Shown here one piece after another: positions 1-64,000 of a stretch of 64,000 nucleotides of DNA (position 1 is its first letter; every line of letters starts with the position of its first letter). Under the pieces are notes generated by a model, which was not told the DNA's origin, did not search any database, and saw nothing but the letters and a program-made list of their open reading frames with translations. The position numbers and the translations under genes were made by a program. The DNA comes from Candidatus Saccharimonadota bacterium (GTDB lineage Bacteria > Patescibacteriota > Saccharimonadia > Saccharimonadales > Saccharimonadaceae): the NCBI GenBank assembly GCA_017511205.1, contig JAFWLE010000004.1:1-64000 (forward strand), in the 5' to 3' direction.

Positions 1-3000
1 GACACCAGCAGCGTCACCGATATGAGCCATATGTTCGAAAACGCCTCCGTCCTCACCAACATAGACGGCGCCAGTAGCTGGGACACCAGTAGCGTCAGGG
101 ATATGAGATATATGTTCTGGGGTGCCTCCGCCCTCACCAACATAGACGGCGCCATTGACTGGGACACCAGCAGCGTCACCGATATGAGCGATATGTTCTA
201 CGGCGCCAAAGTTCTCACCAACATAGACGGCGCTATTAACTGGGACACCAGTAGCGTCAGGGATATGAGATATATGTTCTGGGGTGCCTCCGCCCTCACC
301 AACATAGACGGCGCTATTAACTGGGACACCAGTAGCGTCAGGGATATGAATGGTATGTTTGGTTGTGCCTCCGCCCTCACCAACATAGACGGCGCCGCGA
401 ACTGGGATACTGGTAGCGTTAGGAATATGCTCCAAATGTTTAGCAATGCAAATATGAATATCAACGGCTCTGCAATTAGCAATTGGGATGTTCGTGCTGT
501 TACGGCTACAGTTGGGAGTTCATCTAATAATTACTTCGCCTGCATGTTCGGGTATGGTCCAGGTAATTGTAATGGCGCCAGCAGCTCTACCTCCTTTTCA
601 CAATACACTGATATCCCCAACTTTACTTCTCGCTCAGGCACCTGGGATGGTCATGGTACCTTCATCCCCGATGATACTACATCTGGCCCAACCGTTATCA
701 CTACCACCGTAAACTTTGATTCTCACATTAGTAACATTAAGTTCTATGGCACATTCCCAGGCTCAAGCTCCAGCACCACTCAGATTATTTCTACTTCCGG
801 TAGTACCATATCTCTTGTTCGTAGTTATTTTTACCGAATTACCGCGACTCTCAACTCTGGCTACGAACTAGCCCTCTGGGATCCAAGCGAACATGGCAAG
901 ATTCCAGCCAGTAGATTAACAATTAATTCTAGAACTGATGATCCTACTTACTTCACCCCAACCGGCAATACTACTCTTACCGCCACTAGCCAACCAATTC
1001 CAATTGATATCACTACTACTGTTAATATGGATTCTAATATTGCAAGTGTCTCATTCTGTAACGATAAGTATAATGCATACAATTCTTCAACAGAAACCTA
1101 CGATTGCGTTGTCGCCTCCTCAAACGGTTCCACCGTCACCTTAAAGCAAGGCGTCACCTATCGTGTCACTACTGCTACTAAATTTGGCTACGAAGTCTCT
1201 TCCTACACTGCTACTAGCGCAACTATCACAAGTACTGCTGGCCCTCACACCGACTTCACCCCATCTGGCAATTCTACTCTCACCATTACTTCTACCACTA
1301 ACGCCTCAACTTATACAGCTACAGTCAACATGGATTCTAACGTTTCTTATGTCGTCTTCACTAACCCAGACTGGCCAACTAGAACTGCCATTAGGAATGG
1401 TAGCACCGTAGACCTAAGAGAAAACACCCCATATACAGCTACCGCCTATACTAAGAACGGTTATAGACTCTCCACATGGTCTACTACATCAGGAGGGACC
1501 TTAAGTTCTACCACCACTAACCCAGCAACTTATACTATTACTGATGATGCTACTCTTACAGTTACTAGCGAGACTGTCCCATCTCATCAAGTAACTGTTA
1601 ATATGGATAGTAATACCACAAGTGTCAGTTTCTACAATGCAAACTATGGTGTCCAAACTGCAACTGCGTCTAATCCTAATGTTTCGCTAAGAGAAGGTAT
1701 AGAATATACTATCACTGGTAGCTATGCTACTGGGTATGAATTCTCTTCTTGGTCTACTACCACAAACGGCACTTTAGGCTCCACATCAGCCGACCCTACC
1801 ACCTATACAGTAACAGATACTGCTACGCTTACCGCCACGTCTCAGGCAATACCAACCTATACTACAACCGTAAACCTAGACTCAGGAGTAACCAGTATCA
1901 CCTTCTATAATGCTACCTATGGCACTCAGACTGTTTCAACAAATGGCGACACAGTTACTCTTCTTCATGGTGTAGAATATGAAATCACCGCTACACTAGA
2001 GAATGGTTTTGAATTTGAATCATGGTCTACTAGCGCTGGCGGCACTCTCAGCTCTACTACCGCTAACCCCACTACTTATAACGTTACCAGCACTACCACC
2101 TTAAGCATCACTACTAACGATAATAGAATTCTCATTAATTATGATGGCAATGGTCTCTACTATGACAATGACCTAACCAAAACCAATAATCCAGTTTATT
2201 ACAAAAACACTAGAGAAACGGTAACTAGATATGCCCACACTTCAAATGTCAGTGACGCCGGTATAGCAAGCGGCACTTATGCTAGCAATTTAAACACTAC
2301 AGATACAGTTACTATAGAAGGTGCAACTTCACTTAATGTCACTATTTACTATGATGCAGAATCTACCTCTTATGATTGGGTAAGTGTTTATCAAAGTCCA
2401 TTTACAATTTCTAATACCAATGATGCCACAATATCCACCACCACCGGTAATCTTTCTGGTAAGCTAAGCGGCAGAAAAAGTGGCAGGACTACTAGCTACT
2501 CTACTTGGTATTCTAAGACCTATACTGTAACTGGCGATACTGTAAAGTTTCATTTTAAGTCAGATAATAGCAGCAATTATTACGGATACTATGCAATCGT
2601 TACTGCAGATACTGGAACGTTCGAACCTGTCTCCGGCACTTACGCCGTCCCATCTTCAAGTGAGACTCACACCTTCTTCGGCTGGAGTGAAGATAGAAAC
2701 GCTACCACACCAACCTACGTAGATGAGCAAAACATTATCAATAATTCCAACTATACCCACAGCGATAGCCCAGTCACCCTCTACGCAATCTACAAAAATT
2801 ACAACACGGTCACAGTAAACTTTGACTCAAATATCACTAATATCAGCTTCACTAGCCCTACTACGGAGGCTCAAACAATCACAAATAGCGGAGATACAGT
2901 CAGACTATATAATGATACGCAATATAATATCACAGCAACAACTGCCATTGGTTACGAGCTTTCCAGCTGGTCTACTAGCTCTGGCGGCACTTTAGGCTCC

Positions 3001-5952
3001 ACTACCGACAATCCTACAACCTACATCGTTACAAACGATAGCACTCTCACTGCTACTACTCAAATAATTCCATCATATACCGTTACAATAAATATGGGCA
3101 ATGGCGTCAGTAGTATAGGTTTTTATAATGCTAATTACGGAACCCAGACCGCCACCTCAGATGGTGATACAGTTTCATTAAGACGAGGAGTAGAATACAC
3201 TATTACTACTGTTACTAGCACCGGTTTTGAGTTCAATGTTTGGTCTACTACAGAAAACGGTACTTTAGATAGCCCTAATCAGAATCCTACGATTTATACT
3301 GTCACCGGTAGCACAACTCTTTCTGTTACTTCAAGCCGTATTCCCCGTATGGTAACTGTCAATCTCCCCACCAACGTCACCAGCGTCTCATTTACAAACA
3401 ACAACTACGGCACCCAAACCGTAAATGTAAATCATGGAACCGCATCCCTCTATCATGGCGTCCCATATACTATCACTACTACAGTTGACCCAAATAGTAG
3501 ATATGTTTTCAGTAAATGGACCACCTCAGCTAACGGTACACTTACTGACACTAACACCAACCCTACTACCTACACTGTCACCGGAAACGCCACTCTAACT
3601 CCAAATATTGAGAAAATAAAACACTCGGTCACCGTAAACTTTGACTCTGGTGTATCTAGCGTCATCTTCCATAAATCTCCTTATCTCAATCAAACTGTTA
3701 CCACTAGTGGAGATACCGTAAACCTCGCCGAAGACGAAGCCTACACCGTCACCACAAGACTAAATAATGGCTACGTCTTCACCTCCTACGCCACTGCAGC
3801 AAATGGCACTCTTACTTCCACTACAGATAATCCCACCACCTACACCGCTACTAACTCATCTATACTTACTATCACAACTACCGCTATCCCAACTCATACC
3901 GTAACCGTAAACATGGATAGTAATGTCACTAGTGTCAGCTTCAGCAACCAAAACTACGCCACCGAAACTGTAAATACTAGTGGTGGCACAGTCACTCTCC
4001 GTGAAGGTGTATTATACCAAGTCAGCTCTACTTATAATACTGGCTACACTGCAAACTCTTGGACTACCACCGCAAACGGCACTCTCAGTAACACCACTCA
4101 GGCAAATAACACCTACATTATCACGGGTGACGCCACTCTATCATTGACCAGTAGAGCAGAAGTTGCCACTACCCTCCTCCCAGGCTCACAGCTAAACGCC
4201 AAGATGAAGACCCTCGCCGAAGGTAAAAGCACATTATCCGGCACTGAATCTTCCAAAATCAAATCTCTCCAGATGGCCGACTCTCTCCCAGCTGGCTTCA
4301 CTCCATCCTCTGACAATACCGTCTCTACCTCAGGTTCTAACTACCCAGTCTATATCTTCTTTGACAACACCAACGATGCTGGCATCATGTACTTTTATAC
4401 TGATGCCAGAGACATCTATATGAACGCAAACTCCAGCTGGGCTTTCTTCCGCAATACCGCCCTCGCTGACATCTCCGCCCTTTCCTCCTGGAACACCAGC
4501 AGCGTCACCAATATGAGCAGTATGTTCCATGGCGCCACCGCCCTCATGAGCATTGACGCTCTCGCCAGCTGGAACATTAGCAGCGTCACCGATATGAGCA
4601 CTATGTTCTCTGGCGCCACCTCCCTCACCAACATAGACGGCGCCGCAAATTGGGACACCAGCAGCGTCACCAATATGAGAAGTATGTTCTCTGGCGCCAC
4701 CTCCCTCACCAACATAGACGCCTTAGCAAACTGGGACACCAGCAACGTCACAAATATGAGCGGTGTGTTCCATGGCGCCTCCGCCCTTACCAACATAGAC
4801 GGCGCCGCAAACTGGGACACCGGGAACGTTACGGAAATGGGAAATTATGGAAATAGTTCACTTGGCATGTTCTCTGACACCACCTCCCTCACCAACATAG
4901 ACGGCGCCGCAAACTGGGACACCAGCAATGTCACCAATATGAGCTATATGTTCTCCGGCGCCTCCGCCCTCGTGAGCATTGACGCCCTAGCAAACTGGAA
5001 CACCAGCAGCGTCACCGATATGAGAAGTATATTCTATGACGCCACCGCCCTTACCAACATAGACGGCGCCGCAAACTGGGACACCAGTAGTGTCACCAGT
5101 ATGATGAGTATGTTCTCTGGCGCCACCTCCCTCACCAACATAGACGGCGCCGCAAACTGGGACACCAACAATGTCACCAATATGAGCGATATGTTCGAAG
5201 CCACCTCCGCCCTCACCAACATAGACGGCGCCGCAAACTGGGACACCAGCAGCGTCACGACTATGAGCCAAATGTTCAAAGCCACCTCCGCCCTCACCAA
5301 CATAGACGGCGCCAGAAATTGGGACACCAGCAGCGTCACGACTATGAGCCAAATGTTCGAAAACGCCACCTCCCTCGTGAGCATTGACGCTCTTTCAAAT
5401 TGGGACACCAGCAGCGCCACCGATATGAGATTTATGTTCTCTGGCGCCACCTCCCTCACCAACGCCTCTGGCGCAAACGACTGGGATGTCCGTGCAGTTA
5501 CCGCCACCGCCGGCAGCTCCGATGGTTCTAGCAACAATTTCGGTGCCATGTTCAATCGCGCTGGCGGTAGCTACTCTAACCCCACTCACCCCACCTTCAC
5601 CACCCGCTCCGGCACCTGGAACTCAAGCGGTACCTTCATCCCCAACGATACCACTGTCCCATCTACGGACGCCGTCTACGTCACCGTTAACTTTGACGAA
5701 CACGTCCGTAGCGTCGGCTTTTACAACTCCACCTACGGCACCCAGCAAGTAACGACCAGCGGCTCTACCGTCCGCATTGCTAAGAACACTGAGTATACTA
5801 TTTCTTCCAGCTACGCCACAGGTTATACCGTAGATCATTGGTCTACCACGGGAACTGGCACTCTTAGTAGCACTACCACTTCAGCTACTACCTATACAGT
5901 CACAGACACCGCCACCCTCACTCTCACTAGTCAACTAGACCCAAACAACTAA
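1..5952 (+). CDS. Giant BspA-like surface protein, 5' end outside window
   Basis: The reading frame is already open at base 1 and in the middle of a repeat, so the gene starts upstream; 1983 residues are visible. Order of parts: five or more 25-residue BspA/DUF285-type repeats (core LTNIDGAANWDTSSVT plus MxxMF), a capping module (WDVRAVTA ... RSGTW), five beta-rich repeats of roughly 80-100 residues beginning TVNMDSNVxSVxFYN, a CUB-like and InlB-like insert near residues 720-940, five more beta repeats, a second 12-copy BspA array (about residues 1490-1815), the same cap, and one last beta repeat. It ends in TLTSQLDPNN with no sortase motif or membrane segment, so its attachment is unclear. 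Likely a secreted adhesin contacting a host cell (inference). The near-identical DNA repeats should recombine easily. Confidence 0.85.
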   Translation, partial: DTSSVTDMSHMFENASVLTNIDGASSWDTSSVRDMRYMFWGASALTNIDGAIDWDTSSVTDMSDMFYGAKVLTNIDGAINWDTSSVRDMRYMFWGASALTNIDGAINWDTSSVRDMNGMFGCASALTNIDGAANWDTGSVRNMLQMFSNANMNINGSAISNWDVRAVTATVGSSSNNYFACMFGYGPGNCNGASSSTSFSQYTDIPNFTSRSGTWDGHGTFIPDDTTSGPTVITTTVNFDSHISNIKFYGTFPGSSSSTTQIISTSGSTISLVRSYFYRITATLNSGYELALWDPSEHGKIPASRLTINSRTDDPTYFTPTGNTTLTATSQPIPIDITTTVNMDSNIASVSFCNDKYNAYNSSTETYDCVVASSNGSTVTLKQGVTYRVTTATKFGYEVSSYTATSATITSTAGPHTDFTPSGNSTLTITSTTNASTYTATVNMDSNVSYVVFTNPDWPTRTAIRNGSTVDLRENTPYTATAYTKNGYRLSTWSTTSGGTLSSTTTNPATYTITDDATLTVTSETVPSHQVTVNMDSNTTSVSFYNANYGVQTATASNPNVSLREGIEYTITGSYATGYEFSSWSTTTNGTLGSTSADPTTYTVTDTATLTATSQAIPTYTTTVNLDSGVTSITFYNATYGTQTVSTNGDTVTLLHGVEYEITATLENGFEFESWSTSAGGTLSSTTANPTTYNVTSTTTLSITTNDNRILINYDGNGLYYDNDLTKTNNPVYYKNTRETVTRYAHTSNVSDAGIASGTYASNLNTTDTVTIEGATSLNVTIYYDAESTSYDWVSVYQSPFTISNTNDATISTTTGNLSGKLSGRKSGRTTSYSTWYSKTYTVTGDTVKFHFKSDNSSNYYGYYAIVTADTGTFEPVSGTYAVPSSSETHTFFGWSEDRNATTPTYVDEQNIINNSNYTHSDSPVTLYAIYKNYNTVTVNFDSNITNISFTSPTTEAQTITNSGDTVRLYNDTQYNITATTAIGYELSSWSTSSGGTLGSTTDNPTTYIVTNDSTLTATTQIIPSYTVTINMGNGVSSIGFYNANYGTQTATSDGDTVSLRRGVEYTITTVTSTGFEFNVWSTTENGTLDSPNQNPTIYTVTGSTTLSVTSSRIPRMVTVNLPTNVTSVSFTNNNYGTQTVNVNHGTASLYHGVPYTITTTVDPNSRYVFSKWTTSANGTLTDTNTNPTTYTVTGNATLTPNIEKIKHSVTVNFDSGVSSVIFHKSPYLNQTVTTSGDTVNLAEDEAYTVTTRLNNGYVFTSYATAANGTLTSTTDNPTTYTATNSSILTITTTAIPTHTVTVNMDSNVTSVSFSNQNYATETVNTSGGTVTLREGVLYQVSSTYNTGYTANSWTTTANGTLSNTTQANNTYIITGDATLSLTSRAEVATTLLPGSQLNAKMKTLAEGKSTLSGTESSKIKSLQMADSLPAGFTPSSDNTVSTSGSNYPVYIFFDNTNDAGIMYFYTDARDIYMNANSSWAFFRNTALADISALSSWNTSSVTNMSSMFHGATALMSIDALASWNISSVTDMSTMFSGATSLTNIDGAANWDTSSVTNMRSMFSGATSLTNIDALANWDTSNVTNMSGVFHGASALTNIDGAANWDTGNVTEMGNYGNSSLGMFSDTTSLTNIDGAANWDTSNVTNMSYMFSGASALVSIDALANWNTSSVTDMRSIFYDATALTNIDGAANWDTSSVTSMMSMFSGATSLTNIDGAANWDTNNVTNMSDMFEATSALTNIDGAANWDTSSVTTMSQMFKATSALTNIDGARNWDTSSVTTMSQMFENATSLVSIDALSNWDTSSATDMRFMFSGATSLTNASGANDWDVRAVTATAGSSDGSSNNFGAMFNRAGGSYSNPTHPTFTTRSGTWNSSGTFIPNDTTVPSTDAVYVTVNFDEHVRSVGFYNSTYGTQQVTTSGSTVRIAKNTEYTISSSYATGYTVDHWSTTGTGTLSSTTTSATTYTVTDTATLTLTSQLDPNN

Positions 5953-6030
5953 AAATAACAATTAATTGTTCCAAAAATGATAATATTCTCTTTATTTCCC
6001 CACCTTTTCGTGCTAAAATTAATTCAAGCT

Positions 6031-6120
6031 GGAAAGGTGGCCGAGTGGTTTAAGGCGCACGCTTGGAAAGCGTGTAAAGGGGCAACTCTTTCGCAGGTTC
6101 AAATCCTGTCCTTTCCGCCA
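6031..6120 (+). tRNA. tRNA-Ser(GGA)
   Basis: The acceptor arms GGAAAGG/CCTTTCC pair. The anticodon stem CACGC/GCGTG holds loop TTGGAAA with anticodon GGA at 6065-6067. There is a long class II variable arm, T-loop GGTTCAAATCC and an encoded CCA at 6118-6120. It reads UCC/UCU serine codons. Confidence 0.96.
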
Positions 6121-6133
6121 AGTTAACAACTAA

Positions 6134-6240
6134 AGTACGAAAAACGTAGTTTTTCGTAGCAGATCGAGTATAAAATAATTATTAAAACTTGTTTCAATAA
6201 TTATTTAATACGAGAGATGCTAGAAACGAAGTTTCGTACT
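6134..6240. repeat. Nested palindromic element downstream of tRNA-Ser
   Basis: The ends AGTACGAAA (6134-6142) and TTTCGTACT (6232-6240) are inverted copies, and the arms continue to pair imperfectly inward (TAGCA/TGCTA, GAGTAT/ATACGA) to a central AATAATTATT repeated on both sides. The left arm also holds a perfect hairpin of its own, TACGAAAAAC-GTA-GTTTTTCGTA at 6136-6158. It could fold as one long hairpin or a cruciform. It may serve as the tRNA terminator, but it has no clean T-run. Its build resembles the palindromes inside valS and tsaD. Confidence 0.6.
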
Positions 6241-6251
6241 TTTAAAATAAT

Positions 6252-6280
6252 TTGACGGCTCTAAAGGCCTAGGATTATTT
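6252..6280 (+). promoter_or_regulatory. Possible promoter of the ABC exporter operon
   Basis: TTGACG (6252-6257) and TTATTT (6275-6280) are spaced 17 bases apart, about 40 bases before the ATP-binding gene. The -10 is weak. No strong Shine-Dalgarno precedes the 6321 start. Confidence 0.35.
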
Positions 6281-6320
6281 ATCTTCCTGTCCTTTATTTA
6301 ATCAAAAAAGAGTTAAAACA

Positions 6321-7157
6321 ATGAGCGAAAACATCATCGAATTAAAAGGCTTGACTAAGCGTTACGGTTACGGCGACACGGAATCGTTTGCCCTCAAGGA
6401 TTTTGATCTCACCATTAAACGTGGTGAGTTTATTATGGTCATGGGCCCATCTGGCTGCGGCAAAACCACCCTTCTTGATATTATCGGACTTTTAGATCGT
6501 GCTACTAGTGGCGAATATTATCTTAACGGCGAGGATGTCGCTAGCATCTCTGCTGGCCGTCAGGCGCGGCTCCGTGCTAAGAAAATCGGTTTTGTATTCC
6601 AAAACTTCAACCTAATTGAAGATTTGCCTATTATCGAAAACGTCGCTTTGCCCCTAGTTTATACCGGCTACTCCAAGACTGCTCGTCTCAAAAACGCTTC
6701 AAATGCTTTACGTCGCTTTCATCTTAACGAACGTGAATATTATCTCCCCTATCAACTTTCTGGTGGCCAGCAGCAGCGCGTCGCGATTGCCCGTGCCATC
6801 GTAGGTGACCCAGAGATTATTCTGGCAGATGAGCCTACTGGTAACCTCGACTCCCGCGCCTCCCACATTGTCATGGAAGAACTAAAAAACATTCACGAAG
6901 AAGGCAATACCATCATCATGGTCACTCACAACCCAGCTCTTACCGTTTATGCTACTCGTGTCATCAATATGCTCGATGGCCAGATCGATACCGATGTCAA
7001 GACCGTTTCCGATGCTAACTTACCTCAGCCCATCAGTGTCAAAATCAAGAAAAAAGGAAAAGCAAAGCCTGAATTTGTCGAAATCCCGTCCGACGACCAA
7101 GATCAAAGTGACAGCCAAGATCGGAAAAAACGCAAAAAAACTCGGAGGAAACATTAA
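6321..7157 (+). CDS. ABC transporter ATP-binding protein, MacB/LolD type
   Basis: A 278-residue ATPase that powers the membrane partner encoded next door. Visible motifs: Walker [10 protein letters not shown] (residues 42-50), Q-loop VFQNF near 92-96, signature LSGGQQQR (146-153), Walker [13 protein letters not shown] (166-177) and the switch histidine in MVTHNP. The GNLD and D-loop form matches the MacB/LolD family, which drives export or mechanotransmission rather than import. After about residue 235 comes an unusual, highly basic tail rich in Lys, Asp and Gln (ends [10 protein letters not shown]) that is not part of the ATPase fold. The permease ATG follows the stop directly, so the two genes are cotranscribed. 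The substrate is unknown. Confidence 0.93.
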
Positions 7158-8390
7158 ATGGCTATGCTTCTTAGGACTCATTACAAACTAGCAAAAACTG
7201 CCATCAAGGAAAATCGTACCCGCTCCTTCCTCACTTGTCTTGGCATCGCCATCGGCGTAGCTAGCATTATTCTGATTCTTTCTCTCATGGGCAGTATTTC
7301 CAATCTCGTCAGAAGCGAAATTGGTGAGCTTGGTTCCGACCTAATTGTCGTGCGTCCCAGCTCCACCAAGGATTCTCTCACTAATATTGTCGAAGAGCTC
7401 ACTTCTGCCAACTCCTTCCAAAAATCTAATCTCTCTATCCACGATGTTGAGGCGATTTCTGCGCTCGAAAACGTCACGGCCGCTTCTCCAATCGCTGTCT
7501 CTACTAATACCGTCAGCTCCGAGAAAAACAATTTTGACTCAGTCCCCATTCTCGGCACCAATACTGATTTTATCAAAATTGAACCGCTAGCCCTCCGTTT
7601 TGGTGCCTTTCTCACTGACAAAAACGAGGAAAAATCCGTGGTGCTTGGCCACACTCTATCTCTTGCTCTCTTTAATACGGTCAACAGCACCGTAGGCAAA
7701 ACCGTAACTATCATGGGCGAAAAATTCATGGTCGTCGGTGTCCTCGACGAAATTGACAAATCCATTAATCTCGACAATGTCGATTTTGATAATGCCCTCA
7801 TCATGGACATCAAATCTCTTGACCAAGTCACTGGCTCTACCCAAATCCAACAAATCAATGTCAAAGCCAAAAATACCGATAGCCTTGCTCAAATTTCCGA
7901 AGAGATCAATGCTGCCCTTATCAACCAAAAGCTTGGTGACAAAAATTTCTCTGTGGCCTATGGTGACCAAATCACTCATCCAGCTAGCTCCCTCTTTACC
8001 ATTGTCTCTGGCATGCTCACACTCGTAGCTGGTATTTCCCTAGTAGTTGGTGGGATCGGCGTTATGAACATCATGCTCGTTTCCGTTGCCGAAAGAAACC
8101 AAGAAATCGGTATTAGGAAAGCCGTTGGTGCATCTTCCCGTAATATCCTCATGCAATTTCTCTTTGAAGCCCTTATTCTTTCTATTCTCGGTGGTATCTT
8201 TGGTCTCGCCCTTGGCTATATTTTAGCCTTCCTACTGTCTATTATTACACCGTTTGCTCCTTACATCAGCTGGGAAATATTTGCAATTACCCTCCTTACT
8301 ACTGTTGCGGTGGGCATTATATTTGGCATCTACCCAGCGCTCAAAGCCGCTTCCAAGAATCCGATCGATTCTTTAAAACATTATCGATGA
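7158..8390 (+). CDS. ABC transporter permease, MacB/FtsX family
   Basis: A 410-residue membrane partner of the preceding ATPase. It has the MacB layout: one N-terminal membrane helix (about residues 25-45), a large extracytoplasmic MacB_PCD domain (about 50-275), then three C-terminal helices with the conserved stretch GGIGVMNIMLVSVAERNQEIGIRKAVGA, here read in two pieces around residue 300. The start is immediately after the ATPase stop, with Shine-Dalgarno GGAGG at 7143-7147. CPR bacteria lack an outer membrane of the Gram-negative type, so a peptide, lipid or bacteriocin exporter, or an envelope-stress device, is more plausible than the macrolide-TolC role of E. coli MacB (inference). Confidence 0.9.
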   Translation: MAMLLRTHYKLAKTAIKENRTRSFLTCLGIAIGVASIILILSLMGSISNLVRSEIGELGSDLIVVRPSSTKDSLTNIVEELTSANSFQKSNLSIHDVEAISALENVTAASPIAVSTNTVSSEKNNFDSVPILGTNTDFIKIEPLALRFGAFLTDKNEEKSVVLGHTLSLALFNTVNSTVGKTVTIMGEKFMVVGVLDEIDKSINLDNVDFDNALIMDIKSLDQVTGSTQIQQINVKAKNTDSLAQISEEINAALINQKLGDKNFSVAYGDQITHPASSLFTIVSGMLTLVAGISLVVGGIGVMNIMLVSVAERNQEIGIRKAVGASSRNILMQFLFEALILSILGGIFGLALGYILAFLLSIITPFAPYISWEIFAITLLTTVAVGIIFGIYPALKAASKNPIDSLKHYR

Positions 8391-8400
8391 AAGGTAAAAT

Positions 8401-9672
8401 ATGATCAAACAGCAACTTGAAAAACTTCCCTTCTACAATTCTGCCGTACTTCCCTATCACTATGCCCAAGCCCTTGTCGCAGGCACTCGCTATGGCTTTC
8501 CTGCCCGTAAGCTTCGGGTAATTGGTGTCACTGGCACCAATGGGAAAACTACCACCTGTTTTATGATTTGGCATATGTTAAATCAGGCTGGCCGCAAAAC
8601 TGGCCTCATGACTACTGTGGCCTATGGCGTTGATAAACTTACGCCAGAACTAGGCCATATGACCACCGTAGACGCCTTTACCCTGAATAAGCGTATCAAA
8701 GAAATCGCGTCAAAAAACGTCGAATTTCTCGTGCTTGAGGTTACTTCCCACGCCCTCGCAGAATTTCGCACCCTCGGTATTCCTATCGAAATCGGCGTTT
8801 TTACTAATCTCACCCACGAGCATCTCGACTATCACAAAACCATGGAAAACTATCGTGCCGCCAAGGGCAAGTTGTTTGAAAAAGCCGCCTTTAGCATTCT
8901 TAATGCTGACGATCCTGCTACCAAATATTACCAGAAACTTGCCAAAGATTATATCACATATGGTATAAAAAATGGCGAAAATCGCCCTACTAAAATCGAA
9001 TTACAGGTGTCAGGTGTTAAGTATTTATATCATGACATGCATATTGAAACTCAAATCCCTGGCGAATTCAATGTCTATAATTCCCTTGCTGCCGCAATTG
9101 TTGGCGAAAAACTCGGCTTAAAGCCAGAAGATATCGAAAACGGCATTAAATCTCTAGAAAGTGTCGAAGGTCGTATGAACGTGATCGACGAAGGCCAACC
9201 CTTCACCGTAATTGTTGATTATGCTCACGCTCCTGATGCTCTCGAAAAGGTTTTTGCCTCAGTAAAAGGTCACAAGGGCCGCATTATTTCTGTTCATGGT
9301 GGCGCTGGTCGTCGTGACCCGTCCACTCGCCCGATTCGCGGTGAAATCCTTGCCAAAAATTCCGATATCGTCATTATTACAGAAGATGACACCCGCGACG
9401 AAGACCTTGAAAAAATCATGAATGGTTTTGTTGAAGGCGCCAAAAAAGCCGGAAAAACCCTCGGAAAAGATCTCTTCAAAGAACCAAATCGCGAAAAAGC
9501 CATCGCCCTAGCCCTAAAAACTGCCAAAAAAGGTGACCTGGTGCTAATTCTTGGCAAAGGTCACGAAAAAACCATCCTCCGCCCCGACGGTCCTCACGAT
9601 TTCGAAGACATCAAAGTCACGAGACGCCTGCTCAGGAATATGAAACATACAGTTTACGCTTCAGGTTCGTAA
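8401..9672 (+). CDS. murE: MurE-type UDP-MurNAc-tripeptide ligase
   Basis: A 423-residue Mur ligase, cytoplasmic, adding the third amino acid to the peptidoglycan stem peptide. P-loop VTGTNGKTTT (residues 43-52), the TNLTHEHLDYH motif of the central domain, DYAHAPDAL and GAGRRD of the C-terminal domain are all present. The first domain is short (about 40 residues before the P-loop, against roughly 90-100 in E. coli MurE). The amino-acid specificity motif, DNPR for meso-diaminopimelate ligases, reads DDTRDED here, so the added residue cannot be inferred. Shine-Dalgarno AAAGG lies just before the ATG, ten bases after the permease stop, so it may share that operon. Its 3' end overlaps the convergent Mur-like gene by 19 bases. 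Confidence 0.88.
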   Translation: MIKQQLEKLPFYNSAVLPYHYAQALVAGTRYGFPARKLRVIGVTGTNGKTTTCFMIWHMLNQAGRKTGLMTTVAYGVDKLTPELGHMTTVDAFTLNKRIKEIASKNVEFLVLEVTSHALAEFRTLGIPIEIGVFTNLTHEHLDYHKTMENYRAAKGKLFEKAAFSILNADDPATKYYQKLAKDYITYGIKNGENRPTKIELQVSGVKYLYHDMHIETQIPGEFNVYNSLAAAIVGEKLGLKPEDIENGIKSLESVEGRMNVIDEGQPFTVIVDYAHAPDALEKVFASVKGHKGRIISVHGGAGRRDPSTRPIRGEILAKNSDIVIITEDDTRDEDLEKIMNGFVEGAKKAGKTLGKDLFKEPNREKAIALALKTAKKGDLVLILGKGHEKTILRPDGPHDFEDIKVTRRLLRNMKHTVYASGS

Positions 9673-10403
9673 TTTGCGATTCCCTCAACAATTTTGTCAT
9701 TCGGGATTTCAAGCATTTCCGCAATTGCCGCCGCCGCCGCCATATAAGAAACCGCAGTTTCACCAGTTACAAACGTCGCAACCGTCACGATATCCGATTT
9801 TAGAGATAGTGTTGCTTCGGTCCCCTTGCTATATAGTTTAGAGTTTAGAATTTTCGCATCCGCGCTTGTTTGCCCATAAGTAATCGTGCCTTTTGTCCCC
9901 TTAAATTCAGAAAACGTCTCATAATTCAAATCATCATGGTTCAAAACCACGTATTCTGGTTTCATATCAAATAATGTCTTCTCGCTGTCTAAGTATTCTT
10001 CCGGCTCCATATCGTGAATTCTAGCAGTTAAGAAATTGGTCATCGCCGCAATGTGCACGGGCAACCCGTAAAATACGTTTTCCTTCAAATCTTCCGCTGG
10101 CACGGTCACAATTACATAGTTTGCCCCCGCTTTCCAAGCATCAGACAAAAACTTATGCAGCATCCCCATCTTAAAAGGTTGATCTGACGCTAAAACTGCC
10201 ACCTGCTCACCAGTCGTACGTAAAATTTCGTGAATATAATGCGCCACAATCACTTTACCAGTCGTGCCGGTGATAGCGATCAGCTTCATATCCCGCATCG
10301 GATTGCCGTAATACGATTTGAGAATCTTTGCTTTAATTCTTTGTTTTTTCGCTTTTAACCCACCGTTTTTGTTCTTTACTCTAGAGTTATCACGCGTTTT
10401 CAT
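9654..10403 (-). CDS. Degenerate Mur ligase paralogue lacking the C-terminal domain
   Basis: 249 residues that track the central domain of MurE (ITGTTGK near residue 45, then MTNFLTARIHDMEPEEYLD in place of the TNLTHEHLDYH region, and LNHDD in place of LNADD). The P-loop threonines are replaced (GTTGKVIV instead of GTNGKTTT), the histidines of the metal and substrate region are lost, and the reading frame stops at the end of the central domain. Catalysis as a ligase is therefore unlikely. The frame is intact and it has its own promoter: TATAAT on the minus strand at 10410-10415 ends six bases before ATG, and those six bases read GGAGGT. It may be a regulator or scaffold for MurE; a decaying duplicate is the alternative. 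Confidence 0.7.
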   Translation of the reverse strand: MKTRDNSRVKNKNGGLKAKKQRIKAKILKSYYGNPMRDMKLIAITGTTGKVIVAHYIHEILRTTGEQVAVLASDQPFKMGMLHKFLSDAWKAGANYVIVTVPAEDLKENVFYGLPVHIAAMTNFLTARIHDMEPEEYLDSEKTLFDMKPEYVVLNHDDLNYETFSEFKGTKGTITYGQTSADAKILNSKLYSKGTEATLSLKSDIVTVATFVTGETAVSYMAAAAAIAEMLEIPNDKIVEGIANYEPEA

Positions 10404-10427
10404 ACCTCCATTATACCACAGATGAAA

Positions 10428-11441
10428 TTAAGAAAGCAATTTGCACACCAAACTAACGATTAACTCTTTCTCCTTTGGCTCGCTTTCGGCTATAAGAAGC
10501 GCAATTGCCGTGAGTGCCCGGTCACTGATTTTTGTCTCACCTTTTTCAGTCAGATGACAATCATTTAGAGTCAAAAACAGCACGAAAAGCAGCGCCCCAA
10601 TTCGTTTGTTTCCATCGAAAAACGGATGATCTTTAATCACAAAATATAGTAGATTTGCGGCCTTTTCTGGCACGCTAGGATATAGTTCCTTACCATCAAA
10701 ACTTTGAAAAATCGCTAACAGATTCCCTTCGAAGCTCCCATTTCTTGCCTTACCAAATAAATCCGATCCCCCCACATTCTCTCTCAATTTTTCTACGGCT
10801 GAGTTGCACATTTCTATGGTTAGTTCCTTGATTCGCCGTTTTTTGCTCATAAACGACAGGTCGATATGGCCATCATCATATTCTTCTAGTGTCTTAAAAC
10901 TCCCAGCATAGCGCGATATTACTTCAAGCACTCCGTTTGCTTCCCCAGCATCTAGTTCATTCCGCACCGTTAGACGTCTAACTAAGTCCATCATTTCTTC
11001 CACGTCATGCAGTTTTTCCGCTTCCCCTCTATCACTTAAAACTTTTAGTCGTCTCTCATTTACTACTACGCCATCCGTCACAAATTTTTTCAGAGTGTTC
11101 GTCGCCCAAATTCGGAAATTAGTCGCCTTTTTCGAATTCACTCTATATCCTACCGAAATAATCGCGTCCAAGTTATACATATTGACTTCACGCGTTACTT
11201 GTCGTTTCCCCTCTGTTCGAACTATTCGATTTTTTCGAATAGTTCGTTTTTCATCAAGTTCGCCCGTTTTAAAAATATTCTTCAAATGATAATTAATTGT
11301 CGGCAGTCCAGTACCAAATATTTGTGCAATTTGGTCTTGCGTTGCCCACAAAGTTTCTGCTTCCACATCCACATCAAAAACCACCTCCCCCTCTAGTCCC
11401 TTGTAAATCTCGATTTTCTTCTCGATATTCTCCCCAGCCAT
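10428..11441 (-). CDS. RhuM-family protein with C-terminal Fic/Doc domain
   Basis: 337 residues. The N-terminal half (about 1-130) is the RhuM domain, with the recognisable WATQDQIAQIFG, VNMYNLDAIISVGYRVNSKKAT and FRIWATNTLKKFV stretches. The C-terminal part carries the Fic/Doc core HPFFDGNKR (residues 272-280), the HxFxDGNKR form typical of Doc and RhuM-linked Fic proteins. Fic enzymes transfer AMP or phosphate to target proteins; the target here is unknown. A minus-strand TATAAT near 11471 gives a leader of about 25 bases with SD GAGAGGG. No antitoxin-like small gene is adjacent, so a classical toxin-antitoxin pair is not supported. Confidence 0.82.
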   Translation of the reverse strand: MAGENIEKKIEIYKGLEGEVVFDVDVEAETLWATQDQIAQIFGTGLPTINYHLKNIFKTGELDEKRTIRKNRIVRTEGKRQVTREVNMYNLDAIISVGYRVNSKKATNFRIWATNTLKKFVTDGVVVNERRLKVLSDRGEAEKLHDVEEMMDLVRRLTVRNELDAGEANGVLEVISRYAGSFKTLEEYDDGHIDLSFMSKKRRIKELTIEMCNSAVEKLRENVGGSDLFGKARNGSFEGNLLAIFQSFDGKELYPSVPEKAANLLYFVIKDHPFFDGNKRIGALLFVLFLTLNDCHLTEKGETKISDRALTAIALLIAESEPKEKELIVSLVCKLLS

Positions 11442-11492
11442 TTAAAACCCTCTCTTTACTATCTCTATTATATCACATGGTAAAAAGCGACC

Positions 11493-11521
11493 TTGAAATC
11501 ACATTGCCTATTTGTTACAAT
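11493..11521 (+). promoter_or_regulatory. Promoter of the 11528 gene
   Basis: TTGAAA (11493-11498), a 17-base spacer, then extended TGT-TACAAT (11516-11521), ending six bases before the ATG at 11528. This predicts a transcript that starts at or next to the start codon. Confidence 0.75.
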
Positions 11522-11527
11522 ACTTCC

Positions 11528-11974
11528 ATGGACAATAATGAATTAAACACTGAGAATAATTCGACCCATCAAGAAAGCCAAGGCAGCCAAGAGCCTCAAA
11601 CCCCTCAAAACACCTCAGTTACCACAGACCAGACTATTGAAAAGAAACCCAAAAAGTACTTCATAGCTAGCATCATCCTTTCTACTATTTCACTTATGAT
11701 TTCCATATTCGTCTTAAGTATATTAATAAGAGAAAGAGATATTGAAATAACAAACGAAGATCCAAGAGGATGGCTCCTAGTTGTTGACTCATGGTTTCAA
11801 CTATTTACAGGTCTTTTACCAAGCGCCATTATATTAGCTTTTGCCAATCTAAAGCAAAATCTAAAAAATAGATACAAAATACCCAGCATTGTTGCAATAG
11901 TGCTGTCAATCATGGCTCTAGTCGCCTTCATTTCAGGCTGGGTGTTTATTATGATTTACGAACCTGCAGCTTAA
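11528..11974 (+). CDS. Small three-helix membrane protein, unknown
   Basis: 148 residues. A hydrophilic N-terminus rich in Asn, Thr, Gln and Pro (about 1-40) is followed by three membrane segments (about 46-70, 85-110, 120-145). The start was chosen at 11528 because a -10 box ends six bases upstream; a longer frame from 11297 would run across the promoter. The same plan (N-terminal Gln/Pro/Thr-rich tail, then helices) recurs in the genes at 31252 and 31855. Function not recognised. Confidence 0.7.
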   Translation: MDNNELNTENNSTHQESQGSQEPQTPQNTSVTTDQTIEKKPKKYFIASIILSTISLMISIFVLSILIRERDIEITNEDPRGWLLVVDSWFQLFTGLLPSAIILAFANLKQNLKNRYKIPSIVAIVLSIMALVAFISGWVFIMIYEPAA

Positions 11975-11989
11975 TCTCATATCAAGTAA

Positions 11990-12011
11990 CAAAAATAGAG
12001 GCAAAAGCCTC
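11990..12011 (-). terminator. Terminator, probably bidirectional
   Basis: GAGGC-AAAA-GCCTC at 11998-12011. On the minus strand it is followed by TATTTTTG and would end the tRNA-Ser(CGA) transcript; on the plus strand a weak ATTATATT follows, near the end of the 11528 gene. Confidence 0.55.
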
Positions 12012-12030
12012 ATTATATTGCTTAGCTAAA

Positions 12031-12078
12031 GAGAGGATTCGCACCGAACATTAGTAAGGTTCGAGTCCTGCTTTTTGT
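12031..12078 (-). repeat. Truncated tRNA-Ser 3'-end copy with hairpin
   Basis: Plus-strand GAGAGGATTCGCACC (12031-12045) repeats the tRNA-Ser(CGA) T-arm sequence GAGAGGATTCGAACC found at 12107-12121. It forms one arm of a hairpin AGGATTCG ... TCGAGTCCT (12034-12069) followed by GCTTTTTGT. No anticodon or D-arm is present. Same design as the two copies beside tRNA-Gln at 36484-36639. Confidence 0.6.
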
Positions 12079-12095
12079 ACACGCTCGCTAGAGCA

Positions 12096-12186
12096 TGGCG
12101 GAAGAGAGAGGATTCGAACCTCCGAACGGGTCAACCCCGTCACACGATTTCGAGTCGTGCGCCTTCAACCACTCGGCCACTCTTCC
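12096..12186 (-). tRNA. tRNA-Ser(CGA)
   Basis: Minus strand: acceptor GGAAGAG pairs with CTCTTCC, anticodon stem CACGA/TCGTG with loop CTCGAAA gives anticodon CGA, there is a long variable arm, T-loop GGTTCGAATCC and an encoded CCA. It reads UCG. Confidence 0.95.
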
Positions 12187-12244
12187 ACACTAAATTATAC
12201 CATAATCTCCGTCCCAAAAAAATCATAAGTGTTATAATAGAACC

Positions 12245-12835
12245 ATGGATAATACTTATAATCTTTTGCTCGCCATTATTGTGATCAGCGCACTCGGCAC
12301 TCTCGCCCATTTTTATTATGATTGGAGCGGTCACAACCGCATTATCGGTCTCTTTACTGCTGTCAACGAATCAACTTGGGAACATATTAAAATTGCCCTT
12401 ACCCCTACCATCATTTGGAGCATTTACGATGGTGCTATCTACGGTCGGAATCCTAATTATTTTCTCGCCAAAATCTTAAGCCTCCTAGTCATTGTCGTTT
12501 TTATCCCTACTATTTTCTATTCCTATCAAAAAATTACCAAAAAGTCATTGCTTTTTATTAATATCATCATCTTTTATCTTGCTATTGTCTTAAGTCAGCT
12601 TACATTTTATGCGATTCTCGCGCTCTCTCCAGTAAACTTCATTTTTCAGTATTTTGCGTGTCTCAGCACCTTCGTCTTCTTTGGCTGCTATATGACCCTG
12701 ACCTTGGAGCCTCTCAAAATTTTTCTGTTTAAAGATCCAATTAGCGGCAAATACGGTTTTCATGCTAACGTCCATATTTTTAAAAAGCGCAAAAAATCTA
12801 AAAAATCAGTTGCAAAGACTAAATCAAAATCATGA
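12245..12835 (+). CDS. DUF6512-like multi-pass membrane protein
   Basis: 196 residues, five or six membrane helices and a Lys-rich tail (KKRKKSKKSVAKTKSKS). The motif VNESTWEHIKIALTP near residues 39-53 and the preceding LAHFYYDWSG resemble the DUF6512 family, whose function is not known to me. Extended -10 TGT-TATAAT (12233-12238) ends six bases before ATG. The stop overlaps the next start by four bases (ATGA), so the two are translationally coupled. Confidence 0.78.
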   Translation: MDNTYNLLLAIIVISALGTLAHFYYDWSGHNRIIGLFTAVNESTWEHIKIALTPTIIWSIYDGAIYGRNPNYFLAKILSLLVIVVFIPTIFYSYQKITKKSLLFINIIIFYLAIVLSQLTFYAILALSPVNFIFQYFACLSTFVFFGCYMTLTLEPLKIFLFKDPISGKYGFHANVHIFKKRKKSKKSVAKTKSKS

Positions 12836-14097
12836 ATACTTTTTTAATTACAGTTTCCCTAGTCCTTTCCCTTTTCGGCTTTGCCGGCGGCGGTGGTTCG
12901 GATTCGGGTGGTGATTTCGGTGGAGACTTTGGTGGTGGGGATTTTGATTTTGACTTCAGTGATGGCGTGAGCGGTGGTACAGTAGAATGGATTATCTTCT
13001 TTGCAGAGTTAATATTTATAGTAATAGTAGGCGCTCACGAAGATCATAAAAAGAAAAAATCTTCAACTCTTAGCGCTACAGATAAGGCAAACGCTGTTTC
13101 TGCTCTTTTGGACACCGACCATCACGATACTGCGCGTGAAAAATGGATTCACGAAGCGGCCGAGAAAGTTTTTGTTGACTACCAAAAAGATTGGTCAAAT
13201 TTTGATTTCAAAAACATTCAAACCTACACCACTAAGGATTACTATGCGCACGCCAGTCTAATGCTGCAGGCTCTGCAGGCCATCGGTCGCAAAAATGTAG
13301 TCAGCGATTTAAAAGTTCGGAAGGTTTGCCTTCTCACCAAAGTCGAAGACACCGCCACTCTGCCCATGGAAATTTCCGTCCTCTATAAATTTGACGGTTC
13401 CGATTGGGTAGTAGAAGCCGCTACGAATAAAACCTTAAATTACGACAAAGTGTATGGCGCCACCGAAATCTGGCAATTTGTCTATGATGGCAAAACTCTG
13501 AAATTAGCAAAAATTAAACAACTTTCCGAGTCCGCTTCACACCTTGTCGAATCACTCAAGGCCTTCGCTAGAGACCACAAATTATACTACAGCCCAGACT
13601 GGGGCAGGCTAGCACTTCCCGCTAAAGGGCTAATTTTCAATAGTGACTGTTTCAAAGTGGCGGACGTCAATAATCACATCATTGGCCAATGGAAAAACTG
13701 TTTAGTCCAGATGTACACTTACTCCCCAACTCCAAATATGCCAGATTTATATTTTCTAGTTGGTCAAATCAATGTTTCCAAAAAATATGAGGGTGTCATA
13801 GTTGAGCCACATGGCACCAATCTAAAAATACCTAAAAACTATCAAAAATACGAAATGGAATGGGGCGAATTTAATGATCGCTACGACGTCTACGCAGCGA
13901 GTAAAGACGCCTTGCCTGCATTTGAACTTCTCAACCCAGCCTTCATGTCAATACTTTACGATAAGAATTTATCATATACTCTCGAAGTAACTGGTAACAC
14001 CATATATATCTTTGCTCAGATCGAAACGGCAAACGAAAAGGATTACGCCAAATTACTCGAAATTCTGTCAAAAGCCTACTCTGAATTAAAAATGTAA
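12832..14097 (+). CDS. Gly-rich membrane protein with Tim44-like domain
   Basis: 421 residues. It begins with a signal-like hydrophobic segment, then a Gly/Asp/Phe-rich stretch (about 19-45), a membrane helix (about 50-68) and a soluble region. Residues about 100-250 (EKVFVDYQKDWSNFDFKNIQTYTTKDYY ... read in parts) resemble the Tim44-like/NTF2-like domain that in bacteria often follows a Gly-rich segment and a helix. The C-terminal 170 residues match no family I recognise. Coupled to the DUF6512-like gene by a four-base overlap. A role in envelope protein handling is only a guess. Confidence 0.7.
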   Translation: MNTFLITVSLVLSLFGFAGGGGSDSGGDFGGDFGGGDFDFDFSDGVSGGTVEWIIFFAELIFIVIVGAHEDHKKKKSSTLSATDKANAVSALLDTDHHDTAREKWIHEAAEKVFVDYQKDWSNFDFKNIQTYTTKDYYAHASLMLQALQAIGRKNVVSDLKVRKVCLLTKVEDTATLPMEISVLYKFDGSDWVVEAATNKTLNYDKVYGATEIWQFVYDGKTLKLAKIKQLSESASHLVESLKAFARDHKLYYSPDWGRLALPAKGLIFNSDCFKVADVNNHIIGQWKNCLVQMYTYSPTPNMPDLYFLVGQINVSKKYEGVIVEPHGTNLKIPKNYQKYEMEWGEFNDRYDVYAASKDALPAFELLNPAFMSILYDKNLSYTLEVTGNTIYIFAQIETANEKDYAKLLEILSKAYSELKM

Positions 14098-14106
14098 AAT
14101 TAAATC

Positions 14107-14134
14107 TTGACACCACGTCAAGCTGATTTATAAT
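14107..14134 (+). promoter_or_regulatory. Consensus promoter of the FISUMP surface gene
   Basis: TTGACA (14107-14112), 16 bases, TATAAT (14129-14134). Transcription would start near 14141, leaving about 20 bases of leader with a modest AAAGG before ATG 14162. This is the closest match to consensus in the window, fitting an abundant surface protein. Confidence 0.8.
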
Positions 14135-14161
14135 GGTCATAGTTAATTAAAGGTTATACAT

Positions 14162-15712
14162 ATGACACATACAAATAAATATACTATTATACCAGCAAGT
14201 CTAGTAGGTATGACTGTTATCGCTGGTCTAACGCTCGCTTCTACTTACGTTTCTGCTGAAGATGTAGTAGACAACGTATCCATCACTGTCCCCATTTCCT
14301 GTACTATGAGTGGACAAGGTATGAATTCTCATACAGAAGAAGTAGCAAATGGTACTTATGAATCAGAAATCGGTACTACTACCATTAAAGTCATATGCAA
14401 TGATAACTCAGGCTTTGATATTTATGCTACAGGATTTACTGGAGACGTGATAGCAGGAACTAATAGTAATAAACTAGTAGGAACATCTGCTAGTGAAAGC
14501 TCTACTATTGATACTGGTACTGCAACTACTGCAGGAAATCCTGACACATCTAACTGGGCTATGAAACTAACTGCAACAAGTGGAGCAAATGTAAACTACC
14601 CACTAACTATTGAAAGTGATACAGAAGGATCATTCTCATCCTATCATACAGTACCTAATACTTGGACTAGAGTAGCAACTAGAACTGCCGGTACTGATAC
14701 AGGTACTAATGCAGAAGGTTCTACCATGACTACTACCTATGCAGCTTACATCAGTAAGACTCAACCAGCTGATACTTATACTGGTAAGGTTAAATATACT
14801 CTAGTTCATCCGCATGATGGTGCTGCTCCAAGTACTGACATTGCTTTTGATGATGCCTATGCCGCTGCAGGTAAGCAAAAACTAAATGGTTATTACAAAA
14901 TGCAAGACATGTCTAGCAGTATATGTAGTGCTGTAACATTAGAAGATGATGAATCAGAAACCACTTTGATAGATTCTAGAGATAATAAAACCTATACTGT
15001 GTCTAAATTAAAAGATGGTAATTGCTGGATGACGCAGAATCTAGATCACGATATTGTCACAGATGGCAGTGTAGTCTACAATAGTTCTACTACCGACCTT
15101 CCAGCTAATACAACTTGGAATCCTAGTACTGCTACTTATGCCGTTAACGATACTACCTGGAACTGGGCGCTCACCGCACCAGAGTCCTACGATCCAGGTA
15201 ATCTTTACTGGAGCGGTACACTATATGACAGTACAACTACGTCCACTGGTGATTCGCATTATCATTTAGGCAACTATTATAACTGGACTGCAGCCGTAGC
15301 CATGAATGACAGTAGTAGCTATCCAACCTATAATGATCAAACTGAAGAGTATGAAAACTTAGAAGTGGACCAGTCTATTTGCCCAACAGGATGGACTTTG
15401 CCAAAGGGTGGCGATAATAGTTCAAACGGTTCTTTTCAATATTTGGTTGAACAATACGGTTGGAGTAGCAGTAACGACGATATGGCAAATCCACATATAT
15501 GGGAATCACCAATCCAGATCGTTTATAGTGGTGGTTATTCTAGTGGCAGTCTATCAAGTATTGGTAGCGCCAGCACTCACTGGTCATCAGCAATTGATGA
15601 TTCTGGTGAACGCGCTTATGATTTAAGTGCTTATTCAAATGATGGCGTTAATCCCAACAGTATTGACTTCAATCGCGAGATAGGCTATTCAGTTCGTTGT
15701 ATAGCACGTTAG
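14162..15712 (+). CDS. Secreted surface protein with FISUMP domain
   Basis: 516 residues. Signal peptide at about 5-33 (AGLTLASTYVSA, then ED). An N-terminal beta-rich region (about 35-225) precedes a FISUMP-type domain (Fibrobacter succinogenes major paralogous domain), recognised by DGNCWMTQNLDHD, GNLYWSG, GDSHYHLGNYYNW, ICPTGWTLPKGG and the end IGYSVRCIAR. The second copy of this domain is in the gene at 39948. The domain is common in CPR and Bacteroidetes extracellular proteins; the ligand is unknown. No C-terminal anchor is visible. Confidence 0.82.
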   Translation: MTHTNKYTIIPASLVGMTVIAGLTLASTYVSAEDVVDNVSITVPISCTMSGQGMNSHTEEVANGTYESEIGTTTIKVICNDNSGFDIYATGFTGDVIAGTNSNKLVGTSASESSTIDTGTATTAGNPDTSNWAMKLTATSGANVNYPLTIESDTEGSFSSYHTVPNTWTRVATRTAGTDTGTNAEGSTMTTTYAAYISKTQPADTYTGKVKYTLVHPHDGAAPSTDIAFDDAYAAAGKQKLNGYYKMQDMSSSICSAVTLEDDESETTLIDSRDNKTYTVSKLKDGNCWMTQNLDHDIVTDGSVVYNSSTTDLPANTTWNPSTATYAVNDTTWNWALTAPESYDPGNLYWSGTLYDSTTTSTGDSHYHLGNYYNWTAAVAMNDSSSYPTYNDQTEEYENLEVDQSICPTGWTLPKGGDNSSNGSFQYLVEQYGWSSSNDDMANPHIWESPIQIVYSGGYSSGSLSSIGSASTHWSSAIDDSGERAYDLSAYSNDGVNPNSIDFNREIGYSVRCIAR

Positions 15713-15739
15713 ACAAAAATGTGTTATTAAAAACAATTC

Positions 15740-15764
15740 AAAAATAAAAACAGCCCTAAGGGCT
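15740..15764 (-). terminator. Terminator of tRNA-Arg
   Basis: AGCCC-TAA-GGGCT at 15752-15764; read on the minus strand it is followed by GTTTTTATTTTTG. It lies between the convergent FISUMP gene and tRNA-Arg and may stop both. Confidence 0.75.
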
Positions 15765-15776
15765 ATTCTATAAAAA

Positions 15777-15853
15777 TGGTATGCCTGGTAGGATTCGAAC
15801 CTGCGACCTTTTGCTCCGCAAGCAAACGCTCTATCCAGCTGAGCTACAGGCAC
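15777..15853 (-). tRNA. tRNA-Arg(GCG)
   Basis: Minus strand: acceptor GTGCCTG/CAGGCAT (a G-U at the first pair), D-arm GCTCAGCTGGATAGAGC, anticodon stem TTTGC/GCAAA with loop TTGCGGA, so anticodon GCG, then T-loop GGTTCGAATCC, discriminator A and encoded CCA. Most bacteria read CGU/CGC/CGA with an inosine-modified ACG tRNA; a genomic GCG anticodon is unusual. Confidence 0.93.
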
Positions 15854-15959
15854 TAATGGTACGCCTTAAACCTTTAGGGTCTCTAGCGCAAATGTGGATG
15901 TTTTTAAGCATCCACCTAGAAATTAATGAGCATCACCTAGAGGTGACAAACTTATTATA
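15854..15959 (-). promoter_or_regulatory. Promoter and long hairpin-rich leader of tRNA-Arg
   Basis: A minus-strand TATAAT lies at 15954-15959, about 100 bases before the tRNA. The leader between holds two hairpins, TCACC-TAGA-GGTGA (15933-15946) and GTGGATG ... CATCCAC (15894-15915). It covers most of the gene-free stretch here. Confidence 0.5.
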
Positions 15960-16004
15960 ACATATTTTTGCAAATTGTTGTAGAAATTACAATTATGCAA
16001 CATG

Positions 16005-16033
16005 TTGCTAATGTTCTATTGATAGGCTATAAT
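16005..16033 (+). promoter_or_regulatory. Promoter of the PAP2 gene
   Basis: TTGCTA (16005-16010), 17 bases, TATAAT (16028-16033), ending six bases before ATG 16040. Confidence 0.75.
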
Positions 16034-16039
16034 AAACTC

Positions 16040-16525
16040 ATGCAATGGGATTTAATTACAAACATCATAGTTATTTTAGCAATTTTAGTTATGGGGGCCT
16101 TCTTCATATTGGGCCTTTACCAGTGGATTAGGCGGAAGTCTCTAAAAAAAGTAGACCGCACTCTACTTTGTATGCCGATCCCCATGGCACTAGTCGCCCT
16201 AACATATCTAGTTTTCGATAAGCTTTTTATCCTAAATACCCGTCCAAATGGTTCTGGTGAACCGTCATTCCCTTCTACTCATACATTGATAGCGGCAACT
16301 ATTTTCTTCGTTACTATGATAGCTCTGACAAAATATATCAAAAACAAAAAGGTTCTTCTAATTTTAGATATAATTATGTTAGTTTTAGTTATTCTTATGG
16401 CTATCGGTCGCGTTTTAGCAAACATGCACTGGCCAGTTGACGTTATCGGCGGTGTTGCCTTTGCAGTTATTTTCACAGATATTTATTATTACGCATTACG
16501 TCATAAAGGAGACAAAAATGAGTAG
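16040..16525 (+). CDS. PAP2-family membrane phosphatase
   Basis: 161 residues with four or five helices. PAP2 motifs: RPNGSGEPSFPSTH (about 67-80) with the catalytic-site PSxH histidine, and GRVLANMHWPVDVIGG (about 121-136), the SRxxxxxHxxxD-type block with Arg, His and Asp in place. Likely acts on a lipid phosphate such as undecaprenyl-pyrophosphate or phosphatidic acid in the membrane; substrate not readable. The start at 16040 is set by the -10 box six bases upstream. The end overlaps the HIT gene by eight bases. Confidence 0.85.
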   Translation: MQWDLITNIIVILAILVMGAFFILGLYQWIRRKSLKKVDRTLLCMPIPMALVALTYLVFDKLFILNTRPNGSGEPSFPSTHTLIAATIFFVTMIALTKYIKNKKVLLILDIIMLVLVILMAIGRVLANMHWPVDVIGGVAFAVIFTDIYYYALRHKGDKNE

Positions 16526-16895
16526 CATTTTTACCAAAATCATTAACGGTGAAATTCCCTCTTATAAAATTTACGAGGACGACAAAACTATTGCTTTTCT
16601 CGACATCAATCCAGAAACAAAAGGCCACGTCTTGGTTGTGCCAAAACTTGAAGTCGACAAAATCTATGATCTCCCCGACGAAGATTTTGACGCTCTCATG
16701 CATACCGTCAAAAAATTGAGTATCCATATGGAAAAAACTCTTGGAAAACGCACTCTTTGGAAGGTTATCGGCACCGATGTTCCGCACGCTCATGTGCATC
16801 TTTTACCATATGACGAAACCTGGGAACACGGCCGCACGTTGAAACTCACTCCCGAAGAATTCGAAGAGATCCGCCAAACCCTCGAACTAAAATAA
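16518..16895 (+). CDS. HIT-family nucleotide hydrolase
   Basis: 125 residues of the histidine triad family. Family landmarks: IFTKIINGEIPSYKIYEDD at the N-terminus, AFLDINPETKGHVLVVPK, and the catalytic triad HAHVHLLPY near residues 91-99. HIT proteins hydrolyse dinucleoside polyphosphates or AMP-amidates. ATG 16518 is preferred to an upstream in-frame start because SD AAAGGAG (16505-16511) lies just before it and the protein then begins as HIT proteins do. Confidence 0.92.
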   Translation: MSSIFTKIINGEIPSYKIYEDDKTIAFLDINPETKGHVLVVPKLEVDKIYDLPDEDFDALMHTVKKLSIHMEKTLGKRTLWKVIGTDVPHAHVHLLPYDETWEHGRTLKLTPEEFEEIRQTLELK

Positions 16896-16946
16896 AATAT
16901 AGTATAATAACAGCATGGGGATCGCATTTTGACAGGAGGTGAGGAT

Positions 16947-17177
16947 ATGCTACGTCAAAATTATTCAGAAGAATCTGAACAAAGCGCTCAAAAAATGCTG
17001 AAAAGCATCAAAAACGGATCTATCAAACGCCATGTATTGGAATGTGCAAGTAACTATGATGAATTTGATGATCCAAATTTTCTCAGTGCAAATCTTTGCA
17101 AGTTTGGGCGCATATTAAAAACCAAAAACTATAGCTATATTTTAGATTTGAACACTCCACAATCCCCTGCACTTTAA
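16947..17177 (+). CDS. Small hypothetical protein (76 aa)
   Basis: A strong Shine-Dalgarno, AGGAGGTGA (16934-16942), sits before ATG 16947, and TATAAT (16903-16908) lies upstream. A terminator follows immediately. The product is soluble, with a charged helix (SEESEQSAQKMLKSIKNG) and no recognised domain. The good expression signals make it a real gene despite its size. Confidence 0.65.
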   Translation: MLRQNYSEESEQSAQKMLKSIKNGSIKRHVLECASNYDEFDDPNFLSANLCKFGRILKTKNYSYILDLNTPQSPAL

Positions 17178-17181
17178 TCTA

Positions 17182-17203
17182 GCCCCCATAAGGGGGCCTT
17201 TTT
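17182..17203 (+). terminator. Rho-independent terminator
   Basis: GCCCCC-ATAA-GGGGGC (17182-17197) then CTTTTTAT. Confidence 0.85.
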
Positions 17204-17272
17204 ATAGATTTGAACGAAATAGAAAAACCCATAAAACTGTGCTATACTCTAACTGTAGCATAAGGAGAAAAC

Positions 17273-17893
17273 ATGGAAGAAAAATACCTCAACGAGGAAA
17301 GATATCAAAGACAAAATAGTAAAATCAAACTAATTTCTCTAGTCATTTTTGTCTGCGGTTTATTAATAGGCGGTGGTTTAATCGCTTTTGGCCTAATCAA
17401 ACAAAATGAAGCTGAGCAGCAAAAACAAACAACGCTCGCTGACACAAGTATACGCATTGATAAAATACAAAATGAAATATCTTCACTGAAAGTTGAAGCA
17501 GAAACGAAACAAGAAAAGTGTGAAGCTATAAATATGAATGATCCAGATTGGTTCGAAAAAAATAATAAATGCGAACAGGAGGTGAGTTCTGTCGAATCGA
17601 TGATTGACAATCTTGAGTCTGAACAATTTGAATTAGAGCACCAAATACCTCCTGATCCATTTACAGCGCCATTCTACATTTTTGGAGTCTTCATCATCAT
17701 CGGTTCAGTAATGATTAGTTTAGCAATCTGGCTATTTACTAAGCGTCGCGCCATCAGGGCTTATAGTGCGCAACAAACCATGCCAGTTAACAAAGAAATA
17801 ATTAACGAATATTCTGAAACGGTTGCCGATGCAGCTGGCAAAATAGCCAACGCTGTAAAACAAGATCCTAATCAAAAGCCAAACGACAAATAG
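17273..17893 (+). CDS. Membrane protein with coiled coil, unknown
   Basis: 206 residues: a membrane helix (about 17-40), a charged coiled coil (about 44-120, with Cys residues in KQEKCEAI and NKCEQEVSS), a second helix (about 127-150), then a cytoplasmic tail. Extended -10 TGC-TATACT (17243-17248) and SD AAGGAG before ATG. Not recognised; a two-helix hairpin with an external coiled coil suggests an envelope structural role. Confidence 0.68.
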   Translation: MEEKYLNEERYQRQNSKIKLISLVIFVCGLLIGGGLIAFGLIKQNEAEQQKQTTLADTSIRIDKIQNEISSLKVEAETKQEKCEAINMNDPDWFEKNNKCEQEVSSVESMIDNLESEQFELEHQIPPDPFTAPFYIFGVFIIIGSVMISLAIWLFTKRRAIRAYSAQQTMPVNKEIINEYSETVADAAGKIANAVKQDPNQKPNDK

Positions 17894-18162
17894 TTATCCT
17901 AGTAATTACAATAAAAACATTACGACAATATAGACGTTTTCGGGAATAAACACTATCAAAAAAACGATTTAAGGAGTTTAAGATGTCGTCACTCCCTCCA
18001 ACACATTAAAGACCCCACCATACTTTTATTCTCAATGCACTTTTTTTACAAGAATATTGCACTATGCATTTAAATAAATTGAAAAACCAAAAACAATATA
18101 CTATGTGACGCGTAGGATATCTTTTTAAAATATGTTATAGTATAACCATATAAGGAGGAAAA
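17894..18162 (+). other. Intergenic stretch with micro-ORF and promoter
   Basis: A-T-rich. It holds SD AAGGAG followed by an 8-codon frame at 17983-18009 (MSSLPPTH), which could be a leader peptide or chance. The next gene's signals are TGT-TATAGT near 18135 and SD AAGGAGG. Otherwise I see nothing. Confidence 0.35.
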
Positions 18163-18921
18163 ATGCGAAGACCAGAGCGATTCAATTTAACTAAAGAGCA
18201 AAATAAAAACAGTGAGAATTTACCAGAAAATTTAGAAGAAAAAGGTTGGGATAGTGTTGCGACGCAGGCCGACAAAAAAGACTTTAGTAGCGAATCAATG
18301 AAAGGATCGCAGAACGAGTCAGAAAACCTCCTCCACGAACATCAACAAGAGGTAATGGATTCCCTTCAAAAACGAGCCAAAGAGTTAGCCAAAAAAGCTA
18401 ATGCTGTAGAAACTCCAGGACAACGATTCCAGCATGCCGAAGAGAAAAAGGAAGCGATAAGAAAAGAAAGCGAAAAATTCGCCAATAATATCAGCAATTT
18501 GTTGCTAATGGATGTCACAATTCATGAAGAAAGTGAAATAAAACGTTTACAGAAGGAAACAAAACAATATGACGATTCCTTTGGCAGACACTCTTTTTTT
18601 GAAAAACGTCAAAGAGCAAAAGATGAAATAGATTTAGAACGCTATGGCTATAATCCAGATGGCGACGATGACTCAACTTATAGAAAAATAATCCAGATTA
18701 GCAAAATCGGCCAGCCCAGAGATAGAATTGAGTTCGCAAAGCAGCGTGCTGAAAACTGGTTTAAACTTAATTTAAAGTTAAACAGCAAAAACGCTCGTGA
18801 AATTAAAAAATCTCTCAAAAAAGCGGGCCTCAATAAAATTCCAGATAGTTGGAATGACAAAGAAGTTACATCAAGCGAAATTAGCAGAATGCTACAGATT
18901 GCCGAAAGCTTTGACGAATAA
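18163..18921 (+). CDS. Hypothetical charged helical protein
   Basis: 252 residues, soluble, almost entirely charged helix (HEHQQEVMDSLQKRAKELAKKANAV, in part coiled coil around 65-110). No signal peptide, no Cys, no family recognised. SD AAGGAGG before ATG. It converges on valS with a gap of 12 bases. Confidence 0.65.
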   Translation: MRRPERFNLTKEQNKNSENLPENLEEKGWDSVATQADKKDFSSESMKGSQNESENLLHEHQQEVMDSLQKRAKELAKKANAVETPGQRFQHAEEKKEAIRKESEKFANNISNLLLMDVTIHEESEIKRLQKETKQYDDSFGRHSFFEKRQRAKDEIDLERYGYNPDGDDDSTYRKIIQISKIGQPRDRIEFAKQRAENWFKLNLKLNSKNAREIKKSLKKAGLNKIPDSWNDKEVTSSEISRMLQIAESFDE

Positions 18922-18933
18922 TTATCTAAAACT

Positions 18934-21759
18934 TTAAACCAGCTTCAACTGTTGCTTTAGTCTCTCAATAAGCGCTTCCTTTTCAGTGATCGCACCTTTA
19001 GTCTCTTTCACGAGGTGTTCCGGGGCCTTCGCCACATAATTTGGATTCATCATCCTGGCATTTAGCCCATCCAATTCCCTGCCTACCGCCAAAATTCTCT
19101 CTGTTAAAGCCTCTTTATATTCAGATACCACCTTCTCAGGCACATCCAGATACAACTCATGATTAGCCAGCGCCAGCCTTAGCCCTCTCGGCGCACCATC
19201 TAGAGCATTGATTGTTGGCACCTTCGCAAGAGCCTTAATCAACATTTGATTGTCCTTCACTAAGCTGTCGTTATCGTATAACAGCCCATATTTTTTCGCG
19301 TTATTGCTGCCTGGAAGGCTTTGTAAGGTGCCTCTAACCTCTGACACGATAGTTCTTATGTTTTCAAAGTTTTCAGCCGAAATCGGGTCAAAATCGAGCC
19401 TAGCGGGCCATTTAGCCGCAGCTACGAAACCTTCCGTCCAGGAAAGATTCTGCCAAATCGCCTCTGTCACAAATGGCGCAAACGGATGCAGAGCAATAAT
19501 CAGTGTCTCCAAAGTTTTCTTCAGGAGCGGCACATTCTTAAATAGCTTTTGGCTCTCTAGGAACCAATCGGCATATTTATCCCATATAGTCGCATAGAGC
19601 GTCTCTACCGCCTCAGCGAACCGATATTCGGCCATATCTCGCTCCACCTGTTCCAGACATTCATTAATCTCTCTACAAATCCAGTCTTCCCCCATCGCAT
19701 TCGTTGTGTAGAGCTCCGAATCTGACGATTCGTAAGCATTCGCGTGGGCGGCAGCGAACGACGAAGCGCCGCCCGTAACGACGGGCCGGCGCGAGGAGGC
19801 GAACGAAGTGTTAGGTTCGGAGCCCTCACCAACTATACCTTGTACAAATCTGGAAATATTCCAAAGCTTATTACACAGGTTTCGCCCCGCAATCACTGAA
19901 TCCTCCGAAAACGCCTGGTTCATCCCTGCCGATCTGCCTCGCAAAATTCCTAGCCTAAACGCATCCGAGCCGAATCTCGTTACTAGCTCCATTGGGTTAA
20001 TCACGTTCCCTTTGGATTTGCTCATCTTTTGTCCATGTGCATCTAGGACTAATCCATGTAAATAAACTTCACGAAATGGCACTTCACCTGTCACATACAG
20101 TCCCATCATAATCATTCTTGCTACCCAAGCAAACAAAATGTCCGCCCCAGTTTCCATAACATTTAGTGGATAATATGGGTTGAAATTCTCTTCTGTCCAA
20201 TCTGTACAAACAATCGGCCAGTGCGAAGAAGAAAACCACGTGTCAAAAGTGTCTTCATCCCTTACATATCTTACCCCGCCCTTCTCTATTTCACGCAAAT
20301 TTGTTCTTCGATCAAAAATCCAATCTGGCTCATCCGTTGCCGCATCATCCACCTTTTTAAACATCGGTATCGCAATTCCCCACGGAATTTGACGCGAAAT
20401 ATTCCAGTCTTTTAAGCCTTTCAAATAATTAATCAAAACTTTGCATTTATTCTCTGGATAAAACTTAATCTCACCCGCCTCTAGATGTTTAATTGCTACC
20501 GCCGCCAACTTCTCCACGTCTACAAACCACTGTTCCTTCAACATCGGCTCCAGAGTTGTGCCACACTTATAACAATGCGCTACCGAGTGGACAATTTTCT
20601 TTTCGCCCCTTAATAAATTCTGATTTTTCAAATCTTTCAACACTTTTTTGCGGCATTCTTCAGTCGAAAGCCCCTCATAATCAGCTGGCACATTTATCAT
20701 CTTGCCAGATTCACTAATCACCTGGAGTCGTGGCAAATTGTGCCTCTCACCCACCTCAAAATCATCAAAATCGTGCGCCGGCGTAATTTTCACTGCCCCA
20801 GTCCCGTAAGCTGGGTCTGCATGTTCATCGGCGATAATCGGAATCTTCTTATCGGTTAAAGGCAAACAAACGAATTTACCAATCAAATCAGTGTATCTTT
20901 CGCCATTTGGATTTACCGCTACTGCCGCATCACCAAATAGCGTCTCTGGTCGTGTTGTCGAAACAATAATTTTTTTAGAAGAACCATCAATTTTATAAGC
21001 AATATCCCATAGGGTTCCCTTTTCGTCTTTGTGCTCAACTTCAATATCCGCAAACGCAGTTTGATGTTTCGGACAAAAATTTACTAGTTTCTCACCTCTG
21101 TAAATCATTCCGTCTTTCCACATTTTCTCGAAAGTGGAGTAAACGCGGTCAATTACATTTTCATCAAGAGTAAAAGTCAAATCATCCCAAGCGCAAGATG
21201 CTCCGAGCGCCCGAAGCTGCAATTCCATATTGCCCCTCTGTTCTGCCACAAAATCCCATACTCTTGCATACAGCTCATCACGTGAAAATTCAAATCTAGT
21301 ATGTCCCTGTTTTTCTAGAAATCTTTCATAAACCACCCAGGTTTCAAACCCCGCGTGGTCCGCACCTGGTATATACCAAGAAGAAAGACCGCGTAATCGG
21401 TAGTATCTTGTGAGCGAATCCTCTAGCGCCACGGTTAATCCATGTCCAATATGCAGATTTCCATTCGCATTTGGCGGCGGCATGACAATCGAGAAAGTAG
21501 AGGAGCTCGAAAATGGTGTCACTCGAGGGCTTCCGGAGGTTACGACCGAGGTATGAGGGGCGCTCCGCCCGTGACGACGGGCCGGAGCGACCCCGTCCCG
21601 AGAGGACACCTTTTCGAGCACCTCTCTATCATCTCTCCCATTTCCGTCATCATCCGTCGGCACTCTAGAAACGGAAGGCTTAAACACTCCAGCCGCTTCC
21701 CAAGCCGCATAAATTTCAGATTCAAATTCCCCCGGTTCATAGCTTTTTGCAAATGTCAT
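18934..21759 (-). CDS. valS: Valyl-tRNA synthetase with two palindrome-coded inserts
   Basis: 941 residues; charges tRNA-Val. Class I signature HIGH (about 103-106, in NLHIGHG), KMSKS (about 577-581), an editing domain, anticodon domain and C-terminal coiled coil (LTERILAVGRELDGLNARMM ...). ATG 21759 is chosen because TGG-TATAAT (21766-21771, minus strand) ends six bases upstream; the 20 extra upstream residues are untranslated. Two stretches do not belong to the family: about residues 45-87 (Arg/Ser/Val-rich, with PARRHGRSAPHTS) just before the HIGH-containing strand, and about 646-683 (ASSRRPVVTGGASSFAAAHA). Both coincide exactly with long inverted-repeat elements (see the two repeat entries). 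Confidence 0.95.
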   Translation of the reverse strand: MTFAKSYEPGEFESEIYAAWEAAGVFKPSVSRVPTDDDGNGRDDREVLEKVSSRDGVAPARRHGRSAPHTSVVTSGSPRVTPFSSSSTFSIVMPPPNANGNLHIGHGLTVALEDSLTRYYRLRGLSSWYIPGADHAGFETWVVYERFLEKQGHTRFEFSRDELYARVWDFVAEQRGNMELQLRALGASCAWDDLTFTLDENVIDRVYSTFEKMWKDGMIYRGEKLVNFCPKHQTAFADIEVEHKDEKGTLWDIAYKIDGSSKKIIVSTTRPETLFGDAAVAVNPNGERYTDLIGKFVCLPLTDKKIPIIADEHADPAYGTGAVKITPAHDFDDFEVGERHNLPRLQVISESGKMINVPADYEGLSTEECRKKVLKDLKNQNLLRGEKKIVHSVAHCYKCGTTLEPMLKEQWFVDVEKLAAVAIKHLEAGEIKFYPENKCKVLINYLKGLKDWNISRQIPWGIAIPMFKKVDDAATDEPDWIFDRRTNLREIEKGGVRYVRDEDTFDTWFSSSHWPIVCTDWTEENFNPYYPLNVMETGADILFAWVARMIMMGLYVTGEVPFREVYLHGLVLDAHGQKMSKSKGNVINPMELVTRFGSDAFRLGILRGRSAGMNQAFSEDSVIAGRNLCNKLWNISRFVQGIVGEGSEPNTSFASSRRPVVTGGASSFAAAHANAYESSDSELYTTNAMGEDWICREINECLEQVERDMAEYRFAEAVETLYATIWDKYADWFLESQKLFKNVPLLKKTLETLIIALHPFAPFVTEAIWQNLSWTEGFVAAAKWPARLDFDPISAENFENIRTIVSEVRGTLQSLPGSNNAKKYGLLYDNDSLVKDNQMLIKALAKVPTINALDGAPRGLRLALANHELYLDVPEKVVSEYKEALTERILAVGRELDGLNARMMNPNYVAKAPEHLVKETKGAITEKEALIERLKQQLKLV
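19711..19825. repeat. In-frame palindromic element, valS copy 1
   Basis: The outer arms GAGCTCCGAA (19711-19720) and TTCGGAGCCC (19816-19825) are inverted; imperfect pairing continues inward (CGATTCGTAAGC against GCGAACGAAGTG). The core is a near-perfect hairpin GCGCCGCCCGT-AACG-ACGGGCCGGCGC (19766-19792). Much more GC-rich than the flanking gene. It encodes about 38 residues absent from the ValRS fold. Confidence 0.8.
21499..21626. repeat. In-frame palindromic element, valS copy 2
   Basis: The arms AGAGGAGCTCGAAAATGGTG (21499-21518) and CACCTTTTCGAGCACCTCTC (21607 on) pair over about 24 bases. The core hairpin CGCTCCGCCCGT-GACG-ACGGGCCGGAGCG (21561-21589) closely resembles that of valS copy 1, so the two share an origin. 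It encodes about 43 residues just before the HIGH region. Confidence 0.8.
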
Positions 21760-21853
21760 ATCTCTATTATACCACAGTAAAAAACGAAAAAAGTTTTTCA
21801 AACAACTTTTCATTGACAAAAGTAATTATGTTTTTTAGAGACAGTGAAGTAGT

Positions 21854-21882
21854 TTGCTAAAAATCGACTTTCATGTTATAAT
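21854..21882 (+). promoter_or_regulatory. Promoter of the SIS gene
   Basis: TTGCTA (21854-21859), 17 bases, TGT-TATAAT (21877-21882). It leaves a leader of about 83 bases that contains a seven-codon frame (21930-21953, MDKRVFL) ending just before the gene's SD. Confidence 0.65.
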
Positions 21883-21971
21883 TAGCCTGCCTTCAGAGGT
21901 GCACTTTAAAAACAGGATACCAATCTAAAATGGACAAAAGAGTCTTTCTCTAAATAGCGGAGGTGATAAAC

Positions 21972-23096
21972 ATGAGTGAAGATTTAATAAGCAGAAAGCA
22001 GCTTGACTTATTACCGTATCGTATTCAAAAAGCTCTTGAATCTGATGCTGTAGAATTTCTACGTTACTATTTAACACCAAGTGATTCAGCCCTATCGATA
22101 TTAAAGAATCAGGAAAAACCCTTTAGGGTGATGATTGTCGGAGCAGGCGGTTCTTATTCGGCGGCACTTGCAATCTCTCATTACGTTAAAAAGTGGCTTC
22201 AAACTCCGAATGTTGAAGTATATCCGCCCCAGACAGCACTAAGGGTTATGGAAAAAACCTATGGACAAAAATATGATATTATCATCGGACTATCTTATTC
22301 CGGTGAAACTCCAGATATTTTAGCCGTATATGGTTTATCAGCTCTTAAAAATTATCCGTTTCTTCTCGTCACCGGAGCAAAAAAAGACACCACACTCCAA
22401 AAAGTTCAATTATACTTTGCCGCAATTCGCTACGGTTGCAGAGGAAAGTGGCCTCATCCAAAAATTGTCTCTTATTTTAATCCGGAAGACGAAAGCGGAA
22501 AAGAAAAGGGTTATATTTCGATGTTTTCGACATTGGCACCAGTCGTTTTATTCGACAAAGCCACTGGTGGAAACAAGGATTACGCTAGCCAAATTGCAAG
22601 TGAGACTAAGGAAAACGTGTTAGAATTACTCTTCGATAATTGGTTTGCTGATTCTCTTAGGAGGCATCCAGTAATCCACGTTCTATATGAATGGGAGAAT
22701 TTCCCTGCTGCATCCTATCTCGAGAGCATTTTTATCGAATCTGGAATTGCAAACGTAGTTCTCCATGAAAAGAAAAATTTCTCTCATGGGCGTATGAGTA
22801 TTCTCTGCTGCCAAGATTTCGGGTTAGTTATTAATCTAGTCTTTTCGGAAAATAGCTACGAAGAAAAATTAGACAAAATCATCAGGGAACTCTGTGAAAA
22901 GAAGGAAAGAAATTATCTCAAAATAAAGAGTGAAGCAAAAGGCCAAGACTCTAGCAATTTTGAGACAATGTGTAGAGCCCTTGGATTCGCAGTTAGCCTT
23001 AGCGAATCTCTGGGGGTCGATATTTCAAATCCTTTTAGGGGTAAAAAACACCCTCATGGTGAAGCAGATTTATATGACCACGACGAAGATTTTTGA
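21972..23096 (+). CDS. SIS-domain sugar-phosphate protein
   Basis: 374 residues. The first SIS domain shows VGAGGSYSAAL (residues 56-66) and SYSGETPD (108-115), the phosphosugar-binding loops. The second half keeps an SIS-like block, IESGIANVVLHEKKNFSHGRMS. The layout (two SIS domains, no glutaminase domain) is that of AgaS/GlmS-isomerase-like or MurNAc-6-P etherase-like proteins; the exact reaction is not readable. The C-terminus is unusually His/Asp-rich (KKHPHGEADLYDHDEDF), possibly metal-binding. ATG 21972 fits SD GGAGGTGA (21959-21966). A terminator follows. Confidence 0.8.
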   Translation: MSEDLISRKQLDLLPYRIQKALESDAVEFLRYYLTPSDSALSILKNQEKPFRVMIVGAGGSYSAALAISHYVKKWLQTPNVEVYPPQTALRVMEKTYGQKYDIIIGLSYSGETPDILAVYGLSALKNYPFLLVTGAKKDTTLQKVQLYFAAIRYGCRGKWPHPKIVSYFNPEDESGKEKGYISMFSTLAPVVLFDKATGGNKDYASQIASETKENVLELLFDNWFADSLRRHPVIHVLYEWENFPAASYLESIFIESGIANVVLHEKKNFSHGRMSILCCQDFGLVINLVFSENSYEEKLDKIIRELCEKKERNYLKIKSEAKGQDSSNFETMCRALGFAVSLSESLGVDISNPFRGKKHPHGEADLYDHDEDF

Positions 23097-23110
23097 TTGT
23101 ATCCTGTTTT

Positions 23111-23138
23111 AAATGCCTGTTTTTACAGGCATTTTTTA
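23111..23138 (+). terminator. Rho-independent terminator
   Basis: AAATGCCTG-TTTTTA-CAGGCATTT (23111-23134) followed by TTTA. It overlaps the 3' end of the minus-strand gene at 23123. Confidence 0.85.
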
Positions 23139-23335
23139 TTGAATTTATTTAAATTGAATAGCGGTTTCTTGTCACCGTCAATGATTCCCTGTGCTTTACG
23201 CAGCAATTTTTCTAGACCAAGATCAGACGAAGCCGAACCCACATGTACAGTTTTTACTACTTTATTTCCCTCTTTGTAGCACACTTGAACGCCAGTCGCG
23301 CCAGAAGTTGTCTTAAATTTTCGAATATAAGCCAT
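23123..23335 (-). CDS. Orphan IS1634/IS4-type transposase N-terminal domain
   Basis: 70 residues. MAYIRKFKTTSGATGVQV ... VVKTVHVGSASSDLGLEKLL ... PLFNL matches the start of IS1634-type (IS4 superfamily) transposases, which normally continue for several hundred residues; here the frame ends at residue 70 and no catalytic domain follows. It would be called a remnant, but the promoter is intact: TGT-TACAAT (minus, 23342-23347) ends exactly six bases before ATG. It may thus be an expressed small DNA-binding protein derived from a transposase. No terminal inverted repeats were found. Confidence 0.55.
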   Translation of the reverse strand: MAYIRKFKTTSGATGVQVCYKEGNKVVKTVHVGSASSDLGLEKLLRKAQGIIDGDKKPLFNLNKFNKKCL

Positions 23336-23353
23336 ATCATAATTGTAACACGC

Positions 23354-23386
23354 TTATCCACATCAATTCCACAGTTTTTATCCACA
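23354..23386. other. Pair of DnaA-box sequences
   Basis: Two perfect TTATCCACA boxes at 23354-23362 and 23378-23386, same orientation, 24 bases apart, with TTCCACA between them. The setting is A-T-rich and gene-free. Could be an origin-associated or DnaA-titrating cluster; no dnaA, dnaN or rpmH is in view. Confidence 0.45.
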
Positions 23387-23451
23387 AAAGCCATAAGTAA
23401 AATAAATTCTAATATCCTTATGCCTAGCAACCATGAACGCTAGCAACCGAC

Positions 23452-23480
23452 TTGACAAAGCATTCCGCTCGCGCTAAAAT
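23452..23480 (+). promoter_or_regulatory. Consensus promoter with no coding gene directly behind it
   Basis: TTGACA (23452-23457), 17 bases, TAAAAT (23475-23480). Predicted start near 23487. The next gene, at 23689, has its own -10 box. Confidence 0.65.
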
Positions 23481-23486
23481 TAAAAC

Positions 23487-23640
23487 AACAATTGTGCGAG
23501 TGGGCCACAGTTGGAGGTAGTTTTAGCAACCCGAAGATAACAATCAGCCAAGTGACCATATTTTGCTAAAACATATTTAGAAATCAAAAACAGGGAAAAG
23601 ACCTCTGTTAAGTATTTTGCATAAGCAAAATATTATGTTT
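23487..23640 (+). ncRNA. Candidate structured RNA upstream of femX
   Basis: Driven by the promoter at 23452. Three hairpins: GTTTTAGCAA ... TTGCTAAAAC (23520-23572, ten pairs), AACAGG ... CCTCTGTT (23589-23609) and TATTTTGC-ATAA-GCAAAATA (23613-23632). No credible ORF. Either a small RNA or a long leader; family not recognised. Confidence 0.4.
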
Positions 23641-23688
23641 ATGCTGTCAATAAAAAGCACGTGGTTTTTCGTGTGGTATAATATTTTT

Positions 23689-24630
23689 ATGGAAATTCCA
23701 ATAACTCAGAGTAAAGCATGGCAAAATCTCCAAAATGATTTGGGTGAAAAATCATTTTACGAGGAAAACGACAGATTCTCTTATCTTGCAATCCTAAAAA
23801 CTACCCCAGTAGGGAATTATCTGTATTGTCCTTATGGTCCAGTTGCAAATGATAAAGTTGCTTTTAAGTCAGCTCTTAAAGATCTAAAAGAGCTAGCTAC
23901 AAAAAATCAGGCGTTCTTTATCAGGATCGAGCCGTATGATGAAGCTTTTGAAAAAGCTATTCCTAAAAACACCAAAAAATCTAAAGATTTAAACCCTAAA
24001 GAAACCTGGATTATAGATTTGAAAGGGAAAGATGAGGATTTAAAAGCAAAGTTACCGAGTCGTCTGCTTCGGTATCATAGACAGGCTGAGAAAAAAGGCA
24101 TCACTATTGAAACAAGTCACAATCCATCAGACATCCATTATCTCCTAGATCTCCAAAAAGCCCTTGCCAAGAAAAAAGGGATCAATACTTTTTCCGAAAA
24201 ATATCTACAAACTGAGTTAGCCCAACCTTTTTCTACACTTTATCTATTAAAATATCGAGATCCCGAAGAGAAGAATGAAGAACAGAAGGCAGTTGCTGCT
24301 GGTCTAGTTTTTGATGACAAAAAAACTAGGTACAATCTACAGGGTGCCCAAAACGAAATTGGAAGAAGTTTGCATGCCACGGGTATTCTCACAATTCAAT
24401 TAATCTTAGATGCCAAAGAAAAAGGCCTTAAAACTTTTGATTTCTGGGGTATCGCTCCAGAAGGAGCGTCCAAAAACCATCCTTGGGCCGGTTTTACCGC
24501 CTTCAAAAAAACCTTCGCTGGCACAGAAGTTAGGCACGCAGGGACTTATGACGTTATTTTAAATTCACCAAAATATCATTTTTACCAGCTGATCCGAAGA
24601 ATTAACCGATTAAAAAGGAAAATCAAATGA
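23689..24630 (+). CDS. FemX-like peptidyltransferase 1
   Basis: 313 residues of the FemAB/peptidoglycan-bridge family (two GNAT-like folds), which adds amino acids from aminoacyl-tRNA to the lipid II stem peptide. Family features: PITQSKAWQNLQ at the start, GNYLYCPYGPVA, LPSRLLRYHRQAEKKG (the acceptor-binding block), and FDFWGIAPEGASKNHPWAGFTAFKKTFAG near the end (read in parts). A start at residue 25 of the longer frame is chosen because TGG-TATAAT (23677-23682) ends six bases before ATG 23689. It overlaps the next femX by four bases. Confidence 0.87.
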   Translation: MEIPITQSKAWQNLQNDLGEKSFYEENDRFSYLAILKTTPVGNYLYCPYGPVANDKVAFKSALKDLKELATKNQAFFIRIEPYDEAFEKAIPKNTKKSKDLNPKETWIIDLKGKDEDLKAKLPSRLLRYHRQAEKKGITIETSHNPSDIHYLLDLQKALAKKKGINTFSEKYLQTELAQPFSTLYLLKYRDPEEKNEEQKAVAAGLVFDDKKTRYNLQGAQNEIGRSLHATGILTIQLILDAKEKGLKTFDFWGIAPEGASKNHPWAGFTAFKKTFAGTEVRHAGTYDVILNSPKYHFYQLIRRINRLKRKIK

Positions 24631-25706
24631 ATTTTGTGACCTTAGAAAAAGAAGATTTTCGTAAGTTTGCCGACAAATGCCAAAACAAGTCTTTTTATCA
24701 GACACCAGAAATTGCCGAACTTAGGGAATCAAATGGTTGGACCCCATATTATTTTGGCGTAGAAGAAAATGAAAAGCTTATTGCTGCCTCACTAGTAGTG
24801 GCAAAACCCGCATTTTTAGGTAAATCCATCTACTACATTCCTGGCGGTCCGCTCATGGATTTCGAAAACACCAAATTAGTGAACTTTTTCTTTAAAAATC
24901 TCAAAAACTTCGCAAAATCACACAACGGCTACCTTCTTCATATCGAACCCTACTATGAACTAATAGAAAGAGATCGTGATGGCGAGCCGAAAGAAAACGG
25001 TTTTAATCACAAAAAAGCCGAGAAAAACTTAAAAAATCTAGGTTTTAAACATCTAAGACAAAGTGATGAGCCGAAGTATTCCTTCGTCTTAGAATTAAAG
25101 GGGCATACTCAAGAACAACTTTTTACTGATATGAAAAGAAATACCAGAAATCATATTAGAAAAGCTGAAAAAATGGGAGTTAAAATCCGAGAGCTCAAAA
25201 GGGAAGAGCTCAGCATTTTCAAAAAAATAACTGAATCCACCTCTGAACGCCGCCATTTTCAAGATAAGCCCCTCAGTTATTACGAAAAAATGTACGATTT
25301 ATTCCACGATCGTGGCGAAGTTAAATTTATGCTCGCCGAAGCGAAAGCCGAGAATAATGAATCCCTGACACCTTTATCAGCTGCCATGTTTATGACTTAC
25401 GGTGATGAAGTAATTTACCTTTTTTCCGGCTCAGATGAGAAATACATGAAAGAGTACAATGCTCAGTATTTGATTCAGTGGCATATGATTAAATTTGCCG
25501 CCGAAAATGGTTTTAAGACCTACAACTTTTATGGAATCCAAGGCCTTCCAGACCGAAATAGCAAAGACTACGGTATTTACGATTTCAAAAAGGGCTTCAC
25601 ATCGATCGAAACTGGTCGTGTCGTTGAACTTCTTGGTGCATATGAATTGCCAGTTAACCAATTGTTCTATCAAATGCACCAGATAATCGCAAAAATACGC
25701 CGCTGA
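24627..25706 (+). CDS. FemX-like peptidyltransferase 2
   Basis: 359 residues, paralogue of the preceding gene and coupled to it by ATGA. Same family blocks: FYQTPEIAELRESNGW, YIPGGPLMDF, MKRNTRNHIRKAEKMGVKI and YNFYGIQGLPDRNSKDYGIYDFKKGF (in parts). Two tandem members suggest successive additions in a cross-bridge of at least two residues (inference). Together with the Mur genes it shows that this organism remodels its own peptidoglycan. Confidence 0.87.
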   Translation: MNFVTLEKEDFRKFADKCQNKSFYQTPEIAELRESNGWTPYYFGVEENEKLIAASLVVAKPAFLGKSIYYIPGGPLMDFENTKLVNFFFKNLKNFAKSHNGYLLHIEPYYELIERDRDGEPKENGFNHKKAEKNLKNLGFKHLRQSDEPKYSFVLELKGHTQEQLFTDMKRNTRNHIRKAEKMGVKIRELKREELSIFKKITESTSERRHFQDKPLSYYEKMYDLFHDRGEVKFMLAEAKAENNESLTPLSAAMFMTYGDEVIYLFSGSDEKYMKEYNAQYLIQWHMIKFAAENGFKTYNFYGIQGLPDRNSKDYGIYDFKKGFTSIETGRVVELLGAYELPVNQLFYQMHQIIAKIRR

Positions 25707-25737
25707 ACTCCAAAAAGAGTTGTGCTATAATTTTTCT

Positions 25738-27906
25738 ATGAGTTTAAGTGGTCTGACCGAAAAACAAGTAAAAGAGAAAGTTAGAGAAGGAAAAACTAAC
25801 CAACTTTCCCACCAAAATCAAAACACCATCCCAAAAATTATTTTGAAGAGTACATTAACCGCTTTCAATCTCGTGAATCTCATCCTGGCTCTAATGATCA
25901 TTTCGGTTGGCGCTTACAAAAACTTGTTATTTCTGTTCGTTGCCATAGCAAATACCTTGATTAGTATCATCAATGGAATTCGCGCCAAAAAGACCGTCGA
26001 CAAAATGCGCCTGATTGCCGAACAAAAAACCACAGTAATTCGGGATGGCAAATCTCGTCAAATTAGCCAAGAAGATATCGTTGAGGGTGACCTCATTATT
26101 TACTCTCTAGGTGATCAAATAATTGTCGATAGCAAAATCGAAGAGGGAACTGTAGAGGTCAATGAGTCCTTCATCACTGGCGAACAGGAAAACATTGCGA
26201 AGAAAAAAGGTGATCAACTCATTTCTGGCTCCTTTGTAGTCTCTGGTGCCTGTAAGGCCACTGCTATTGCCGTAGGAGAGAATAGCGAACTAGCCAAACT
26301 CGAAAAATCCGCTTATCATCTAAAAACTGCCAACTCAAAGCTCTTCACAATTATCAATAACATCGTCAAATACATTAGTTACTGCTTAATCCCAATTGGC
26401 GCTCTCCTTCTCTGGTCCAGATTTCGCGTCGAAGGAACTTCAGCAGAGGTTGCTGTTACTAGTACGGTTGCCGGTCTTATTAGTATGATCCCAGAAGGAC
26501 TCGTTCTCCTCACCTCTAGCGTCCTAGCCCTTTCTACTATTCGACTTAGTAAGAAACAAGTTCTCGTTCAAGATCTCTATTCCATCGAGACACTAGCCCG
26601 CGTTGATACCATCTGTTTAGATAAAACTGGTACCTTAACTACCGGCAGAATGTCCGTGCATGATTATACCCCGCTCGAAAAATCGTTTGAGAGTGCCTTA
26701 GAAGCCATTCTAACGAGCCAAACGTCCGAAAACCAAACCATAACCGCCTTGAAGAAAAAGTTCGTGAAAAGTGCCAAAAATCGCGAAATAGGACAAATCA
26801 CCGAAACCATCAATTTTTCCTCTGACCGCAAATATTCCGGTATCAAAACCAAGGACGCCACCTACCTTCTCGGTGCGATTGATTTTATCACCGATGACAA
26901 ATCCCTCATCAAAAAAGTCAAATCCGCCTCCACCGGCTACCGCACGTTGGCAGTAGTGAAGAAGTCTTCATCTACCAAACTCCTAGGATACGTTCGCCTC
27001 GAGGATGAGCTTCGCCACGATGCGAAGGATATTATCAACTATTTCTATGACAATAACATCGCCGTCAAAATTATCTCTGGCGACGATTTAGATTCCGTCA
27101 AGGAAATTGCTGAAAAAGTCGGCGTGAAAGACTTAAACGGCATCAACCTCTCTTCCGTAAAAGATCCCAATTACGACACGCTCGTCAAAGAGTATAGTAT
27201 TTTCACCCGTGTCACCCCAGTCCAAAAGAAGAATCTCATCAAAGCCTTTAGAGACCAGGGCAGCACTGTCGCCATGACCGGCGATGGTGTCAACGATATC
27301 TTAGCCATGAAGGAAGCCGACTGTAGTATGGCCATCGGTGAAGGCGCAGATGCCGCCCGTCGCTCCGCCAAGCTAATCCTTCTCAATAATGATTTCGGCT
27401 CCGTTCCCAGTATTATCGACGAAGGTCGCCAGACTATCAATAATCTCGAACGCTCCGCCACCCTCTTCTTAAGCAAAAACACCTATGCCGCTATTCTCGC
27501 TGTTATTTTCATCCTTGTCCCAATTGAGTACCCCTATGCACCTATTGAAATGTCACTTCTCAATTTCCTCTGTATTGGCCTCCCTGGTCTAGTTTTAGCT
27601 CTGGAAAAAAACACTGCCCGTATCAAGGATCAATTTGTCAAAAACATCAAAAAATACTCTATCCCCACCGGCGTCATGGTCGCCGTCTCTATGATGATTC
27701 TCTCCATTGTTGCTCAGCTAAACCACTTAGATCGTCCGATGCTTCTCACTCTCTCTGCTGTCATTACGTTCTCTATCAACATCATTTTGATTTATCGCAT
27801 TTCTCGTCCGCTCAATCTTTTCCGCAGCGCTCTCATCGCAGTTATCATCACTCTCTTTATACTTACTCTTCTCCTCCCTCTCACCCACGACTTGCTTTTT
27901 TATTAA
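25738..27906 (+). CDS. P-type cation ATPase, CtpE-like
   Basis: 722 residues. Phosphorylation motif DKTGTLT with Asp295, TGDGVND near 514, the actuator motif TGE (FITGEQ near 148) and about eight to ten helices. The M4 membrane motif reads PEGL (MIPEGLVLLTSS), as in mycobacterial CtpE, a calcium transporter, rather than PEAL or CPC, so Ca2+ uptake or export is the best guess. The N-terminus is short, without heavy-metal-binding domains. TGC-TATAAT (25726-25731) ends six bases before ATG 25738, which excludes the six upstream in-frame codons. Confidence 0.9.
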   Translation: MSLSGLTEKQVKEKVREGKTNQLSHQNQNTIPKIILKSTLTAFNLVNLILALMIISVGAYKNLLFLFVAIANTLISIINGIRAKKTVDKMRLIAEQKTTVIRDGKSRQISQEDIVEGDLIIYSLGDQIIVDSKIEEGTVEVNESFITGEQENIAKKKGDQLISGSFVVSGACKATAIAVGENSELAKLEKSAYHLKTANSKLFTIINNIVKYISYCLIPIGALLLWSRFRVEGTSAEVAVTSTVAGLISMIPEGLVLLTSSVLALSTIRLSKKQVLVQDLYSIETLARVDTICLDKTGTLTTGRMSVHDYTPLEKSFESALEAILTSQTSENQTITALKKKFVKSAKNREIGQITETINFSSDRKYSGIKTKDATYLLGAIDFITDDKSLIKKVKSASTGYRTLAVVKKSSSTKLLGYVRLEDELRHDAKDIINYFYDNNIAVKIISGDDLDSVKEIAEKVGVKDLNGINLSSVKDPNYDTLVKEYSIFTRVTPVQKKNLIKAFRDQGSTVAMTGDGVNDILAMKEADCSMAIGEGADAARRSAKLILLNNDFGSVPSIIDEGRQTINNLERSATLFLSKNTYAAILAVIFILVPIEYPYAPIEMSLLNFLCIGLPGLVLALEKNTARIKDQFVKNIKKYSIPTGVMVAVSMMILSIVAQLNHLDRPMLLTLSAVITFSINIILIYRISRPLNLFRSALIAVIITLFILTLLLPLTHDLLFY

Positions 27907-27948
27907 AAAAACTTATAATAAAACCATAACTTTAATAGAGGATTTTTT

Positions 27949-28791
27949 ATGCAACCAACTACATCTCCGACCCCTTCGGCTATGCCAACCAATCCAAACA
28001 CCGAAGGGCCAAAAACCAAAAAATCGAATGGTCTAATTATTGCCACAGTTTTTTGTGCTATTCTCGCCGTTGCCGGCATCGCCTTTGGTATCTACAGTTT
28101 TCTCCAACTAAACGACAAAACCGCCGAGAACGATAAGCTAAAGGCTCAAATTGAATCAGCAGGCATTGAGCCAGGCATATCAGACGCTAGCGATAATAAG
28201 GCCAGCGGGCAAACCATCAGCAATGCCGTTGCCCAAAACATAATAGAACCATACATTAGGGATTTCTATTATGTTAATAATGTGTTTGATCACGAGTTTA
28301 GCGAGGACGCAAAAGTAGAGATTGCCTATCTAAATGTATGGCCAACATTCGTAACCTCTTCTCCAGAAAGCGATGATAAAATAATAAACTACTACAGTTT
28401 TAATGAAACATATCAAGAACTATTTGGTAGTAATGCAGAGCTAGCAAAAAAGAACTATAAAAAAGACTATACTGCTGACTTTAAATATGATGATTCTTTA
28501 CAGAGCTTCATAGTTAATCAGGGCGGCTCGGGCGGCACAGGTGAATTGATGTTTTCCATCGTGAAAAGTGCAAGGATTGATGGTGAAAATCTATTGATAG
28601 AAGTATATCACGATAAAATTCTTCTATGCGATGCTGAACCTAACGATGGATATTGCTTTAACCCCGACGATACACCAATTCGAGCAGACAATGCAATTTT
28701 TCAAAACTTCACTGACAAAATCCCAGTTTACAAGATGACCTTTGTTGAAGACTCCGGTCACTTTGTATTGAAAGACATTCAAAAGCAATAA
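27949..28791 (+). CDS. Membrane-anchored extracellular protein, unknown
   Basis: 280 residues: Pro/Thr/Ser-rich cytoplasmic tail (1-25), one membrane helix (about 28-50), a short coiled coil (DKTAENDKLKAQIES), then an extracytoplasmic domain of about 210 residues rich in Asp, Tyr and Asn. No family recognised. TATAAT (27914-27919) with SD AGAGGA gives a short leader. It converges on tsaD with a gap of three bases. Confidence 0.68.
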   Translation: MQPTTSPTPSAMPTNPNTEGPKTKKSNGLIIATVFCAILAVAGIAFGIYSFLQLNDKTAENDKLKAQIESAGIEPGISDASDNKASGQTISNAVAQNIIEPYIRDFYYVNNVFDHEFSEDAKVEIAYLNVWPTFVTSSPESDDKIINYYSFNETYQELFGSNAELAKKNYKKDYTADFKYDDSLQSFIVNQGGSGGTGELMFSIVKSARIDGENLLIEVYHDKILLCDAEPNDGYCFNPDDTPIRADNAIFQNFTDKIPVYKMTFVEDSGHFVLKDIQKQ

Positions 28792-28794
28792 TAT

Positions 28795-30087
28795 CTACTT
28801 TTCTATTGAAATTCTTGGATAAATATTGAGCTTATACGGATCCGTCGGCTTTACACCCGATTGAATCTCATAGTATGCCGCTGCAGCCACCATTGCTCCG
28901 TTATCTCCAGAAAAACAAGGAGCAGGAAAATACGCTTCAGGCAAGGCCTTGCGTAGAGCCTTATTCGCTGATACTCCACCAGCAATCACCACCGACTTTA
29001 CATCGGGATGCATTTTTCGAGCCAGATTCAATTTTTCAACTAGAATATCCACCGCAGTTTTTTGGAACGAAGCCGCAAAATCCGCCACCTGCTGAGGGGT
29101 TAGTAGCTCCTTCAACTTGTGTGAAGGATACGAAATCGGCACTCCCACTTCTTTCTGTACTGCTCTCAGCACCGCCGTCTTTAGTCCAGAGAACGAAAAA
29201 TCCAAACCATCGATTATCGGATGTGGGAGTCTGTATTTCAAAGCATCACCAGGGGAGTTTAAAACGGGCGCGATGTGTTCTGCGGACCTTGAGGACTTGG
29301 CCAGAGCGGCCCGGAGCGTGTCCGAAGGACACGCCGCGACCGTTTTAAACTCCCCTTGGGCCGCCTTCGCAATCGAAGGACCTCCCGGATACGGCAAACC
29401 GAGGATTTTTGCCACCTTATCGAAGCATTCTCCTACCGCATCATCTCTCGTCGTCCCAATAATCTCGAACTGATTATGCGCCGGCATATACAGAATCTGC
29501 GTATGCCCCCCCGAAATCACCAGCGCCAGAATCGGAAATGTTGGGAAAGTTGGAACCTGTTCTTTCTGAAGCATAAAATGATTTGAAAAATCAGGGACGT
29601 ATATTCCAGACGACGCCGAGAGGTTCGTCTCCGAAGGAGACGGTTCTCCCGGCCGTCCTGTGTATGACGTTCCTGATTTTTCAAGTCCAGCTGAAGAAAG
29701 GACAGGTTCAACTTTCCCTTTATTTAGCCAATTCGCATACACATGTGATTTCAGATGGTGCACCGCATATAGCGGTTTGTCATGCAAAATCGCCAGTGTC
29801 CTTGCCGTCAACGTCCCAATCAGAAGCGACCCTAAGAGCCCTGGTGCATAAGTCACTGCAATTGTATCTATGTCATCCCAAGTGCAAGACGCATCCTTCA
29901 AGGCTTTCGAAACCACCGGCATCATTACTTCTAGATGGCTCCTCGCTGCCACCTCCGGTATCACTCCGCCGTATTCTGCAAAAATATCAATTTGTGACAC
30001 TACTACGTTCGACAAAATCCGTACGCCGTCTTCTACTACCGCGGCCGCCGTTTCGTCACAACTTGTCTCAATTCCCAAAATTTTCAC
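28795..30087 (-). CDS. tsaD: TsaD, tRNA t6A synthesis, with two palindrome-coded inserts
   Basis: 430 residues against the usual 335-350. TsaD transfers threonylcarbamoyl to A37 of ANN-decoding tRNAs. Landmarks: ILGIETSCDETAAAVV, the metal-binding HHLKSHVYA, ALVISGGHTQ, VGECFDKVAKILGLPYPGGP, LDFSFSGLKTAV, VIAGGVSANKALR and FSGDNGAMVA. The start is GTG 30087, because a minus-strand TGG-TATAAT (30094-30099) ends six bases upstream; the upstream ATG frame lies in the promoter. Two blocks are foreign to the family: residues about 124-182, between NWLNKGK and FPILALVISGG, and about 245-279, between KAAQG and DALKYRLPHP. Each coincides with a long palindrome. Confidence 0.95.
   Translation of the reverse strand: MKILGIETSCDETAAAVVEDGVRILSNVVVSQIDIFAEYGGVIPEVAARSHLEVMMPVVSKALKDASCTWDDIDTIAVTYAPGLLGSLLIGTLTARTLAILHDKPLYAVHHLKSHVYANWLNKGKVEPVLSSAGLEKSGTSYTGRPGEPSPSETNLSASSGIYVPDFSNHFMLQKEQVPTFPTFPILALVISGGHTQILYMPAHNQFEIIGTTRDDAVGECFDKVAKILGLPYPGGPSIAKAAQGEFKTVAACPSDTLRAALAKSSRSAEHIAPVLNSPGDALKYRLPHPIIDGLDFSFSGLKTAVLRAVQKEVGVPISYPSHKLKELLTPQQVADFAASFQKTAVDILVEKLNLARKMHPDVKSVVIAGGVSANKALRKALPEAYFPAPCFSGDNGAMVAAAAYYEIQSGVKPTDPYKLNIYPRISIEK
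29251..29356. repeat. In-frame palindromic element, tsaD copy 1
   Basis: Perfect 17-base inverted arms, AGGGGAGTTTAAAACGG (29251-29267) and its complement at 29340-29356. Inside lies a perfect hairpin GCGTGTCC-GAA-GGACACGC (29316-29334). It encodes about 35 residues (GEFKTVAACPSDTLRAALAK and onward) absent from other TsaD proteins. Confidence 0.85.
29543..29718. repeat. In-frame palindromic element, tsaD copy 2
   Basis: Three nested layers: outer arms GGGAAAGTTGGAACCTGTTC (29543 on) against its complement ending 29718; middle arms TTGAAAAATCAGGGACGT (29583-29600) against 29667-29684 with one mismatch; innermost hairpin CGTCTCC-GAA-GGAGACG (29626-29642). The GAA loop between TCC and GGA matches tsaD copy 1. 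It encodes about 59 residues. Confidence 0.85.
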
Positions 30088-30169
30088 CTCTAAATTATAC
30101 CATAAACCACTCAAATCCACCACACCAAGTGCTAATATAACAGAGGAATTATATCACCACATGCATATT

Positions 30170-31195
30170 TTATTTGAGATGTATGATAACACCTACTTTC
30201 CAGCTTCCAGGGTAAGTTCTCTTTGTTATCATATTCACGGTAAATTTTTTATGTTTATTTGTATTTACAGAGTAAAAATAGAATTTTCCATTTTTCTTTT
30301 CTCGAAAAATCATAGTATGTGGGCTAGAAGTACCAGATCCTACAATATCTCCAGGCACTACCTTACCTTCTTTTACCAACTGCGAAATTGATTTCTTAAT
30401 TCCTGTAGTAACTTTATACACCTTGCCGTCCTTATATTTTTTCATTGCACTCTTTGTCCAGCCAGAGCTACTATGGATTTGTCCACTAACGATGTAAAAA
30501 GTCTTGTTCTTAGGGCTTAGACCAGCTTCCTGCAAAGCTATTGAAACATACTCAGCACAGTTTAATTGTTTTTTGCTTTTAGCTTGGCTCCAATTCTTGT
30601 TTTTGTGGCCATTATAATAGCTAAACCCCATACTTGCCATTTTTTCAGCTAAACTTTGGGCAGTGCTCATTAATTTCTTACCATTAGCCGATGCACCATT
30701 CTTCTCGCTTTTTTTCGTGGTACTAGATTTCTTATTGCCTGAAGACGAAGTGTTAGATTTTTTATTCGTTGTTGAATTACCGGAGCTGTTATCACTGACT
30801 GTATTGCTCTCGGTCACAGTTTCTTCATTTGAGGTCGCACCAAACCACTGAAAAATGCCAAACAGTAATGCATAAACTACCAGGCCAATCACTATTTCTA
30901 ACATGCGTTTCTTTGCCTGGGCAGTTTTTTGTTCATTACCGCCAGCCGTCAAATACTGTATTCCTACAACTGATATACCAATCACGCCCAAAATGCCAAT
31001 TCCAATCGAAAGAATATCTATCACATCAAGTATAAGCCGTCCCACCGCTCCTGAGCCAGTTTCTTCACACTCTAAAAGAGTGGTTTCCACGCCACCACAG
31101 TTTTTCTCCGCCCAAACTATAGTACCTGAAAAAATCGGCAGTAACATAAAGACTGTCATGAGCATCAATATCCCGAGTTTTTTCGCTTTATTCAT
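30170..31195 (-). CDS. VirB2/TrbC-like membrane module fused to NlpC/P60-like peptidase
   Basis: 341 residues. Signal peptide (about 1-29), a two-helix module with GIQYLTAGGNEQKTAQAKKR between the helices (about 50-120), like VirB2/TrbC pilin-type proteins, a low-complexity Ser/Lys/Asn linker (about 125-175), then a cysteine-peptidase-like domain: NCAEYVSIALQEAG (catalytic-type Cys and helix) and GDIVGSGTSSPHTMIF (candidate His). That is the layout of an NlpC/P60 or CHAP amidase and suggests a peptidoglycan hydrolase held at the membrane. Minus-strand TGC-TATACT (31202-31207) ends six bases before ATG. The gene at 32375 carries the same two-helix module. Confidence 0.75.
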   Translation of the reverse strand: MNKAKKLGILMLMTVFMLLPIFSGTIVWAEKNCGGVETTLLECEETGSGAVGRLILDVIDILSIGIGILGVIGISVVGIQYLTAGGNEQKTAQAKKRMLEIVIGLVVYALLFGIFQWFGATSNEETVTESNTVSDNSSGNSTTNKKSNTSSSGNKKSSTTKKSEKNGASANGKKLMSTAQSLAEKMASMGFSYYNGHKNKNWSQAKSKKQLNCAEYVSIALQEAGLSPKNKTFYIVSGQIHSSSGWTKSAMKKYKDGKVYKVTTGIKKSISQLVKEGKVVPGDIVGSGTSSPHTMIFREKKNGKFYFYSVNTNKHKKFTVNMITKRTYPGSWKVGVIIHLK

Positions 31196-31251
31196 AGACC
31201 AAGTATAGCATAAACATTTCTTAAACCCATTATTTGTGCTATCATAAGCAT

Positions 31252-31770
31252 ATGGACAATAGTGTAAATAATTACGAGCAACAATTCATGCAAAACGTAA
31301 AGACTACACCTCAGCCAACTACACCAACTGAGAAGAAGCCTATTCAACCAAACCTAATCTTAATGATTGTTTTAATCATAGTTCTAGTCCTTCAATCAGT
31401 GCTTTTGGCCATCATGCTAATCAAGTTCAACTCTTTAGTTGAATCAGACTATACGGAATATCCCGAAGAGACTGAAGAAACCGATGAAGGCCCAGATCTG
31501 TATCAATATGATGACAATAATTTGCTAGTGTCGGTTGACATTAAGTGCGATTCCGAAGATAGCTCTGCTTATATTTTCAAATCTAACAACAAGTATGAAA
31601 AACTTAATTCAGCCTCAGAAATAATAGACGAAGGCAAATACTCAATTCAACAAGACATCGCTTTTCGTCTTAGCGGTGACGATGGTTTGACTACACTTTT
31701 CTTTGATTATGCCACCTTGACAGATGGAACCACATTCTATGCTTGTGGACCGAGGACTTCAGGAGAATAA
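31252..31770 (+). CDS. Small single-helix membrane protein, copy 1
   Basis: 172 residues: MDNSVNNYEQQFMQNVKTTP tail, Pro/Lys linker, one helix (about 35-60), then an acidic external domain of about 110 residues ending in the block LTDGTTFYAC. Start set by TGC-TATCAT (31240-31245), six bases before ATG 31252. Clear paralogue of the next gene. Function not recognised. Confidence 0.75.
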   Translation: MDNSVNNYEQQFMQNVKTTPQPTTPTEKKPIQPNLILMIVLIIVLVLQSVLLAIMLIKFNSLVESDYTEYPEETEETDEGPDLYQYDDNNLLVSVDIKCDSEDSSAYIFKSNNKYEKLNSASEIIDEGKYSIQQDIAFRLSGDDGLTTLFFDYATLTDGTTFYACGPRTSGE

Positions 31771-31854
31771 ACTACCCATCAGACACACTATTCGGCAATC
31801 AAAGTTTTTCGAAAGGTGATTTTTAATTTTTAAAACCTGTGTTACAATAAGCAC

Positions 31855-32370
31855 ATGGATAATCAGCAAAATTTTGAACAGCAGTTTATGCAAAATGTTA
31901 AAACTGCTCCTAAACCAGTCACTCCTCCCAGTGACAAACCTCAAAAAAACCTTCCAATTGTTTCCATTATCCTCGGGATCATTGTTGTCCTTCAGTCCAT
32001 TGCTCTCATCATTGTGCTCTCCAATTTCTTTGCCATGTTTAACGAATCGGAAGAAGTAGAATATGAGGACGAAACTACCGTTGAAGAAGGCTCGCCATAT
32101 GTTTTCGACGATGAAAACAAACTCATTGCAGTGGCTACCAGTTGTATTGCAGACGATAAATCCACGCTGATTTTGAAAAAAGACAACACCTTTAAAGAAT
32201 ACGACCCTTCCTCCTCTCTTGTCAATTCTGGCAATTACCACATTACTCGCGATAGTGTTTTTTCTTTCGATAAAGACACCGGCGAACAAACCCTCATTTA
32301 TGACGGCTATAACCTTACTGATGGAACTGTTTTTTATAACTGCGAATTAGACACTGAAGAAGAGAGCTAG
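31855..32370 (+). CDS. Small single-helix membrane protein, copy 2
   Basis: 171 residues, tandem duplicate of the gene at 31252: same N-terminal tail (NFEQQFMQNVKTAPKP), one helix, acidic stretch, and C-terminal LTDGTVFYNC. Both keep one Cys in the middle (IKCDSED / TSCIADD) and one near the end, a possible disulfide. It has its own -10, TGT-TACAAT (31843-31848), six bases before ATG. The next gene starts five bases after its stop. Confidence 0.75.
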   Translation: MDNQQNFEQQFMQNVKTAPKPVTPPSDKPQKNLPIVSIILGIIVVLQSIALIIVLSNFFAMFNESEEVEYEDETTVEEGSPYVFDDENKLIAVATSCIADDKSTLILKKDNTFKEYDPSSSLVNSGNYHITRDSVFSFDKDTGEQTLIYDGYNLTDGTVFYNCELDTEEES

Positions 32371-32374
32371 AAGG

Positions 32375-33598
32375 GTGAAGAAAATAAGATTCTTAAAACA
32401 CATTTTAATCTGGGGGACACTTCTATTATTCTTTTCTATCACTACTTCCGCCAATGCATCTGCAGCTAACACACAAGGCTCAACTCTCACAGAAAAGTAT
32501 TATTTATATGCAGAGCTCACTAATTACAGCGCTAGCAGTAGTACTTGCGGTAACGCCAAAGGCCGCACCAGTGGGTGTATCGTTAACATCTACAGATGTA
32601 ATCGTAGTGGTACTGTTATCAAGAGTTGCAAAAAAATTATCAACCGAGCCAAATTGGGTCATGCTAACGCCCTTGATCACGTGTGGGGCTCAAACTATTT
32701 CTACGTTTACGATGGCTGGTGCAACCCAGCCACTGAAGCCAAATGTACCAAAGGATGTTTTAATCTTGACGGTAAAAAAGCAAGCAATTCAAAATGTGGG
32801 GCTAAGGCGAATAATAATTATGGGAAAAAAGCTGGGACGCCACAAGGTTTTGCGCGTTACAAATCTGGGAATGACACCTACTTTATTAAAGGGTTTAGCG
32901 GTAGCCCCGGCAAAATTAAAATTTTTAAAAACGGAAAAGTTCAAAAAATCATAGATGCCCCTCGTCGTGGTGAGCTAGAAGACGTGATGGTAGATTGTAG
33001 TGGTAAATACTGCAAAATTTACTATACCATGCATGGTGATCCTAAGCATATTTATGGCACTAATTACAAACTTCCTAAGGACAAATCTTCCTCCAAAAAT
33101 GACACTAGCAAAAAATCAGATTCTAAATCGAGTTCTAGTTCTAAGTCTGACTCTAGTAAGGATTCCAGCTCCAAGTCTGACTCTAGTAAAGATTCCGGCT
33201 CTAAGTCTGACAGTAGTTCCAGTGATAAAGGTTCACAAAGCTCAGGCGGTACCGGTGATGGCTCCGTAGAGACAGTTTTCTTTGGGAATATGGATGGCTC
33301 GCCCTGTGATGTCTTCCGCGTCATGAATCTTATCATTGAAATTATCACCTACGGAGTTGGCATTAGCGCTGTGATTTCCATTACTGTTTTTGGCATTATG
33401 TATTTGACTGCTGGTGGCGACGAAGCCAAAGTTACTAAGGCGAAAAAACGCTTATTCGAAATCGTTATCGCTATTGTTGTTTATGTCGCCGTCTGGGCAC
33501 TTCTAAACTTCCTCTTGCCTGGCGGGAACTTCAACGTTGGTAGCCAGTGTTCTAAAGTCGATTCAGAGACTACCTTATCAGACCAGAAACTTGCTTGA
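32375..33598 (+). CDS. Cys-rich extracellular protein with VirB2/TrbC-like C-terminal module
   Basis: 407 residues from a GTG start, five bases after the previous stop, so probably coupled to it. Signal peptide (about 1-35), an extracellular domain with about a dozen Cys residues and repeated KIKIFKNGKVQKI-type beta strands (about 40-230), a long Ser/Lys/Asp linker (about 232-300), then two helices around GIMYLTAGGDEAKVTKAKKR (about 315-385). That last module is nearly the same as the N-terminal module of the 30170 gene. A secreted domain tethered through a pilin-like hairpin; role unknown. Confidence 0.72.
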   Translation: MKKIRFLKHILIWGTLLLFFSITTSANASAANTQGSTLTEKYYLYAELTNYSASSSTCGNAKGRTSGCIVNIYRCNRSGTVIKSCKKIINRAKLGHANALDHVWGSNYFYVYDGWCNPATEAKCTKGCFNLDGKKASNSKCGAKANNNYGKKAGTPQGFARYKSGNDTYFIKGFSGSPGKIKIFKNGKVQKIIDAPRRGELEDVMVDCSGKYCKIYYTMHGDPKHIYGTNYKLPKDKSSSKNDTSKKSDSKSSSSSKSDSSKDSSSKSDSSKDSGSKSDSSSSDKGSQSSGGTGDGSVETVFFGNMDGSPCDVFRVMNLIIEIITYGVGISAVISITVFGIMYLTAGGDEAKVTKAKKRLFEIVIAIVVYVAVWALLNFLLPGGNFNVGSQCSKVDSETTLSDQKLA

Positions 33599-33602
33599 TG
33601 CT

Positions 33603-34034
33603 TTATTCGTGATGGTAGGCTCCGCCTCTTGCAATTTGCATTGCTCGGTAAGTTTGTTCTACCGCCATCAGCCTCGCTAACATATGCGGGAACACCAGTT
33701 TCGAAAAACTCCAGACAAAGTCTGCCTTCTCTCGTACACTTGGGTCAAACCCATATGCTCCACCTATTAGAATTATCACGTTTTTTCCGCTTACAAAAGC
33801 TCTTTCTAAAAGCCTAGAATATTCATCTGATGATATATTTTGACCGCGCTCATCTAGACAAATCACAAAGTCACGTGCGCTAAATGGCCAATCTGCCAAA
33901 AAATGTCCTAGTTTTTCTTCGTCCATTAATTGCCAAGTTATTTCATAAGGCTTCCGCAACCGTTTTTTATATTCGGAGCACGCTTCTTCGCACCAAGGTA
34001 CATTTTTCTTTCCCCCTGCTACTATCTTTATCAT
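33603..34034 (-). CDS. rlmH: RlmH, 23S rRNA pseudouridine-1915 N3-methyltransferase
   Basis: 143 residues, SPOUT fold. Methylates pseudouridine 1915 in helix 69 of 23S rRNA using SAM. Family blocks: KIVAGGKKNVPWCEEACSEY near the start, VICLDERGQNISSDEYSRLL, the knot FLIGGAYGF form (here ILIGGAYGFDPSVREKADFV), PHMLARLMAVEQTYRAMQI and the terminal YHHE. Start at 34034: minus-strand TGG-TATAGT (34041-34046) ends six bases upstream. Confidence 0.93.
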   Translation of the reverse strand: MIKIVAGGKKNVPWCEEACSEYKKRLRKPYEITWQLMDEEKLGHFLADWPFSARDFVICLDERGQNISSDEYSRLLERAFVSGKNVIILIGGAYGFDPSVREKADFVWSFSKLVFPHMLARLMAVEQTYRAMQIARGGAYHHE

Positions 34035-34049
34035 ATAAAAACTATACCA

Positions 34050-34085
34050 CAAAAAGTACCGCTAGGATAATCCAAGCGGCACTTT
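34050..34085 (-). terminator. Terminator of the HTH/coiled-coil operon
   Basis: On the minus strand AAAGTGCCGCT pairs with AGCGGTACTTT (one mismatch), followed by TTG. It abuts the rlmH promoter. Confidence 0.6.
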
Positions 34086-34129
34086 ATGGAGCGAATCAAG
34101 TCAGCATACTAGTTATCTACACTAGTCGC

Positions 34130-34984
34130 TTATATAGAAATAGTATTAAATATCCTCTCTATCTCCGGTTCATCACAAACCACCTCATACTTAGAAGTTT
34201 TAAGGTTCTTCACTATCGCTATCAGCTTAGCGAGCGTGCCTACGTCCTTCACCCTCAGATTTTGGCATTCCTCCATCTTTAGTAAAGTATTCCGCAGTTT
34301 TTCGCTGCCAGAATCATTCAGTTCGACACGCCTCTCGCCTTCAGCGGTGATTTCGCCAGATTCATACACACAAAGCGTGATTAGCTCAAGCTCGTGTATC
34401 CTCTGACGAGTCTCCATCAGTGCCACTTTTTTATCATGCACATCAGCCGATAGTTCTTTCATCTTTTCCGCAATTTCCTCAGCACTTGCCTTTAGATCCT
34501 GGAACTCTTCGTATTTCTCCTTCACAGAGACAATCAGCCCATTTATTTCTGTGCTGATTTTCTGAACACTCTGTAGTATCATCTGGTGCTCAGCCACTAA
34601 ACCTTTGTGCTTCATCTCAAGCCTAGCAGTTATTATAGACTGATTTTCTTCAAGTCTATCTAGTTCTTCTAGACTCATTTCAGGACTAAACACCTCAAAC
34701 GCTTCCTCACTTTCTTCCTTTTCTACACTCCTATCGACGCATTTATCAACGTCAATCTCTTTGGCTACCCAACTGTACTTTTTGCTATTGCCAGACTTCC
34801 TCTTGGACTTTTTCTTAATCTCCCGCATGATTTTCTTCAGTTTTTCGTCGTTATTCTTATAGAGTCTAAGGATGCTTCGTTTGAATTCTTCTTCATCACA
34901 TTGAAGTGCTTCACAGAAGTCATCAATCGACATACCTTTTTTTATACCCTCTAATAAATCCTTCATCTCCAACTGTTTACTCAT
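34130..34984 (-). CDS. Coiled-coil protein in HTH operon, unknown
   Basis: 284 residues, soluble. A basic segment (about 50-68, KKKSKRKSGNSKK) follows an N-terminal helical domain; residues about 105-215 are a long coiled coil. No signal peptide. It overlaps the HTH gene by eight bases with SD AAGGAG inside that gene, so they are made together. Perhaps a DNA- or RNA-associated structural partner of the HTH protein (inference). Confidence 0.65.
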   Translation of the reverse strand: MSKQLEMKDLLEGIKKGMSIDDFCEALQCDEEEFKRSILRLYKNNDEKLKKIMREIKKKSKRKSGNSKKYSWVAKEIDVDKCVDRSVEKEESEEAFEVFSPEMSLEELDRLEENQSIITARLEMKHKGLVAEHQMILQSVQKISTEINGLIVSVKEKYEEFQDLKASAEEIAEKMKELSADVHDKKVALMETRQRIHELELITLCVYESGEITAEGERRVELNDSGSEKLRNTLLKMEECQNLRVKDVGTLAKLIAIVKNLKTSKYEVVCDEPEIERIFNTISI

Positions 34985-35339
34985 CTACATTCTCCTTCTC
35001 TGATCTCTCCAGTTCTTCCATTTCCATAATTGTAAAATTGACTTCGTCCAGCAATTCATTTAAACCGGCAATAACCTTGTCGATTTTCTTGTTAAGCTCC
35101 TCAATTTTAACGGGAACATCATTCTTCTTCTCAACATCGTATTTAGCGTGTTCTTTGTGAGGAATCTCTAGTAAAGATTGTCTAGAAACTCCTGCTTCAT
35201 CTGCAATCTTCTGCAAAGAATTGTACACAGTCCTTCGCGAAAGATTGAATTTTTGAGCAATTTCCTTCGGCATTAAACCTTGATTGTGAAGCTCTACATA
35301 TTCTCGCTCCATTTGTAATGTCCGTTCGTCTTTTCCCAA
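34977..35339 (-). CDS. HTH regulator-like protein with coiled-coil tail
   Basis: 120 residues. Helix-turn-helix at about 20-45 (MPKEIAQKFNLSRRTVYNSLQKIADEAG), of the sigma-70 region 4/transposase-like type, then a coiled coil (about 75-115). Start TTG 35339 is chosen since SD GGGAGG lies eight bases upstream; an ATG nine codons on is the alternative. TGG-TATAAT upstream gives a leader of about 40 bases. Confidence 0.68.
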   Translation of the reverse strand: MGKDERTLQMEREYVELHNQGLMPKEIAQKFNLSRRTVYNSLQKIADEAGVSRQSLLEIPHKEHAKYDVEKKNDVPVKIEELNKKIDKVIAGLNELLDEVNFTIMEMEELERSEKENVDE

Positions 35340-35428
35340 TTTTCTCGCCTCCCTTCAATTGGAATCAACTAACTACTATTATTATACCACAAAAACTAAA
35401 AAATTTCAATAGCACAACCTCGGGAGTA

Positions 35429-35578
35429 GGCTTATTGCTTAATTCATCCATACTGAAGGATATAAAGGCAAAATCTGCCTCTGGCGGATTTTGCCGCCGC
35501 AAGGGCGGAGCAATGTGGTAAAATTTCTTTACCACATTGCGGAGCTCCTGAAATATGGATGAATTAAGCTATAAGACC
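35429..35578 (+). ncRNA. Structured intergenic element, copy A
   Basis: One of three related elements. Terminal helix GCTTAATTCATCCATA (35437-35452) with 35554-35569, further pairing outward; then, after GA, AGGA/TCCT close a junction of three hairpins: P2 CAAAATCTGCC-TCT-GGCGGATTTTG (35469-35493), P3 CCGCC-GCAA-GGGCGG (35494-35508, GNRA loop), P4 GCAATGTGGTAAA (35510-35522) with 35528-35540, thirteen perfect pairs. GGAGCTCC follows. It fills the divergent gap between the HTH gene and the 35656 gene, 14 bases before the latter's -35. Confidence 0.75.
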
Positions 35579-35591
35579 CAGATTGCCTAGG

Positions 35592-35619
35592 TTTACATTT
35601 TTACTTTTTATGCTATAAT
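35592..35619 (+). promoter_or_regulatory. Promoter of the 35656 gene
   Basis: TTTACA (35592-35597), 16 bases, TGC-TATAAT (35614-35619). Leader of about 30-40 bases with SD AAAGGTGG. Confidence 0.65.
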
Positions 35620-35655
35620 ATAGATAGAACGGTATAATTTGTTAGCACATTAAAG

Positions 35656-36444
35656 GTGGTGAAAAAGTTGTTAGAAAAATATGTGTTAGAAACGGCAAAT
35701 AATAGCTTAGAGAATTCATATCAATGTAAACAGAAAGCTTATAGCAAGTATGACGTAGCGAGAAAACTAACTAACGAAGCTTACTTCGAAATGCAGTCGG
35801 CGTGGGATGAACTAGAAAAAGCAAGAAAAGAGATGGATAGGGAATATAATTCTATTTACGATGTTAGTGATTATTACAGAGAAGTTTGGGAAGCCTACTC
35901 TAGATTCCGTGAGGAAACTGACACTAGAATTAGTATCTTGCGGCATTCCTCTGCTTTAGAACAGGCCAAAATGAAAGAGAATTTCGAAAAAGCAAATATT
36001 GAGTATGAACGTGGCGACAGAGAAATGGCCAAAATGTACACCCGGGATGGTCACGACCACAAGGGGTGTAGAGACGGCATCAATGAAAAAATTGCCAGTT
36101 TATGCCAAAAAATCAAAGAAGCTAGAGAAGAAGCCGAAGCGAAAGCACCTCGGCCGAATCAGGAAGAACTCACTGCGGCCATTAAAGCCTTCAAAGCTGC
36201 CAGAAAAAAACACCGGACTGCTAGAGAGAAATTTCTCCATTTAAAAGCTAGTCGCGACGATCTCTGGAAAAAATTTGAAATGGCAGATGCACTTTATAAA
36301 AACGCCCAGAAAGACTACATGAGAAAAGCTGATCGTTTGGAAGCTGCCGAAACTGCCAATTCTGAAACCGCATCTTCAAAAACCGAAGAAAAACCCACCC
36401 AATTTGGATTTTTCCATAAGTTTATGACGACAATTTTCAAATAA
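35656..36444 (+). CDS. DUF1771-like coiled-coil protein, paralogue 1
   Basis: Up to 262 residues, soluble and helical. Paralogue of the gene at 62755: both share SAWxExxxAxxEMxxEY, YREVWxxYSxxR and YExGDxxMAxxYxxxGHxHKxxRDxxNxxI (here about residues 115-150). The last block resembles DUF1771, usually found before Smr nuclease domains; no Smr domain is present. Start uncertain: GTG 35656, GTG 35659, or TTG 35668, which sits best behind SD AAAGGTGG (35652-35659) and gives an N-terminus aligned with the paralogue. A terminator follows. Confidence 0.7.
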   Translation: MVKKLLEKYVLETANNSLENSYQCKQKAYSKYDVARKLTNEAYFEMQSAWDELEKARKEMDREYNSIYDVSDYYREVWEAYSRFREETDTRISILRHSSALEQAKMKENFEKANIEYERGDREMAKMYTRDGHDHKGCRDGINEKIASLCQKIKEAREEAEAKAPRPNQEELTAAIKAFKAARKKHRTAREKFLHLKASRDDLWKKFEMADALYKNAQKDYMRKADRLEAAETANSETASSKTEEKPTQFGFFHKFMTTIFK

Positions 36445-36453
36445 TTTTTTCAA

Positions 36454-36481
36454 AACGCTGAGGATTCCTCAGCGTTTTTTT
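36454..36481 (+). terminator. Rho-independent terminator
   Basis: AACGCTGAGG-ATT-CCTCAGCGTT then TTTTTT. Confidence 0.92.
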
Positions 36482-36483
36482 GT

Positions 36484-36639
36484 CAACAAAAATGGCTAGC
36501 TTGAGCAGGATTCGCACCGAACGAAGTGAGGTCCGAATCCTCGGTTTTTGAAGTTTTGTTTCAACAAAAATGGCTAGCTTGAGCAGGATTCGATCCGAGC
36601 GTTAGCGAGGAACGAGTCCTCGCTTTTTCAATTTTTGTG
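36484..36639 (-). repeat. Two tandem truncated copies of the tRNA-Gln 3' end
   Basis: CAACAAAAATGGCTAG starts at 36484 and 36562, and its near copy TAACAAAAATGGCTAG at 36640 is the tRNA-Gln 3' end itself: an exact period of 78. In copies 1 and 2 the tRNA part stops after GAGCAGGATTCG (T-arm 3' strand plus acceptor and CCA); the rest is a hairpin, AGGATTCG ... CGAATCCT (36506-36540), followed on the + strand by a run of T. No anticodon arm. Confidence 0.75.
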
Positions 36640-36648
36640 TAACAAAAA

Positions 36649-36723
36649 TGGCTAGGCTGGCAGGATTCGAACCTGCGAATGACGGGACCAAAACCCGTTG
36701 CCTTACCACTTGGCGACAGCCTA
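36649..36723 (-). tRNA. tRNA-Gln(UUG)
   Basis: Minus strand: acceptor TAGGCTG/CAGCCTA, D-arm GCCAAGTGGTAAGGC, anticodon stem ACGGG/CCCGT with loop TTTTGGT (anticodon TTG), T-loop GGTTCGAATCC, discriminator G and encoded CCA. Confidence 0.96.
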
Positions 36724-36823
36724 ACGCTAATCTGATTATAGCACGAATTCAAAAATCAGTAAATCAGCAAAACCATCCCTTATACCTCTTGTGCTTTTCT
36801 GCAAAGTGTGCTATAATTACCCT

Positions 36824-39013
36824 ATGCCTGCAAGTAGACGAAAATCAACACGAAAATCCACGCGACGCTCCACCAAAAGTTCAAAAAAGGAAGCGCCGGT
36901 TGAATATGAACTCCCTGGCGGCTTTTGGCGTCAAATTGGCGCAATCGTTATGATTGCCTTGGCACTCTTTTTCGTTGTTACTTGGTTTGGCCAAGGTGGC
37001 ACAGTTTTTAACAAAGTTCACGAATTCATTTTGAGTGGTCTCGGTTTTGCTACTTATTTTATCCCTGCACTTCTAGTATACCTAGCGGTGGAAATTTTCC
37101 GCGCGGACGACAACCGCGTGGCTTTCCCAGTTTATCTCGCAAGCATCCTTATGATTTTTTGGCTTTCCGGTATTGCCGCTATTTGGAACAATGGTGGTCT
37201 CGTTGGCAGCTGGCTTAATTCTATCGCTACCAAATTCTTGAGCCAGGGCGTTGTCATTTTCATCTATATCGTTTTGATTTTTATTACCACCGCTTTCATG
37301 CTGCAACTTTCCCCAGTGACCTTCTTTAAGGGTACTAAGAATATGGTCAAACGTGGCAAAAATTCCGATACAGAAGAAGACGAGGACACCAAAAAAGGTA
37401 AAAAACTTGGTCAGCTCGAAATCAAAGTCAATTCCGGTCTTAATGGTGAGCAGCCTGCTGCGCCTAGTTTACTCCATAAAACTGCCGCTAAATCCGCCCC
37501 CGAACCAGCTAAAGAGCCTTCAGCTCTTGTTGCGGTTTCCGATCCCGATTGGAAGATGCCGTCGGTCGATTTGTTAGAGAAAAAGCAATCACCGGCTGAC
37601 GCTGGCAATATTCAGCAAAACGCTTATATTATTAAATCAACTCTCGCCGAGTTCGGCATTGATGTCGAAATGGAAGGCGCCAATGTTGGCCCACGCGTCA
37701 CCCAGTACACCATGAAACCACCGGCCGGCGTCAATCTGAGTAAAATTCTTGCTCGCGATAAAGAGCTCGCTTTGAACCTCGCCGTGGATAAAATCCGTAT
37801 TGAAGCCCCAATTCCTGGCACTCGTTCAGTTGGCGTTGAAATTCCAAATGCTCGTTCGGCCGACGTTCGCCTGCGTGGCGTGATAGAAAGCCCTGAATGG
37901 AAAAAGGCCCAAGACCCGCTCAGCTTTGCTGTCGGTAAAGACATTTCTGGCCACGCCGTAGTCGCGAATCTCGCCAAAATGCCGCACCTCCTCATTGCCG
38001 GTACCACTGGTTCTGGTAAGTCCGTCATGACTAATACCTTGATTAGCTCACTCCTATATCGCAATGCTCCATCTGATATGAAATTGATTATTGTTGATCC
38101 AAAGCAAGTGGAGATGGCACAATATCAAGATATTCCACACCTTCTTACTCCGATTATCACCAGTACCGAAAAGGCTCTCTCTGCCATGAAATGGGCTGTT
38201 GGTGAAATGGAGCGCCGTTACACCTTGATGGCCGAAGAAAAAGTCAAAAACATCGGTGATTACAACGCTAAAATCGCCAAAACTGCCGGTAGCGATCCCG
38301 AGAAGGGAAGCAAAATGCCCTACATCGTCATCGTAATCGACGAAATGGCCGATCTTATGATGATGGCCGGCAAAGACCTCGAAATGCTGATTGTCCGTAT
38401 TGCTCAAAAAGGCCGTGCCGCTGGTATTCATCTCGTACTAGCTACCCAGCGTCCAGAAGTCAAAGTCATCACTGGTCTGATTAAGGCCAATATTCCAGGT
38501 CGTATCGCCTTCGCCGTTGGTTCTCGTATTGATTCTCAAATTATGCTTGACCAAGGCGGTGCCGAGAAGCTTCTCGGCAAAGGCGATATGCTTCTCCTTA
38601 CTACTGAAATGATGGGCAAACCTCGTCGTCTTCAGGGTGCCTTTGCCTCTGATGAAGACATCAGCAAAGTCACTGATTTCCTCCGCTCTCAGCGCGAGCC
38701 TCAGTATAACGACGAAGTAATTTCTCAGCAAGTTGCTATTAAAGGTATGCCAGGTGGTGGCGGTTCTAGCGACCTTGGCCGTCGCTTTGATCCAAGTGAT
38801 CCGACCGTCCGTAAAGCTGTCGAAATCACTCTAAAACAAGGCAAATTCAGCACCGCATCTCTCCAAACTTGGCTTGGCAAAGGCCACGGCTTTGTTGCCG
38901 GTCTTGCTATTTGGCTCGAAGAAATCGGCGTGATTGGCCCCGCAAACGGCAACAAACCCCGCGAAGTCCTTATCACTTCTATGGAAGAGTTTGACGAACT
39001 CGCCGGCGCTTAA
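36824..39013 (+). CDS. ftsK: FtsK/SpoIIIE DNA translocase
   Basis: 729 residues. Four N-terminal membrane helices (about 30-165), a short linker, then the motor: Walker A GTTGSGKS (about 393-400), VDPKQVEMAQYQDIPHLLTP, Walker B IVIVIDEMADLMM, and LATQRPEVKVITGLIKANIPGRIAF (in parts). The C-terminal gamma winged helix (KQGKFSTASLQTWLGKGHG) is present, so it should read polar DNA sequences and activate a Xer recombinase; xerD is at 54172. Pumps chromosome termini at the division septum. Start set by TGC-TATAAT (36812-36817), six bases before ATG 36824. Confidence 0.95.
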   Translation: MPASRRKSTRKSTRRSTKSSKKEAPVEYELPGGFWRQIGAIVMIALALFFVVTWFGQGGTVFNKVHEFILSGLGFATYFIPALLVYLAVEIFRADDNRVAFPVYLASILMIFWLSGIAAIWNNGGLVGSWLNSIATKFLSQGVVIFIYIVLIFITTAFMLQLSPVTFFKGTKNMVKRGKNSDTEEDEDTKKGKKLGQLEIKVNSGLNGEQPAAPSLLHKTAAKSAPEPAKEPSALVAVSDPDWKMPSVDLLEKKQSPADAGNIQQNAYIIKSTLAEFGIDVEMEGANVGPRVTQYTMKPPAGVNLSKILARDKELALNLAVDKIRIEAPIPGTRSVGVEIPNARSADVRLRGVIESPEWKKAQDPLSFAVGKDISGHAVVANLAKMPHLLIAGTTGSGKSVMTNTLISSLLYRNAPSDMKLIIVDPKQVEMAQYQDIPHLLTPIITSTEKALSAMKWAVGEMERRYTLMAEEKVKNIGDYNAKIAKTAGSDPEKGSKMPYIVIVIDEMADLMMMAGKDLEMLIVRIAQKGRAAGIHLVLATQRPEVKVITGLIKANIPGRIAFAVGSRIDSQIMLDQGGAEKLLGKGDMLLLTTEMMGKPRRLQGAFASDEDISKVTDFLRSQREPQYNDEVISQQVAIKGMPGGGGSSDLGRRFDPSDPTVRKAVEITLKQGKFSTASLQTWLGKGHGFVAGLAIWLEEIGVIGPANGNKPREVLITSMEEFDELAGA

Positions 39014-39080
39014 ATTTACTAGAAGGGGGTTGTAAAATCAGATAGAGTGTGCTAGTTTGTGAAAAAATAAGGAGATTCCT

Positions 39081-39932
39081 ATGAGCGAAGACAAGTTACA
39101 GTTATTTCAAAATCAACCTATCCGCACTTCTTGGGACGAAGAAAACGAAGAGTGGCTTTTTTCGGTGGTAGATATCATCAAGGTCCTCACCGACCAGCCA
39201 ACTATAGATAGAGCAAGAAACTACTGGAAGGTGCTTAAAAACAGATTAAATAAAGAAGGCAGTCAGTTGGTTACAAATTGTAACCAACTGAAAATGCTCT
39301 CTTCCGATGGGAAAAAATATCTTACCGACGTTATGACTACTGAGCAAGTTCTTAGGTTAGTTCAATCAATCCCATCGAAAAGAGCAGAGCCTTTCAAGCT
39401 CTGGCTTGCTAGAGTCGGGAACGAACGCATAGAAGAAACTATCGATCCAGAACAGGCTATCGATCGTGCTCTTCTTACCTATATTAAAAAAGGTTACAAC
39501 GAAGAATGGATTCATCAGCGGCTTCTTTCTATTCGTGTTCGTAATGAATTGACCAATGAATGGCACGAGCGTGGCATGAAGAAGGGAATAGACTATGCGA
39601 TTCTAACTGACGAAATCTCCAAAGCCTGGTCTGGCATGACTACCCACGAATACAAAAAATATAAAAACCTGAAAAAGGAAAACTTGCGTGACAATATGAC
39701 GGATTTAGAGCTTATTCTGACTATGCTATCAGAATCAACCACCACGAAAATATCTCAAATAGAACAACCTTCAACTTTTAATGCCAATCGCAAAGTTGCA
39801 AAACGTGGCGGCACGGTGGCTGGTCATGCCAGAAAAGAAATTGAAGAACAAACGAATTCTTCAGTTATCACCAAAGAAAGCCGCAAAACCTGCCTCAATA
39901 AAAATAATCATCTTGCATTTTCAAACCGCTAG
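39081..39932 (+). CDS. BRO-N/DinD-like protein
   Basis: 283 residues. The N-terminal BRO-N domain (about 1-110: QNQPIRTSWDEENEEWLFSVVDI and YWKVLKNRL) is followed by the conserved block RAEPFKLWLARVGNERIEETIDPEQAIDRA and by GTVAGHARKEIEE, which occur together in DinD/antirepressor-like chromosomal proteins. Such proteins come from phage but are common in CPR genomes. SD AAGGAG before ATG. DNA binding is likely; the target is unknown. The gene is isolated, with no other phage genes nearby. Confidence 0.82.
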   Translation: MSEDKLQLFQNQPIRTSWDEENEEWLFSVVDIIKVLTDQPTIDRARNYWKVLKNRLNKEGSQLVTNCNQLKMLSSDGKKYLTDVMTTEQVLRLVQSIPSKRAEPFKLWLARVGNERIEETIDPEQAIDRALLTYIKKGYNEEWIHQRLLSIRVRNELTNEWHERGMKKGIDYAILTDEISKAWSGMTTHEYKKYKNLKKENLRDNMTDLELILTMLSESTTTKISQIEQPSTFNANRKVAKRGGTVAGHARKEIEEQTNSSVITKESRKTCLNKNNHLAFSNR

Positions 39933-39940
39933 CGTATAAT
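39913..39940 (+). promoter_or_regulatory. Promoter of the second FISUMP gene
   Basis: TTGCAT (39913-39918), 16 bases, TATAAT (39935-39940), ending seven bases before ATG 39948; the -35 lies inside the 3' end of the BRO-N gene. Confidence 0.75.
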
Positions 39941-39947
39941 AAATATT

Positions 39948-41477
39948 ATGAAAAAGAGAGTAATGTTGTTGGTGAGTTTGATACTACCAGTTTTTGTTAC
40001 ATTGCTAACCATTGTTAGCTCCACCTCCGCTGTCACCTATCAAAGTTCTGTAGATGTCTCATTCACCTTCAATCCAACTATCTCCATCAATCTCTCTTCC
40101 GATACAGCAAGCACAGACCTTATCATTAATAATCTCACACCAGGCTCCACTGCAGACAGTAATACACTCACAGTCAGTGTTACTACTAACGCTACCTATG
40201 GCTACTATCTCACTGCTACAGCTGGTACTTCTTCTACTAATACAGATCTTGTAAATACAGAGAATAGTAACTACAAATTCACTAGCATTGCTACTAATGC
40301 TAGTCTAGCTAGTCTCTCCACAGACAATACTTGGGGCTATCGTATTTCAGATGATAATGGTTCTACTTGGTCAAACTATTCAGGACTTCCTAAAGATAAT
40401 GATGATGACGGCGCTACTGGTAAAGCTTTAATAGAAACTACTAGTCCGGTAGATAATCAATCCATTAAATTCAAGATTGGTGCTAAGGCCTCTACAGCTC
40501 AAGCTGCTGGGACTTATACTAATGTAATTACTTTCTATGCTGTGACTAGTCCGGAACCAGAAGCATCACCTGTAACCCCACCTACTTCCTGTACTACACC
40601 AGTACCAAACCTAACTTATATGCAAGACTTAAATAGTTCTAATAAAGCTTCTATTCTAGCTGGTATGACAACAGACGCTCAATATTATCTAGCTGATAAA
40701 CGTGATGATAAGACCTATTGTGTAGCAAAACTACGAGACGGTAATATCTGGATGACACAGAACCTAGACCATGATATTGAAACAGATGGTAGCGTAGCCT
40801 ATAATTCTACCACTACTGATCTTCCAGCTAATACTACTTGGATTCCTAGCGCTGCGACTAAAGCTACAAGCGACACGAGTTGGAGTGGCTCAGGCTCTAT
40901 TCCAGAGTCTTATAATCCGGGAGAATTATATTGGAGCGGCTTTTTGGTTGGGGAGGAGCCAGATACGGAAGAAACTTGTACGTCTGCCAATGGAACATGG
41001 AATAGTGAACGTGAATATTGCGAGCCCATTTCTACCACTGGCGATTCTCATTACCATTTAGGTAACTACTACAAGTGGGCTGCAGCAGTAGCGGTGAATG
41101 ATAGCTCCAGCTATACCACTCAATTTCAGGATATTAATCAATCTATTTGTCCAGCTAACTGGACACTTCCTAAAAGTGGCAATAATGCATCTAATGGCTC
41201 TTTTCAATACTTAGTTTCTCAATATAATTGGAATAGTGGCACTAATAAGATGGAAAATCCAAATATTTGGGATACCGCAATAAAATCAGTTTTAAGTGGA
41301 GATTGGTACGGGTTTCTGGAGTTCGTTGGCGATGAAGGTGTTTGGTGGTCGTCAGTAGTATGGAATTCTGGAATTTCATACATTCTTTCTATTTCCCCGA
41401 CCCCGAGCGGCTCAGTCGGTCCTGCTTACGGCAATTATCGTTATTTCGGGTTTTCGGTCCGGTGCCTGAGTCGGTAG
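39948..41477 (+). CDS. Secreted surface protein with FISUMP domain, second copy
   Basis: 509 residues. Signal peptide (about 1-28, LLTIVSSTSA), an N-terminal beta domain (about 30-205: ISINLSSDTASTDLIINNLTPG, of a kind common in CPR surface proteins), a Pro-rich hinge, then a FISUMP domain (about 225-509) with DGNIWMTQNLDHD, GDSHYHLGNYYKW, ICPANWTLPKSG and the terminal GFSVRCLSR. The FISUMP part is strongly similar to the gene at 14162; the N-terminal parts are not. The last 100 bases are more GC-rich than the rest. No anchor seen. Confidence 0.83.
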   Translation: MKKRVMLLVSLILPVFVTLLTIVSSTSAVTYQSSVDVSFTFNPTISINLSSDTASTDLIINNLTPGSTADSNTLTVSVTTNATYGYYLTATAGTSSTNTDLVNTENSNYKFTSIATNASLASLSTDNTWGYRISDDNGSTWSNYSGLPKDNDDDGATGKALIETTSPVDNQSIKFKIGAKASTAQAAGTYTNVITFYAVTSPEPEASPVTPPTSCTTPVPNLTYMQDLNSSNKASILAGMTTDAQYYLADKRDDKTYCVAKLRDGNIWMTQNLDHDIETDGSVAYNSTTTDLPANTTWIPSAATKATSDTSWSGSGSIPESYNPGELYWSGFLVGEEPDTEETCTSANGTWNSEREYCEPISTTGDSHYHLGNYYKWAAAVAVNDSSSYTTQFQDINQSICPANWTLPKSGNNASNGSFQYLVSQYNWNSGTNKMENPNIWDTAIKSVLSGDWYGFLEFVGDEGVWWSSVVWNSGISYILSISPTPSGSVGPAYGNYRYFGFSVRCLSR

Positions 41478-41566
41478 TCTGGGTGGCAGTAGTATCATGT
41501 TTCTGGAGATCTTCTCTCTTCCTGCCTTTCCGAAATCCAAAGAGGCATATATTAATCAACCACCCC

Positions 41567-41686
41567 TTGCATTTTCTCCCACTTAGAGGTATAATCATCC
41601 CATAATATCAGCTCAGTAGAGGTGCCAACCCGTGTTTGAATGACCAAACTCGGAGAACAGCTTCTACTTTAACCAAAGGAGTTTCT
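41567..41686 (+). promoter_or_regulatory. rpsF promoter and structured leader
   Basis: TTGCAT (41567-41572), 17 bases, TATAAT (41590-41595). The leader of about 85 bases holds AGTAGA ... TCTACT enclosing CCGTGTTTG-AATGAC-CAAACTCGG, with a CCG trinucleotide. S6:S18 leaders regulate rpsF-ssb-rpsR operons by binding such a structure; this may be a divergent form. Confidence 0.5.
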
Positions 41687-42064
41687 ATGAGAGATTACGA
41701 ACTCACAGTTCTATTTCATCCCGATCTCGAGATGAATTTAGACCCCGCTGTCAACAAGGTGAAGAAGATCCTCACCTCAAATGGTGGCGAAATTACCAAA
41801 GAAGAAAACGACGGCAAAAAACGCCTCAGTTACAAAATTGACGGCCAAGAATTTGCGGTTTTCTATTACTTTGACGTCCAGCTTCCTACTGAAGCCCCAC
41901 TCAAAGTCAGTAACACCCTCAATATTACCGACGAAGTTTTGCGTCACCTCTTGGTTCGTGCCGACACTTCACGCCCAACTGCGGTAGCTAGCGACACCGA
42001 ACCTGCCGCCTCGACTGAAAAAGTCGAAGACGACACTGATAAATCAACTAAAAAAGGAGAATAA
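41687..42064 (+). CDS. rpsF: Ribosomal protein bS6
   Basis: 125 residues. MRDYELTVLFHPDLE start, EITKEENDGKKRLSYKIDGQ and FDVQLPTEAPLKVSNTLNITDEVLRHLLVR (in parts) are typical of S6, which pairs with S18 on the 30S platform. Acidic Thr/Ser tail (about 103-125). ATG 41687 is preferred to the longer frame from 41636 because SD AAAGGAG (41675-41681) precedes it and S6 begins so. First gene of rpsF-ssb-rpsR-efp. Confidence 0.94.
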   Translation: MRDYELTVLFHPDLEMNLDPAVNKVKKILTSNGGEITKEENDGKKRLSYKIDGQEFAVFYYFDVQLPTEAPLKVSNTLNITDEVLRHLLVRADTSRPTAVASDTEPAASTEKVEDDTDKSTKKGE

Positions 42065-42070
42065 CTTATT

Positions 42071-42508
42071 ATGCGCGGATTTTCTAAAGCAATCATTACC
42101 GGTAATTTAACTCGTGACCCCGAACTTCGCACTACACCAAATGGCGCCAGTGTTTGTGGTTTTTCAGTTGCGGTCAACCGAGTCTTTAAGGATTCCAACG
42201 GCGAACAAAAAGAAGCCGTTTCCTACATCGACTGTTCCGCTTGGGGCAAACTCGGTGAAATGATTAATCAATATGCTAAGAAGGGCTCCGGTGTGCTAGT
42301 TTCCGGCCGTCTTGACCAGCGCAGCTGGGAAGACAAAACCGATGGCAAGAAGCGTTCCCGTGTCGAAATCGTCGTCGAAGATTTCAATTTTGTCGGTGCC
42401 CCACGTGACAATGCTGCTGGTGCCAGTGCTGCTAGCGATGCTCCAGCTGCCGACGTTCCCGACGATGTTCCTGAAGAGGAAATCGACCTGAGCGATGTCC
42501 CATTCTAA
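42071..42508 (+). CDS. ssb: Single-stranded DNA-binding protein
   Basis: 145 residues: OB fold (about 1-108) with KAIITGNLTRDPELRTTPNG, CGFSVAVNR and VSGRLDQRSWEDKTDGKKRSRVEIV (in parts); short linker rich in Ala/Asp; C-terminal tip EEIDLSDVPF, the acidic D(I/V)PF tail that recruits replication and repair partners. Placed between S6 and S18 genes, the classical bacterial order. Confidence 0.95.
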   Translation: MRGFSKAIITGNLTRDPELRTTPNGASVCGFSVAVNRVFKDSNGEQKEAVSYIDCSAWGKLGEMINQYAKKGSGVLVSGRLDQRSWEDKTDGKKRSRVEIVVEDFNFVGAPRDNAAGASAASDAPAADVPDDVPEEEIDLSDVPF

Positions 42509-42534
42509 TAATCTAAAAACGAAGGAGAATTTTT

Positions 42535-42729
42535 ATGAAAAGTACTAAAGGTGAATCTGCTCCCTATTTCGATTATCGTGATGTCAAAACTCTGCAACGA
42601 TATCTAGATAGCTACGGTCACATCGAGCCGATTGCCAGGACTGGCCTTAGCGCCAAGCAGCAACGTCAGCTCGCTGTCGCCGTCAAGCGTGCCCGCCATC
42701 TAGCATTATTACCATTTGTAGCAAGTTAG
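42535..42729 (+). CDS. rpsR: Ribosomal protein bS18
   Basis: 64 residues, short for S18. Landmarks: [52 protein letters not shown] before ATG. No Cys, so it does not bind zinc. Confidence 0.93.
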
Positions 42730-42737
42730 GAGGCAGC

Positions 42738-43298
42738 ATGTACGGACCAACAGATTTAAAGAAAAATACCCTCATTACCTTGGACGGTCAGCCCTACAAA
42801 GTCGTGGATTATTCCCAAAAAGTTATGGGCCGCGGCGGTTCCATCGTCAATGTCAAGGTTAAAAACCTTATTACTGGCGCCCTGCTCCCTAAGACCTTCA
42901 AAGGTCAGGAAAAAATCGAGCCCGCCGAAGTCACTAACAAAAAGGTGCAGTATCTCTATAAAGACGATGCCAAGTTCTATTTCATGGATCCAGAATCCTT
43001 TGAACAATACGAACTAGCCGCTGATATGGTCGGTGATGCCAAAGATTTTATGAAAGATGGCGATGAAATGGACATCCAATTTTATAACGATACGCCAATT
43101 AATTTGCAATTGCCTAAAAACCTCTGGCTCAAAGTCACCTATACGGAAAACGCTGTCAAAGGCGACACTTCCACTTCCGTGATGAAGGACGCGACCCTAG
43201 AGACCGGTGTGGTAATCAAAGTTCCTGCCTTCATCAAAGAAGGCGACACCGTTTCAGTAGATACCGAAACTTACGCCTATCGTGAACGCAAGAAATAA
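42738..43298 (+). CDS. efp: Elongation factor P
   Basis: 186 residues, three OB-like domains. EF-P relieves stalling at polyproline. Family blocks: DLKKNTLITLDGQPYKVVDY, VKVKNLITG, FMDPESFEQYEL and the C-terminal VSVDTETYAYRERK. At the domain I tip, where E. coli has PGKG with a modified Lys34, the sequence is MGRGG with Arg32. SD AGGAGG (42727-42732), eight bases after rpsR. Last gene of the operon. Confidence 0.94.
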   Translation: MYGPTDLKKNTLITLDGQPYKVVDYSQKVMGRGGSIVNVKVKNLITGALLPKTFKGQEKIEPAEVTNKKVQYLYKDDAKFYFMDPESFEQYELAADMVGDAKDFMKDGDEMDIQFYNDTPINLQLPKNLWLKVTYTENAVKGDTSTSVMKDATLETGVVIKVPAFIKEGDTVSVDTETYAYRERKK

Positions 43299-43310
43299 TT
43301 CGATTAAATC

Positions 43311-43451
43311 TTGTTGAATAATTCATCATATCGAAGGATATTAAGACAAAATCTGTCGAAGGCAGATTTTGCCGCCGCAAGGGCGGAGCGATGTGGTAAA
43401 ATTTTTTTACCACATCGCGGAGCTCCTTAAGATTGATGAATTATGAAACAA
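43311..43451 (+). ncRNA. Structured intergenic element, copy B
   Basis: Same layout as copy A. Terminal helix TTGTT..ATAATTCATCA (43311 on) with TGATGAATTAT..ACAA (to 43451); GAAGGATATTAAG; P2 AAAATCTG ... CAGATTTT; P3 CCGCC-GCAA-GGGCGG; P4 GCGATGTGGTAA (43388-43399) with TTACCACATCGC (43407-43418), where a G-C pair replaces the A-T of copies A and C; then GGAGCTCC. It lies between efp and the pilM promoter. Confidence 0.75.
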
Positions 43452-43483
43452 AATTTAGTCACTAATTATTTGTAATTTTTCGC

Positions 43484-43512
43484 TTGCATTTTATCAAGCT
43501 TAAGCTTATAAT
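43484..43512 (+). promoter_or_regulatory. Promoter of the type IV pilus operon
   Basis: TTGCAT (43484-43489), 17 bases, TATAAT (43507-43512), ending six bases before ATG 43519. Confidence 0.8.
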
Positions 43513-43518
43513 AGATTC

Positions 43519-44568
43519 ATGAATCTATTGCATGGCGTGGGCGACTTCTTCTCGCTAGATATCGGGACGAATTCGATGCGAATCGTACAGCTTTCTGGTT
43601 CTAGCCAACACGGCTGGACTTTGCAGAAGTTTGCATATGTGCCTATCGACCCAAAATTAACCGCTGATTCTTCGGATCTCGGTAAGAAACGTCTTGGCGA
43701 GGCTATTCTTGGTGCCGTCAACCAAGCAGGCATCAAAACTAAGAATGTCGCACTCGGTCTTCCCGCCGGTAAAACCTTTACTTCTATTGTTGAAACCGAA
43801 ACGCTTCCCTCTGAGAAGGAATTAAGAAAATCCTTCAAATACGAATTAGACAAATATGTTCCGATGGCCTTAAGTGATGCCAAGGCTGATTATGTGATTC
43901 TTGGTCCTAGCCCTAACGATCCTGCCAAAACCGAAGTTTTGGTTTCTTCTGTTTCCAAAGATTATGCCGAATCAACTTTGGAATTGATTGAAAAAACTGG
44001 ATTAAACATTATAGCTATGGAACCAGAACCTCTAGCTATGTCTAGGGCCCTTGCCATGCCAGGTGCCATTGATGCTAACATGGTGGTTGATTTTGGCGAA
44101 AAATCTACCGATCTTGTGATTGTCTTTAAAGACCAACCTAGACTAGTTCGTTCTATTCCAGGCGGTTTTAGTGTCCTAATCAAAGCTATCGCTAGCGGCT
44201 TGAATGTCCGTGAGGATCAAGCGCGTCAGTTTATTCTTAAATTTGGCCTTGATCAAAACCAAGTCGAAGGCCAAGTTTTTAAAATTCTTAGCACTCACCT
44301 TGACACTTTTGCTTCCGAACTTGCTAAATCTGTGCGTTTCTTCCAGACGAAGTACATCAACGGCAAAGTTGGTGGTATAATCCTATCTGGTTATGCTGGT
44401 ATGATCCCACTTTTCACCGACTATATTGAGTCGAAAACCAATATTGCTACTGCGAAAGGCAACCCGTGGCAACTCGTCCGTACTACCGATGAGCAACAGC
44501 GTGCCCTCATGAGCGTTGCAAGCGAATTTGCCGTTGCAATTGGCTTATCAGAAAGGAGTAACGACTAA
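43519..44568 (+). CDS. pilM: PilM, type IV pilus inner-membrane platform ATPase-fold protein
   Basis: 349 residues, actin-like fold. FFSLDIGTNSMRIVQLS at the start is the phosphate-1 motif, with MVVDFGEKSTDLVIVF (phosphate 2) and IILSGYAGMIPLF (adenosine) further on. PilM binds the N-terminal tail of PilN in the cytoplasm and links the pilus machine to its motors. One-base overlap with the next gene (TAATG). Confidence 0.93.
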   Translation: MNLLHGVGDFFSLDIGTNSMRIVQLSGSSQHGWTLQKFAYVPIDPKLTADSSDLGKKRLGEAILGAVNQAGIKTKNVALGLPAGKTFTSIVETETLPSEKELRKSFKYELDKYVPMALSDAKADYVILGPSPNDPAKTEVLVSSVSKDYAESTLELIEKTGLNIIAMEPEPLAMSRALAMPGAIDANMVVDFGEKSTDLVIVFKDQPRLVRSIPGGFSVLIKAIASGLNVREDQARQFILKFGLDQNQVEGQVFKILSTHLDTFASELAKSVRFFQTKYINGKVGGIILSGYAGMIPLFTDYIESKTNIATAKGNPWQLVRTTDEQQRALMSVASEFAVAIGLSERSND

Positions 44569-45770
44569 TGGCTACCGAAATAAAAGTCTCAGATATCGCC
44601 AAGAAATTTGCCTCACGAAGAAACAGCGCCTTCCACAAATATCATCGCGAAATAAACCTAGTTCCAGATATTAAGGACGAAATGATTAAGGCTTTGAAGC
44701 TTCGCAATTTCATTTTCTTCATCTGTATTGTTGTAGCAGCAGGTAGCGTCGCTGTAACATTAATTTTTGGTGTTATTGCAGGAGGCCAGCAACTCGCCAT
44801 TGATGGTAAAAAAGAATCCATCGAAGCTTTATCCCAAAAAGTTAATTCTTATGGAGATCTAAAGGATTTCCTTACCATCAAGAATCAAATGGACGGATTG
44901 TCTAATATTAGTGGCAACAAAAAAGTATTGTCTCGCACTTTTAATATTCTTTCAGCTCTACTTCCTACAAATGGAGATACCATCACTATTTCTGAACTAA
45001 ATGTTAGCTTAGCAGATGGACAGACTACTTTTAAATTTGATGCTCAGGCTAACTCCGGCAAAGAACCATACATCGATTATAATGTGCTTGAATCATTCAA
45101 GAAGAGCATGAAATATATGCGTTATGACTATGGCGAATATGTTGACAAATCGGGCAATACTATTCCAGCCTACTGTATAATTGAACAAGGCGATGACGGT
45201 GCGACCTTGGCCGAAACCAAAGACGGCACCAAAAACTACTATGCTTATTGGGCTATCGACGGGGAAGGATGCAACCCTTCAAAAGAAGAGCATGAACGCG
45301 AGGATTACAAAGGGCAAGAAGTCGTCAAGATCTGGCGTACTCCTCAATACTCCAAGTGGTATAAAAACAAGCGCTTGACTCTAGACGGAGCTATTTCTGA
45401 TACCCCACATTTCAAAAGTAATTGTATCACCTACAAAGGGACAGAAGTTTCAAATGATATAGAATGGGAAGAAGAAATTAGTGATGGCTGTCAATTAGTT
45501 CCAGGTGGCGACGATGGGATTGAAATATCAGACTCTTCCAACGGTCGCGATTCATCCGATGAGCTAGTGCTTCGTTTTTCTGCCACAATTGCGCTCAATC
45601 CAGAAATTTTCAAATTTTCCAACCATCATATGCTAGCTATTTCTCCGACCAAGCAGTATAACGTTACAGATTCTTACGTCCAAATCCAAGCTATGTTCGG
45701 CGAAAAAGCTATTGACTGTCCAGAAGGCGACGCTGATTGTAGCAATAATAAAACAAACGAGGGGAACTAA
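44568..45770 (+). CDS. PilN-like pilus alignment protein, enlarged
   Basis: 400 residues, about twice the usual PilN. The cytoplasmic N-terminus contains HREINLVPDIKDEM, matching the PilN INLLP motif that binds PilM, followed by one helix (about 48-72), a coiled coil and a long external domain with several Cys residues and Asp/Glu-rich loops. Position after pilM and before the PilO-like gene supports the call. Confidence 0.82.
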   Translation: MATEIKVSDIAKKFASRRNSAFHKYHREINLVPDIKDEMIKALKLRNFIFFICIVVAAGSVAVTLIFGVIAGGQQLAIDGKKESIEALSQKVNSYGDLKDFLTIKNQMDGLSNISGNKKVLSRTFNILSALLPTNGDTITISELNVSLADGQTTFKFDAQANSGKEPYIDYNVLESFKKSMKYMRYDYGEYVDKSGNTIPAYCIIEQGDDGATLAETKDGTKNYYAYWAIDGEGCNPSKEEHEREDYKGQEVVKIWRTPQYSKWYKNKRLTLDGAISDTPHFKSNCITYKGTEVSNDIEWEEEISDGCQLVPGGDDGIEISDSSNGRDSSDELVLRFSATIALNPEIFKFSNHHMLAISPTKQYNVTDSYVQIQAMFGEKAIDCPEGDADCSNNKTNEGN

Positions 45771-45771
45771 A

Positions 45772-46647
45772 ATGGCAAAAGAAATTGCAATTGGTAAACG
45801 CGCAAAGATTTCAGAAGCTCAACAATATATGCTATTTGCAGTGTTTGGCGCTTCTGTCTTTCTAGGAGTAGCGATTTCGCTTGTTTCGAATTTCATTAAT
45901 CAAATATCCTTTAATACTAAAATTATCATGTCCGAAGAAGAGTCCATCAAATCCTATTCCGACTTTATAAAGACTACTGGCGTTTGTAAAAGTCCGAGTG
46001 GCGATGTCTATAGCAGAGAAGAATTAGATAGATGCAATCCTGACGATATTGGAATTGCCGAACTAGGAGGGACTCTGCGTGCCAATATTCTTCAAAACCT
46101 AGCCGCTAACAAAGCTCTGAACTCCGTGCCAAAAGAGAATGATTCGCGTTGCGTAAAAGATGGCAAGAGGTTAACTTATGGCCAATTAATAGATAATTAC
46201 CAAAACGCTAAAGGAACAGAAGAGCTAGCCGCTGCCAGTCAGCTTATCAAAACCTGCTCAGCTTTACGCATTATCCCAGATGCCTTGCCTTCTTCTAAAA
46301 ACGATGAAGCTTTGCTCGCCGGTCTCAACAAAATATTTAACTTGTCAGGTTGGAAGCCAGAATCCCTCAGCCCAAGCGGAGGCTCTTCCTCTTCAGAAGA
46401 AGAATCCAACACAGAAGGTCTCAACCCTATTTCTGTTAATCTCTCAATCGAGGCCAATACCAGCTCCACTATGAATGTTTTAAACAACATTGAACATTCT
46501 ATTCGTGAATTCAACATCGAATCCGCCATCATAGAATGGGGCAGCAATGATTCGTTAAAACTGCAAGCCCAGGCTACAGCATATTATGTAAACTCAGCGA
46601 ACGTAAATGAATCATCAGAAGAAATTAAAGCAGGAGAAGGACAATGA
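45772..46647 (+). CDS. PilO-like pilus alignment protein
   Basis: 291 residues. Cytoplasmic tail, one helix (about 21-45), coiled coil, Ser/Glu linker (about 203-222) and a C-terminal ferredoxin-like part (ISVNLSIEANTSSTMNVLNNIEHSIREF, in parts), the usual PilO end. Start 45772 fits the short GAGGGG SD; the upstream in-frame start lies inside pilN. Four-base overlap with the next gene. Confidence 0.78.
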   Translation: MAKEIAIGKRAKISEAQQYMLFAVFGASVFLGVAISLVSNFINQISFNTKIIMSEEESIKSYSDFIKTTGVCKSPSGDVYSREELDRCNPDDIGIAELGGTLRANILQNLAANKALNSVPKENDSRCVKDGKRLTYGQLIDNYQNAKGTEELAAASQLIKTCSALRIIPDALPSSKNDEALLAGLNKIFNLSGWKPESLSPSGGSSSSEEESNTEGLNPISVNLSIEANTSSTMNVLNNIEHSIREFNIESAIIEWGSNDSLKLQAQATAYYVNSANVNESSEEIKAGEGQ

Positions 46648-46955
46648 AAACAGATCTAATTACATCCATTGGCATTGCAATTTTTGGCGTATTAGTTTCT
46701 TACGCCGTTTGTAATCTTTTCTTAGGTGAGCCAGAAAGCTTTTCGGTCAAAAAACTAGATAACACCGCTAGTGCAGATTTAGCTGCGCCAGATGAAAATA
46801 TTTTTAATTATAAAGCTATTGATCCAACTGTTGAAGTCTATGTCGGTAATTGTAAAAAATTTGACCAAAATGGCGAATGCATTGATCAAGATAACAGTAC
46901 AGATAGCGATAATAACAACGGTGGTTCAGCCGAAAACGCTGAGGAGAGCCAGTAA
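46644..46955 (+). CDS. Small pilus-locus membrane protein
   Basis: 103 residues: one N-terminal helix (about 5-25), then a short external domain with two Cys (VGNCKKFDQNGEC) and an acidic Asn/Asp/Glu tail. Its place between the PilO-like gene and pilB suggests a PilP-like part, but there is no PilP lipobox and no sequence match that I recognise. Confidence 0.65.
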   Translation: MKTDLITSIGIAIFGVLVSYAVCNLFLGEPESFSVKKLDNTASADLAAPDENIFNYKAIDPTVEVYVGNCKKFDQNGECIDQDNSTDSDNNNGGSAENAEESQ

Positions 46956-48713
46956 ATGGCCAAGCTTACCAAAGACGCAGAAGAGAGGATTATTAACCTG
47001 CTTTTGTCAGAAGGTTTAGCTGATAGTGAGTTAGTAAGTTCGATTAAGCAAAAGGCTGAAGCCGAGAACAAGCCAGTTTTAGCCGAGCTAATTGCCCGCA
47101 AGATCATTAGTGACGATATGGTAGCTCGCGCTACAGCCGCTATTATTGGCATTCCATACGTCGAACTAAAAAACATCACCATTGACCAAGATATCTTGTC
47201 CAAGATACCAGCTGAAGCCTCTACCCGCGTACTAATCGTTCCTCTAGGCGAAAAAGACGGTATGTTAAACATCGCGATGGTTGATGCTACCAATGTCCAA
47301 GCTACAGATTACATTTCTAATCTAGTTAATCAGCCCCTACGAGTCTGGATGTCTTCAGAACGTGGCATACGTGAGACTCTCGAACAATACCATGGTGACT
47401 TTTCTGGCGTTAAAGAAGCTGTCAAAGAATCCGATGAAGAAAAGGAAGAAAAAGGCGATGTCAAAACCATTGTCCAAGATTCACCTATTTCCAAGGCTCT
47501 TACTACCATTCTTAGCTACGCTGCTAAAACCAAAGCTTCAGATATTCACATTGAACCGCTTGAAAACTCTCTCATTATTCGTTGTCGTATCGATGGTGTT
47601 CTCAGAAGGATTATGGAGCTTCCCAAAACGGTCGCCCCGGCTCTCGTTTCTCGTATCAAAATTCTTTCCAATCTTAAGATTGACGAACACCGCATCCCAC
47701 AAGACGGCCAATTCACAGTTCTTGTCGACGACCAAGAGATTGACCTTCGTATCGCTATCTCACCAGTTACTTGGGGCGAGCAAGTTGTCATCCGTTTACT
47801 CGATAAAACTGGCGTCTCTATGGATATTGAAAAAATGGGTATGACCGGGCACGCTCTAAGAGATGTTTTGAAAGGTATTAGCAAGCCGAATGGCATGATT
47901 TTAACCTCCGGTCCTACAGGCTCTGGTAAATCTACCACTCTATATGCTTTAATTCAGCAGATTAAATCTGAGGAAATCAATATTGTTACCTTGGAGGATC
48001 CAGTTGAGTACAAAATGGACGGCATTAATCAAATTCAAGTCAATGTCGATGCCGGTCTTACTTTCGCTAATGGCCTTCGTTCTATCCTTCGTCAAGACCC
48101 AGACGTAGTCATGGTTGGGGAGATTCGTGATTCCGAAACTGCTGGTTTAGCTGTACAGGCAGCCCTTACTGGTCACCTAGTCTTTAGCACGCTCCACACT
48201 AATTCGGCAGCTGGTATTCTGCCACGTCTCCTAGACATGGGCATCGAACCATTTCTTCTCGCGTCTACACTTAACGTTGTGATTGGTCAGCGTCTAGTTC
48301 GCCGTGTCACCGAAAAACGTGATATGTATAAATCAAACGAGGTCGAAACCAAGGGCATCAACGAGATTGTGGGTGATTTGCTTCCACAAGAAAAAGACGA
48401 AGTCCCGAATATCAGCGAAGACCTCGGCTATCCAGGTTTGCCAGTTGCAAACGATGATTTCTATATGCTAGCTAAAGGTATGGAAACTAAGGAGACCCCA
48501 GGTGGTTACAAGGGTCGAGCTGGTCTTTACGAAACCATTACTGTAGATGAAGAAATTCAGAAACTCATTATAGATCATGCTACTGCTAATGAAATTATGC
48601 GTTTAGCTAAAGAAAAAGGCACTATTACGATGCGCCAAGACGGTATCCTTAAAGCACTGTCTGGTATTACAACAATAGAGGAGGTAAACCGCGTGGCTAG
48701 TGACTTATCATAA
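46956..48713 (+). CDS. pilB: PilB, pilus extension ATPase
   Basis: 585 residues. N-terminal GspE/MshEN domain (about 1-140), then the secretion ATPase: Walker A GPTGSGKSTT (about 319-328), Asp box EDPVEYKMDGINQIQV, Walker B VVMVGEIRDSETA, His box LVFSTLHTN. After GQRLVRRVTEKRD the four-Cys zinc site normal in PilB/GspE is missing; a Lys/Glu-rich segment is in its place. Directly follows the small gene at 46644. Confidence 0.94.
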   Translation: MAKLTKDAEERIINLLLSEGLADSELVSSIKQKAEAENKPVLAELIARKIISDDMVARATAAIIGIPYVELKNITIDQDILSKIPAEASTRVLIVPLGEKDGMLNIAMVDATNVQATDYISNLVNQPLRVWMSSERGIRETLEQYHGDFSGVKEAVKESDEEKEEKGDVKTIVQDSPISKALTTILSYAAKTKASDIHIEPLENSLIIRCRIDGVLRRIMELPKTVAPALVSRIKILSNLKIDEHRIPQDGQFTVLVDDQEIDLRIAISPVTWGEQVVIRLLDKTGVSMDIEKMGMTGHALRDVLKGISKPNGMILTSGPTGSGKSTTLYALIQQIKSEEINIVTLEDPVEYKMDGINQIQVNVDAGLTFANGLRSILRQDPDVVMVGEIRDSETAGLAVQAALTGHLVFSTLHTNSAAGILPRLLDMGIEPFLLASTLNVVIGQRLVRRVTEKRDMYKSNEVETKGINEIVGDLLPQEKDEVPNISEDLGYPGLPVANDDFYMLAKGMETKETPGGYKGRAGLYETITVDEEIQKLIIDHATANEIMRLAKEKGTITMRQDGILKALSGITTIEEVNRVASDLS

Positions 48714-48734
48714 AGCCTGTGGTAAAATATAATT

Positions 48735-49820
48735 ATGGAAAACAGTGGGCAATTAAACAGTGTTATCAAAATCGAAACTTTGCTAGAAGAATGCGTTCGG
48801 CGCAATGCTTCAGATTTACATATCCAATATGGCTTGCCACCAATTTTGCGTATCGACGGCGTTCTGACACCTATTGCTGGCACTCCAGTTCTTAATGAAG
48901 ATAGCCTGAAGAACCTCATTTTTGCTACTCTTGATAGCGAACAGCAAAAGATTCTTTTGAAAGATAAAGAATACGATTATTCTTTCGCTTTTGGCGACAT
49001 TGCTCGTTTTCGTGTCAATGCTTTCCATGAACGTGGTAAACTTGCCGCGGCCTTTCGTCTAATTCCTAATAGCATTAAAAACATCAATGACCTGGGCATG
49101 CCAAGCATCGTTGAAACCTTTGCTAATTTTCCGCGCGGCTTAGTGCTCGTTACTGGTCCTACTGGCTCCGGTAAATCTACCACCCTAGCTGCTTTAGTTG
49201 ACAAAATTAATCGCGAAAAGCCTGTTCACATTATTACTATTGAGGATCCAATCGAGTTCACTCATAAATCTCAGCGTGCAGTTATCGTTCAGCGTGAAGT
49301 GCACTATGATACTTTTAGTTTCGCTGCTGCCCTTCGCTCGGTATTGCGTGAAGACCCTGATGTGGTACTTATCGGCGAAATGCGCGATCTTGAAACCATT
49401 CAAGCTGCCATTACTATCGCTGAAACAGGTCACCTTGTCTTTGCTACACTCCACACCAATTCCGCTGCTCAATCCATCGACCGTATCATCGACGTTTTCC
49501 CAGCTCATCAACAGCCTCAAATCCGTACTCAGCTTTCCAATATGCTAATGGCGATTTGCGCTCAGCGTTTGGTTCCAGCTATTGCTGGTGGTCGTATTGT
49601 TGCTGCCGAAATTATGGTTGCTAACTCCGCTATTCGCTCCCTCATTCGTGACGGTAAAACCCACCAAATCGATACAGCTATTCAGACTGGTGCCGACCAG
49701 GGCATGCAGACCATGGATCGTACTCTCGCTAAACTTGTTCAAACTGGAGTAATCACCTATGACGCAGCACGCGAATTCGCTGTTGATATTAATGAGCTAG
49801 ATAGACTTGTAAAGGGCTAG
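48735..49820 (+). CDS. pilT: PilT, pilus retraction ATPase
   Basis: 361 residues. Walker A GPTGSGKSTT near 139-148, Asp box, Walker B VVLIGEMRDLET, His box LVFATLHTN, and the PilT C-terminal AIRNLI-type motif (NSAIRSLIRDGK). Retracts pili and so drives twitching. It has its own extended -10, TGG-TAAAAT (48723-48728), six bases before ATG and just after the pilB stop, so it can be expressed apart from pilB. Confidence 0.94.
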   Translation: MENSGQLNSVIKIETLLEECVRRNASDLHIQYGLPPILRIDGVLTPIAGTPVLNEDSLKNLIFATLDSEQQKILLKDKEYDYSFAFGDIARFRVNAFHERGKLAAAFRLIPNSIKNINDLGMPSIVETFANFPRGLVLVTGPTGSGKSTTLAALVDKINREKPVHIITIEDPIEFTHKSQRAVIVQREVHYDTFSFAAALRSVLREDPDVVLIGEMRDLETIQAAITIAETGHLVFATLHTNSAAQSIDRIIDVFPAHQQPQIRTQLSNMLMAICAQRLVPAIAGGRIVAAEIMVANSAIRSLIRDGKTHQIDTAIQTGADQGMQTMDRTLAKLVQTGVITYDAAREFAVDINELDRLVKG

Positions 49821-49821
49821 C

Positions 49822-51027
49822 ATGAAACGGTTCAATTATAAAGCCAAAGAAAAAGAAACCGGCAAAATTGTCAAAGGCAATATCCAAGCCGAGAATGAGC
49901 AAACCGCCGGTCGGCTTTTGATTGAGCAAGGTTATATTCCCCAATCTGTTGTAGAAGAAGGCACTGGCTTATTTGGCATGAAAGGCCATATCAAAGCCAA
50001 GGACCGTATCATGTTCACGAGACAGCTGGCAACTTTGATTGGTGCAGGCTTACCACTTGCCGCTTCGCTTCGTACGGTTGCAGAACAGACTCAAGCCAAG
50101 TCAATGAAAAGCGTTATAGAAGAAATTCTGGCCAAAGTTGAGTCCGGCAAAACCCTCTTTGACGCTTTTTCAGAATATCCCGATGTCTTTAATGGCGTTT
50201 ATCTCGCCCTTATTAAGGCTGGTGAAACATCTGGTACTCTAGATCTTGCTCTCAAACGTCTCGCTGATCAAGAGGAAAAAGACGCTGCTATGCTCAGTAA
50301 AATTCGCGGCGCCTTAGTCTATCCTGGTATTATTTTGGTGGTTATTATTGCAGTGCTAGCCTTCATGATGATTATGGTGGTCCCACAAGTTAAAGGCCTT
50401 TACGAAGATATGGGCGAGGAATTACCAGGTCTTACTCAATTCTTAGTTGCCATTTCTGACTTCTTTGCAACGTTTTGGTGGCTCGTTTTAGCTATTCTAG
50501 CTGCCATCATCGCTGGCTTGTGGTATGCCATCAAAAAGACACCAACCGGTCGCAAAGCTGCTGACACTTTTAAGCTCAACGTCCCGATTTTTGGGGGTCT
50601 TTTTCGTAAACTTTACGTCTCAAGGTTTGCCAGAACTACTGAAATGCTGCTCGCTACCGGTGTCCCCATGCTAGACTCTGTTAAAATCTCAATCGATGCT
50701 ACCAATAATACCATCGTAGAGGCAGAATATTCCAAGGCTCTCGAAACCATCAAAGGCGGCAAGCCCCTCTCTGATTCCATCTCTGGTTTAAACTACATGT
50801 TACCGCTCGTCCCACAAATGGCTTCTATCGGTGAGGAATCTGGTAAAATTGACGAAATGTTAGGTAAAGCCGCTCAAGTTTACGAAAATGAGCTAGACGA
50901 ACAGATTAATTCTATTTCCACTATGATCGAACCGATCCTCATGGTTATCATGGCCGGCCTGATTGGTGTAGTTATCGGTGGTACTCTCCTCCCAATCTAC
51001 TCCCTTGTCAACTCCGTCGCCACGTAG
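49822..51027 (+). CDS. pilC: PilC, pilus inner-membrane platform protein
   Basis: 401 residues, two GspF domains: FTRQLATLIGAGLPLAASLRTV ... and FARTTEMLLATGVPMLDSVKIS ..., each followed by helices; three or four membrane spans. Typical ends (MIEPILMVIMAGLIGVVIGGTLLPIY, in parts). Starts two bases after pilT. Confidence 0.94.
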   Translation: MKRFNYKAKEKETGKIVKGNIQAENEQTAGRLLIEQGYIPQSVVEEGTGLFGMKGHIKAKDRIMFTRQLATLIGAGLPLAASLRTVAEQTQAKSMKSVIEEILAKVESGKTLFDAFSEYPDVFNGVYLALIKAGETSGTLDLALKRLADQEEKDAAMLSKIRGALVYPGIILVVIIAVLAFMMIMVVPQVKGLYEDMGEELPGLTQFLVAISDFFATFWWLVLAILAAIIAGLWYAIKKTPTGRKAADTFKLNVPIFGGLFRKLYVSRFARTTEMLLATGVPMLDSVKISIDATNNTIVEAEYSKALETIKGGKPLSDSISGLNYMLPLVPQMASIGEESGKIDEMLGKAAQVYENELDEQINSISTMIEPILMVIMAGLIGVVIGGTLLPIYSLVNSVAT

Positions 51028-51033
51028 CCAATT

Positions 51034-51053
51034 AAAAAGCTATTGCTTTTTTT
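51034..51053 (+). terminator. Weak terminator after pilC
   Basis: AAAAAGC-TATT-GCTTTTTTT. Pairing is A-T rich, so it may only reduce read-through into the pilin gene. Confidence 0.55.
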
Positions 51054-51139
51054 AAAATATTTGTTATTATAAAGATAAAGATTATGCCGCAAAGATAGTC
51101 GTTCTGCGGTGTATAATTATAATCTAGAAAGGATTAAAT

Positions 51140-51775
51140 ATGCCAAAAAACAATATAAACAGTAAAAAGGGTTTCACCATTATTGAGGTGGTGCTTGTGC
51201 TTGCTATCGCCGGCCTTATCTTCTTGATGGTATTCGTAGCGCTCCCAGCACTTCAGCGCTCTCAGCGTGATACTGCTCGCCGTAACGATTTAGCGCGAGT
51301 CGATACTTCCTTGGTACAGTATCAAACCAACAACCAGGGAACTAACGATGGCTCTAACTTGCCATATAACTCTTCCACATATTATGGTTATACTGATTTT
51401 ACTAGCCAAGCGAAGTCGATTGAAATTCCTGGGGTAGGCAATAAACAAGTTGGCGGTCCATGCGGAAATCGTCCGACTCAAAATCAAACAAATCCTAGTA
51501 GCGCTATGGCGTGTATTTTCTTAAGAGACTACATGAACTCTGGTACTGCCGGTAGTGATAAGAAAAATGAATTCCAAGATCCAGCCGGTACTTATTATGG
51601 CATGGAGATTGGACAAGGCGCTTACACTTATCCAGGAACTGACATGGATTACGTCATCCACGTCCGAACCGGTGCTAGGTGTGACGGTGAAGCAGCCGTA
51701 AAAGATACTGCTCGTCACTTTGCCATCATCTATCGTCTAGAAGGTGCTGGTACCTATTGCATCGACGATCAGTAA
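51140..51775 (+). CDS. pilA: Type IV prepilin, major candidate
   Basis: 211 residues. Leader cut site G/FTIIEVVLVLAIAGLIF with Glu at +5, preceded by a short Lys-rich leader (KNNINSKKG), then the pilin helix and a beta-rich head with three or four Cys. Own promoter TATAAT near 51112-51123 with hairpin CCGCA ... TGCGG just upstream, SD AGAAAGGA, and a strong terminator, as expected for an abundant pilin. Confidence 0.9.
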   Translation: MPKNNINSKKGFTIIEVVLVLAIAGLIFLMVFVALPALQRSQRDTARRNDLARVDTSLVQYQTNNQGTNDGSNLPYNSSTYYGYTDFTSQAKSIEIPGVGNKQVGGPCGNRPTQNQTNPSSAMACIFLRDYMNSGTAGSDKKNEFQDPAGTYYGMEIGQGAYTYPGTDMDYVIHVRTGARCDGEAAVKDTARHFAIIYRLEGAGTYCIDDQ

Positions 51776-51791
51776 ATCGCTTGCTTAGCTA

Positions 51792-51825
51792 AAATGAACC
51801 GGATTCACTCCGGTTCATTTTTCAT
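51792..51825 (+). terminator. Strong terminator of the pilin gene
   Basis: AAATGAACCGGA-TTCAC-TCCGGTTCATTT, twelve pairs, then TTCATTT. Confidence 0.85.
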
Positions 51826-51926
51826 TTAGCCTTGTTACTCTATGCAACATACGTTATCTCATAATTCATTAACAATAAAACCCCTCGGGACACGACAGTG
51901 CCTACAACACACCAATCGATAAGAAA

Positions 51927-52475
51927 TCAAGAATTACTGCAAAATGTTCCTGAACCCTCTAATCTATAGATCACTGCAATCTTTCTAGGGTTCTTTGTTG
52001 GCTTCGCCACCGAACCATCACACTGAGCCTGTTTTATCACTAACATTTTATAATCATTCGGAAATGATACGTTTTCATAGTTCATTTTACAAGTTTTAGC
52101 AGTACTGCCAGAGTTTAGACAGTTAATCACATATAGTTGGTATGGCTTACCATCTGGATCATAGAAATTAGTGCCTAAATACTGTCTATAGAATCCTGCC
52201 CAAGATGTATTGTTGCCACTCGCATTACCGTCTTTCACAAGTACGTAGCTATTTTCATTTGCTGGTCCATTAGGTAACGATCCTCTATTATTGGTTTGAT
52301 AGTTTTTTACCTTTTCCAATAAAGTCGCTACATCATCTCGCCTCTGAGCGTCTTTCTGAGAAGATCTTAGCGCCGGTAGAGCAATAAAAATCATCATGAA
52401 TATCAATCCAGCAATTGCCAAAACCAATGCTACTTCGATAACCGTAAATCCTTCACTTTTGTTGTTTCTTCTCAT
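51927..52475 (-). CDS. Type IV prepilin, second copy
   Basis: 182 residues. Cut site G/FTVIEVALVLAIAGLIF after MRRNNKSE, with Glu at +5. N-terminal helix nearly the same as the pilin at 51140 and a shared block QRRDDVATLLEKVKNYQTNN; both also end in (I/A)(I/V)IYRLEG(A/S)GT(Y/F)C. Start at 52475: SD AAGGAG precedes it; the longer frame is not preceded by one. Convergent with pilA, divergent from pilD. Confidence 0.88.
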   Translation of the reverse strand: MRRNNKSEGFTVIEVALVLAIAGLIFMMIFIALPALRSSQKDAQRRDDVATLLEKVKNYQTNNRGSLPNGPANENSYVLVKDGNASGNNTSWAGFYRQYLGTNFYDPDGKPYQLYVINCLNSGSTAKTCKMNYENVSFPNDYKMLVIKQAQCDGSVAKPTKNPRKIAVIYRLEGSGTFCSNS

Positions 52476-52542
52476 AATACTCCTTATGTTTATTATATGA
52501 TATTTGCTATAAAAAACAAGAGCCACATGTTAAAATATAGTT

Positions 52543-53343
52543 ATGCAAATCCTATTTTTAATCTTTCTTTTTGTCGTTGGCGCCTGTATTGGCTCATTTT
52601 TATGTTGCACGGTTCGGCGTATTCATTTAAGAAACGATAAACGTATTTCCTCCAATAAACGTTCTGTTTGTTTGTCGTGTCATTATCAACTAAAATGGTA
52701 CGACAATTTACCAATTATCTCTTGGCTACTTTTAAGAGGCAAATGCCGTAAATGCCACCAAAAAATCGGTATTGCTGAGTTCTTATCGGAAATCGCTGTT
52801 GCTGCTGCCTTTCTGGCCATTGGCACTACCATCAATGTTGAAACAGCGGACGTTATTAGCTGGCTAATCTTCATTGCGGTAATCTCCTTAGTTATAGTCT
52901 TATCTTTTCTGGCCATTTTTGATGGTCTTTATGGTGAATTGCCAGTCGCTTGTCTAATAGTTTCAATCGTCTTTGGTTTTATTATTTTAGGCCTTAGAGA
53001 ATATACTATGATTATGAGTCCACACCAAATCTCTGAGCTGATTTTGCCACCATTCCTCTCTGTTCTCCTTCTCGGTGGCCTTTATCTGTTGCTTTATCTT
53101 ATTTCAAAAGGGAAATGGGTAGGTGATGGCGATTGGCTCCTCGGTACGTCCATCGGGCTAGCTATTTTTAGTCCTTGGCTTGCAGTTTTTATCTTATGTA
53201 TTTCTAATACACTTGCCTTTTTATTCATGCTTCCGAGATTTATCAAACACCGCCATCAGAAAATCTATTTTGGCCCGTTCTTAGTCATTGCCTTTGTCAT
53301 CGTTTATTGTCTCTCGGACCAGCTTCTCTCATTTATCATATAA
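52543..53343 (+). CDS. pilD: PilD, prepilin leader peptidase/methyltransferase
   Basis: 266 residues, about eight helices. N-terminal domain with CLSCHYQLKWYDNLPIISWLLLRGKCRKCHQKIG (four Cys, zinc-like methyltransferase part, read in parts). Aspartic peptidase residues: FDGLYGELP and GDGDWLLGTSIGL (second Asp). Cuts and methylates the three pilins nearby. TGT-TAAAAT (52531-52536) ends six bases before ATG. Confidence 0.93.
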   Translation: MQILFLIFLFVVGACIGSFLCCTVRRIHLRNDKRISSNKRSVCLSCHYQLKWYDNLPIISWLLLRGKCRKCHQKIGIAEFLSEIAVAAAFLAIGTTINVETADVISWLIFIAVISLVIVLSFLAIFDGLYGELPVACLIVSIVFGFIILGLREYTMIMSPHQISELILPPFLSVLLLGGLYLLLYLISKGKWVGDGDWLLGTSIGLAIFSPWLAVFILCISNTLAFLFMLPRFIKHRHQKIYFGPFLVIAFVIVYCLSDQLLSFII

Positions 53344-53382
53344 AAACACCCCGACTTTTTGAGTATATGATATAATAAGCTT

Positions 53383-54171
53383 ATGACAAAGACAGGCGAT
53401 ACCCTAATTGAAGTTACATTGGCCGTAGGCATCTTTTCTATGGTCGCCATCGCCATCATCGCGGTAATGAGCAATGGTACTTCAAACTCTCAAACTGCCT
53501 TAGAGACCACTCTTGCGCGTGAAGAAATTGACACTCAATCCGAAGCTCTTCGTTTTATCCAAGCGTCATATCTATCCGAGAAAGATTCGCCAAGCAGCAA
53601 ATACGCCAGCCTATGGGGAAAAATTGTTGAAAACGCCATAGACGTTAAGAATTGGAGTGAAGAAGACCAAAAGAAGCTTTTCCAGTTTACTCCAGAAGAT
53701 TGTCAATCGCTTTATAAAACAGATTCTTCCAATAATATTTTTAATCAAAAAGCCTTTATCATCAACCCTAGAAAGCTCAACAGTTTCACTGCTTCCAATG
53801 CAGAAGGAAATGCCATTTTTAGTGCCAGAAAAAGTGGCAGTAAAGATATATTTAAAGAAGCCTCTACCTACCCAAGACTAATTTATGGCTATAATAATTC
53901 TACTTCAGGAGAAGCGCTATCTAATACGTCTTCATCTACTTATGAAGACTTATTCCGTGCAGAAGGCATCTATATCGTCGCCGTAAAAGACAATAAAACT
54001 ACCGAGATTGTCAACAAAAAAGCTCCTTTTACCGATGACACTTCACCTACCTCCGCTTTTTATGATTTTTATATTCGAACTTGTTGGTATGGCACCAATG
54101 CAGAAGAGCCTTCCACTATCTCCACCGTTATACGTCTTTATGACCCAGATGTTATTACGCCTGGTAGCTAA
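53383..54171 (+). CDS. Minor pseudopilin
   Basis: 262 residues. Leader MTKTG, then DTLIEVTLAVGIFSMVAIAIIAV: Gly at -1, Asp instead of Phe at +1, Glu at +5. PilV/GspI-like LIEVTLAxGIFSM. The C-terminal head is Ser/Asn-rich with a Cys pair (DCQSLY and RTCWYG). TGA-TATAAT (53371-53376), six bases before ATG. Its stop abuts the convergent xerD stop. Confidence 0.83.
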   Translation: MTKTGDTLIEVTLAVGIFSMVAIAIIAVMSNGTSNSQTALETTLAREEIDTQSEALRFIQASYLSEKDSPSSKYASLWGKIVENAIDVKNWSEEDQKKLFQFTPEDCQSLYKTDSSNNIFNQKAFIINPRKLNSFTASNAEGNAIFSARKSGSKDIFKEASTYPRLIYGYNNSTSGEALSNTSSSTYEDLFRAEGIYIVAVKDNKTTEIVNKKAPFTDDTSPTSAFYDFYIRTCWYGTNAEEPSTISTVIRLYDPDVITPGS

Positions 54172-55110
54172 TTATTTCGTTTCGCTGTGAAATTTCTCAT
54201 GCACCTCTTTTAGGTGTGCATCCGTTACGTGCGTATAAATTTGTGTTGTTGAAATATTAGCGTGTCCCAGCATCGACTGCACTGCCCTGAGATCCGCTCC
54301 GTTCATCAGAAGATCTGTTGCAAAGGAGTGTCGTAAAGTATGTGGCGATACGTGCTTCGTAATCCCCGCTAATCTGGCATACTTTTCAATAATTCGTTCT
54401 ACCGACCGCGCTGTGATTCGCCGGTAATTACCCGAAGTGTCCGCTGTTTGCAAGTTCTTCGAATTGTTTAGAAATAGCGCCGGTAGGGAATCAGTTCTTG
54501 CATCTAAATAGTCGCGTACTCTATCTGCGCAAGCCTCACTAATAAAGATTGGCCGGTCTTTACTGCCTTTTCCTCTTACCATGAACTCTCGTCTTTCCAA
54601 ATTAATCGAATCCCGATTTAATCCTACCAGTTCAGACACTCGTAGGCCACCAGAGTATAAAAGCTCAATGATTGCTCGGTCTCTCAATCCTGATTCGGTT
54701 GACGTGTCCACTTCTTCCAACATTTCCTCCACCTCATCAAAATGCAAGAAAGTCACCTGCTTTCTGATTACCTTAGGAAGTTCCACTAATGACGGATCGA
54801 GTGACTTTATCTCTCGCCTTGCTAGATACTTCAAAAACCCCCTTAGAGCTATTAAATGATATGCCTGGGTGATTACTTTCAAATCCTCCTCTCCGTTTTC
54901 TGATCCATAGCGATTCAGTTTTAAACGATATTTCCTCAGTAGCTCCTTCGTAATATCACTTGGCTTAATTTCATCCTTATTCAAGATTTCCTGCGCAATC
55001 TCTAAAAATCTTTCCAAATATAATCTGTAATTATCGATGGTCTTCTTGCTCCGCCCCGCCTCAATTTCCAGATGCTCCAAAAATTCATTAATCAGATCAT
55101 AGATATCCAT
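54172..55110 (-). CDS. xerD: XerC/XerD-type tyrosine recombinase
   Basis: 312 residues. N-terminal SAM-like domain (about 1-95), catalytic residues Arg in SGGLRVSELVGL, His-x-x-Arg in SPHTLRHSFATDLL, His in MLGHANISTTQIYTHV and the nucleophile Tyr in the same block. Length and sequence fit a chromosomal Xer that resolves dimers with FtsK rather than a phage integrase. Minus-strand TGA-TATAAT (55117-55122) ends six bases before ATG; these six read GAAGGT. Confidence 0.9.
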   Translation of the reverse strand: MDIYDLINEFLEHLEIEAGRSKKTIDNYRLYLERFLEIAQEILNKDEIKPSDITKELLRKYRLKLNRYGSENGEEDLKVITQAYHLIALRGFLKYLARREIKSLDPSLVELPKVIRKQVTFLHFDEVEEMLEEVDTSTESGLRDRAIIELLYSGGLRVSELVGLNRDSINLERREFMVRGKGSKDRPIFISEACADRVRDYLDARTDSLPALFLNNSKNLQTADTSGNYRRITARSVERIIEKYARLAGITKHVSPHTLRHSFATDLLMNGADLRAVQSMLGHANISTTQIYTHVTDAHLKEVHEKFHSETK

Positions 55111-55135
55111 ACCTTCATTATATCAGAAAAGACAT

Positions 55136-55271
55136 CGTTTCATAATTCATTCATATTGAAGGATATAAAGAAAAAATCTATGATTTTTTCGCCGAAAGGG
55201 CGAAGCAATGTGATAAAATCTTTGATTTATCACATTGCGGAGCTCCTGAAATATGAATGGATTATGAAACG
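55136..55271 (+). ncRNA. Structured intergenic element, copy C
   Basis: Terminal helix CGTTTCATAATTCATTCATA (55136 on) with ATATGAATGGATTATGAAACG (to 55271), one G-U. GAAGGATATAAAG; P2 AAAAAATC ... GATTTTTT; P3 TTCGCC-GAAA-GGGCGAA, a different GNRA loop; P4 GCAATGTGATAAA (55205-55217) with TTTATCACATTGC (55226-55238), in which A-T replaces the G-C of A and B; GGAGCTCC. It lies between xerD and ndk and abuts the ndk promoter. Confidence 0.75.
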
Positions 55272-55312
55272 TGGCTAATTAAGATGTGATATAATTAAGA
55301 AAAAGGAGTTTT

Positions 55313-55828
55313 ATGACAAAATCACAAGATTTTATTCAAAGAAGTTTAGTAGTTCTAAAGCCGGACACCGTGCAACGGGGAATTATCGGCGAAGTGATTC
55401 AGCGTTTTGAACGCGTTGGTCTCAAAATTGTTGGTATGAAAATGGTCATGCCAGACGAAAAATTGTACCGTATGCACTACGAAGGCATCGGCCAAATGAT
55501 TTCACGTCGTGGCGAACAAGCTTTCCGTTACAATGTCGAATATATGATGACTGGTCCAGTGATTGCTATGGTGCTAGAAGGCGTCGAGGCCGTTCCGCTA
55601 GTTAGAAAGATTGTTGGCCCTACCGAGCCAAAATCTGCCGAAATGGGCACCATTCGTGGTGATTTCTCTCATATGAGCTTCGGCTATTCCGATGCCAAGG
55701 GTACTGGCGTGCCAAACCTTGTTCACGCTTCTGGGAATATTGATGAAGCCAAGAAAGAAATTGACCTCTGGTTCAATGCTAATGAACTCTATGACTATTC
55801 AGATTTGAACGAAAAATATACTCGTTAA
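55313..55828 (+). CDS. ndk: Nucleoside-diphosphate kinase
   Basis: 171 residues, slightly long for Ndk. Transfers phosphate from ATP to NDPs through a His. Blocks: RSLVVLKPDTVQRGIIGEVI, RFERVGLKIVGMKM, MTGPVIAMVLEG, GTIRGDFSH and NLVHASGN with the catalytic His. The last 20 residues exceed the family. TGA-TATAAT (55290-55295) and SD AAGGAG: one of the genes with a true leader. Confidence 0.94.
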   Translation: MTKSQDFIQRSLVVLKPDTVQRGIIGEVIQRFERVGLKIVGMKMVMPDEKLYRMHYEGIGQMISRRGEQAFRYNVEYMMTGPVIAMVLEGVEAVPLVRKIVGPTEPKSAEMGTIRGDFSHMSFGYSDAKGTGVPNLVHASGNIDEAKKEIDLWFNANELYDYSDLNEKYTR

Positions 55829-55846
55829 AAATTTTTAATCTATGCA

Positions 55847-55876
55847 AAAGGGCCGGATAGGGGAATCCGGCCCTCT
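55847..55876. terminator. Bidirectional terminator
   Basis: GGGCCGGA (55851-55858) and TCCGGCCC (55867-55874), with TCTTT on one side and AAAA on the other; between the convergent ndk and SLH-like genes. Confidence 0.8.
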
Positions 55877-55892
55877 TTAGGGGGTATTGGGG

Positions 55893-56342
55893 CTAATTTA
55901 TAGCAAACGCTGAGTCGAACTCAGCGAAGCTAACGACATAATTCGCCACGCTCGCGCGTGACAGCTTCTTCTTGCTACCATCCCAAGTGATGGTTATTCC
56001 GTAGCTCTCAGCTACCTTTACCATCTTCTGGGTTACATAGTACTCCGTGACCATCTTTTTAGCTTTCTTTTTGTCAGCCTCAGTCACAGTCACTCTGCCA
56101 GGATACAGGTTTTTCAGCATTCTCAGATACTGACGACGTGTCATCTTGCTATTCGGGCGAAATTTCTTGCCCTTAATGACGCCCTTAAATGCACCGGCTT
56201 TCTTAAGAGTCTTTATTGACTTAATCGACTTACTGTCGATTGTTCTTTTATTCACATCTTTGTAGCCAGCAGCTGCAAAAGAAACCGTCATGTTACCCAT
56301 TACCACCAAAACCATTAAAATTGCTAAGAATATTTTACGCAT
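55893..56342 (-). CDS. Secreted SLH-like protein
   Basis: 149 residues. Signal peptide (about 1-25, MGNMTVSFAAA), then GYKDVNKRT ... IKTLKKAGAFKGVIKGKKFRPNSKMTRRQYLRML (in parts), which follows the S-layer-homology pattern (DV, L-x-x-x-G-x-F/I-x-G, F-x-P-N, x-TR). Very basic. Start 56342 follows SD AGGAGGG; the longer frame has none. TGC-TATAAT upstream, leader of about 45 bases. SLH domains bind cell-wall polymers. Confidence 0.72.
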   Translation of the reverse strand: MRKIFLAILMVLVVMGNMTVSFAAAGYKDVNKRTIDSKSIKSIKTLKKAGAFKGVIKGKKFRPNSKMTRRQYLRMLKNLYPGRVTVTEADKKKAKKMVTEYYVTQKMVKVAESYGITITWDGSKKKLSRASVANYVVSFAEFDSAFAIN

Positions 56343-56418
56343 AGCTTCCCTCCTACAGTCATGGCAAAGATATAACTTCACCTACAATTATAGCACACAA
56401 TTCAACTTTTGTCAAAAT

Positions 56419-57153
56419 CTATAGTACTTTTTTGAGAAATTCTTTCACTCTGTCAGTTTGGGGGTGGGTGAAGAACTCTTTCGGTTCACCCTCCTCTATA
56501 ATCCTTCCCTTATCTATAAACACTATTCTAGTAGCGATTTCTCTGGCAAATCCCATCTCGTGCGTTACTATCATAATTGTCATGCCCTGACCGGCCAGCT
56601 CTCGAATCAAATCTAGTACGTCTCCAATCGCTTCTGGATCCAGTGCAGAAGTCGGCTCATCGAAGAGTAACACCTCTGGATTTAACATCATCGCCCGGAT
56701 GATTGCTATGCGTTGCTTTTGACCGCCCGACAGGGAAGCAGGGTAAGCCTCTGCTTTGTTTAATAGCCCGATATGCCGCAGTAGTTCTTTCGCACGTTTT
56801 TCTGCTGCTTCATGCGTCAAAACCTTCAATTTCATCGGTGCCAGTAGCAAATTCTCCATCACAGTTAGATTATTGATTAGATTAAAATGTTGAAATACCA
56901 TCCCGATATTCCGTCGCATTTTACGGATATTTTTCTCTGTTATTAGTGTCCCATTGAAGTAGATTTCGCCCGCAGTCGGCTCTTCCATCCAATTGATGCA
57001 CCTAAGAAATGTAGACTTTCCAGATCCAGATGGTCCCAAAATCACCACTCTTTCACCGTCTTTCAGCTCAAAATTAATCCCGTTTAACACCTTGTTCTTG
57101 CCAAAGCTTTTATGTAGATTCTTTATTTTTAAATCAGCTTCCTTATTTTCCAT
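56419..57153 (-). CDS. Polar amino-acid ABC transporter, ATP-binding protein
   Basis: 244 residues. Walker A GPSGSGKST (about 36-44), Q-loop VFQHFNL, signature LSGGQKQR, Walker B VLLFDEPTSALDPE, switch VTHEMGFARE. The family is GlnQ/HisP. ATG directly follows the permease-gene stop, with SD GGAGGA. Scavenging amino acids fits an organism without biosynthetic genes. Confidence 0.93.
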   Translation of the reverse strand: MENKEADLKIKNLHKSFGKNKVLNGINFELKDGERVVILGPSGSGKSTFLRCINWMEEPTAGEIYFNGTLITEKNIRKMRRNIGMVFQHFNLINNLTVMENLLLAPMKLKVLTHEAAEKRAKELLRHIGLLNKAEAYPASLSGGQKQRIAIIRAMMLNPEVLLFDEPTSALDPEAIGDVLDLIRELAGQGMTIMIVTHEMGFAREIATRIVFIDKGRIIEEGEPKEFFTHPQTDRVKEFLKKVL

Positions 57154-58782
57154 CTATTCCTCCGTCCTTAAGTCACTCTTCCGTAGCGATTTTTCAACTA
57201 ATTTCACAACAAACGTAATTAGGTAAATAGTTGCAAGATAGAATAGTGCTGCTACAAACATTGGTACGATGTAGCTGGCCATATTTTGCCCTGAGCCAAT
57301 ATCCTTTGCCGCCATATTGAGGTCATACATCCCCACCATGCTTACGATAGCGGTTTCCTTGATTACGGTGATGATTTCATTCCCAAGCGCAGGGATGATG
57401 TTTTTAATTGCCTGTGGCGCCACAATCTTAAAGAAGATCGTGCTCCTAGATAGCCCTAGTGCCAAACCTGCTTCTGTTTGCCCCTTGTCTACTGAGAGAA
57501 TTCCACCTCTAATCACTTCCGATACATAAGCAGCTGAATTTAGCCCAAATGCCACTATCGCCGTAATAATGCTTGGAAATCCTTTAATTGCAAAGATTAC
57601 GAAGAACATAATAAACAGTTGCAAGGCCATTGGTGTACCTCTAATAATAGTTGTATAAACTAGGCAGATAAATTTCGGCACCGCCAACCACTTAGACTTC
57701 TTAGCCGTATCGATGAGGGCAATAATTGCTCCTAGAATCATTCCCATCAGAATCGCGAAATAAGAAACCTGAATTGTCAGCCAAAAACCATGTAACATCG
57801 AATCAATATACTCTGGAGTACTGAACAGATCACCGACCTTTTTAAAGAAAGACTTTATTGGACTAACGACCGCGATTTCTTCTTCTTCGGTTTCCTTCTC
57901 CTCTTTATTATCAGTTTCTTCCTCCGGCATAGTTTCATTACTTGCATCAATATAGCTTAGAACCAGCTTATCTATCTCAGTTTTTCCATTTTCATCTTCT
58001 ATCGTCATTTCTGCAAGCACTTCATTAAATGCTGCCAGAAGTTCCGGCTTTTCTTTGTTCACTGCAATTGCGTATTGTTCCTCTACAGGGTAGTCTTCCT
58101 CTCTAGTTTTTCCAGAATAATATAGGGGTAAAGCTTCTAATCCCGGATTTTTCTCTACGATAAACTTGGCCACTAGCTCGTCTGCAACCGCAAAATCAAT
58201 AATATGTGACGAAATCCCGTCTGCCGCTAATTGATGCGAATCAATCCCTTTAATAGAAGTTTCGGTGTCTTTTAGAACCCCGTTCTCAATTTCGTCGTCT
58301 ACAAATAAATAGCCAGTGCTGCCAATTTGCGAACCAATATTATATCCAGCTAGAGATTCCCAAACTACGTGATCACCCCTAAGAGAAGGTGGATTATCTT
58401 GGCCAAAAATCACATATTGCACAGAAGTGTAGTAAGGGATCGTAAAGTTCACCTTTTCCTCACGTGCTGGAGTAATTGTTAACCCTGCCGCCCCTGCATC
58501 TGCAATTTTACCAGTTCCCACGTTGTCAATAATTACATCAAATTCTACATTTTGAATCTGAAACTTTTTATCCATTTTCTTAGCTACGCGGTCGATAATA
58601 TCTACATCTACCCCCACAATTTGTCGGTTTTTATAAAATTCAAACGGCATGAATGGTACATTAGTCTCTACTATATAATCAGCATCGCTATCACCTTCAA
58701 TCGAAAAATGAATACTCACTCCCATTCCCACCGTCACCAGCAAGAATAAAACCATTATCACAATGCTTTTAACCTTATGCAT
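57154..58782 (-). CDS. Amino-acid ABC transporter, substrate-binding domain fused to permease
   Basis: 542 residues. N-terminal signal helix (about 7-28), periplasmic-binding-protein type 3 domain (about 40-285: VPFMPFEFYKNRQIVGVDVDI, GLTITPAREEKVNFTIPYY), acidic linker, then an ABC permease domain (about 340-540) with the EAA-type loop GLALGLSRSTIFFKIVAPQA. A fused SBP-permease needs no free binding protein. The start at 58782 is set by a minus-strand TATAAT (58789-58794), six bases upstream. Specificity not readable. Confidence 0.92.
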   Translation of the reverse strand: MHKVKSIVIMVLFLLVTVGMGVSIHFSIEGDSDADYIVETNVPFMPFEFYKNRQIVGVDVDIIDRVAKKMDKKFQIQNVEFDVIIDNVGTGKIADAGAAGLTITPAREEKVNFTIPYYTSVQYVIFGQDNPPSLRGDHVVWESLAGYNIGSQIGSTGYLFVDDEIENGVLKDTETSIKGIDSHQLAADGISSHIIDFAVADELVAKFIVEKNPGLEALPLYYSGKTREEDYPVEEQYAIAVNKEKPELLAAFNEVLAEMTIEDENGKTEIDKLVLSYIDASNETMPEEETDNKEEKETEEEEIAVVSPIKSFFKKVGDLFSTPEYIDSMLHGFWLTIQVSYFAILMGMILGAIIALIDTAKKSKWLAVPKFICLVYTTIIRGTPMALQLFIMFFVIFAIKGFPSIITAIVAFGLNSAAYVSEVIRGGILSVDKGQTEAGLALGLSRSTIFFKIVAPQAIKNIIPALGNEIITVIKETAIVSMVGMYDLNMAAKDIGSGQNMASYIVPMFVAALFYLATIYLITFVVKLVEKSLRKSDLRTEE

Positions 58783-58892
58783 AATATAATTATACACCAA
58801 CAACAAAAAATGAATCAGAACATTTTTCGATCCATTTTTTCATAATGTTTATGGTATAATCAATATTAGGTAAATACAAAAAGGGAGATTAA

Positions 58893-61800
58893 ATGATTGT
58901 TGTTAAACGATGGAACTTAGCAATAATAACATTATTCGTTTTAGTCTTGATGGCACTTTTTGCGGGGCCAAATACCTTTGCGACAGACGAGTCTGTAAGC
59001 GGCGACGTGCTTCATTCAGTAACGATGACTTATGACCAAGATGTAGTTGATATATATAATAACGCTTATGTCATTTCGATTGACGACCAGAAAGACATCA
59101 CGCTTGATTTCGACGTAGACCATTCTGTCAAAACGATTTTACTCCGTGACATCACAGAAGACGGTGAAGCCAAGAACATCTGCCAAACCGGTACCAAGCA
59201 ATGTAGCTTTAATGTTACCAAACTTATAGCAAAATCCGGTCTCGAAATCATCCTCTACGACTGGGATGACGCAGTCGTGCGCCAAACCATGCTCGGCCTC
59301 ATTATCAAGCAAAATGCCACCAAGGAAGATTTTGAAAAACCAGTGACATTGGGTCCACTCAAAGATATCAAAATCGACATGGGTACACTTACTACCGGCA
59401 TGAATTTCTCCTTTAGCCCTATCCCTATTCCAATTAAATACGAACACTATCCAGATGGTCGCTCCGTTCTTGGTATCGGTGTCAATTCTACCGATGCGGA
59501 GTTCTGGGCAGACGCAGAAAAAGACAACTTCAAGGATCGCATTTCCAAATCCAACATGTATCAAAAATGGAAAGACACTAAGAAACATCAGGTAGATAAA
59601 GGTGGCATGGGGCTAACCTGGACTTTTGCTGGCTACGCGACTTCTTATGATAATCATCCTGAAAAAATGACCGGGACCATACAAATGTATGTTGGAACTG
59701 GATACAAAGTAACAGGCCAATATGCTATTTTCACCTATTCATTGACAGCGACCATTGGCGCTGATGGAGAATTTACCTTCTTGATTTTCCCCAAAAGCGA
59801 ACAATACTTTAATGGCACACTCGACCTTGGCTTGTCGGCTGGACTAGAACTCTACGGCGGCATCGGTTCTGGCTGGCTCGCGTCAGTCGGGATTTATGGC
59901 GCAGCTAATATCGGTATCAAAGCCCACGTTTTGCCATTATTTGATTTTTATAGCCTTAACGTTTCAGGCGAAATAGGCTTAAGAGCAAAGGTACTTGGAC
60001 GAACGGTGGCAACATTCACTTTCGTGAAAGGTTCCCACGATTTCCTTAATAATATGACCGAAACAGACGACGAAATCACTTATACAACAGACTTAGATTT
60101 ACAAGAAACCATCAAAGAAAAGCAGAAAGAGTTGATCGCGAGCGACTATGGTAGCAAACCAGCCGGCACAATCAAGATGCCAAAGGGCGAGACCACTTGG
60201 AATCTCGACAATCTCGACAAACCCACCAAGAAAGCCAAGTCTACGCCCGCAGAGCTTATGGGTCTTGGCGGTGGCGAAATTGGAAATACATCCCCATCTA
60301 CTCTTTCGGAGACTCCTGACAGCCAGACAACTATTAATTATGATTACGCTCATCAGATTGCTGAAAATGTCTATCCACATAGTGGTACCCAAATTATTAA
60401 GCATCCAACCAACGAACTAAACGCAGTCACGGTTTTTGCAAACAACAACGGGGAACTAAACTATTCAATCTACGACGGTTCCGCAAAGCAGATGAGTGAA
60501 CCGCGTCCAGTCACTGAAGATTCTGGTCAAGACTTTGACGCCAAGTTCGCGCACAGCTCCAACCCAGACCAGTCCTATCTTGTATGGAGACGCCTCACAA
60601 ATGACGGCAGTAACGGTGCCACCTTAACCGACGTCGCAAAGAGTGGCGAAATCATGATTGCGAAATTCGACCCCGATACCAACAGCTTTGAAGGCCAAGA
60701 ATATGTCTCGTCAGATTCGTATTATATTTACGGAGGCGTTGGTGTAACCACAGGCGGAAATGAAGATGACCGCGAACCGTATGTCTTTGCTTATACCAAT
60801 GATGATGCTGACCCCGAAGGTCTAGTTGATGGCGAACGTAAAATCATGCTATTCCGCAAAAATGGCGATGGCTGGGACGGCAATGTCATCAAAAGTAATA
60901 TCTGGGGGACGATTGCTTCTTTCGATGTAGGCATTTATGATGGCAAGCCAAGCGCAGCATATACTGTCTGGAACGATTTCGCAGACGTAGTTATCACTTA
61001 CGTGGTTGATGCTGAAGGTAATCTGTTAGCCACCTTTACGAATGCCTCGGGTGCACAGTTTACGACTAAAAACGGAGAACCTGTACTAACATTTATGGAA
61101 GATGGCAAACTGTACAGTTCTACCGGCGGCAACGCAAAGGAGCTCGAATACGGCGACGACAACAACTCGCTCCCGCACGCCCCGTTCAAAATCATCGGCG
61201 ACTTAAACGAAACATTCATGGTTTCTTATCTTTCCAATATCGACTCGCGTCAGAATCTAGTTGGCTACGTCAAAGCCAACGGCGTCTGCAGCTATGATCC
61301 CGTAGTAGTCACCAACGTCGATGAGAACTCCAACGTGACCTATTATGCTGGTCTGTTCATTGGTAACAGTTCCATGCCTGGTAGCACCGCTGTTCCATTT
61401 ATTATCTATACGGTCCAAAATTACGAATATGTTGACCCCGATTGGGAAGAAGGCCAGGCCGATATGTATGCCATGTCGGGAGCCGCCACCAACCACATTT
61501 CCATCATCGCTGCTGACATCACCAATGCGAGAAACTTAGGCGTTGATACCAACGTCGCCAAAGTCGATGTTCTTTTGAAAAACAGTGGCCTCTTCCAGGT
61601 TGATAAATTCTCGCTCTATCTAAAAAACAAAGACGATTCGAGCGATCAGTATGTCAAACTAGCAGATTATGATATTCCAACTCTAAGCCCAGGTGACATC
61701 TACCCGCTTGAGTTGGAGCTACCCGAAGCTGACTACAATAACCCGCAGTTCTATGTGTTAGGTGCCACCAGCCGCGATGGCGACTATGCCGACATTGGTG

Positions 61801-62360
61801 TCCAGTCAGAACATCCGATTGATGCAAGTGAGGGGCAAGTTCAGATCACTAATTTGGAATATGACTTCCATAACCGCGGCAATCACGACGCCTACACTGT
61901 AACCGCCAAATCGCTAGGTCCTGGTCACAAGAATGGTAAGTTGGTATATTATAACACGGTCGATAAAACGGTATATAAAGAAGTTCCGTTTACCGATCTA
62001 GCCCCAGGTGAAGAAATTACCGACACTATAGAAAACTCAGACGATATGTTGAGTGCCAACCACGAATATCTTGCCGTGCGTATCGCAAGCGCTGACGATG
62101 CAAGCAATAATGGCGACAATTGGCCATCTGATAAATTCCGCAACATGGAGTTATTGCCCGCCTGGTTTAAAAACTATATCAATAGAGTTGGTCGTAATCC
62201 ACAGGGGATCAATGATGACACAGACGATGCCAATATGATTGTGCCAAATACGGGGATGTTTACAAGAGCGGTTGTTATCGCCATAGGGACTGGTAGTGCG
62301 ATACTGATTGTGCTAGGATCATCGATAGTTGTACTATGGCTTGCACGTAGAAGAAAATAA
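58893..62360 (+). CDS. Large anchored surface protein
   Basis: 1155 residues. Signal peptide (about 1-30, LFAGPNTFA), a beta-rich N-terminal region (about 30-400), a region of propeller-like repeats (about 495-860), then two CARDB-like adhesive folds (about 900-1090: AKVDVLLKNSGLFQVDKFSLYL and FHNRGNHDAYTVTAKSLG). The end is IVPNTGMFTRAV, a hydrophobic helix and ARRRK, the plan of a sortase signal with VPNTG. TATAAT (58855-58860), leader, SD GGGAGA. Likely a host-contact protein. Confidence 0.8.
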   Translation: MIVVKRWNLAIITLFVLVLMALFAGPNTFATDESVSGDVLHSVTMTYDQDVVDIYNNAYVISIDDQKDITLDFDVDHSVKTILLRDITEDGEAKNICQTGTKQCSFNVTKLIAKSGLEIILYDWDDAVVRQTMLGLIIKQNATKEDFEKPVTLGPLKDIKIDMGTLTTGMNFSFSPIPIPIKYEHYPDGRSVLGIGVNSTDAEFWADAEKDNFKDRISKSNMYQKWKDTKKHQVDKGGMGLTWTFAGYATSYDNHPEKMTGTIQMYVGTGYKVTGQYAIFTYSLTATIGADGEFTFLIFPKSEQYFNGTLDLGLSAGLELYGGIGSGWLASVGIYGAANIGIKAHVLPLFDFYSLNVSGEIGLRAKVLGRTVATFTFVKGSHDFLNNMTETDDEITYTTDLDLQETIKEKQKELIASDYGSKPAGTIKMPKGETTWNLDNLDKPTKKAKSTPAELMGLGGGEIGNTSPSTLSETPDSQTTINYDYAHQIAENVYPHSGTQIIKHPTNELNAVTVFANNNGELNYSIYDGSAKQMSEPRPVTEDSGQDFDAKFAHSSNPDQSYLVWRRLTNDGSNGATLTDVAKSGEIMIAKFDPDTNSFEGQEYVSSDSYYIYGGVGVTTGGNEDDREPYVFAYTNDDADPEGLVDGERKIMLFRKNGDGWDGNVIKSNIWGTIASFDVGIYDGKPSAAYTVWNDFADVVITYVVDAEGNLLATFTNASGAQFTTKNGEPVLTFMEDGKLYSSTGGNAKELEYGDDNNSLPHAPFKIIGDLNETFMVSYLSNIDSRQNLVGYVKANGVCSYDPVVVTNVDENSNVTYYAGLFIGNSSMPGSTAVPFIIYTVQNYEYVDPDWEEGQADMYAMSGAATNHISIIAADITNARNLGVDTNVAKVDVLLKNSGLFQVDKFSLYLKNKDDSSDQYVKLADYDIPTLSPGDIYPLELELPEADYNNPQFYVLGATSRDGDYADIGVQSEHPIDASEGQVQITNLEYDFHNRGNHDAYTVTAKSLGPGHKNGKLVYYNTVDKTVYKEVPFTDLAPGEEITDTIENSDDMLSANHEYLAVRIASADDASNNGDNWPSDKFRNMELLPAWFKNYINRVGRNPQGINDDTDDANMIVPNTGMFTRAVVIAIGTGSAILIVLGSSIVVLWLARRRK

Positions 62361-62368
62361 AACCAATT

Positions 62369-62410
62369 GCGAGTCGCACTGAAAGTTCGACTCGCTTTCT
62401 GCTGTTTTTT
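62369..62410 (+). terminator. Terminator of the large surface gene
   Basis: GCGAGTCG (62369-62376) and CGACTCGC (62388-62395), then TTTCTGCTGTTTTTT. Confidence 0.8.
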
Positions 62411-62488
62411 CCAAAAAAATGGTGAACCTTGTCCAATCGAATTGGAATATCCTCGTAGAGGACTTCTACCGAAGGAGGGGCATTATCA

Positions 62489-62626
62489 ATGTTTTATATC
62501 CTACAGACTATATCCCTGGCCTCAGTAGAACTAATGAATACAACCCGAAGCATTAGTAACCCAGACGAACAACAGAGCCACCAATGTCAAAGTTCTATTT
62601 TAGAGCTTACAATAACAGTGTTATAA
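62489..62626 (+). CDS. Possible small protein (45 aa) in a gene-free stretch
   Basis: ATG 62489 to TAA 62626, behind a strong AAGGAGG about ten bases upstream. MFYILQTISLASVELMNTTR ... ends ELTITVL. Two hairpins, TCCAAT-CGA-ATTGGA and TCCTC-GTA-GAGGA, precede it, so the leader could be a regulator. The frame has no known relatives that I recall. The rest of 62411-62754 holds only the 62755 promoter. Confidence 0.35.
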   Translation: MFYILQTISLASVELMNTTRSISNPDEQQSHQCQSSILELTITVL

Positions 62627-62754
62627 AAGCCTACGGTGCACATCTTATGATCTAATATTATCATTTACAATATATAAATAAAATGTTATAATATAAAAAG
62701 TATTTGGTTGTAAAACTTATCGTACATTACTATTTCGAAAGGTTGGTGGTATGA

Positions 62755-63894
62755 ATGTCAAGAAATTACGAATTGGATTCATTAAAATCCAGAGAACAAG
62801 ACGCATTTCAGCGTAAGCAAGCAGCATTTCAGCGCTACAAAGAAGCGAGAGATCGCGCTAGTGATGTCCATGACGAAATGGAATCTGCATGGCAAGAACG
62901 TTCTTCTGCTAGAGAAGAAATGAATCACGAATACGAAGAAATGCAAAGGAATAGTGAGCACTATCGTGAAGTTTGGGACGAATATAGTCACATCCGCGAC
63001 GACAACAATTCTCGCATCGAATCCTTAAAATGGGAAGCCGATCGCGAACACCAGGAAATGATCAGCTGTTTTGACCAGGCTAGCTCCGAGTATGAATACG
63101 GAGACAAGTCAATGGCTCCAGTTTATTCTCAGGAAGGACACGAGCACAAAGAACGCAGAGACGAGCTTAACGCAGAAATCAGCGAACTTGCTCGAGAGGT
63201 CAGAGAAGCTAGGCAGAATGCTGAGTGGCGCGCACCAAAAACCGATTCTTCTGCATTCCATAGAGCAAAAGAAGCTTTTGAACGAGCAAAATCTCGCCAT
63301 GAATCCATTCAGGCAGAGTTTAAACGTGCAAAAGCTGAACGCGATCGTCTTAAGGCCGAATTTGATTCTCTTCACGAGGAACATCTTCGCTTGAAAGAAG
63401 AATTCCAGAGAAAACTCGAAGAAATTAAATCAGCCAGTAAACGCGAACGCGACAGAACCCTCGATAAGGCTAATATTAGTTGGAGCGAACGTTCTACGGC
63501 GAAAATCGTGAAAAAGGCTGATGGGACTGTACAAATTTATCATGGTGGCATTGGTGACGGAGACGGTTACGGTCATGGTCATACCGTGCTCGATCAGTTT
63601 GGCAACAAAACCTATGATAGGGATGCGTTTGAGGCTCACGGATCTCAAAATTGTATAGATTCCTCGCTTCGCAACGGAACCTATCGTGGCACCTTCGATG
63701 GTCGTCCGGCCGTAATCAAGGTTAGTGATTCTGGAAATTCTGACCAGATTCAAATTTTCTACGGAGGAAAAGGTTCTCCAGATGGCCCTGGGCATAACCA
63801 TGTTAATTACGTAAATGGTAAACTCCAGTTTTGGCGCGAGCATGGCGAAACTCTTTATCAGGATGATAAGAAAAACCAGATAAACAACCTCTAA
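62755..63894 (+). CDS. DUF1771-like coiled-coil protein, paralogue 2, with extra C-terminal domain
   Basis: 379 residues. Residues 1-225 are a helical coiled coil paralogous to the gene at 35656 (YREVWDEYSHIRDD, YEYGDKSMAPVYSQEGHEHKERRDELNAEI, in parts). Residues 240-379 hold two related beta blocks, VQIYHGGIGDGDGYGHGHTV and IQIFYGGKGSPDGPGHNHVN, each ending in His-rich turns, a possible metal or ligand site. TGT-TATAAT (62687-62692), then a leader with AAAGGTTGGTGG. An ATG at 62751 is out of frame and ignored. Confidence 0.72.
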   Translation: MSRNYELDSLKSREQDAFQRKQAAFQRYKEARDRASDVHDEMESAWQERSSAREEMNHEYEEMQRNSEHYREVWDEYSHIRDDNNSRIESLKWEADREHQEMISCFDQASSEYEYGDKSMAPVYSQEGHEHKERRDELNAEISELAREVREARQNAEWRAPKTDSSAFHRAKEAFERAKSRHESIQAEFKRAKAERDRLKAEFDSLHEEHLRLKEEFQRKLEEIKSASKRERDRTLDKANISWSERSTAKIVKKADGTVQIYHGGIGDGDGYGHGHTVLDQFGNKTYDRDAFEAHGSQNCIDSSLRNGTYRGTFDGRPAVIKVSDSGNSDQIQIFYGGKGSPDGPGHNHVNYVNGKLQFWREHGETLYQDDKKNQINNL

Positions 63895-63900
63895 TTCGAA

Positions 63901-63935
63901 AGGATAGCGACGAAAGTTGCTATCCTTATTTATTT
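63901..63935 (+). terminator. Terminator of the 62755 gene
   Basis: AGGATAGC ... GCTATCCT (63901-63926), followed by TATTTATTT. Confidence 0.7.
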
Positions 63936-63951
63936 GTTATATAATATAGAT

Positions 63952-64000
63952 ATGAAAATCCTATCAAAAGAAGAAGTTGAAAAAATCGCAAGCTCATTTG
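63952..64000 (+). CDS. Start of a gene running off the window
   Basis: TATAAT (63940-63945) ends six bases before ATG 63952. Only MKILSKEEVEKIASSF is visible; no family can be named. Confidence 0.6.
   Translation, partial: MKILSKEEVEKIASSF

Follow-up and report, generated by a model that had tools for sequence, protein, structure and literature searches.

Rickettsia palindromic elements (RPE) are long stem-loops of ~105-150 bp with terminal inverted repeats, found in intergenic positions and in frame inside conserved protein genes, where they encode a peptide, in a reduced, host-dependent genome (PMC2229807, PMC10969869). Their target duplications are listed as unknown (PMC2229807). QMITE2 of Coxiella and other MITEs derived from insertion sequences have terminal inverted repeats of 23-29 bp, direct repeats of 7-9 bp, a core of 113-145 bp and a very stable predicted transcript fold (PMC10969869), and REPINs and IS200/IS605-related palindromes are small, hairpin-forming, intergenic and non-autonomous (PMC3116915). 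The Saccharibacteria element described here is like each of these in part. It comes from a different phylum than RPE and is likened to them by behaviour, not by sequence; unlike RPE it shows target duplications, has an insertion sequence as candidate parent and is biased towards one replication strand, the first two features going beyond the Rickettsia case. Unlike QMITE2, it has an interior at least as conserved as its ends, a covarying four-helix topology and a fixed orientation, and unlike REPINs and IS200/IS605 palindromes it has target duplications and resides in a genome where a Y1 transposase was not found.

The window, the whole stretch of 64,000 nucleotides that was analysed, corresponds to contig C12 in a genome (G000) of 796 kb. 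The presence of copies A, B and C at their given positions and the motifs they share, as given in a first-pass annotation of this DNA, were borne out on re-reading of the sequence (Table 1). All three adopt a common fold of four helices (P1, P2, P3 and P4), ordered as a long outer helix P1 (~19-30 bp in intact copies of G000), a tandem G-A step (YGAR/YGAR), the short helix P1b (AGGA/TCCT) and a junction with P2-P4. Minimum free energies were -79.4, -66.6 and -61.5 kcal/mol for copies A, B and C, with z-scores against shuffled sequences of -12.3, -10.1 and -10.4, respectively, and none of 200 shuffles folded equally well. The 5′ arm of copy A pairs with the 3′ arm over 24 bp and can be aligned with GGCCTTGTTGCATAATTC, the active end of both the copies in genome G270 and the insertion sequence described below. 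Copy B sits ~10 bp past an EF-P-like gene and ahead of a PilM-like gene, and copy C lies between divergent genes for a XerC-like recombinase (-) and a nucleoside diphosphate kinase (+), all named by eye. An Rfam scan of the window at the gathering threshold returned tRNAs only, and the best hit of a permissive local search (E 0.019) fell among implausible families, so that neither threshold gave a credible match.

Table 1 Positions of the element copies in the window and of the parts of copy A
Feature	Position	Strand	Covariance-model score (bits)	Remarks
Copy A, entire element	35429..35578	+	129.3	
Copy A, P1 5′ arm	35429..35454	+		Decayed terminal inverted repeat (GGCTTATTGCTTAATTCATCCATACT)
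Copy A, tandem G-A step, P1b (AGGA) and junction strand	35455..35467	+		GAAGGATATAAAG
Copy A, P2 hairpin	35467..35495	+		
Copy A, P3 hairpin	35496..35508	+		Loop GCAA
Copy A, P4 hairpin	35510..35540	+		TGnTAnAAT-like motif on 5′ arm (TGGTAAAAT)
Copy A, 3′ junction GGAGC, P1b (TCCT) and tandem G-A partner	35541..35551	+		
Copy A, P1 3′ arm	35552..35578	+		Decayed terminal inverted repeat
Copy B	43310..43454	+	113.7	
Copy C	55134..55275	+	147.2	

The element had been described as present in three copies; its host genome G000 holds 23 copies or fragments. A covariance model built on 23 sequences, of which G000 supplied 20, detected it in 38 of 174 congeneric genomes, with one to at least 19 copies each, and in none of the genomes sampled from 60 other genera of the same family. 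This patchy presence is like that of a mobile element. Named relatives matched by exact pattern were Saccharibacteria of yak, sheep and goat gut. Phage and plasmid collections gave no match to the element, viral contigs searched with the exact core pattern contained none, and the open-licence literature yielded no account of MITEs or palindromic elements from Saccharibacteria.

Recent movement is visible in G270, where near-identical copies occupy different places. The P1 helix of these copies is the terminal inverted repeat GGCCTTGTTGCATAATTC, and direct repeats lie at a constant offset outside GGCCTTGTTGCATAATTC...GAATTATGCAACAA plus four bases. Five copies have 8-bp target duplications (GGCGCCAA, TATATCAT, TCAAGCAT, TTGCGGTT and AAAATCAC), and in a sixth the duplication matches at 7 of 8 positions. 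Variants with the same ends include 48-bp deletion forms and ~208-bp forms with added sequence in the P4 loop. The former (L154, L158 and L166) are solo palindromes of the two ends only and appear to be internal deletion derivatives; solo P1 palindromes as pre-existing targets were also considered, and G000 contained none. Presence/absence polymorphism was seen in a relative of the window's genome (G268, ~78% nucleotide identity in shared genes), in which the sites of copy B and of three further G000 copies (C9b, C9d and C9e) are empty. The site of copy C is occupied in G268. Comparison of window positions 55040-55340 with this G268 locus (L134) revealed a block around copy C that is ~99% identical, against ~77% in the surrounding genes, which suggests a recent homologous exchange.

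Within the genus, DDE_Tnp_1_5 (IS903-type) transposases, considered as a possible parent, were found in four genomes. The 1.1-kb insertion sequences of G322 and G248 end in exactly GGCCTTGTTGCATAATTC, all 18 bases being the same as in the element, while that of G317 ends in GGCCTTGTTGCATAATTAG; the insertion sequences of G322, G248 and G317 are flanked by perfect 8-bp duplications (ATGATTGC, TAGCGTCC and CGTATTAG). Their proteins, of 335-345 aa, match the IS5 family transposase model NF033579 at 225-262 bits (cut-off 140), as well as PF13737/PF01609. The element is like these IS5-family insertion sequences in its 18-bp end and its 8-bp target duplication and unlike them in having no transposase gene, and no common interior sequence beyond the ends was noticed. 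An IS6/IS26-type origin, prompted by the end GG..TGTTGCA, was rejected, as DDE_Tnp_IS240 (PF13610) fell below the cut-off in 10 of 10 genomes.

Copies A, B and C are thus very probably copies of a ~140-150 bp MITE, with P1 as its terminal inverted repeats and P2-P4 as its interior hairpins, because G270 shows terminal repeats with 8-bp duplications, the 18-base ends are identical to those of an insertion sequence and a relative has empty sites. Features expected of a MITE, namely terminal inverted repeats, an 8-bp duplication, ends matching those of an insertion sequence in an element free of transposase, and presence/absence polymorphism, are present, and dispersal, empty sites, recent duplications, identical ends, in-frame survival and an orientation fixed relative to GC skew are shown directly. 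These data overturn the argument against a transposon in the first-pass annotation, whose premise that transposon ends keep their sequence between copies fails here, since the arms drift yet stay complementary. The MITE itself encodes no protein and is probably moved in trans by the transposase of an IS5-family insertion sequence with the same ends. The role of that transposase is one we infer, because a DDE_Tnp_1_5 gene was found neither in G000 nor in G270 (69% complete), which has the most recent-looking copies; G317 and G322 contain both the insertion sequence and copies of the MITE, the latter with diverged ends. With no transposase found and no target duplications seen among the G000 copies, the family looks old and inactive in the window's genome.

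Element orientation is strongly biased. The element strand was C-rich in 129 of 148 copies from 30 genomes and showed the opposite in 19 (p = 3e-21, indicative only as related copies are not independent), and adjacent copies on one contig lay on the same strand in 46 cases and on opposite strands in eight. GC skew was read from 1-8 kb flanks, where gene strand is in some cases a confounder. In G000, flanking skew on the element strand was negative for 22 of 23 copies and near zero for the remaining one; dnaA lies near one end of contig C6, which has negative skew throughout and all four of its copies on the + strand. On contig C2 of G299 the element strand flips near 280 kb, where positive skew fades to about zero. 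The bias was followed by 13 of 15 copies in G270 and was not clear in G250 (3:3) and G315 (3:2). Most coding sequence in the window lies on the element strand, whereas G299 C2 has most of it on the opposite one, and orientation therefore follows replication and not transcription. In bacteria the C-rich strand is usually the lagging strand; from this rule and the position of dnaA we take the C-rich strand to be lagging here.

Such a bias, with hairpins on one strand, recalls single-strand transposition by a Y1 HUH transposase as in IS200/IS605 or REPIN elements, which would directly explain both the folding and the lagging-strand orientation. IS200/IS605 elements, however, are not known to make target duplications, and the 8-bp duplications of the recent G270 copies largely refute movement of this type. 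The ends are moreover identical to those of a DDE insertion sequence and Y1_Tnp (PF01797) is absent from G000, and we regard this mechanism as highly improbable. For the MITE the bias is nevertheless a difficulty, as a DDE transposase acting on near-symmetric ends does not by itself explain it; insertion coupled to the replication fork may account for the preferred strand, as might loss of copies after insertion. The near-strict orientation makes coupling between DDE transposition and replication testable in a natural data set.

Covariation was assessed over 112 copies in an alignment fitted to the structure, so that the following counts lean towards it, with slid controls far lower. Changes on both sides occurred at 37 of 47 pairs, pairing cells made up 96.2% (81.6% shuffled, 26-48% slid) and the covariation score was 0.453 (0.171 shuffled, 0.04-0.09 slid). 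The compensatory changes previously read from copies A-C are real, and covariation is strong in the wider alignment. By contrast, the GNRA loop reported as a shared feature is not conserved, the P3 loop being mostly GAAGG (49 copies) or GTAGG (19), followed by GCAAG (13), GGAGG (11) and GAAAG (7). Core identity among G000 copies was 0.75, against 0.70 and 0.64 for the arms, and in three of these copies the cores are 98-100% identical while the arms reach an identity of only 0.55-0.76. Conservation of the core at or above that of the ends is unusual for a MITE, and could reflect gene conversion among copies, a strand-specific role in recognition or some remaining function as RNA.

A structured RNA with a regulatory or catalytic function, its fold being under selection and its spread secondary, would fit this deep covariation, the genus-wide conservation of the core and a strand-specific tandem G-A step kept as GA opposite GA in 97 of 112 copies. 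Selection on RNA should also favour G-U pairs. Over all paired cells, 94% were Watson-Crick, with 112 G-U and 55 A-C; G-U was favoured in P1 (75 against 35 A-C), which agrees with an RNA, but not in P4 (12 against 10 among 1220 cells). The two were near even in G000 alone (8 to 6), the excess being significant for P1 only, once further genomes were added. Further points against an RNA are that orientation tracks the replication strand and not the genes, that flanking genes occur in all arrangements, convergent pairs included, that copies lie within coding genes, with patchy presence and empty sites, and that no Rfam family matches. We consider a functional RNA improbable. Of the first-pass reading as an RNA element, the structure, its covariation and its absence from Rfam stand. 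The data do not establish selection on RNA structure, as orientation follows the replication strand and P4 shows no G-U preference. The element offers a clear case in which strong covariation in a repeated hairpin sequence alone does not prove a functional RNA.

For the MITE, arm complementarity may persist chiefly through template switching at the hairpin, by which replication uses one arm as template for the other, together with a measure of additional selection on the element strand to fold. Template switching is reported to create and maintain hairpins that carry compensatory changes (PMC8794818). Alternatively, the arms could be kept complementary by purifying selection on folding, for instance of a transposition or termination hairpin, rather than by template-switch repair. 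The P1 preference for G-U speaks for such selection, the more so as the G-to-A mutation bias expected of a C-rich strand should tilt the counts towards A-C and would make the G-U excess conservative. However, one-sided intermediates are very few (P4 column 106-123 has A-T 64, G-C 46, G-T 0 and A-C 2), a scarcity expected if one arm is repaired from the other as template. In two copies (C3c and L081) the G-A mismatches have turned into perfect pairs, as templated repair would produce, and P1 can extend into host codons, as it does on both sides in the ychF gene of G284. Purifying selection as the main cause is a possibility that we hold tentatively, and arm drift with few G-U intermediates is explained no less well by hairpin-templated repair than by selection on RNA. 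The P1 G-U excess and the retained G-A step suggest that folding of the element strand matters somewhat, and this strand, whether as RNA or single-stranded DNA, may be under some selection to fold.

The 5′ arm of P4 has an extended -10-like motif, TGnTAnAAT, at 71 of 105 sites on the element strand and at two on the opposite strand. It resembles native promoters adjoining several copies, and could be a putative outward promoter.

Several copies lie inside genes. In-frame copies, all with the same strand and frame, occur in ychF (G284), in valS (G254), in a tRNA-methyltransferase-like gene (G209), in dusB-like genes (one site, four genomes) and in truB (one site, two genomes); genes were named by eye, except ychF and truB, which have solved homologues without the insert. 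The encoded peptide is like EGHKGKIYDFAAEGAKRCDKISDLSHREAPE. In most of 60 genomes ychF lacks the insert and aligns as two abutting blocks. The element is sometimes inserted within essential genes without breaking them, and insertion of the Rickettsia type, palindromic and in frame within conserved housekeeping genes, is now found in another small-genome, host-associated group. Of 105 sites, 44 had frame 0 of the core open, compared with 5-38 in the other frames, which is too small a difference to claim selection for coding in the core. One broader account, which we think rather unlikely, would have a folded single strand read by the replication machinery or the transposase, with one-way insertion at the fork, arms kept paired by hairpin-templated copying and a conserved four-way core acting as a strand-specific recognition structure, the same DNA also being able to persist in frame within essential genes.

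Other palindromic inserts were found in frame at the same ychF loop in G029, G025 and G250. A second palindromic repeat family of the genus (core GCGAGCCCCGTAACGACGGGCGCGAGC), likewise in frame inside genes, occurs at or near this loop (L252, L253, L256 and L250), at L039:1668 and twice in an ileS-like open reading frame of G000 (L032:2409 and 3915). The insert in the ychF gene of G029 (L249) is a third, different palindrome, and the loop therefore appears to be a repeated landing place. The P2 loop of one G000 copy (L025:1479-1684, contig C9) contains a distinct structured module, a stem whose internal loop reads AGGAGGA ... (T)GACGACGC; the module is also nested within the P4 loop in the 208-bp forms of G270 (L161, L159 and L168).
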